From the IMG/VR virus record IMGVR_UViG_3300030333_001894, positions 1-26,911 of that record: a stretch of 26,911 bases of DNA; one strand, given 5' to 3'. Positions 1 to 26,911 of this stretch are shown here, one piece after another. Each line of letters starts with the position of its first letter. Position 1 is the stretch's first letter. Source of the DNA: a virus. The translations under genes and the position numbers were made by a program. Below the pieces are notes generated by a model, which saw only the letters and a list, made by a program, of their open reading frames with translations, was not told the origin of the DNA and did no database searches.

Positions 1-371
1 AAGGAGTTCTACTGGTTCGCCCTTATACTAACGATATCTGTGCTCATTGGAGATTTAAGACACCAGAGATTGCAGTAAAATCATCCAATAAAATCTTTGC
101 AATGTATCTTGACTACCGAGATGAGAAAGACTTTATCGGTATGGATATGTGTCGTAAGTTTTTAGAGATGGGTTTTACACGTTCAAGACGTTATGCTAAT
201 CATCGCACAGGCAAGAAATATGACGATGAAGGTAATGTAAGACCCCAAGAACCAGATCATGCTACTTGTGATTTTGCTAAATCCGCACAAATATTTAAGA
301 AGGTAAGAGATATAGTTGCTTACAATGATACATACAAATGTATGCGAAAACAATGGAGAGCAGCAGAATGA
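1..371 (+). CDS. DUF4385-like conserved phage protein, 5' partial
   Basis: The frame is open from the left edge (first full codon at 3) to the TGA at 369-371, so the visible 122 residues are the C-terminal part of a longer protein. Visible motifs include HWRFKTPEIA, then YRDEKDFIGMDMCRKFLEMG and RRYANHRTGKKYDDEG. I recognise this pattern (an Arg/Lys-rich 'RRYANH..GKKYD..G' block near the C-terminus) from the DUF4385 family found in cyanophages and bacteria; the function is unknown. An internal ATG at 102 exists, but the conserved-looking sequence upstream of it argues against that as the true start. The stop overlaps the ATG of the next gene (ATGA, 368-371), suggesting translational coupling. 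Confidence 0.75.
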   Translation, partial: GVLLVRPYTNDICAHWRFKTPEIAVKSSNKIFAMYLDYRDEKDFIGMDMCRKFLEMGFTRSRRYANHRTGKKYDDEGNVRPQEPDHATCDFAKSAQIFKKVRDIVAYNDTYKCMRKQWRAAE

Positions 372-544
372 CTCAACCTTCATCTTATCACATATATTTT
401 GGGGAAAAGGTTTTATTTAAAAACTTAACTCTTGAAGAATTTGAACTGATCTGGAAAAAATTATATACTTCTTATTGGAAAGAAGAAATTACTTACTCTG
501 TGTGTTTTGAACCAGAGTATATGACAGACGAGGTATCGTTTTGA
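368..544 (+). CDS. Small conserved hypothetical protein (58 aa)
   Basis: The start is placed at ATG 368, which overlaps the upstream TGA as ATGA. An upstream in-frame ATG at 338 lies inside the previous gene and is less likely. The product is acidic and aromatic-rich (HIYFGEKVLFKNLTLEEFEL), without signal peptide, membrane segment or recognisable catalytic motif. Similar short proteins with an 'LFKNL..EEF..IW' pattern occur in cyanophage genomes, but I cannot assign a function. It sits in a run of tiny overlapping genes (368-544, 541-645, 638-856), so all are probably co-translated. Confidence 0.6.
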   Translation: MTQPSSYHIYFGEKVLFKNLTLEEFELIWKKLYTSYWKEEITYSVCFEPEYMTDEVSF

Positions 545-645
545 AAAAAGAAAAAGAACGCGAGTACGCAAAAGATCGAATGGAATACTTCAGAGAGTTC
601 CATCGAGTTATCGCACCAGTTGTAGTGAGGAAAAAGGATGACTAA
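541..645 (+). CDS. Very small charged ORF with TTG start (34 aa)
   Basis: A TTG at 541-543 overlaps the previous stop (TTGA), and the frame runs to TAA at 643-645, overlapping the next gene's ATG at 638 by 8 nt. The product begins KKEKEREYAKDRMEYFREFH and is strongly charged, predicted helical. No family is recognised. The tight fit between two neighbours on both sides supports coding, but the length and the non-ATG start leave real doubt. Confidence 0.4.
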   Translation: MKKEKEREYAKDRMEYFREFHRVIAPVVVRKKDD

Positions 646-856
646 AATTTATGCTACTGTAGTTGTTGGTGCATTGGCATGGTGTGCTGCAGCACAATCT
701 CAAGAGTTTGATGTTTATGATATCAACCACTGGGCAGCTATGCACAATGCGTTTGTCAAACATCAACAACAAGAACAGGTAAAAGCAAATGCTACTGATC
801 CTAGTGATGCTATAGATAGTGCGTTACTTGATTTTTGGAATGATGACGGAGTATGA
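638..856 (+). CDS. Small exported-type hypothetical protein (72 aa)
   Basis: The product starts MTKIYATVVVGALAWCAAAQ: a basic start, a hydrophobic stretch of about 14 residues and small residues (AAAQ) near positions 17-20. This is a typical signal peptide, or possibly a lipoprotein-like or membrane anchor, although the Cys at 16 lacks a clean lipobox. The mature part is acidic and His/Gln-rich (NHWAAMHNAFVKHQQQEQ). The start codon follows a purine-rich GAGGAAAAAGG tract. It may act in the host envelope, but no family is recognised. Confidence 0.6.
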   Translation: MTKIYATVVVGALAWCAAAQSQEFDVYDINHWAAMHNAFVKHQQQEQVKANATDPSDAIDSALLDFWNDDGV

Positions 857-905
857 AAGAAGAGCACTTGACCCCTGTTGGCAACACAAACAGGAGTGTA
901 TCGCA

Positions 906-1091
906 ATGTTCACCCTCGATTCACACAACACTAGCTACATATATCGTAGAGAAGATGGCACATATTACTGGCAGCATTGTAGAAAAGAAGCGGAAGACGA
1001 CCTCTTTGTAGATGCTGATGGGTTACAACTAGAACTCCTAGGTAATCCTGTACTATCTAAAGAATTTATTTTTAAAGCAATATTTTATTAA
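906..1091 (+). CDS. Small hypothetical protein (61 aa; start uncertain)
   Basis: I chose ATG 906 because AGGAG lies at 892-896, nine bases upstream. The same frame is open further 5', with alternative ATGs at 840, 843 and 819, which would give 83-90 residues and overlap the preceding gene. The core sequence (YIYRREDGTYYWQHCRKEAE, then DLFVDADG) is acidic and aromatic and looks like a genuine folded small protein; the family is unknown. Its TAA at 1089-1091 overlaps the stop codon of gp53 on the opposite strand, so the two transcription units converge with no spacer or hairpin terminator between them. Confidence 0.55.
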   Translation: MFTLDSHNTSYIYRREDGTYYWQHCRKEAEDDLFVDADGLQLELLGNPVLSKEFIFKAIFY

Positions 1092-2035
1092 TAACCGCCA
1101 CCGTATCCCGATCCAGAAGATCCAGATCCAGAAGAGCCGCTAGAACTTGAACCAGAACTGCTAGAACTAGAGGAGGAACTAGAAGAAGAACTACTGCTGG
1201 AACTCGAAGTGGAGGACGTGCTTGTCGTTGCATTTGTTGTAGTAGATGTAGTAGATGTAGTAGATGCTGTGCTACTTACTGTTGTTGTTCCAGAAGATAC
1301 ACCTGCTGCTGTAGGTCCGAAGTCATATGATGTTACTGCACCTGTAGGAGCTGTAAGTAAACCACTAGAAGCAACAGAAGAACCTGCTTGATTAGTAAAT
1401 CTTGATGATATGCTGAGAGGAGTTTTCTTATTACCTGCATCATCTAGTTCTGCATGTGCATCATAAGAAACAAGTTCTTCAAACTCATCAACAAATTTAT
1501 TAACTATTTGATTGGTAGGAACTAATATAAAACGTTTTTGTTCATTGATAAATGTTTCATGTTCATAGTTCGATACAGGATAAATTGATAATCCTTCACT
1601 CAATGTAGTTCCGTCTGGAAGAGTAGTTCTCCAAGTAGAATTAACTTGTACTCCTGCTTTTATAAAAACTATGCCATTATATAATGCCTCTTGAGTTTCA
1701 TAGTGGTGAACAGCATCTGGATCACCATACTTATTTCTTACAAATTTTTGCAATTCAGATTCAGTCTTTGGCCACTGTTCATATACGTCTGTTATATTAT
1801 TAGTCATTAAAATAACCCAATCTAAGAATGGATCACCAAAAAGTTTTTCAGCAAGGTCAGATGGTTTAGCACTTGTTGGAATTGAAGTTCTTTCAAAAAA
1901 TGTTGTGTATCTATCTAAATCTTCTCTGGGTATGATTCTCCTAAAGATATTCTTTACTAGGCGATACTTGTATGCCTCCTCTGTGTTGACACCTTCGCCA
2001 ACATAAACATTAGGTAAAAAATCGAAATATGCCAT
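1088..2035 (-). CDS. 53: Baseplate wedge subunit gp53
   Basis: A 315-residue homologue of T4 gp53, a wedge protein that links baseplate wedges around the hub. The N-terminal ~200 residues carry the family pattern: NVYVGEGVNTEEAYKYRLVKNIFRRI is followed by LAEKLFGDPFLDWVILMTNN (61-80) and the 'W..TESELQKFV..KYGD' segment. T4 gp53 is about 196 residues; this protein has an extra C-terminal extension (about 215-315) that becomes almost pure Ser/Thr and then Ser/Gly, ending GSGYGGGY. The ATG at 2033-2035 follows the gp48 stop by one base, so gp48-gp53 form a - strand operon. Confidence 0.85.
   Translation of the reverse strand: MAYFDFLPNVYVGEGVNTEEAYKYRLVKNIFRRIIPREDLDRYTTFFERTSIPTSAKPSDLAEKLFGDPFLDWVILMTNNITDVYEQWPKTESELQKFVRNKYGDPDAVHHYETQEALYNGIVFIKAGVQVNSTWRTTLPDGTTLSEGLSIYPVSNYEHETFINEQKRFILVPTNQIVNKFVDEFEELVSYDAHAELDDAGNKKTPLSISSRFTNQAGSSVASSGLLTAPTGAVTSYDFGPTAAGVSSGTTTVSSTASTTSTTSTTTNATTSTSSTSSSSSSSSSSSSSSSSSSGSSSSGSSGSGSSGSGYGGGY
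1092..1310 (-). repeat. Low-complexity Ser/Thr/Gly-coding tract in gp53
   Basis: The 3' part of gp53 encodes a run of about 20 serines bordered by Thr-rich and Gly/Ser-rich stretches. Ser codons are mixed (TCT, TCC, TCG, AGT, AGC), so the run is not one expanded triplet. A true tandem DNA repeat is embedded at 1239-1265: three exact copies of GTAGTAGAT on the + strand, encoding Ser/Thr on the - strand. Confidence 0.9.
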
Positions 2036-2036
2036 G

Positions 2037-3140
2037 TTAGAAACCTGCGATAATGTCGTCCTGATTTAGAAGTTTAACTTCTGTGAACTGTATGTTTAAA
2101 ATGACTGCGGGTACTTGAATCATTGTACCGTTGACACTTTTGAATGATGTGTATTGGTTGTCAGGAGTATAATTAATATTAATTCCAGAACAAACACAAG
2201 CTTGCATTCTGTAGTGTAATCTTTGAGTTGCAGACAACTCTGGATCTAAACCATTACTTGTATCTAGCATCATATCAGGATCAATACGAAGATAATCCAA
2301 ATCATAATGGTCAGGAATTTGAAAGAATCTTTTTTGATCGTTTAGCTGACTTATTGCTCCAGTATTCAATAAATTATTTAATTCCGTACCAGCTTCATCT
2401 TGAAAGTCTGAATTATTATGATAAGCACTTCCCTCTTTAGCATCATCATCATTAACTCTTTTAAATAGGTTGAAATCTCCACTTGTAACTTGAGGATGAG
2501 CACCTACCTTTAAATATTGAATTATATTTTTAATTTCTTGTGCCTCTCTATAGTTTCTTGCCAGCATTTTAATATTGAAACTATGATTTCTAAAATTCAT
2601 CTGACTGAAAAGTTGTTCAGTGTATGGGTTGAACACTTTTCCCGAACGTAAACCTGATAACACACTTGCATCTAAGTTACCTTGAACACCAAAAAATCCA
2701 GACACAGCGTTCGCACCTTGAGAAAGAGCACTTGCTAAAAACTCTGGTCTAAGAGCAGATGCTGCATTTTGAAGAGATACCGCTAATGATTCTGCAGTAC
2801 CTGCTCCTAAAGCATCGATAGCTGCAGCACCACCTACACCTAAGTTAACTTGGCGATATACTGGTTGATACTGAGCATTGATACCTGCAGGTAATGATAG
2901 ATAGACTGTAGATCTATGTTGATTTTTTATTCCGTCTGAACTAGGGAGAAAATCTGTGTTCGCTCCATAGTATTTTCCATCTCTATATGTTGTTCTCTGT
3001 CTACGAATCTTTAAATAGTCAATCATGCCAGTAGAACCCGTGGCATCATCTCCCAAGAAATTTTCCGCACTAGACACAGGAGCCTTGTAAGGGTATCTCA
3101 TAGTGAGATTATATCTATTATCGTCTTTGAATACTGACAA
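2037..3140 (-). CDS. 48: Baseplate tail-tube cap gp48
   Basis: 367 residues, close to T4 gp48 (about 364). gp48 caps the baseplate hub and, with gp54, nucleates the tail tube. Support comes from size, position directly before gp53 and divergent from gp4/gp54, and family-like segments: an Ala/Gly-rich middle (about 105-170), then FNPYTEQLFSQMNFRNHSFN and ARNYREAQEIKNIIQYLKVG (about 190-230), matching the gp48/gp54 tube-like fold region 'F.W...P....E...I..I...'. The start appears to be TTG (3138-3140): an in-frame TAG lies only five codons upstream and the next in-frame ATG is at residue 14. A - strand late-promoter motif lies 35 nt upstream. Confidence 0.8.
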   Translation of the reverse strand: MSVFKDDNRYNLTMRYPYKAPVSSAENFLGDDATGSTGMIDYLKIRRQRTTYRDGKYYGANTDFLPSSDGIKNQHRSTVYLSLPAGINAQYQPVYRQVNLGVGGAAAIDALGAGTAESLAVSLQNAASALRPEFLASALSQGANAVSGFFGVQGNLDASVLSGLRSGKVFNPYTEQLFSQMNFRNHSFNIKMLARNYREAQEIKNIIQYLKVGAHPQVTSGDFNLFKRVNDDDAKEGSAYHNNSDFQDEAGTELNNLLNTGAISQLNDQKRFFQIPDHYDLDYLRIDPDMMLDTSNGLDPELSATQRLHYRMQACVCSGININYTPDNQYTSFKSVNGTMIQVPAVILNIQFTEVKLLNQDDIIAGF

Positions 3141-3150
3141 GGGTAAAGTG

Positions 3151-3158
3151 CCTAAATA
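3151..3158 (+). promoter_or_regulatory. Late-type promoter motif CCTAAATA (for gp4)
   Basis: Resembles the T4 late-promoter consensus TATAAATA and the cyanophage variant with CTAAATA. It ends 21 nt before the gp4 ATG, the same spacing as the other copies in this window. Confidence 0.6.
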
Positions 3159-3174
3159 TTATGGGATCTTTATG

Positions 3175-3182
3175 TATTTATG
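3175..3182 (-). promoter_or_regulatory. Late-type promoter motif CATAAATA (for gp48-gp53)
   Basis: On the - strand this reads CATAAATA, matching NATAAATA, 35 nt upstream of the gp48 TTG. It overlaps the gp4 start codon (3180-3182) on the other strand, so the two divergent promoters are interleaved. Confidence 0.6.
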
Positions 3183-3599
3183 CGATATCAAGGGAAATAT
3201 CGACCTAACTTTCCTAGAAAGTACAAAGGTGACCCAAGTAATGTCATCTATAGGTCATCTTGGGAATATAAATTTATGAAATGGTGTGATATTACTCCTT
3301 CCATACAGGAATGGGGTAGTGAAGAGATCATAATCCCTTACATTTCTCCTGTTGATGGTAAAAGACACAGATACTTCCCAGATTTTTACGTTAAAATCCA
3401 GAACAGGAAGTATTTAGTCGAGGTCAAACCCCTAAAACAAACAAGGGAACCTAAAACTCAAAAGAGAATTACAAAAAGATATATTAATGAGGTTGTTACA
3501 TGGAGTGTCAACCAAGCAAAGTGGAAAGCAGCAACCGAGTTCTGCAAAGATAACAACTGGGAATTTAAGTTAATTACTGAGAAGGAGTTAAAAGTCTAA
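3180..3599 (+). CDS. 4: Head completion protein gp4
   Basis: 139 residues, matching T4 gp4 (also called gp50), needed to finish DNA-filled heads before tail joining. The N-terminus (YRPNFPRKYKGDPSNVIYRS) and QEWGSEEIIIPYISP block resemble the family's 'Y.P.NP.KY.G....I.YRS' and 'WGSEE..IPY'. A PD-(D/E)XK nuclease-like core is visible: D68 in YFPDF and E81-x-K83 in LVEVKP, suggesting trimming or processing of DNA ends at the portal, though activity is inferred. The stop overlaps the gp54 start as TAATG (3597-3601). Confidence 0.9.
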   Translation: MRYQGKYRPNFPRKYKGDPSNVIYRSSWEYKFMKWCDITPSIQEWGSEEIIIPYISPVDGKRHRYFPDFYVKIQNRKYLVEVKPLKQTREPKTQKRITKRYINEVVTWSVNQAKWKAATEFCKDNNWEFKLITEKELKV

Positions 3600-4456
3600 T
3601 GGTATTTGGAAGCATTTTCACAGCGTTAAGTCAGGTAGCTGGCACTATCGTAGACGAAAGCAAATCAGGTATGCAATTTGAAGAGGCTGCGTACCCTTCC
3701 TATCAGGAATTTCTTGCGTTTAGTAAAAAATATGATCAGCAACCTAGTTTTAGTAACTTATTTTCGGTTCATTTTTCACCGCCAAGAATATTACAAAACA
3801 ACTTAACGATAAAGGGAGGAAGTAAAACTAGGAGGTTGAATCCTGGTGACCCCAAGATGAGAGATTTACTCAATCTTTATTGTCAATCAGTTAACATGCC
3901 TAGTAAACAGGTAACTACTGGTTCTGCTGTTAATGTTGGTGCTGCTGTTAAATATGCAACTGCTGCAGCATACAGTCAGTTAAATATGTCATTTATCATG
4001 CCTAAGTCTCAACAAACTCGTATATTTTTTGAGAGGTGGGTATCTAGAATGGTGCCAGATGCAAATCAAATGACGGAATTTTATGATAACTATGTGTGTC
4101 CTGCCTTAAGAATCTATAAATGGGAACGAGGTGGTGGTGATTTCATTAGTAACGATGCTAAGTTACAGGGTTTTGTTAACAAACAAACAGGAGATCCAAT
4201 CTATAACTTTAGAAAACATAAACTTACAGCGATGTATGAGATTCGTAATCTTTTTCCTTATAATATAGGGTCAACTCAACTAAACAATGACACTTCACGA
4301 GCTATGACTCTAACTGTAGGGTTTTTATATGAAAGGTATCGTGTTGCTGTTGAGGATGACTTTACTGATGATGGTAGGTTTAAATTTAGAAGAAACACTT
4401 CAGAGTCTCAAAACTTCCTACCAAACTTGGTTAACACTGGTGTAGGAGACTTCTAA
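3599..4456 (+). CDS. 54: Baseplate tail-tube initiator gp54
   Basis: 285 residues (T4 gp54 is about 320). gp54 sits on gp48 and starts polymerisation of the tail tube. Assignment rests on size, its place directly after gp4 and across from gp48, and a tube-protein-like pattern: FSVHFSPPRIL near the N-terminus, LNLYCQSVNMPSKQV (about 97-111), and INMSFIMP-like SQLNMSFIMPKSQQTRIFFE (about 130-149), followed by KLTAMYEIRNLFPYNIGS and a late VGFLYERYRV strand. This 'VNMP...F....R..FE.W...' organisation is shared with T4-type tube and tube-initiator proteins. Translation is coupled to gp4 through the TAATG overlap. Confidence 0.85.
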   Translation: MVFGSIFTALSQVAGTIVDESKSGMQFEEAAYPSYQEFLAFSKKYDQQPSFSNLFSVHFSPPRILQNNLTIKGGSKTRRLNPGDPKMRDLLNLYCQSVNMPSKQVTTGSAVNVGAAVKYATAAAYSQLNMSFIMPKSQQTRIFFERWVSRMVPDANQMTEFYDNYVCPALRIYKWERGGGDFISNDAKLQGFVNKQTGDPIYNFRKHKLTAMYEIRNLFPYNIGSTQLNNDTSRAMTLTVGFLYERYRVAVEDDFTDDGRFKFRRNTSESQNFLPNLVNTGVGDF

Positions 4457-4487
4457 AACGAAAATCAACTTTTATTTCCCAGAAAAG

Positions 4488-4532
4488 GGCAAAAAAAATC
4501 CCGCCAAAAATTTGACCCCTAGGGTTTTTGCC
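4488..4532 (+). other. Imperfect hairpin in the gp54-gp26 gap
   Basis: GGCAAAAA (4488-4495) pairs with TTTTTGCC (4525-4532), and CCC (4500-4502) with GGG (4522-4524) across a four-base bulge. No T-run follows on the + strand, so it is not a standard terminator. It abuts the late-promoter motif at 4531-4538. Role unknown. Confidence 0.35.
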
Positions 4533-4538
4533 TAAATA
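4531..4538 (+). promoter_or_regulatory. Late-type promoter motif CCTAAATA (for gp26)
   Basis: Same sequence as the motif before gp4, ending 27 nt before the gp26 ATG, in the only gap of more than 100 bp in this part of the window (4457-4565). Confidence 0.6.
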
Positions 4539-4565
4539 AAGTTACTGAATTGAAATATAAATTTC

Positions 4566-5279
4566 ATGGCATTACCAAAACTGAATGTACCTAAGTACAA
4601 AATCAAGTTACCTTCCGATGGAAGAACCGTAAATTATAGACCTTTTCTAGTAAAAGAGGAGAAACTTCTATTACTGGCAACTGAGTCTGGTGACCAATCA
4701 GAGTTAATTACAGCAGTTACAGACATTATTAAGTCTTGTACTGATATTCAAGATGTTGATCAACTACCAACATTCGATATTGAATATATTTTCTTACAGA
4801 TCAGAACTAAGTCTGTTGGTGAAACTATTAAATTATCAGTGACTTGCCCTGATGATGGAGAAACTCCTGTTGAGGTTGAAATTCCTTTAGATCAGATTAA
4901 AGTTACTAAGACTAGAGGTCATAAAAAGGATCTAAAAATTTCTGATGAAGTTACCATTACTATGGGATATCCAAAACTGGATACATTTATTAATATGAAC
5001 TTTATCGGTGATGAAGCACCAGGTATGGATCAAATTTTTGACATGGCAGCAAATTGTCTAGAAACAATTTCTGATACTGAACAAGTATATGATTGTGCAG
5101 ACACACCTAAAAAGGAAATTCTTGAATTTTTTGATTCAATGGACACCAAACAGTTCACTATGATTCAAAAGTTCTTTGAAACCATGCCAAAACTTTCTCA
5201 TAAGATACAGGTAACTAATCCCAACACAAATGTTGAAAGTGAAGTGGTTCTGGAAGGGTTAGCGTCTTTTTTCGCGTAG
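4566..5279 (+). CDS. 26: Baseplate hub assembly protein gp26
   Basis: 237 residues, similar to T4 gp26 (about 208), which helps assemble the central hub. The N-terminus (MALPKLNVPKYKIKLPSDGR then NYRPFLVKEEKLLLLA) is the typical opening of this family ('P....Y...LPS.g....YRPFLVKEEK.LL.A'). A beta-rich middle carries VTCPDDGETPVEVEIPLDQI. The C-terminal acidic helical part ends in LASFFA followed by TAG. Its place just before two tape-measure-like genes matches the position of tail assembly chaperones in other tailed phages. The last codons lie on a TTTTTTC slippery heptamer that opens a -1 extension (next entries). Confidence 0.85.
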   Translation: MALPKLNVPKYKIKLPSDGRTVNYRPFLVKEEKLLLLATESGDQSELITAVTDIIKSCTDIQDVDQLPTFDIEYIFLQIRTKSVGETIKLSVTCPDDGETPVEVEIPLDQIKVTKTRGHKKDLKISDEVTITMGYPKLDTFINMNFIGDEAPGMDQIFDMAANCLETISDTEQVYDCADTPKKEILEFFDSMDTKQFTMIQKFFETMPKLSHKIQVTNPNTNVESEVVLEGLASFFA

Positions 5280-5464
5280 CACTCCTTCATCAAGACCTAA
5301 AAGGTTATTATGAAAGCAATTTTGCTTTAATTCATCATCATAAATGGGATATGCAATATATTGACGATCTCATGCCTTGGGAAAAGGAAGTATATGTCAA
5401 TTTATTGGTTAATTTCCTAAAAGAGGAAGAAAAACGAATGAAGGAGCAACAATCACAACAGTAA
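5243..5464 (+). CDS. 51: gp51-like reading frame, expressed as gp26-51 -1 frameshift extension
   Basis: After the preceding in-frame TGA (5240-5242) this frame is open to TAA 5462-5464. It encodes RVALLHQDLKGYYESNFALI, then HHHKWDMQYIDDLMPWEKEV and a charged helical end. The 'Y..NFALIHHHK......L..M.PWEKE.Y' pattern is that of the small gp51-type protein found after gp26 in cyanomyoviruses (hub assembly; moderate confidence in the name). There is no ATG, GTG or TTG before 5351, which is already inside the conserved block, so independent initiation would lose it. Frameshifting at 5267-5273 gives a 299-residue fusion: 236 residues of gp26 plus 63 more. The stop immediately precedes the next gene's ATG. 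Confidence 0.75.
   Translation, partial: SGSGRVSVFFRVALLHQDLKGYYESNFALIHHHKWDMQYIDDLMPWEKEVYVNLLVNFLKEEEKRMKEQQSQQ
5267..5273 (+). promoter_or_regulatory. Probable -1 ribosomal frameshift site (T TTT TTC)
   Basis: In the gp26 frame the codons are TCT-TTT-TTC-GCG-TAG. The heptamer T TTT TTC fits X XXY YYZ exactly, so both tRNAs can re-pair on TTT TTT after slipping back one base. The new frame continues CGC GTA GCA CTC and stays open to 5464. The zero-frame stop is only one codon beyond the heptamer. No convincing hairpin is seen 5-9 nt downstream; a 7-bp inverted repeat at 5313-5328 is farther than usual. Confidence 0.7.
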
Positions 5465-7942
5465 ATGGCTAAGTTACAAGTCTATAAGTTTGTTAGTCCT
5501 GGTGCAGGTAAGTCATCTGCTCCAGAAGTTGCTGCAGCTAGACAAGGTTTACTTGCCACAAATAGACTAGGATCAACCATAACTGGTTTAGGTAATCAAG
5601 TTGTAGATATCAATAAAATTACCAATTTAAGAGTAAAAGAAGCAGATAAAGCTGAAATAGCAGATAGAAGACAGAGAAGGAAACAAATGGATGCGGAGGC
5701 AGAAGCTCTCCAAGAACAATTTAGTACAAGATATCTGTCTCAGTATTTTAAGGATCAAAAGAAGAAAAAATTAAAGAAAAACAATATTGCTAAAGGTGCT
5801 GTAAACAGTGCTCTTAGTAAAACACTTGGATGGATAGGACCTTTATTACAACCATTCATTGATCTTTTTGTAAAGATATATGCCACTGTCGCACTGAAAG
5901 AGTTGCTTGATTGGGCATCTGACGAAGAAAATATTAAAAAAATGACAGTTTTCTTTGAGAAAACTAAATTTGTATTCGATAAAATATATGGTTTTGGTAA
6001 ATGGATTATTGGTGATAATTTAATCGCAGGATTCAATCAGTTATTTGGAAAAGATGAAAGTTTAATTGGTAGAATCAAAGGTTTAGGTAAGTTAATGACT
6101 GGTGTTATTGGGTTGAGATACCTAATGGCTCCATGGAAGATTATTACTGATATTCTCAATATGTTGAATATCATTACTGGTGGTAAAATCAGACCTAAAC
6201 CCTCACCAAAACCAAGACCAGGTCAAAATTTTAGACCTAAAGTCACTACCTCTACTGGAAAATCTGCAGGTCCTCTTAGTGGTATTAGAGAAACTCTTAG
6301 AAACCTTAATCCCTTTAAATCAAAACCTAAGGTTACAGTTTCTAAACCTCCTAGTAACACAGGTAATGTTCTTACCAGAGCGTTAGATAGTATAAAGAAG
6401 ACATTTACAAAACCTAAAGTTACAGGCAATGTAATAAAACCTAAATTTCAACTTCCTAAATTTCAACTTCCTAAAATTTCTGCAGGTTCTGTAGTAAAAA
6501 GTGGTGCAACTTTAGGTGTTGGTATTGCTCTTGATTGGTTAGTTGGTCTAGGATTTAGTCTTTTAGAACAAAAACAAATTGCTGATAAAGTTAAGTCATT
6601 TCAAAGACTGTCTAAAGAGCAACAGGCAGCTGAAATTGCTAGGTACGAACAATTAGTAGAAAATCAAAGAAAGAAAACACAAGGATTTAGTGGTGTATTT
6701 GAAAATATTATTACTTTTGGTGGATTAACTGGAGAGGGAACTAATAAGAAGATCCTTAGAATGACAGAGGCAACTCTGACTGCATTAAAACAGGCACAAG
6801 GACAAGTCATTACTAATGATGCGATTGAAAATTTCAATAGAATTGAATCAAAACCGATTGTCGAGGAGAAAAAAGAAGAACCCAAAAAGAAAAAAGGTTT
6901 ATTTGGTTTAGGTTTCTTTGGTTTAGAGCACGGTGGTGAGTTACCAGAGTTCTTCTTTGGTGGTTTGGTTAGAAGTATTGGTAGAGCAGTTAGTGGTGTC
7001 GTAAAGGGTGTAACTAGCGTAGTTAGTAGTGTTGTTAATACAGTTACTAGCGTAGTTAGTAATCCTATTGTCAATACAGCACTATCATTTATTCCTGGCA
7101 TCGGTCCTGTAGTTCAAGCTATAAACGCTGTAACAAATCTTGCTAAAGGAAACATCGTGGGTGCTATTACCAGTGGTGTTGGTGCTTTAGGTAGTTTTGC
7201 TAATATCAATACAGTAAATGCTATAAATCAACCTCAATGGATGAGAAATCTTAGATTTAGTAAGTTTGGACAAGGTGTTGCAAACATGTATCACAAGGGA
7301 GCAAATCTTTTCGCCAGAGCAAGTGGATTTGTAAGCAATCTTTATAATAATGTTACTAGCAGTAGACTTGGTAAAATAGGTATGCAACTTCTAGGTGGTA
7401 ATATGGGTGGTGCTATTGGTGAAGTTGTTGGTATGATGCCAGGTTTATCAGGTGGTATTGAGAATTTTGGTAACTGGTTAGAAAAAAATCAATTACAAGG
7501 TATCTTAGGAGCAGTACCTGGTATTCGAGGTCTTGTAAGTAATGTTCCTAATATTATGAGTATACCTGGCATGGCAAAGATTCTTGGTGGAGACGGATAT
7601 CAGTTCTCTGCTATGAATGCCATAGGTGCTGTAGCAGATAAAGCAGGTATGAAGGGTATATACAATGCTATACTAAGTGGTGCTCAATCAGGTAATTATA
7701 TTGATAGTTTGAGAGAGTTAGCACCTGAGTTAGGAGTTGATCCTAGAATTTTAGGTGTATTAGATAAAGGTAGAGCATTACTTCGTGATAATAAGTTCAA
7801 TGCTGAGTATGCTATGCAGACTGCTATTGAATTCTTACCTGTTCCTTTAATTGTTGAGAAGTTGATTCCTGCACCTACCCCTGTACCTATAAATAGCGGT
7901 GATACTTATCTTGTCGCTCCATCTTCAACACAATCGAGGTGA
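5465..7942 (+). CDS. Large tape-measure/hub-like virion protein, first paralogue (825 aa)
   Basis: Begins with the short motif YKFVSPGAG, followed by a segment with TNRLGSTITGLGNQVVDI (about 31-49) and a basic coiled region. A hydrophobic helical block follows (about 118-220: ATVALKELLDWASDEEN ... GLGKLMTGVIGL). Then come a Lys/Pro-rich linker (about 240-345), EHGGELPEFFFGG (488-500) and a long Gly/Ala/Val/Asn-rich helical region. These are features of tail tape-measure proteins, which set tail length and sit in the tube above the hub. Position after gp26/51 and before gp27 supports a gp29-like role, but I do not see a clear T4 gp29 signature. It shares its N-terminal third with the next gene. 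A 15-bp direct repeat lies in the linker. Confidence 0.65.
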   Translation: MAKLQVYKFVSPGAGKSSAPEVAAARQGLLATNRLGSTITGLGNQVVDINKITNLRVKEADKAEIADRRQRRKQMDAEAEALQEQFSTRYLSQYFKDQKKKKLKKNNIAKGAVNSALSKTLGWIGPLLQPFIDLFVKIYATVALKELLDWASDEENIKKMTVFFEKTKFVFDKIYGFGKWIIGDNLIAGFNQLFGKDESLIGRIKGLGKLMTGVIGLRYLMAPWKIITDILNMLNIITGGKIRPKPSPKPRPGQNFRPKVTTSTGKSAGPLSGIRETLRNLNPFKSKPKVTVSKPPSNTGNVLTRALDSIKKTFTKPKVTGNVIKPKFQLPKFQLPKISAGSVVKSGATLGVGIALDWLVGLGFSLLEQKQIADKVKSFQRLSKEQQAAEIARYEQLVENQRKKTQGFSGVFENIITFGGLTGEGTNKKILRMTEATLTALKQAQGQVITNDAIENFNRIESKPIVEEKKEEPKKKKGLFGLGFFGLEHGGELPEFFFGGLVRSIGRAVSGVVKGVTSVVSSVVNTVTSVVSNPIVNTALSFIPGIGPVVQAINAVTNLAKGNIVGAITSGVGALGSFANINTVNAINQPQWMRNLRFSKFGQGVANMYHKGANLFARASGFVSNLYNNVTSSRLGKIGMQLLGGNMGGAIGEVVGMMPGLSGGIENFGNWLEKNQLQGILGAVPGIRGLVSNVPNIMSIPGMAKILGGDGYQFSAMNAIGAVADKAGMKGIYNAILSGAQSGNYIDSLRELAPELGVDPRILGVLDKGRALLRDNKFNAEYAMQTAIEFLPVPLIVEKLIPAPTPVPINSGDTYLVAPSSTQSR
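6440..6469 (+). repeat. 15-bp tandem direct repeat in the Lys/Pro linker
   Basis: CCTAAATTTCAACTT occurs twice back to back (6440-6454, 6455-6469) with a partial third copy, encoding PKFQL-PKFQL-PKI. In-frame linker length variation is the likely effect. Confidence 0.85.
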
Positions 7943-7945
7943 TAA

Positions 7946-10783
7946 ATGGCATTAAATAAAACAGGTGCCAAAATTAATTTTTACAAGTTTGTAGATCCCG
8001 ATGGTGGTCGCACACAGGGTGGAGCTCAGACTCGTTCTTCGAGGAAAAATATAAACTTAACTAAGACTATCAAGTTGCAAACAACTGCAACTAATAACTT
8101 AGGAGCAACAATAAATTCCTTAGGCACAGTTGTAAAAGATATTAGAAGGTCTCAATTATCATTATTAGAGGCAGATAGAGAAAGAGCAAAACGAAGATTC
8201 AAACCAGTTTTCCCAAAACCCAGAAAGCTAAAGAAATTTGGAGGTTTTGATAGTTTATTTAAAGGTAAAATACCTAGTTTCTGGGAGTCACTCTTAGGAT
8301 TAATTGGTTCTTTCTTAAAGTTCTTTTTAGTTTTACCTGCTCTTAAATGGTTGTCAAATCCAGAAAATCAAGATAAAGTGGTAACGATCTTAGAAACTCT
8401 TCATAAGGTCTTTAAATTTATATCTGGATGGGCAAAATTCTCTATCAATAATACTATTGATGGATTATATGATCTATTGAAAGACGAAGCTACGCTTAGA
8501 GAGAGGTTAGGAGGTCTCTTGAAAGCAATGACGGGATTAGGTGCAGCTTGGTTAGGGATTGGTATACTTACAAATCCCATCGGTACAGTTCTAGCTTTCA
8601 AATCAGTTTTAACATCGTTTGCTACTGGTCTTGCAAATGCAGCATTAGCACTAGCAAGACATCCATTAGTTGTCGCTACTGGACTGTTTACTGCAGGATA
8701 TTTAATTCCTAGAGCATTTCCTCAAACTGTTAATGAACAGGAAAGGAAGATAAATGAGCAAGAGGGATCAAATGCTGATAAAATCAAAGCACTTGAAGAA
8801 CAATATGCAGGATTAAATTGGTTTGACAAATACGTCCGTGGAATGGGTTCTGAAATTCAAGAACAAATTGAACAGTTAAAAACAGGGAAAGTTAAGTCAT
8901 ATGGTATGACTTTCGGTCAAGATGACTTATTCCCAGAACCAGAAAAAATGATTGGAGGATTTTTAAATGGGTATGCTAAAGGTGGTTGGATTTCTGGTCC
9001 TCAGTCAGGGTATCCTGTATCACTAGATGGTAATAAACCTGACTTTATTGGACATGGAACTGAGTATGTTGCAACAAAATCTGATGGAAGTGCATTTGTA
9101 GTTCCATTTGATACACCTGCAACTAGAGCGATGCCTGGTTTATTATCTTCAAGACTAGCAGAAGCATCAGCAATGGGTTTCATGTCTGGTGGTGGTGAAC
9201 TAGATCATTTTGCCAAAAGAATGATTAAAGAAAATGAAGGTCTACGATTAAAAAAATATAATGACAGTCTTGGTAATCCTACTATTGGTTATGGACATTT
9301 GGTAAAACCAGATTCTAAAATACCTGATACGATTAGTAAAGCATATGCTGATCAGTTATTTGAAAAGGATTACAGATACCATAAGCAAGCTGCTCAAAGT
9401 ATACCTGGTTATGACAAGATGTCATTGCAACAAAAAGCAGCAATGATTGATCTTACATTTAATATGGGTCCTCAGTGGTATCAGGACTTCCCATTAATGA
9501 TGGCAGCCATTCAAAGAGGTGATTATAAAACTGCTGGTGCAGAATTAAAGAATAGTCTTTATTACACTCAAGTGGGTCGTCGTGGTCCTGTTACAGTTGC
9601 TTTGATTCAAAACAAAGGTCTTGTTGGTGTAGGGGAGTATCTACTTAATAAAGGAATTACTATACCTAAGGGTTCAGAAGCTAAAAAAGCTGGATTATTT
9701 GGTGGTATATTCAATGTTTTACTAGGTGCTTCACCTGCGGGTGCTTCTGGACTGTCAGATGTTGAAGGTTTTGTTGAAGAAGGACAAAGAGATAAGAAAG
9801 GAGTTTTAGCTTCAAATCTCGGATCTCTTTTAATTCAACCTGCAGGTCATTCAGAAACAGGAACAGGATGGGGTATTAAAGGAGCTATGGATAAACATGG
9901 TCGTCCTATAGTTTTATCACAACCTGCAGCGTCTGCATTTATGCAGATGATGATGGACTCTAAGGGTCAAGTTAATCCTTCGGATGTGGCAAGTAGTGGT
10001 AGAAGTATCAAACAGAATGAAAAAGTTGGTGGTCATGAAAACTCCGTACACTTATATGGTGAAGGACTTGATCTATCTGGTGCTTCTCATAAATGGATGA
10101 GAGCAAATGGTTCTCGTTACGGATGGAAATATAAGTATTCTCACGGTCCTGGTAGTGGTCATTATGATTACGTTGGGACAGGTGCTGGTAAAACACCGAT
10201 TCTTTCTCCCTTTGGTGGTAAAGCATTCCCATTCTCAACGACTACAAGGACAGATTCTAGTGGTCGTCCTCAAGTTGGTATTACTGGTGGTGCTGCTGAT
10301 TTTGCTTCTATTCTTAAAAGTATGAATATAAATGAAATGCTACAAGAGTCATTTGGTAGAGGTGGCGGACCAGCTTCATTTATGGGTGGTGAACAAATGG
10401 ATGTCTTAGGAGGTATGTTTGGTGGTGGAGCACTACCTGCAAACAATTCATCGTTCATGAGTGGTAAAACAAAAAGAAATGCATCTACTTATGAAGAACA
10501 AGCACGAGTTCGTAGAGTCACAGAGCAGCGTAATGCAGCAAGAAGAGAGATCAACAATAGAACTACTGAGATAGTGCAAATGGCACTAGCTGCTATAGAA
10601 TCTTCTAATGGATCTAATCGTCAATTTATTTCGAGAGCAGAAGCAGGTATTCGTCAACTTTTAGGTGCTCAAGCAGGTGGTGGAACATTTGCAAATGTAG
10701 GTGGAACAACAGGAACAGTTCTTAGAACCGCAGTTGCAGTGCTTAATTCCTTTAATAACCCTCTTAGAGGTATCTTCCAATGA
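7946..10783 (+). CDS. Tape-measure/hub-like protein with GH24 lysozyme and M15-like peptidase (945 aa)
   Basis: Residues 12-70 and about 100-220 repeat the architecture of the upstream gene (FYKFVDPDGG, NNLGATINSLGTVVKDI, ALKWLSNPENQ, LGGLLKAMTGLGA). Residues 343-376 (YAKGGWISGPQSG to HGTEYVA) form a Gly-rich motif common in tape-measure proteins. Residues ~418-560 are a T4-type lysozyme: E431, D440 and T446 (NEGLRLKKYNDSLGNPTIGY) keep the spacing of T4 lysozyme E11/D20/T26. Residues ~625-755 resemble M15 D-Ala-D-Ala-type peptidases: SVHLYGEGLD (H702, D709) and SGHYDYVG (H739) could hold zinc. The protein probably cuts host peptidoglycan during DNA entry. GAGGTGA before the ATG is a strong ribosome site; the end overlaps gp27 as ATGA. 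Confidence 0.75.
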   Translation: MALNKTGAKINFYKFVDPDGGRTQGGAQTRSSRKNINLTKTIKLQTTATNNLGATINSLGTVVKDIRRSQLSLLEADRERAKRRFKPVFPKPRKLKKFGGFDSLFKGKIPSFWESLLGLIGSFLKFFLVLPALKWLSNPENQDKVVTILETLHKVFKFISGWAKFSINNTIDGLYDLLKDEATLRERLGGLLKAMTGLGAAWLGIGILTNPIGTVLAFKSVLTSFATGLANAALALARHPLVVATGLFTAGYLIPRAFPQTVNEQERKINEQEGSNADKIKALEEQYAGLNWFDKYVRGMGSEIQEQIEQLKTGKVKSYGMTFGQDDLFPEPEKMIGGFLNGYAKGGWISGPQSGYPVSLDGNKPDFIGHGTEYVATKSDGSAFVVPFDTPATRAMPGLLSSRLAEASAMGFMSGGGELDHFAKRMIKENEGLRLKKYNDSLGNPTIGYGHLVKPDSKIPDTISKAYADQLFEKDYRYHKQAAQSIPGYDKMSLQQKAAMIDLTFNMGPQWYQDFPLMMAAIQRGDYKTAGAELKNSLYYTQVGRRGPVTVALIQNKGLVGVGEYLLNKGITIPKGSEAKKAGLFGGIFNVLLGASPAGASGLSDVEGFVEEGQRDKKGVLASNLGSLLIQPAGHSETGTGWGIKGAMDKHGRPIVLSQPAASAFMQMMMDSKGQVNPSDVASSGRSIKQNEKVGGHENSVHLYGEGLDLSGASHKWMRANGSRYGWKYKYSHGPGSGHYDYVGTGAGKTPILSPFGGKAFPFSTTTRTDSSGRPQVGITGGAADFASILKSMNINEMLQESFGRGGGPASFMGGEQMDVLGGMFGGGALPANNSSFMSGKTKRNASTYEEQARVRRVTEQRNAARREINNRTTEIVQMALAAIESSNGSNRQFISRAEAGIRQLLGAQAGGGTFANVGGTTGTVLRTAVAVLNSFNNPLRGIFQ

Positions 10784-12183
10784 GTACTGTAATTCAAGAT
10801 AGAGTTGGTTCTATTACAAGGAACACCGCAGGTGAAGTTGACATTAAATTGTTTGTTTATAAAAATCGTAGGAAGAAAAGAACAACTAAAGGTGACGCAG
10901 ATTTATCATCATTTCTAAGAGGATTTGAAATCTATGAAAGTATTAGTAATACTTGCATGGAAATGAAGTTAATTTTGGAAGACGCTGCTGGTGTTTTACA
11001 AAGTCTTACAGGAACTGAAGAGTTTGCATTGCAACTTAAAACTACTCTTATTGATAGAACTTACTTTTTTAGAGCATATCAAATTGGTGCAAGAGTTAGA
11101 ATGAATCAGCAAAGTGAGGCTTTTGTTATTGATTGTGTTTCTGATGAATATACTAGAAATGAAGTATTAAATGTATTTGGTAATTCTGAAACTATATTCA
11201 ATAACAAAACTGAATCTACTCAGATTATTAAAGAATTGATGGGTAAAAAGTATATAAACACTGCTAAAAAACTATATCTTGAGAAAACTTTAAATAAACA
11301 AACCTTTATATCACCTAATTGGAGACCATTTGATTTAATCTATTGGATGTCTCAAAGAAGTATTCGTAAATCTGGTAGAGGTCAGCAATTACAAAATGGT
11401 TTTGCATTCTTTGAAAATGCACTAGGATTTCATTATAAGTCGATAGACAGTATGATTAATCTTGCTAATAATCAAGATACGAAACCTACTAATCCAAACA
11501 CTGAAATGGGTGATGTTAAGATGTATACTTACACATATACACCCAAAGCGTTTACTGATCCTTCTAATGCTCAATTTTCTATCTCTGCTGTATCTTTTCC
11601 AAAAGAAAGAAACTTTTTGATGGGATTACGTCACGGTAATTTCTCAGGATATAGTGTTGGATTTGATCCTACGTTTGTTACTAGGTCTAGATTTGGAAGT
11701 AGTACTGATTTATCTGCAGATTCTTACAAGTATAATGTAAAGGATTTATGGGGTAAAATGGCACATTTAGCAGGTAGCGGATCTAAAAATCCTCATTCAT
11801 TTATTGATGAGGAGATAAAAGAGTATACCAATCAACCTAAACGTGTTAGATTTCAAATGCTTCCCAATCAAATATTTGATCCTAAGTTTCAAAATAATCC
11901 TCAAAGAAACTATGAGCAAATTGTGGAACTACAGGCATATCAATGGATGCGTATAGAATCATTGAAAAATATTCAACTTGTTGTTGAGGTTCCTGGCAAT
12001 CTTGATCTATATGCTGGTTCAGGTGTCAATATCATCATTCCCTCAAATACAAAGACCTCAGGTGGAACAAAGGTTGACAGAAAGTATAGTGGACGTTATA
12101 TTATAGGAGCAGTTTCGCATAAAACTTCGGGACTTTCTCTAGTAACAGAGTTAAATCTCCTAAAAGACAGTATGCAAGTATAA
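10780..12183 (+). CDS. 27: Baseplate hub protein gp27
   Basis: 467 residues (T4 gp27 is 391). gp27 forms the trimeric hub ring that joins the tube to the gp5 spike. Identification comes from size, location two genes upstream of gp5, and the pattern of two tube-like barrel domains: an N-terminal FEIYESISNTCMEMKLILED (about 49-68) with AFVIDCVSDEYTRNEVLNVF, a middle helical SPNWRPFDLIYWMSQRS ('P..P...I..l...A' region) with GFAFFENALGFHYKSIDSMI, and a C-terminal YAGSGVNIIIPSN ... YSGRYIIGAVSHK strand pair typical of gp27/gpD hub proteins. Start ATG overlaps the upstream TGA (ATGA). The TAA stop is part of a late-promoter motif for cp12. Confidence 0.85.
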   Translation: MSTVIQDRVGSITRNTAGEVDIKLFVYKNRRKKRTTKGDADLSSFLRGFEIYESISNTCMEMKLILEDAAGVLQSLTGTEEFALQLKTTLIDRTYFFRAYQIGARVRMNQQSEAFVIDCVSDEYTRNEVLNVFGNSETIFNNKTESTQIIKELMGKKYINTAKKLYLEKTLNKQTFISPNWRPFDLIYWMSQRSIRKSGRGQQLQNGFAFFENALGFHYKSIDSMINLANNQDTKPTNPNTEMGDVKMYTYTYTPKAFTDPSNAQFSISAVSFPKERNFLMGLRHGNFSGYSVGFDPTFVTRSRFGSSTDLSADSYKYNVKDLWGKMAHLAGSGSKNPHSFIDEEIKEYTNQPKRVRFQMLPNQIFDPKFQNNPQRNYEQIVELQAYQWMRIESLKNIQLVVEVPGNLDLYAGSGVNIIIPSNTKTSGGTKVDRKYSGRYIIGAVSHKTSGLSLVTELNLLKDSMQV

Positions 12184-12186
12184 ATA
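12179..12186 (+). promoter_or_regulatory. Perfect T4 late-promoter consensus TATAAATA (for cp12-cpeT)
   Basis: Exact TATAAATA overlapping the gp27 stop codon and ending 23 nt before the cp12 ATG. A GAGG ribosome site at 12199-12202 lies between. It implies that cp12 and cpeT are transcribed late. Confidence 0.7.
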
Positions 12187-12209
12187 GTTCTGTATCACGA
12201 GGTACGAAT

Positions 12210-12422
12210 ATGAAAACAATCGAAGAACACATCCAAGCAGATCAAACAATCTTAGACAATCCGATGTCATCACCTGCAGCACGCAGACATGCAAAAGTGG
12301 AATTGGAAGAACTAGAAGTTTATCATGCTAATCATCCAGAAGATCATCATGATCCAAACGCACTCGAACTTTTCTGCGAAATGCATCCAGATGAACCAGA
12401 GTGTTTAGTTTATGACGATTAG
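12210..12422 (+). CDS. cp12: CP12 homologue, Calvin-cycle inhibitor (auxiliary metabolic gene)
   Basis: 70 residues, like cyanobacterial and cyanophage CP12. The diagnostic C-terminus is present: LFCEMHPDEPECLVYDD with C56 and C65, matching 'YC..NP...EC.VYDD', the redox-active loop that binds GAPDH. The middle HAKVELEELEVY resembles the CP12 core. The N-terminal Cys pair of many host CP12s is absent. CP12 locks GAPDH and phosphoribulokinase into an inactive complex, slowing carbon fixation; phage copies are thought to divert host carbon flow towards the pentose phosphate pathway and nucleotide synthesis. The 3' end overlaps cpeT by 11 nt. Confidence 0.9.
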   Translation: MKTIEEHIQADQTILDNPMSSPAARRHAKVELEELEVYHANHPEDHHDPNALELFCEMHPDEPECLVYDD

Positions 12423-12888
12423 TTTTGATGATGCACTTTTAGGTCACTGGACAAATAGACATCAAGCACAATCTAATCCTTTAGGGTTTGCTTCGGTAGA
12501 ACTGATATGGGATGTAGATTACAGTGACGTAGATCAGATTTGGTATACATCAAAAAATTTTTATAGAAAAGAGGGTCCTGACAAACCTTATCGAAGTGGG
12601 AGACATAAAATGTCTCTTATAAGGGGGGACTCTTTTTTAATGGAAAATTATAGTGAAGATGGAACTAAAAGACAAGGATGCGACATGTTATTTGTTGATA
12701 TTAATGGCAGATGGGAAGGTAGATTATTTGCAGAGGGACAATGTGTCATAGGTGATGCAATAATTAGTTCACATATGGTATTATATGGAGATAAGTTACA
12801 TAGTGCAGATCAAGGAAGAGACAAGGAAGGTAATCTAATTTGGGGTACTGACCATTTCTACGAGTTCACTAGACTTGCTAAATACTAA
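12412..12888 (+). CDS. cpeT: CpeT/CpcT-family phycobiliprotein lyase homologue (auxiliary metabolic gene)
   Basis: 158 residues, close to the short phage form of CpeT (host forms are about 200). Family landmarks in order: LLGHWTNRHQAQSNP (9-23), YRKEGPDKPYRSG (51-63), GCDMLFVDINGRWEG (89-103), the conserved Cys at 111, HSADQGRDKEGNLIWGTDHF (130-149) and YEFTR at the end. The CDM and SxDRG/SADQGRD plus 'VWG...Y.F' motifs are typical of CpcT/CpeT beta-barrel lyases, which attach or chaperone bilins on phycobiliproteins. Phage CpeT may keep light harvesting or bilin handling going during infection. The ATG lies inside cp12, so both are probably translationally coupled. A late-promoter motif for gp5 lies in its last codons. 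Confidence 0.85.
   Translation: MTISFDDALLGHWTNRHQAQSNPLGFASVELIWDVDYSDVDQIWYTSKNFYRKEGPDKPYRSGRHKMSLIRGDSFLMENYSEDGTKRQGCDMLFVDINGRWEGRLFAEGQCVIGDAIISSHMVLYGDKLHSADQGRDKEGNLIWGTDHFYEFTRLAKY
12877..12884 (+). promoter_or_regulatory. Late-type promoter motif GCTAAATA (for gp5)
   Basis: Located in the last codons of cpeT, ending 21 nt before the gp5 ATG at 12906; spacing agrees with the other late motifs. Confidence 0.5.
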
Positions 12889-12905
12889 GAAACATCGTGT
12901 GAAGA

Positions 12906-15455
12906 ATGGCAGCGACTATTGACGGTATTATTAATGAACCCACGATTAATTTCGTAGGTAAAGACGGTTTTTTCTGGTGGGTTGGTGAAGTAGAAGACAA
13001 CGAAGATCCTATGGAACTTGGTCGAGTAAAGACTAGGATTCTAGGATACTATACTAATGTACAGGGAGGAACAACTGCTGATCTTCCTACAGATAAACTT
13101 CCTTGGGCAACTGTATTACAACACACATGTCAACCAGGTAATGACGGACAAGGTGAGAGTTCTGGACAACTTCAACCTGGTGCTATTGTCATGGGTTTCT
13201 TCATGGATGGAGAAAACGCACAGATGCCTATTGTTATTGGTGTATTGCGTGTAACTAAATCTTCAGATACTAGAACTAAACAACAGTTTACTTTTACAGG
13301 TGAACAATTTGAAGATGGTGTTGGAGTCAATCATGCTGCTAAACATCCTGCAAACGTAAATGATTCATTAGCAACATCACAAGGTGAAGGTTATTTACGA
13401 CAAGGTAATACTAACGCAGTTGCATTACCAGGTATGTTGACTACAGAACCTGGTGGTAATGGTTCTCCCGATAATATTGGTAATGCCACTGGTATTGCAG
13501 GTGGTATACATAACCCAATTAAACCAAAAGATCCTAGTCTACCAATCCCTATAGCAAATGGTGTTGGCGGACCTTTTAAATCAATGGAGTATAAGTTATC
13601 TTATCTCATTGAAGAAATTTCAGAGATTGCTGCTGTCTTAGTAAAAACTGAAAAAGATGGTGAGTTTATTGATATGGTTACAGGTAAACTTGTAACTGTT
13701 AAAGAACTTACAGCAAAACTACAAAATTTCTTGAGTGCTATATTTACACAGGTAATTGGTGCTATCAGACAGTCACTAGCAAATCTAGCAGAGCAGTTAG
13801 ATGTCGTAAATTTATTAGCAAGTGCTACTGGTATCCCATTTGTTGTTTTTACTACAATTCAAACAGCAGTTACACAGATACTAAGTCAGTTATGCATTAT
13901 TGATAGTCAGTTACTAGGTTATATTACTAATCCTCTTGCATCTGTAACAAACGTCTTAAACAGTTTCTTAGATGGAATTATAAGTAAAGCAGAGATGATT
14001 TTACAGAGTGTTCAGAAAGTAATTGATGATGTTGTATGTAATGTCGAGAAGATTGTCAATAAAGCACTCGGCATTGTAAATGATGTAAAATCTATTGTAA
14101 ATGGTATTGGTAAAGCAAAAGAAATTATTGATGCTTGGGAAAAAGCAACAGAAATTTTTGAGGTCGCAACTGATCTGTTCAAGAAGAATCTAAACTTGAC
14201 TGGATTGATGGCAATCTTCCTTAAATTTGCAGCAGGTAATTGTAATAGACCTGTTGATGGAGGTAAAGATATTAAAGGTTTCTATCCTTTATTCGGTGTG
14301 ACAAGTTGTACTGAAAGTGAGTTAGAAAAGATTAATAAAATTAGAGGACGTAGTTCTGGTAAGTGTGGTGAAAATGATGCGGGCGGTGGTTTAATTGATA
14401 ATATTTTTAATAAAGCAGATCCTTATATACAATCTGCTACCACATATATCAATGGTGCATATGATTTATTCATAGGAACACCTGGTAGAGAAGGAACTCA
14501 AAGAAAGAATGAAAACGGAACTACACATACCTCAATCAAACTTAACAATAAAGAACATGCTAAGTGGAAGTGGTTGCAGGCGAAGAGAAAAGAAAAACCA
14601 AATATGTCTGAAGAGGCATTAAATGTTGCATATGCAGAATACATAAAGGGTCAAACTGGAGATAACAATGATGATGCAGTTTTAGTTGCAGATCATTCTT
14701 CTTATGCAGGTAATTATACCTGTGAAGTACATGGGGACGATTGTAAACAAATTGATGGTGATTATGTTCGCACTATTGATGGAGATTATCACCTAAAAGT
14801 TACTGGTGATTGTCATATTGAAGTGGGTGGTGGTTTCTTCCTTGATGCAGAAGGTGCTCCTAAAGTTGTTGACAAGCATGGTAATAAGAAGAACGAAAAA
14901 GTTCAAAAGCATACAATTAAATTTGGATCTGATGTTGATATGAGTGTCGTTGGTGCTAAGTTTGAGTTACAAGGTGCTGAGGCAAACATTGCATCTACAT
15001 CAACTAAAATTACTGGTAGTATTTTTGAGAACTCTTCAACTCAACAAACATGTAGTGCAGGTGAAATGATTTTATCAGCAGATAACTCTATTACTATTGC
15101 TACAACTACATTATTTGAAACTATTAACTTCCCACCATCACCAATTCCTAAGATAAAAGCAGGTATCATTAGAAAAATTGGTGGTTCTTGTGAGACTGTC
15201 ATGACACCCGCAGGTTCTGCTGCTGATGCTATTCCTAGATATATTGTTGCGAATCCTGCAGGTCCAATATCTGTTACCTCTGGTGCTACTGGATATAACA
15301 ATAATGTTCTTACAGGTCTCTTTAATGTCAATGTCGCTGCGGGTGCCATTACAATGAATTCTTCTACTGCCACATCTATTATTGCTGGTGGTGCAATGAA
15401 CCTCACAGCAGGTGCAGTTATGAAACTGACAGCAGCAAGTATATTCCTAAACTGA
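12906..15455 (+). CDS. 5: Baseplate hub/cell-puncturing spike gp5, without a lysozyme domain
   Basis: 849 residues (T4 gp5 is 575). Residues ~20-118 form the gp5 OB-fold: FFWWVGEVEDNEDPMELGRV, KLPWATVLQHTCQPG and GENAQMPIVIGVL match T4 'WFVGVVEDR.DP..LGRV' and 'LPW..V.QP'. T4 gp5 has lysozyme next; here residues ~215-430 are long amphipathic or coiled helices (ISEIAAVLVKTE ... VEKIVNKALGIVNDVKSIV). No E-8-D-5-T lysozyme motif is seen. From residue 615 an octapeptide repeat, QIDGDYVR/TIDGDYHL/KVTGDCHI, equals the T4 VxGxxxxx needle repeat and marks the triple beta-helix. The C-terminal part (about 690-849) is Ala/Ser/Thr/Gly-rich and beta-prone. It pierces the outer membrane with gp27 as its base. 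Confidence 0.88.
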   Translation: MAATIDGIINEPTINFVGKDGFFWWVGEVEDNEDPMELGRVKTRILGYYTNVQGGTTADLPTDKLPWATVLQHTCQPGNDGQGESSGQLQPGAIVMGFFMDGENAQMPIVIGVLRVTKSSDTRTKQQFTFTGEQFEDGVGVNHAAKHPANVNDSLATSQGEGYLRQGNTNAVALPGMLTTEPGGNGSPDNIGNATGIAGGIHNPIKPKDPSLPIPIANGVGGPFKSMEYKLSYLIEEISEIAAVLVKTEKDGEFIDMVTGKLVTVKELTAKLQNFLSAIFTQVIGAIRQSLANLAEQLDVVNLLASATGIPFVVFTTIQTAVTQILSQLCIIDSQLLGYITNPLASVTNVLNSFLDGIISKAEMILQSVQKVIDDVVCNVEKIVNKALGIVNDVKSIVNGIGKAKEIIDAWEKATEIFEVATDLFKKNLNLTGLMAIFLKFAAGNCNRPVDGGKDIKGFYPLFGVTSCTESELEKINKIRGRSSGKCGENDAGGGLIDNIFNKADPYIQSATTYINGAYDLFIGTPGREGTQRKNENGTTHTSIKLNNKEHAKWKWLQAKRKEKPNMSEEALNVAYAEYIKGQTGDNNDDAVLVADHSSYAGNYTCEVHGDDCKQIDGDYVRTIDGDYHLKVTGDCHIEVGGGFFLDAEGAPKVVDKHGNKKNEKVQKHTIKFGSDVDMSVVGAKFELQGAEANIASTSTKITGSIFENSSTQQTCSAGEMILSADNSITIATTTLFETINFPPSPIPKIKAGIIRKIGGSCETVMTPAGSAADAIPRYIVANPAGPISVTSGATGYNNNVLTGLFNVNVAAGAITMNSSTATSIIAGGAMNLTAGAVMKLTAASIFLN

Positions 15456-15458
15456 TCC

Positions 15459-15487
15459 TTGACACTTGACCTCCGATCCCTTATAAT
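15459..15487 (+). promoter_or_regulatory. Consensus host sigma-70 promoter (TTGACA-17-TATAAT)
   Basis: TTGACA at 15459-15464 and TATAAT at 15482-15487, separated by exactly 17 bp: both hexamers are perfect. Transcription should start near 15494, just before the 15509 gene. It is the strongest host-type promoter in the window and begins four bases after the gp5 stop. Confidence 0.85.
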
Positions 15488-15508
15488 ATTAAGGTAAACG
15501 AGAATCAA

Positions 15509-15730
15509 ATGACAGACGATTTTGCGAAAGATCTAACTCAGATCTACATTGATCAGGTATTCATTAACTTTTCTCGTAGATCTGTAAAGATCGTAGATAG
15601 TGATGGTTATGATGATACTATCGAATGGAAATGGAATGAAGAGGGTGCTAATGGATTTTTGGAAACAGTGACCAATATCCAAAATAGTGTACCTTCAGAA
15701 ATAGTAACCTATTGTTTTTCTGAAAAATGA
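15509..15730 (+). CDS. Small acidic hypothetical protein (73 aa)
   Basis: First gene after the sigma-70 promoter. The product is acidic and soluble (FAKDLTQIYIDQVFINFSRR, then DGYDDTIEWKWNEEG), with no membrane segment, Cys cluster or catalytic motif. I recall similar short proteins in other cyanophages but no function. It ends in an ATGA overlap with the next gene (15727-15730). Position behind a strong host promoter suggests early expression and perhaps a host-takeover role; this is inference. Confidence 0.7.
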   Translation: MTDDFAKDLTQIYIDQVFINFSRRSVKIVDSDGYDDTIEWKWNEEGANGFLETVTNIQNSVPSEIVTYCFSEK

Positions 15731-15951
15731 ACCCACCTATCAACTGCACTGAACAAGAAGCTCAAGATCATCTTGAGTTTTTGATAAGTATGTGCGAACG
15801 TAATAGAGTTATCTGGAGAATTGAACGTGAAGATGGTAAGGCAGTATTAATGTCACCTATCTTACAATCTTCTCTTCCTGTATCAGATGATGTGGTAACT
15901 CAAGTTGAAGAGTTTCGTAAACAGTATCTGGAACGGGAGGACGCTGCATGA
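15727..15951 (+). CDS. Small hypothetical protein (74 aa)
   Basis: Starts in an ATGA overlap. The sequence contains CTEQEAQDHLEFLISMCERN followed by VIWRIEREDGKAVLMSPILQ. The layout (a helix of about 20 residues, a short strand, 'EDGKAVLM.P') loosely recalls Phd/YefM-type antitoxins, where a helix precedes a '.G.P.AVL..' strand, but there is no adjacent toxin gene and I do not assign it. A GGGAGG ribosome site for the following microprotein is embedded near its 3' end (15935-15940). Confidence 0.7.
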   Translation: MNPPINCTEQEAQDHLEFLISMCERNRVIWRIEREDGKAVLMSPILQSSLPVSDDVVTQVEEFRKQYLEREDAA

Positions 15952-16034
15952 ACAACATCGGATTAGAAGTTGTATTTTGGACTATACTATCTGTATATCT
16001 TCTTGCAAAAATAGGAGTATTCAAAAAGAAATGA
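15948..16034 (+). CDS. 28-aa single-span membrane microprotein
   Basis: ATG at 15948-15950 overlaps the upstream TGA, and the TGA at 16032-16034 overlaps the next ATG: ATGA junctions on both sides. The product is MNNIGLEVVFWTILSVYLLA followed by KIGVFKKK: a short acidic N-terminus, about 18 hydrophobic residues and a basic C-terminus, i.e. one transmembrane helix with N-out/C-in charge. GGGAGG lies seven bases upstream. The perfect fit into the operon makes it a likely real gene despite its size. Function unknown. Confidence 0.7.
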   Translation: MNNIGLEVVFWTILSVYLLAKIGVFKKK

Positions 16035-16309
16035 AACTAACTCAAGAACTAATTGACCAAATCCAAGAAGCAATGCTACACACCAAAAAGGATGGCACTG
16101 TCAACTGGAAAGATACTGATGAAGTTGTAGTTCAGTTAGCAGGAACATTTGCTGCTGACAGGTTTATTGTTATCAAGAATAGGACAAAGGATCCAGTAAT
16201 TTCTGCTGCACCACATCCTAGATATGATTACGAAAAGAAGGAGTTTATCAAAGATGAAGATCCCAAATTGGCAACACCACTCAAAGAAGGAGAGGAAAAG
16301 GCATCTTAA
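16031..16309 (+). CDS. Conserved hypothetical protein (92 aa)
   Basis: Start placed at ATG 16031, in an ATGA overlap with the membrane microprotein; AGGAG lies 13 bases upstream. A longer frame from 15905 is open but its extra residues are the shadow of two other genes. Product: KLTQELIDQIQEAMLHTKKD, then GTVNWKDTDEVVVQLAGTFA and a Lys/Glu/Pro-rich end. It looks like a small mixed alpha/beta soluble protein; no known family. Its last 56 nt overlap a possible small basic ORF starting at 16254. Confidence 0.7.
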   Translation: MKLTQELIDQIQEAMLHTKKDGTVNWKDTDEVVVQLAGTFAADRFIVIKNRTKDPVISAAPHPRYDYEKKEFIKDEDPKLATPLKEGEEKAS

Positions 16310-16385
16310 ACCTCAGGCACTTCGTGCTGCTCGAAAACGATTGCAAGCATTGAAAAAGCGATTGGGAGTGTGGCGAAATAGGTAG
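16254..16385 (+). CDS. Candidate small basic protein overlapping the tRNA gene (43 aa)
   Basis: ATG 16254 lies in the +1 frame of the preceding gene, with AAGGAG at 16238-16243 ten bases upstream. The product is very basic (HHSKKERKRHLKPQALRAAR followed by KRLQALKKRLGVWRNR), and could bind nucleic acid. Its last seven codons and stop lie inside tRNA-Leu (from 16364), so RNase P cleavage of the tRNA would cut the message before the stop. Either translation precedes processing or the ORF is fortuitous. Confidence 0.4.
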   Translation: MKIPNWQHHSKKERKRHLKPQALRAARKRLQALKKRLGVWRNR

Positions 16386-16447
16386 ACGCACCAGACTTAA
16401 AATCTGTTGACCATGTGGTCGTAAGAGTTCAAATCTCTTCACTCCTA
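16364..16447 (+). tRNA. tRNA-Leu (UAA)
   Basis: An 84-nt class II tRNA. The acceptor stem GGGAGTG pairs with CACTCCT (first pair G-U), the D arm is GCG/CGC with loop AAATAGGTAGA, and the anticodon loop is CTTAAAA (16396-16402) with anticodon TAA at 16398-16400. A long variable arm with a GACC/GGTC hairpin follows, then the T arm AAGAG-TTCAAAT-CTCTT and discriminator A447. CCA is not encoded. It decodes UUA, a heavily used Leu codon in this AT-rich genome. It is probably transcribed from the 15459 promoter at the end of the small operon. Confidence 0.95.
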
Positions 16448-16450
16448 TGC

Positions 16451-16478
16451 TTGACAATCTTTGAAAATGTGTTATAGT
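16451..16478 (+). promoter_or_regulatory. Sigma-70-type promoter (TTGACA-16-TATAGT)
   Basis: A perfect -35 TTGACA (16451-16456) starts four bases after the tRNA. The -10 TATAGT (16473-16478) is separated by 16 bp. Predicted start is near 16485. No protein gene of useful size lies between this promoter and the terminator at 16552-16585. Confidence 0.7.
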
Positions 16479-16484
16479 TATCTG

Positions 16485-16585
16485 GAGGGAGTACAAAAGA
16501 TCTCTATTTAGAAAGAGTGCCCTCCATGTTAAAGTAAGTGTTTGTTTAAAGAGAGAGGTGCGTGGGAAACACCTCTCTTTTTTTT
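16485..16585 (+). ncRNA. Putative ~100-nt small noncoding RNA
   Basis: Bounded by a sigma-70-type promoter and a strong intrinsic terminator with no ORF of more than a few codons inside. A 5' stem of 7 bp, TGGAGGG (16483-16489) with CCCTCCA (16520-16526), would enclose a loop holding a weaker CTCT/AGAG pairing (16502-16505 with 16514-16517). A single-stranded A/T-rich stretch (about 16527-16551) leads to the terminator hairpin. This promoter-stem-linker-terminator layout is typical of trans-acting sRNAs. It matches no RNA family that I recognise. Confidence 0.55.
16552..16585 (+). terminator. Strong rho-independent terminator
   Basis: AGAGAGGTG (16552-16560) pairs perfectly over 9 bp with CACCTCTCT (16570-16578) around a nine-base loop, followed by an uninterrupted T run to 16585. 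It closes the small operon/tRNA/sRNA island and insulates the late gene that follows. Confidence 0.92.
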
Positions 16586-16592
16586 CTAAATA
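16585..16592 (+). promoter_or_regulatory. Late-type promoter motif TCTAAATA (for the 16614 gene)
   Basis: Begins on the last T of the terminator's T run and ends 21 nt before the ATG at 16614, so termination of early-type transcription and late initiation meet at one base. Confidence 0.65.
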
Positions 16593-16613
16593 AAATTAAG
16601 TAATTTATTCATT

Positions 16614-17276
16614 ATGGCATACCTAGTTCATCCTTTACCTCCAAGAAAAGTATGGGTAAAGAAAGAATACTTATATGATCTAGAAAAAGGTCATGGAGAA
16701 CTCACACCTGGCATTTGGATCTCAGTAAGGAGTATTCAAGCAAAGGCATTATATTTTGAGACATTGCTAACTGATTATGGTGCACTTTTCGATAAGTTGC
16801 CACTCAGTGCATTTGTATGGAAACCAGATATTAATTGGGATGATCAGTTGCCACTAGATGTATTAGAACTGTGGGATTGTTTTGATTATAATATTACAGT
16901 TGTAGAGAAACCTATACTAGGTAGATGTCAGTTCTTTGGTAAGGACAAGAAGATGCACGCAGGTGAGTATGAGTTTACTATTGATACTGCACATCCTGAC
17001 TTCTCTGTATTAGATGTAAACTTCTCAGAACATGATCCAGAACATAAGACATTCAATATTATTGCACTAGATAACGGACAATTTGCAGCACAACCAAATA
17101 ACAGATGTCAGTTCTTTGATAATAGTTTAGTTGATAATGATAACCTCAAGAAACCTGACTTTAAAGTATGCACACAAAACTATGCAGTAGAAACTCTACC
17201 AAAGTGGTGGTCTGTAGGACATACAGATGAATGGGCATACAAAACAGGAGAAGAAGAGGCAGATGAATCTGTATAA
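16614..17276 (+). CDS. Conserved cyanophage protein of unknown function (220 aa)
   Basis: The product opens MAYLVHPLPPRKVWVKKEYL, with later landmarks GELTPGIWISVRSIQAKALY, FETLLTDYGALFDKLPLSAF, LELWDCFDYNITVVEK and HKTFNIIALDNGQFAAQPNN. I recognise this as a protein conserved among T4-like cyanophages, but no function is established to my knowledge. It is Trp/Tyr/Asp-rich, soluble and without signal or membrane segment. Its late-type promoter and location before the fibre genes suggest a virion or morphogenesis role, by inference only. The TAA stop is part of the next gene's late promoter. Confidence 0.75.
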   Translation: MAYLVHPLPPRKVWVKKEYLYDLEKGHGELTPGIWISVRSIQAKALYFETLLTDYGALFDKLPLSAFVWKPDINWDDQLPLDVLELWDCFDYNITVVEKPILGRCQFFGKDKKMHAGEYEFTIDTAHPDFSVLDVNFSEHDPEHKTFNIIALDNGQFAAQPNNRCQFFDNSLVDNDNLKKPDFKVCTQNYAVETLPKWWSVGHTDEWAYKTGEEEADESV

Positions 17277-17279
17277 ATA
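17272..17279 (+). promoter_or_regulatory. Perfect T4 late-promoter consensus TATAAATA (for the 17307 gene)
   Basis: Exact TATAAATA overlapping the stop codon of the 16614 gene, 27 nt before the GTG start at 17307; the same arrangement as at gp27/cp12. Confidence 0.7.
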
Positions 17280-17306
17280 GACCTGTAGGAAATAGTGTGA
17301 TTATTC

Positions 17307-18638
17307 GTGGGAACTAAGAAGATTTCTCAGTTGGAAACAATTTCAGACTCTAACCTGTCTGGAGAAGCAATTCTTCCAGTGGTTGTATCTGACCCTTTGA
17401 TTCCCAACAGAAAGGCAAAAGTAAATCAACTCTTTAAAGGAGTAGCTCAAGGTACTAAAGATGCACCTGGTTTGTGCTTCGATTTGGACAGAGATAGTGG
17501 TCTCTACCAATCAGCATATGACCAACTGGGAATGTCTTTTGGAGATGGTGGTTTGTATATGTCTCGCATTGTCAATAGTTCGACAAGTGCTTCTTTATAT
17601 GTGACTGCGGTTGATGACACTAGAGATAATTCTGATATTGTTTTTTCACCGAAAGGAACGGGATCTGTAAAAGTAACGGGTCAATTTGTTATTGATGATG
17701 GTTCTTTTATTCTTGAAGATGCTCAAGGACCGAAAGCAAGATTTGAAATCAGTAACATTGGAACAGGAACTAATACCAGAATTATGACATTACCTACTAT
17801 TACCTCTGGTAATGGTACGGTTTTAGTTGGTGATGATACACAACAGACGTTAAGAAACAAAACTATTCTTATTGATGAGGATAATCTTGTTCTTACTGAT
17901 GGTAACGAAGAAGCAATCTTCCAAATCAACTGGCCAACTTCTCTAGATACTCGTAGATCTTATTTTCTACCAGACGCAGGTACAGTTACTACAACTGCTG
18001 AACCCACTGCTACTGCATCTACTTTACTAGATACTAAGTCAGAACAAATTGTTCTATCAAAACAGTTTGTTGATGTAAAATTTGCACCTACAGCAGAAGC
18101 AAATGCTTTCTATGCACAGGTTAATACTTCAGCATTAACAGCGAATAGAACTATCACAGTTCCTGATTTGAATGTCACACTTGTAGGTACTGGTGCAACT
18201 CAGGTTTTATCTAACAAATCTATTCAAGGTTTGATTCTTGCAGATACAACAGATGTTACTAAGAAACTTACATTTAGTCTTGATAACATCAATACAGGAA
18301 CTAACGAAACTCTTGAATTCCCACCTACAGATAACCTAAATAATGGTGGTGCTGAAAATGTTATTGTTCTTGAGAGAGCAATACAGACAATGCGAGGTAA
18401 AACTCTTATTGATGCAAAATTCGACCGAGTTGACTCAGGCGGTGGAGCAACATTCACAGTCCAAGTAGACACAACTAACATTACTGGTAACAGAACTGTT
18501 AAGTTCCCAGACGCAGATGCAACTTTGCTTTCTACTCAAAACGTTACGCTAGAAGATGTTAGTTTTGGTGCAGGTATTGGAGCACAAAACTTGACAGGAC
18601 AAACTAGACAACAACAATTCTTTTACGCAGGATTCTAA
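17307..18638 (+). CDS. Virion structural protein, tail-fibre-like repeats (443 aa)
   Basis: GTG start at 17307. The N-terminus GTKKISQLETISDSNLSGEA then ILPVVVSDPLIPNRKAKVNQ resembles the 'TKKISQL......g....PVV......N.K..V.QL' capsid- or baseplate-binding start of marine phage fibre proteins. Downstream, beta-strand repeats 'NRTI.(V/F)PD...TL' recur at residues 280 and 395 with 'LSNKSI'/'LRNKTI' linkers between them, typical of trimeric tail-fibre shafts. C-terminus ends in LTGQTRQQQFFYAGF. It probably forms part of the fibre or baseplate periphery; which T4 protein it replaces (gp9-gp12 group) cannot be told by eye. Confidence 0.7.
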   Translation: MGTKKISQLETISDSNLSGEAILPVVVSDPLIPNRKAKVNQLFKGVAQGTKDAPGLCFDLDRDSGLYQSAYDQLGMSFGDGGLYMSRIVNSSTSASLYVTAVDDTRDNSDIVFSPKGTGSVKVTGQFVIDDGSFILEDAQGPKARFEISNIGTGTNTRIMTLPTITSGNGTVLVGDDTQQTLRNKTILIDEDNLVLTDGNEEAIFQINWPTSLDTRRSYFLPDAGTVTTTAEPTATASTLLDTKSEQIVLSKQFVDVKFAPTAEANAFYAQVNTSALTANRTITVPDLNVTLVGTGATQVLSNKSIQGLILADTTDVTKKLTFSLDNINTGTNETLEFPPTDNLNNGGAENVIVLERAIQTMRGKTLIDAKFDRVDSGGGATFTVQVDTTNITGNRTVKFPDADATLLSTQNVTLEDVSFGAGIGAQNLTGQTRQQQFFYAGF

Positions 18639-18644
18639 ATTAAA

Positions 18645-20129
18645 ATGGCAGACCAAGGACTCTTAGGACAATCAAAACCTGCAGGAACAACTAACACGTT
18701 ACTGTATGGTGCACCTATTGCTCAATCGGCAAGTGCAGTATTAACTATTGCCAATGATGGCACGGGAGCAGCATATGACGTTGCTATCAAAGATTATGAC
18801 CAGAAACTAACTGTTGATGGTTCGGCAAATGCATATAAATTACACAAGGGTGATGTTGTAACGGGATATAGATTTGCTCTTGGAACACCATTTCCATTAG
18901 CAGCAAACTTACCTGTAGGAAGTACTGTTACATCTACAGATGGTGAGAAGAAAGCAAAATTTGAATCATATTATATTCCTCCATTTACATCTATTGCAGT
19001 TAAGAGCAGAGCAATAAGACAGGTTACAGTTGAATCTACTACAGGAACTTTTGCTGTAGGTGAAACTTTAACTAAAGGAAGTGGTGGTAATACAGCAGTA
19101 GTAACAGTATATGGAGTATTATCTGGACAAGGAAGTGTAGCGTTGTATGTTGGTCCTACAACTCTTTCTGGTTCTGGATCAGAAATTGTTGCAGGTGATT
19201 CACTTACTTCATCTGGTGGTGCAACTGGAACTATATCATCTGGTGGTGTTGGAGCTGCATCAAATGACTTCACCTTCACTACTTCTGGTGGAACTGAAAG
19301 CATGTATATTGATGACAACGTTGCAGGTAGTGGTGGACAAGATATTACAGTATTTGGTGATAGATCATATAGATTTGATGTATCAGACTCATCTATGAGT
19401 GGTCTAGTATTTGCACTATCTACAACTGTCAACGGACAGTGGGGTCCTGATGGAACTGCTGGCAACTCTGATGATGGAACTGAATATACTACAGGTAAAA
19501 CAAGTAGTGGAACTCCTGGTTCTGGTGGAACTGCATATGTTCAGTATGACTTTAGTGCAAACACAAGTTTACCTGCACAGTTCTATTATTATGAAACAAC
19601 AGTTGGAACTGCTGCTAACTCTAGTTACGGTGGTTCAAATAGATTAATTCTTACATCTACTGCATACACATATGATGAAATTTATGTGTATGATGTTGAA
19701 GGAACATGGGTAAACTCTACTGATGGATTTATCTTTAGTGGAGTAACTTACACAGTAACTGGTCAGACTTCTGAACCTTATGGTGTTGTTAGAAGTTACA
19801 GTGGTAATACTCTTTACATTATCAAAGGTCTTAACTCAGCAGACTTTGCTGGTTCTGATACTTTCCAAGATGTACCTGCAAGCAATACAGCAACTAGATC
19901 TACTGTAACTGTCAGTAGTGTTGATGTTGCATCAACTGCGGTTGAAGTTGGTAACTATCTTGCAAAAGATGTTGCTAATGGCAACAACGAGATCGATAAG
20001 ATCACTTCCCTTGTTATTGGTCCTGGTGAAAGACTTATTGTTGAGAGTGCAACTCAAAACAATGTCTTCAGTCTGATTGGATTTGAGGATAATTCAACAG
20101 CTCTTACGACTCGTGTATTCGGTTCGTAA
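18645..20129 (+). CDS. Virion structural protein, beta-rich (494 aa)
   Basis: ATG six bases after the previous stop, so it is co-transcribed. The sequence is poor in Lys/Arg and rich in Gly, Ser, Thr and Val, with strand-turn patterns (GTFAVGETLTKGSGGNTAVV about 135-154; SGSEIVAGDSLTSSGGATGT; TVTGQTSEPYGVVRSYSGNT). The 'GETLT..SGGNTA.V' and 'GDSLTSSGGATGTISSG' repeats are common in phage fibre or virion-decoration proteins. The N-terminal part (LYGAPIAQSASAVLTIANDG, then YKLHKGDVVTGYRFALGTPF) looks like a separate folded domain. Probably a structural component co-assembled with the neighbouring 443- and 1319-residue proteins. Confidence 0.65.
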   Translation: MADQGLLGQSKPAGTTNTLLYGAPIAQSASAVLTIANDGTGAAYDVAIKDYDQKLTVDGSANAYKLHKGDVVTGYRFALGTPFPLAANLPVGSTVTSTDGEKKAKFESYYIPPFTSIAVKSRAIRQVTVESTTGTFAVGETLTKGSGGNTAVVTVYGVLSGQGSVALYVGPTTLSGSGSEIVAGDSLTSSGGATGTISSGGVGAASNDFTFTTSGGTESMYIDDNVAGSGGQDITVFGDRSYRFDVSDSSMSGLVFALSTTVNGQWGPDGTAGNSDDGTEYTTGKTSSGTPGSGGTAYVQYDFSANTSLPAQFYYYETTVGTAANSSYGGSNRLILTSTAYTYDEIYVYDVEGTWVNSTDGFIFSGVTYTVTGQTSEPYGVVRSYSGNTLYIIKGLNSADFAGSDTFQDVPASNTATRSTVTVSSVDVASTAVEVGNYLAKDVANGNNEIDKITSLVIGPGERLIVESATQNNVFSLIGFEDNSTALTTRVFGS

Positions 20130-20133
20130 TCCC

Positions 20134-20141
20134 AATAAATA
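20134..20141 (+). promoter_or_regulatory. Late-type promoter motif AATAAATA (for the 20160 gene)
   Basis: Matches NATAAATA; lies between the stop of the 18645 gene and the ATG at 20160, ending 18 nt before it. Confidence 0.6.
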
Positions 20142-20159
20142 CTACAAAGCAGATAGGTA

Positions 20160-23100
20160 ATGTCACTAACTAGACTGAAAAATATTATTACGTCCAGAAC
20201 TGGACGTATTATATACGTTAACCCTGATGATTTCGATGCATCGGATGCTATCGATAACAGAGGTAACTCTGCTTTGCGACCATTTAAAAGTTTACAAAGA
20301 GCATTCTTAGAAGTAGCAAGATTTTCATATAGAGTTGGTTTAAGTAATGACGAGTTTGATGCTTTTAGTATCATGCTATATCCTGCTGAGTATGTGGTAG
20401 ATAATAGACCAGGCGATGTTTTATATACAAACGTTGCACCTATTGATGCAAACTCAAACCTAGACTTAACTTCTCCTAACAATGTTCTCTACAAATATAA
20501 CTCTTGCGAGGGTGGTATTATTGTTCCAAGAGGTTGTTCACTGGTTGGAACTGATCTTAGAAGAACTAAGATTATACCTAAGTATGTTCCTTATCCTACT
20601 ACATATGCTGCTAAAGGAATCAATAACGAAGCTCAAGTCCCACCAAGAACAGCGATCTTTAAAGTAACTGGTGGAACATATTTCTGGCAGTTCTCATTCT
20701 TTGATGGTGCAGAAGAAGGTGTATATTTCAAACCTGATAGTACAGAAACTATTCCCCCTAAGTTTTCTCATCACAGACTAACTTGTTTTGAGTTTGCTGA
20801 TGGTCTTAATACTTTATCAACTCTAATCACAAATGGAACAGTTCCTAACGCAGACTACTCTGCAGTTCCAAATATTCTTGAAAGAACTGACTTAGAGATT
20901 TACTATCAAAAAGTATCAAAAGCATTTGCAACTATTCCTGATACATCTGGTGATCCTGCAACTGACCAAATACAGGTAAGGGTAGAAGAAAATAGAATTG
21001 TTGGTCCGATTTCTGATGAATACAGAGTTCTACAGATCACAAGAAATGGACAGACTGCAACTGCTGTTACTGTTGATGAATTTGATAACCCAAGAGATCA
21101 TGGATTCTCTGTTGGTGTAAACATCAACGTTAGTGGTGTCACAGGTTCAACAGGACCTCAGTCTGAGGCAGACGCAGGTTTATATAATGGTTCATTTACA
21201 GTTACGTCTGCATCTGGTAACGTGTTTACGTACCAAATGACCTCAGAACCCTCTGGTAACGCTGTAGGTTCAAACATCACGGTGAAAACTGAGATTGATA
21301 CTGTTGACTCAGCATCACCATACGCATTCAACTTGTCACTAAGAAGTGTGTGGGGTATGAATGGTATGCACGCAAACGGTGCAAAAGCAACTGGTTTCAA
21401 ATCAATGGTTGTGGCACAGTTTACGGGTCTATCACTACAAAAAGATGACAGAGCATTTGTAAGATATAACGCATCAACTGGTAACTATGATGTAGCAACA
21501 GCAGGTGATGGTGCACACTTAGATGGTTTCGCTGAATATAGAAAAGGATGGGGTCATGAACATATCAAGTGTAGTAACGACTCATTCATACAGGCAGTTT
21601 CTGTGTTCGCTGTGGGATATCAAGGTCACTTCACTGCACTAAGCGGTGGTGACATGTCAATCACCAACTCTAACTCTAACTTTGGTAACACTGCTCTTAG
21701 ATCAGCAGGTTTCAAAGCAAAAGCATTCTCGAAAGATAAAGCAGGTGCATTGACTCATATCATTCCACCGAAAGCACTCAACGTTATCTCTACGACTGCA
21801 ACTGGAACAAGTGGTGCAAATACTATTACACTAGCAAACGACGGGTCAGTCAACGGGGTCATTCAAGGAATGACAATTTCTGGAACTAACATTGCTGCTG
21901 GTGCAACTGTAGGTTCAGTCAATACAAATACAAGAGTTATTACTTTAAGTGCAAACAATACAGGAACAGTCAACGGGAACGTAATCTTTGGTGAAGAGAC
22001 TTCTGTTAACTGGGTGAACATTGATATTCAAAGAACTAAAGTAATTAACGCTGCTCTAGCAGGTCAAGGTGGAACACCAGGCACAAGACTATACTTATAT
22101 GGTTATACTGTTGAAGCATCGCCACCAACAACACGAGTACAGGGTTTCACAGTTGGTGCAAGACAAGACGGAACTGGTGCAAGTGCAGTTGCAGATAAGT
22201 TAAATTGTTTATTGGTTGCTAATGGTGCAACTGAAGCAACTGTTCAGACTGCAAGCATCACACCTTTTGGACCTAGTGTATCTGGTGTGGCAGCAGGTGC
22301 AGCAGGATCTCCTATTCAGTATGACAGCACAACATATACAATCGGTGGTGTAGCAAATACAGTCGGTGGATGGTATCTATCAGTCAGTTCAACTAGCAAT
22401 GAAATCTATACTACATTATCAACGAATACACAATACAACACTGTAAACTTCACACCTACAACATTCTTGAAGAGGATCCCCGATCCAAGAGACTTACAAG
22501 ATAGAACTTATCGTGTAAGACTTGTAATTGATAAGGACAAATCTAATCCTTTACCTAGAGATCCTATCTCTGGTTTCGTGATGCAACCTTTGAATAGTGA
22601 TACTACATCATATAACTTAGGAAAATGTTTCTACATTTATGATATTGAAGTTGTTCAAGCATTTGAAAGAGGTGTCAATGATGGTATATACTACTTAACT
22701 CTTTTATGTGGATCCATTACACCTTCAACTTCTAACTTTAATGATAGAAAGTTCAGTCAGAATGTAAACGAAGTTTATCCTACATTTGATAGAGATAATC
22801 CAGTCGCTGATCCTCTTGCTGCTATATCTGTTGCTGATAATGTTACTATCGGTCTTGTAAATGCAACTGATGGAGCAACTCCAACACCTGCAAAAGATCC
22901 AAAGAGATCTATTACTAAAGAAGGAATACAATTCTTACTGACTGATACTGGATGGACACAACCAGGTACAACTCCAAACTATGATTCTATCAACAATAGA
23001 CTATCTGGTGTTGAATTGACAGCACGAGCAGGTGATGAGGAGACAAGAAAGATTAATATTAGAGAGACTAATGATGGAAATGTAGCACCTATCAACGTAG

Positions 23101-24119
23101 AGTTTAGACGACATTCTATTCTAAGATCTGGTAACCATACGTTTGAATATCTTGGTTTTGGTCCAGGTAACTACTCAACTGCATTCCCTCAAACACAGGT
23201 AGAGACTTTAAGTCAAGAGCAGATTAGATTCTCACAGTCTATTAAAGAAGAAGGAGGAGTTTCTTTCTACTCAGGTCTTAACTCAAATGGTGACCTGTTT
23301 ATTGGTAACCAAGTTATCAACCCTGTTACAGGTCAGATTACTAACGAAGATATTGCACAGTTAAATGTTATTGGTGAAGAAAATACAACCATTGAAACTT
23401 TCTCTGAGGTTGTTCTGACTGATAAGTTGACTGTAATTGGTGGTGCATCAAACCAGTTAGAATCTATCTTTGCAGGTCCTGTTACATTCCAAGGACTAAC
23501 AACCTTCACTAATAATCTTCAAGCGAAGAAGATTACATACTTCAACCAAGATGGTACTGTTCTAAAACAAACATTACTAGCACCCGAAGATGCGAGTGGA
23601 CTACCAAGTTTCGCAGGTATTACAGGATATGATACACCTGGCGATGGAGATATTGTTTACAATATTAACTGGACACCTGGTAAATCTCTTGGTTGGATAT
23701 ATTATGGTGGAAACTGGAAAGAGTTTGGTCTAACAGATACAGGTGAAATTAATGTTGCGACAGATGGCACAGGACATATCGGTCTTGGTGTTGCACCTGA
23801 TTCAACTTATAGAATTAAGACTAATGGATCTGCATATATTGATGGTGACTTAGTTGTAACTGGACGTGGTGGTGTATCTGCTGGTAAGTATATAACTAAA
23901 ACATATACAGGTGATGGTTCAACACTCACCTTTGCAGTATCAACTTACTCTGGTGGTATTCAGCATACTGATGATTCACTTCTAGTATTCTTAAATGGTG
24001 TTGCACAAATTGCTGGCACCAACTATACAGTCGATTCTGGTGGTGCTAACGTAGTATTCTCTTCTGGAGATGCTCCACAATCTACAGATACGATTCATAT
24101 CCTTGAATTACCTATCTAA
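20160..24119 (+). CDS. Giant virion structural / tail-fibre protein with beta-helix-like core (1319 aa)
   Basis: N-terminus SLTRLKNIITSRTGRIIYVN, then a conserved-looking FDASDAIDNRGNSALRPFKS and LQRAFLEVARFSYRVG. Residues ~110-160 (GGIIVPRGCSLVGTDLRRTK) and ~420-540 (GWGHEHIKCSNDSFIQAVSV, GDMSITNSNSNFGNTALRSA) are typical right-handed beta-helix turns seen in fibre and tailspike proteins. A 'NTITLANDGSVNGVIQGMTI' module follows. The C-terminus (YTGDGSTLTFAV ... LLVFLNGVAQIAGTNYTV ... FSSGDAPQSTDTIHILELPI) is a beta-sandwich end found on many phage fibres. Proteins of this type are annotated as structural (sometimes 'VrlC-like') in cyanomyoviruses. It may contact host surface polysaccharide; no catalytic residues are assignable. 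Confidence 0.7.
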   Translation: MSLTRLKNIITSRTGRIIYVNPDDFDASDAIDNRGNSALRPFKSLQRAFLEVARFSYRVGLSNDEFDAFSIMLYPAEYVVDNRPGDVLYTNVAPIDANSNLDLTSPNNVLYKYNSCEGGIIVPRGCSLVGTDLRRTKIIPKYVPYPTTYAAKGINNEAQVPPRTAIFKVTGGTYFWQFSFFDGAEEGVYFKPDSTETIPPKFSHHRLTCFEFADGLNTLSTLITNGTVPNADYSAVPNILERTDLEIYYQKVSKAFATIPDTSGDPATDQIQVRVEENRIVGPISDEYRVLQITRNGQTATAVTVDEFDNPRDHGFSVGVNINVSGVTGSTGPQSEADAGLYNGSFTVTSASGNVFTYQMTSEPSGNAVGSNITVKTEIDTVDSASPYAFNLSLRSVWGMNGMHANGAKATGFKSMVVAQFTGLSLQKDDRAFVRYNASTGNYDVATAGDGAHLDGFAEYRKGWGHEHIKCSNDSFIQAVSVFAVGYQGHFTALSGGDMSITNSNSNFGNTALRSAGFKAKAFSKDKAGALTHIIPPKALNVISTTATGTSGANTITLANDGSVNGVIQGMTISGTNIAAGATVGSVNTNTRVITLSANNTGTVNGNVIFGEETSVNWVNIDIQRTKVINAALAGQGGTPGTRLYLYGYTVEASPPTTRVQGFTVGARQDGTGASAVADKLNCLLVANGATEATVQTASITPFGPSVSGVAAGAAGSPIQYDSTTYTIGGVANTVGGWYLSVSSTSNEIYTTLSTNTQYNTVNFTPTTFLKRIPDPRDLQDRTYRVRLVIDKDKSNPLPRDPISGFVMQPLNSDTTSYNLGKCFYIYDIEVVQAFERGVNDGIYYLTLLCGSITPSTSNFNDRKFSQNVNEVYPTFDRDNPVADPLAAISVADNVTIGLVNATDGATPTPAKDPKRSITKEGIQFLLTDTGWTQPGTTPNYDSINNRLSGVELTARAGDEETRKINIRETNDGNVAPINVEFRRHSILRSGNHTFEYLGFGPGNYSTAFPQTQVETLSQEQIRFSQSIKEEGGVSFYSGLNSNGDLFIGNQVINPVTGQITNEDIAQLNVIGEENTTIETFSEVVLTDKLTVIGGASNQLESIFAGPVTFQGLTTFTNNLQAKKITYFNQDGTVLKQTLLAPEDASGLPSFAGITGYDTPGDGDIVYNINWTPGKSLGWIYYGGNWKEFGLTDTGEINVATDGTGHIGLGVAPDSTYRIKTNGSAYIDGDLVVTGRGGVSAGKYITKTYTGDGSTLTFAVSTYSGGIQHTDDSLLVFLNGVAQIAGTNYTVDSGGANVVFSSGDAPQSTDTIHILELPI

Positions 24120-24122
24120 ATA
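24115..24122 (+). promoter_or_regulatory. Late-type promoter motif TCTAAATA (for the fibre ladder)
   Basis: Overlaps the stop of the 1319-residue protein gene and ends 22 nt before the ATG at 24145. No other late motif is seen until the end of the window, so the four following genes probably share it. Confidence 0.6.
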
Positions 24123-24144
24123 ATACGGAGGATTGTATTAACCA

Positions 24145-24561
24145 ATGGCAATTACTAAGATTAGTGGCAATCAGATTGCCGACTCTACTCAAGCAATTAT
24201 AACAACATTAAATTTCCTCAATACGAACAGTGTATTGAGGATACCTTCAGGTACGACAGCACAAAGACCTACTGGTGTTTCTGTTGGAACTCTGAGATTT
24301 AACACGTCTCTAGATTCTGCTGAAATCTACAAGGCAGATGATGGAACTGGATCTGCAGGTTGGGCAAACGTTGCAGGTGGAGGACCAGCACTGGGAGAAA
24401 ATAGTGTTATAAGAACAAACCAAACTACAATTTCTGAAAATATTACAATAGGAACTACTGCTGGTGCTGAATTTGCTAATGGCATGAGTTCAGGTCCTAT
24501 TACTATCGCGAATGGATATACAATAACTATCGAGTCCACTGGGAGTTGGAGTGTTGTATAA
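24145..24561 (+). CDS. Small tail-fibre/adhesin-type protein (138 aa)
   Basis: Begins AITKISGNQIADSTQAIITT, a fibre start, followed by RIPSGTTAQRPTGVSVGTLR-FNT ... EIYK (about 32-63), the 'P.GTTAQRP....G.(L/M)R(F/Y)NT....E.Y' module shared by all four genes of this ladder. After an ENSVIRTNQTTISENITIGT strand region, it ends SGPITIANGYTITIESTGSW-SVV, a beta-helical closing segment ('G.tv.I..gs.w.v.') common at the ends of phage fibre subunits. The stop overlaps the next ATG as TAATG (24559-24563). Confidence 0.7.
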   Translation: MAITKISGNQIADSTQAIITTLNFLNTNSVLRIPSGTTAQRPTGVSVGTLRFNTSLDSAEIYKADDGTGSAGWANVAGGGPALGENSVIRTNQTTISENITIGTTAGAEFANGMSSGPITIANGYTITIESTGSWSVV

Positions 24562-24794
24562 TGGAACTCAGAGTCGCAAATTTAGTAGGTAATTCTCCAA
24601 ACTTCAGAGTTACTATAGAGGACACTTTGGTTGTCAGAGGTTTATTTAATATAAGTCAGCAGTCATATATGCCAACTCCTTCAGGTACATCAGCACAGAG
24701 ACCTATAAAATCTGCTGAAGCGTCATTATATTTCAATACAGAAGAGAATAAAATGCAAATGTATGCTAATGGTGAGTGGAGGAATCTTAATTAA
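24561..24794 (+). CDS. Short fibre-stub protein ending at the GTTAQRP module (77 aa)
   Basis: Start placed at ATG 24561 (TAATG overlap); an upstream in-frame ATG at 24546 lies inside the previous gene. The product is MELRVANLVGNSPNFRVTIE, a short linker, then PTPSGTSAQRPIKSAEASLY-FNT ... MYANGEWRNLN. It stops exactly where its larger neighbours continue into a distal domain, so it looks like a fibre N-terminal segment without a tip. It could be a genuine short subunit or the remnant of a longer gene. Its TAA overlaps the next ATG (24792-24796). Confidence 0.65.
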   Translation: MELRVANLVGNSPNFRVTIEDTLVVRGLFNISQQSYMPTPSGTSAQRPIKSAEASLYFNTEENKMQMYANGEWRNLN

Positions 24795-25765
24795 TGAGTC
24801 AACTTAAAGTCGGTAAGTTAAAAGGAATTGGTGCTTCTCTTAATCAGGTAAGCGTCCCACCTGGTAATGATCTTAGGATCGGGACAGAGGGTTGTATTGA
24901 CATGAGAAATACGGGTGCATTACAATTACCAACGGGAAATACTGCTGGCAGACCTGCATCACCTCAAGCAGGTTACATGAGATATAATACACAGATAAAC
25001 AAACTTGAATTCTATAGTGGAAGTGAATGGATACTACTTGGTGGTCCTCCATTTAGTTTATATGAAAATGCTGATCTCGCTTCTTTTGCTGTTTATATGC
25101 AAGCACGAAAAACTAATTGGGCTGGAAGCGGTACTAACTACGCATATGAAACAGATTCTAGTGATGATAGAATTAGCGATGCTCAGTCTGATATGTATGA
25201 CAATGGTAACTATACACAGGTCAGAGAAAATGGGAGTGCAAGTGGTAATATTGGATATAGTAGTGTAGTTCCTAATTCTTATGGTACTATTAAATATATT
25301 CCACTTGGATATTCTTGGCCACTGGTTGCAATCGCAGTTGCTCCTAGTGATACAAGCACTAGATATGGTTGGTCAAGAAGTGGTAACTTAGGTGCTGATG
25401 GTGGTGGAGGATCACCAAATGCTATAACGGTATATAACAATGCTACAGTCAGTGGATTCAGTCCAGTTTATGCATGGTTGGTAAACAAAGCATATAATCA
25501 GAATAGTGATCCAGGTGTTATGCACTTATATTGCACTGTTGGTGCTAATGCTTGGCAGAGTGTTGTTTCTAATGGATCTACAGTTCAGAGTTTCTCTAGT
25601 TCATCTGACAATGATTTCTCTCAATATGAAACAACATCAACAAACTGTTTTGTTTGGACAGCTCTAGTATCTAATGGTCAGACTGTAGGACAAATCACTG
25701 TCAGTCAGGCACAAACTTTTGTAAATAATTTCTTGAATGATGCAAGAACACATTTCGGATTATAA
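24794..25765 (+). CDS. Tail-fibre/adhesin-like protein, duplicated distal domain, copy 1 (323 aa)
   Basis: N-terminus SQLKVGKLKGIGASLNQVSV, then the LQLPTGNTAGRPASPQAGYM-RYNT ... FYSGSEWILLG module (about 42-80). Residues ~90-323 are a distinct domain with landmarks RKTNWAGSGTNYAYETDSSD, AQSDMYDNGNYTQVR, GYSWPLVAIAVAP, YGWSRSGNLGADGGGGSPN, SDPGVMHLYC and TALVSNGQTVGQITVSQAQT. The same domain is the C-terminal part of the next gene. The family is unknown to me; by position and modular design it is a candidate receptor-binding tip or adhesin. Confidence 0.7.
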   Translation: MSQLKVGKLKGIGASLNQVSVPPGNDLRIGTEGCIDMRNTGALQLPTGNTAGRPASPQAGYMRYNTQINKLEFYSGSEWILLGGPPFSLYENADLASFAVYMQARKTNWAGSGTNYAYETDSSDDRISDAQSDMYDNGNYTQVRENGSASGNIGYSSVVPNSYGTIKYIPLGYSWPLVAIAVAPSDTSTRYGWSRSGNLGADGGGGSPNAITVYNNATVSGFSPVYAWLVNKAYNQNSDPGVMHLYCTVGANAWQSVVSNGSTVQSFSSSSDNDFSQYETTSTNCFVWTALVSNGQTVGQITVSQAQTFVNNFLNDARTHFGL

Positions 25766-25767
25766 CC

Positions 25768-26757
25768 ATGAGTAACGTTAAAGTAGATTCAATTAAAGGA
25801 CACGATCCCACATTTGAGATCGAAATGGATACGAATGCTAACTTAAATGTTAATGGTTCACTGTCTGTTAGTGGTTTTGATTCTCAAATAGCAATTCCAA
25901 AAGGCACAACAGGACAGAGACCCTCTAGTCCTAGTGCAGGTATGATTAGATTTAATACCACTGATGATCTTTTTGAAGTATATAATGGTTCTGGGTGGGA
26001 ACAATTTGGAGTAGCTACTGGTAGCTCTAGTTCTCTTCTTAAGGACTTTAATTTATACGATAATAGTGGTTTTGATGCGTTTATTAGTCACATGTCAAGT
26101 CAAAAAACTACTTGGGCAGCAAGTGGCACGAACTATCAATATGAAACGGATGCTAGTGATACTTACATTTCTGATGCACAGTCTGATATGTATGACGGTG
26201 GTAACTACACTCAGGTAAGAAAAAATGGAAGTGCGAGTGGAAATATAGGTTACAACAGTGGTCGTAGTACATATTCAGATATTAAATATCAAGGACTTGG
26301 ATATTCTTGGCCACTGGTTGCGATTGCAGTTGCTCCAAAAGATACGACTACTACATATGGTTGGTCAAGAAGTGGTAACTTAGGTGCTGACAATGGTGGA
26401 GGAACACCGAACTCAATTACAGTATATGCTAATGCTAGTGTTGCAGGTTTTGATAAGGTTAACGCATGGTTAGTAAACAAAGCATGGAATCAGAACTCAG
26501 ATCCAGGCGTTATGCACTTGTATTGTTCTGTTAGCAGTACTAGATGGAGTGGAGATATTACTGATGGTTTTGCAACTGTTGATTATGCTTCTAATTCCGA
26601 TAATGATTACTCTCAATACCAAGCAACAGTAATTAACGGTTTTGTTTGGACAGCTCTAGTATCTAACGGTCAAACTGTAGGTACTATCAGTGCTTCTCAA
26701 GCACAAACATTTGTAGACAATTTCTTAACTTCTGCAGCAGCACACTTAGGTTTCTAA
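25768..26757 (+). CDS. Tail-fibre/adhesin-like protein, duplicated distal domain, copy 2 (329 aa)
   Basis: Two bases after the previous stop. N-terminus SNVKVDSIKGHDPTFEIEMD and a NVNGSLSVSGFD strand, then IAIPKGTTGQRPSSPSAGMI-RFNT ... VYNGSGWEQFG (about 45-83). Residues ~95-329 are clearly homologous to copy 1 (QKTTWAASGTNYQYETDASD, AQSDMYDGGNYTQVRKNGSA, GYSWPLVAIAVAP, YGWSRSGNLGADNGGG, SDPGVMHLYC, TALVSNGQTVGTISASQAQT), with divergent patches between identical ones. It is a tandem duplicate and a likely alternative or additional host-binding tip. Confidence 0.7.
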   Translation: MSNVKVDSIKGHDPTFEIEMDTNANLNVNGSLSVSGFDSQIAIPKGTTGQRPSSPSAGMIRFNTTDDLFEVYNGSGWEQFGVATGSSSSLLKDFNLYDNSGFDAFISHMSSQKTTWAASGTNYQYETDASDTYISDAQSDMYDGGNYTQVRKNGSASGNIGYNSGRSTYSDIKYQGLGYSWPLVAIAVAPKDTTTTYGWSRSGNLGADNGGGTPNSITVYANASVAGFDKVNAWLVNKAWNQNSDPGVMHLYCSVSSTRWSGDITDGFATVDYASNSDNDYSQYQATVINGFVWTALVSNGQTVGTISASQAQTFVDNFLTSAAAHLGF

Positions 26758-26759
26758 TT

Positions 26760-26911
26760 TTGTTTTATCATGAAAATGTGTTGCCCGAATTTAGGGCAAC
26801 TGAACTATACAAATATCTCCTAGACTCCTCTTGGACATGGGGGTATCGCAGTCATAAATCTCAGATGAGAAGAAGCATACCTAAGTGGTCTATCTTTTTT
26901 GGCGGACCTGC
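26760..26911 (+). CDS. Probable 2OG-Fe(II) oxygenase-like protein, 3' partial
   Basis: The frame is open from TTG 26760-26762, two bases after the previous stop, to the window edge. It reads FYHENVLPEFRATELYKYLL, DSSWTWGYRS and PKWSIFFGGPA. The pattern 'P......L...L....W.WG..S.......P.W...F.G' is like the N-terminus of 2OG-Fe(II) oxygenase-related proteins common in cyanophages; the catalytic HxD...H would lie beyond the window, so this is tentative. No ATG is available in this frame before 26864, so a TTG start seems needed. A 7-bp inverted repeat GTTGCCC/GGGCAAC (26780-26800) lies within it. Confidence 0.55.
   Translation, partial: MFYHENVLPEFRATELYKYLLDSSWTWGYRSHKSQMRRSIPKWSIFFGGP

Follow-up and report, generated by a model that had tools for sequence, protein, structure and literature searches.

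The window, i.e. the whole stretch of DNA analysed here, is a virus record of 26,911 bases, and all coordinates given below are window positions. Its closest named relatives are myoviruses of marine Synechococcus and Prochlorococcus, e.g. S-TIM4, P-RSM4 and S-SM1. All features described lie on the plus strand.

The open reading frame of gp26 (4566..5279) encodes 237 aa, which match PF12322 (T4_baseplate) over the full domain (1.2e-77, residues 9-237, profile positions 2-219 of 219) and the PHROG family phrog_150, baseplate hub (3.6e-89). This protein is regarded as the candidate short form (TAC-N). The 3' end of its frame reads GCG TCT TTT TTC GCG TAG, with the stop codon TAG, whose position varies among relatives, at 5277..5279. 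In the phase of gp26 the bases T TTT TTC at 5267..5273 form a slippery heptamer of the type X XXY YYZ, a putative -1 shift site. The -1 open frame covers 73 codons (5243..5464). Its part from 5273 to 5464, including the stop, represents the 63 aa gp51 extension, which reads RVALLHQDLKGYYESNFALIHHHKWDMQYIDDLMPWEKEVYVNLLVNFLKEEEKRMKEQQSQQ after the heptamer and matches phrog_634, ‘baseplate hub assembly catalyst’ (2.4e-28). The original prediction had described an ideal heptamer ending the gp26 frame and a -1 frame open to 5464 that encodes a gp51-type sequence; the coordinates were reproduced, and the phrog_634 match bears out the gp51 assignment. A shift at this site would yield a predicted gp26-gp51 product (4566..5464) of 299 aa and 34.5 kDa with the junction LASFF-RVALLH. 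The computed fusion agrees with the junction peptide ASFF-RVALLH proposed before and replaces the earlier estimate of ~33 kDa for this gp26 form.

Upstream of gp26 a gp19-like tail tube protein is encoded (3599..4456; phrog_45, 3e-52), and two long genes follow downstream. The first encodes an 825 aa protein (5465..7942; phrog_790, 4e-164, named endolysin), a possible tape measure with a weak match to the tape-measure family phrog_4197 (E 0.005). The second encodes a 945 aa protein (7946..10783; phrog_1200, 9e-223; phrog_790, 2.5e-29) with an N-terminus related to the 825 aa protein, a lysozyme-like domain at about residues 425-536 and a match to NF058676 below that model's cut-off (E 3e-11). 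The N-terminal similarity is reflected in phrog_790 and phrog_1200 matching both neighbours. The PHROGs label for both is ‘endolysin’; their size and position suggest a tape-measure or hub protein. Of the claim that gp26/gp51 adjoins two tape-measure-like genes, the two long genes are confirmed, but both are at most weak candidates for tape measures. The order of tail tube, gp26/gp51 and long protein would fit that of chaperone loci, the tape measure being a candidate.

In the -1 frame of the window neither ATG, GTG nor TTG occurs before 5351, where the first of them, an ATG, is located; our re-scan agrees with the original prediction in this respect. The only near-cognate codons before this position are AGG at 5255 and ATT at 5330, the latter already within the conserved gp51 domain. 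Rare start codons occur in T4, and an internal product, 26', has been annotated for its gene 26, so that a start of gp51 at a non-AUG codon or at the internal ATG 5351 may be considered. With just these two codons to choose from, and with the conserved RVALLHQDLKGYYESNFALI, which evolves as coding sequence, being lost under either alternative, such a start appears extremely improbable.

Conservation and geometry of the junction

Relatives were collected as contigs from a viral collection, retrieved with seven queries (six gp26, one gp51), together with chosen isolate genomes and their annotation. Scripted analysis of 349 genes gave the positions of gp26 and its stop, of the -1 frame and of heptamers in phase. 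Thinning by shared words to ~90% identity led to 139 clusters, which are not fully independent and do not represent a random sample: 136 non-T4 clusters, two of the T4 type and one ending at a contig edge.

All 136 non-T4 clusters possess T TTT TT[C/T] in the phase of gp26 (118 TTTTTTC, 18 TTTTTTT), and in every one of them gp51 is reached via the -1 frame. The residue preceding the Phe-Phe pair varies (Ser, Asp, Asn, Ala, Thr, His), and its codon always ends in T. Of 171 Phe-Phe pairs elsewhere in these genes only 2 have the heptamer form (Fisher 6e-87, calculated on clusters that share ancestry). The conservation of the in-phase heptamer is far beyond chance. Homopolymer miscalls are possible, and with an assembled viral fragment such as the window a sequencing or assembly error might be suspected as the cause of the frame break. 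The same break is found throughout the 349-gene census, including isolate genomes from many laboratories; an error was rejected on this ground, its probability being practically nil. We further observe three relatives (L086, L210, L211) with T TTT TTT beginning 13 nt 5' of the stop, whose second Phe is followed by residues that deviate from the usual FF-R.

The distance from the heptamer to the [ML]PWE motif of gp51 amounts to 34 codons in 127 of the 136 clusters. Counted from the heptamer start, the gp26 stop follows after 7, 10, 13, 16 or 31 nt, a drift of 24 nt among clusters. The largest value, which places the stop within the gp51 domain, is found in 13 clusters. The relatives in which the two frames overlap inside this domain are L236, L248, L257, L259, L260, L261 and L263, and further L221, L251, L264, L285, L311 and L330. 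In 18 clusters the opening of the -1 frame coincides with the heptamer, in four more it is at most one codon away, and 10 of these 22 contain no start codon nearby. In 61 of the 136 clusters, that of the window included, no ATG, GTG or TTG is present between the point where the -1 frame opens and a position 45 nt beyond the start of the heptamer. If only ATG is counted, 78 clusters have none near the junction and 58 have one in the gp51 frame at most 45 nt from the heptamer, so that an independent start of gp51 is conceivable in these 58; in 53 clusters an ATG lies 9-24 nt after the heptamer start. An alignment of the junction across relatives had been proposed together with the original prediction, and a conserved gp51 start combined with a lost heptamer had been named as the refuting case. 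This case was looked for and its opposite was found in the non-T4 clusters, the heptamer being kept in all of them and the start being absent in the 61 mentioned.

The codons between the heptamer and the first start provide a further hint. In 45 start-less clusters the pairwise differences at -1 codon positions 1, 2 and 3 of this stretch are 21, 16 and 62%. The 53 clusters with an early ATG contain 171 -1 codons between heptamer and ATG, all free of stops, the chance of which is 3e-4 if codons are taken as random and independent. This codon signal indicates that translation in the -1 frame already covers the stretch between the heptamer and the first start. The constant distance from heptamer to gp51, the opening of the -1 frame at this very site and the existence of start-less clusters together argue for the heptamer as the crossing point.

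Databases annotate gp51 as a separate gene, and it could be made as a separate protein by termination and reinitiation at the gp26 stop or directly behind it, as might be expected from the TAATG overlaps in KVP40 and S-CRM01 and from the 53 clusters with an ATG 9-24 nt behind the start of the heptamer. In the window, however, reinitiation is impossible because no start codon lies at the junction, and 60 other clusters equally lack ATG, GTG and TTG there. Where a start exists its position is not conserved, and the heptamer is retained with or without ATG. In addition, the codons from heptamer to ATG remain open in ATG-bearing clusters, and a stop 31 nt past the heptamer start, as in the 13 clusters above, falls inside the gp51 domain. 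We consider reinitiation very unlikely as the source of gp51; it may add free gp51 in lineages with TAATG such as KVP40 and S-CRM01. Five relatives carry T TTT TTC plus TAATG or TAGTG at the stop (L087, L088, L096, L192, L295), making both frameshift and reinitiation possible, and in L088, L096, L192 and L295 the stop follows directly after the heptamer. The absence of a Shine-Dalgarno (SD) sequence before gp51 ATGs was dropped as an argument against reinitiation, since gp26 starts in these phages are also without it.

Candidate stimulatory elements

A frameshift at the heptamer could be aided by elements on both sides of it. The SD-like sequence GGAAGGGT (5253..5260) is located 6 nt 5' of the heptamer and represents a candidate upstream stimulator that is accompanied by family-wide pairing. 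Codon-matched controls show weaker anti-SD pairing than the relatives do 6-10 nt 5' of the heptamer. For Glu the element uses GAG in 74 out of 94 cases compared to 31% elsewhere (p 8e-21), and for Gly it uses GGA or GGG in 60 out of 94 compared to 34% elsewhere (p 4e-8). The window possesses a weaker version, GGAAGG. We take the position of an SD-like element 5' of the heptamer to resemble the dnaX arrangement.

Downstream, a candidate hairpin (5286..5314) is weak in this phage, with a free energy of -9.3 for the 66 nt. Family-wide, RNA folding peaks in the 51 nt directly 3' of the heptamer with a mean z of -1.39, compared to about -0.7 to +0.1 elsewhere, where one comparison segment is distorted by a numerical artefact. 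L001, a near-identical copy of the window, has a folding z of -1.2. A single conserved downstream pseudoknot or hairpin was not found, and the fold shapes differ between clades. The SD-like enrichment and the local folding can be regarded as supporting -1 frameshifting, without being decisive.

Both observations point to the ribosome and thus also bear on slippage of RNA polymerase on the T6 run, by which mRNAs with joined frames would arise. A run of six to seven T is indeed present at the junction, and its slippage would likewise connect gp26 and gp51. Six-base runs are short for bacterial polymerase slippage, and the run is always in the phase NNT TTT TT[C/T] that fits tandem tRNA slippage (136/136), although the conservation of Phe-Phe may partly explain this phase. 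We regard polymerase slippage as very improbable.

Short and long forms in T4 and their proposed counterpart in its relatives

Genes 25 and 26 of T4 share the minus strand, and gene 51 is divergent. The Phe-Phe pair is present at the end of T4 gp26 as well, coded G TTC TTT, and no heptamer is found there. T4 gp51 (249 aa) matches PF12322, the family of the window gp26, over residues 1-201 (3.9e-52), and its residues 147-246 match phrog_634 (1.2e-23). The cyanophage extension aligns with the T4 gp51 C-terminus (hhalign E 8.8e-5, probability 60%); the spacing across the junction was read off the sequence comparison. As T4 gp51 combines a PF12322 part with a C-terminus alignable to the cyanophage extension, it is, according to these alignments, the unbroken, in-frame counterpart of the predicted frameshift product, and T4 gp26 is the short form. 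T4 thus differs from the window in having two divergent genes, a fused long 51 and a heptamer-less 26, whereas the window has one putative frameshift locus. CxxC pairs (zinc-ribbon-like) are found in T4 gp51 (residues 80-97) and in KVP40 gp26, where the window gp26 has a single Cys (CPDDGE, ~residues 93-100).

Both T4 proteins appear as hub assembly chaperones in PMC3004832, according to which T4 gp51 is needed for assembly yet not found in the particle. Sullivan et al. 2010 reported that gp51 of cyanophages and marine vibriophages is without the first ~200 residues of T4 gp51 (PMC3037559). Our reading offers an explanation for this observation, as the missing residues would be supplied by gp26 via the frameshift.

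The chaperone function is what we infer from the locus and from T4. Based on the analogy to lambda gpG/gpGT and on the separate encoding of both forms in T4 (26 short, 51 fused long), gp26/gp26-51 is most likely a pair of short and long tail assembly chaperones. This role had been proposed in the original prediction, and the in-frame fusion in T4 fits the idea of two forms. For an AlphaFold2 model of gp26 (pLDDT 84) the likeliest match among solved structures is the HK97 chaperone 2ob9, which does not reach significance (probability 0.54, E 0.68, TMt 0.41). Searching solved structures with the gp26 sequence and with both profiles gave no significant match, a Pfam scan of 43 gp51 extensions found no tail assembly chaperone family, and Foldseek of the gp51 model gave no useful match.

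Taken together, gene 26 and the gp51 segment of this marine T4-like phage very likely constitute one -1 frameshift gene that makes a short and a long tail assembly chaperone. The slippage itself and its efficiency we infer from sequence. Most ribosomes would read through to the TAG at 5277 and release the 237 aa short gp26 as the main product. A minority would slip back by one base on T TTT TTC (5267-5273) with re-pairing of both tRNAs, aided by the SD-like sequence upstream and the RNA folding downstream, and would read on to 5464, yielding the 299 aa gp26-gp51 protein. The short and long chaperones might then load the tape-measure or hub complex and recruit tail tube subunits.

With regard to evolution we tentatively suggest, with somewhat less than even confidence, that the frameshift is the ancestral way of the T4-like superfamily to make two chaperone forms. 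It would have been kept nearly always in the marine, rhizobial, pseudomonad and vibrio lineages, with some lineages (KVP40, S-CRM01 type) also making free gp51 by reinitiation at a start overlapping the stop, and the enteric T4 branch would have swapped it for duplication and in-frame fusion (26, 51). One branch would accordingly realize the functional pair by recoding, another by two genes.

The two frames are joined in no isolate record examined; these records list gp51 as a short gene of its own, the start of which varies, or omit it. The present analysis corrects this systematic misannotation of gp51 in the examined records. The junction peptide can be used as a concrete target in proteomics and ribosome-profiling data on very abundant ocean viruses.

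The kind of system is already known. Frameshifting in the tail assembly chaperone genes of long-tailed phages was described by Xu, Hendrix & Duda 2004 and is reviewed in PMC5009743, and this 2016 review makes T4 an exception to the conserved frameshift. The original prediction had been made without awareness of a description of the gp26/gp51 frameshift. The idea has, however, been treated before: according to two citing papers (PMC10885494, PMC12846349), Vladimirov, Gautam & Davidson 2022 (Virology 566:9-15) identified tail assembly chaperone genes of T4-like phages. The PRFect paper (PMC10885494) cites this work for T4-like phages in which a short gene and a fused long one occur, and the paper on phage Adele (PMC12846349) for poly-T slippery sequences in T4-like TAC-N genes. 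As far as these citations convey, the genes belong to the same family as those of the window, and the presence of the system in T4-like phages is very probably known too. Our contribution consists of the nearly invariant site in 136 clusters, tests of geometry and codons, statistics on the stimulators and the connection to the observation of 2010.

The TAC locus of the Vandenendeviridae (phage Adele, PMC12846349) resembles the window in its conserved -1 shift into an extension that is usually annotated separately, but its motif is GTTTTT and the phage family is another one. Compared to lambda gpG/gpGT, no sequence similarity is detectable, gp26 is larger and belongs to PF12322, and the site is T TTT TTC. 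The likeness to lambda lies in the organization: a short and a long form are made by a -1 slip close to the end of the first frame, the second frame has no start of its own in the window, and the locus is placed between the gene for the tail tube and the long tail gene that follows.
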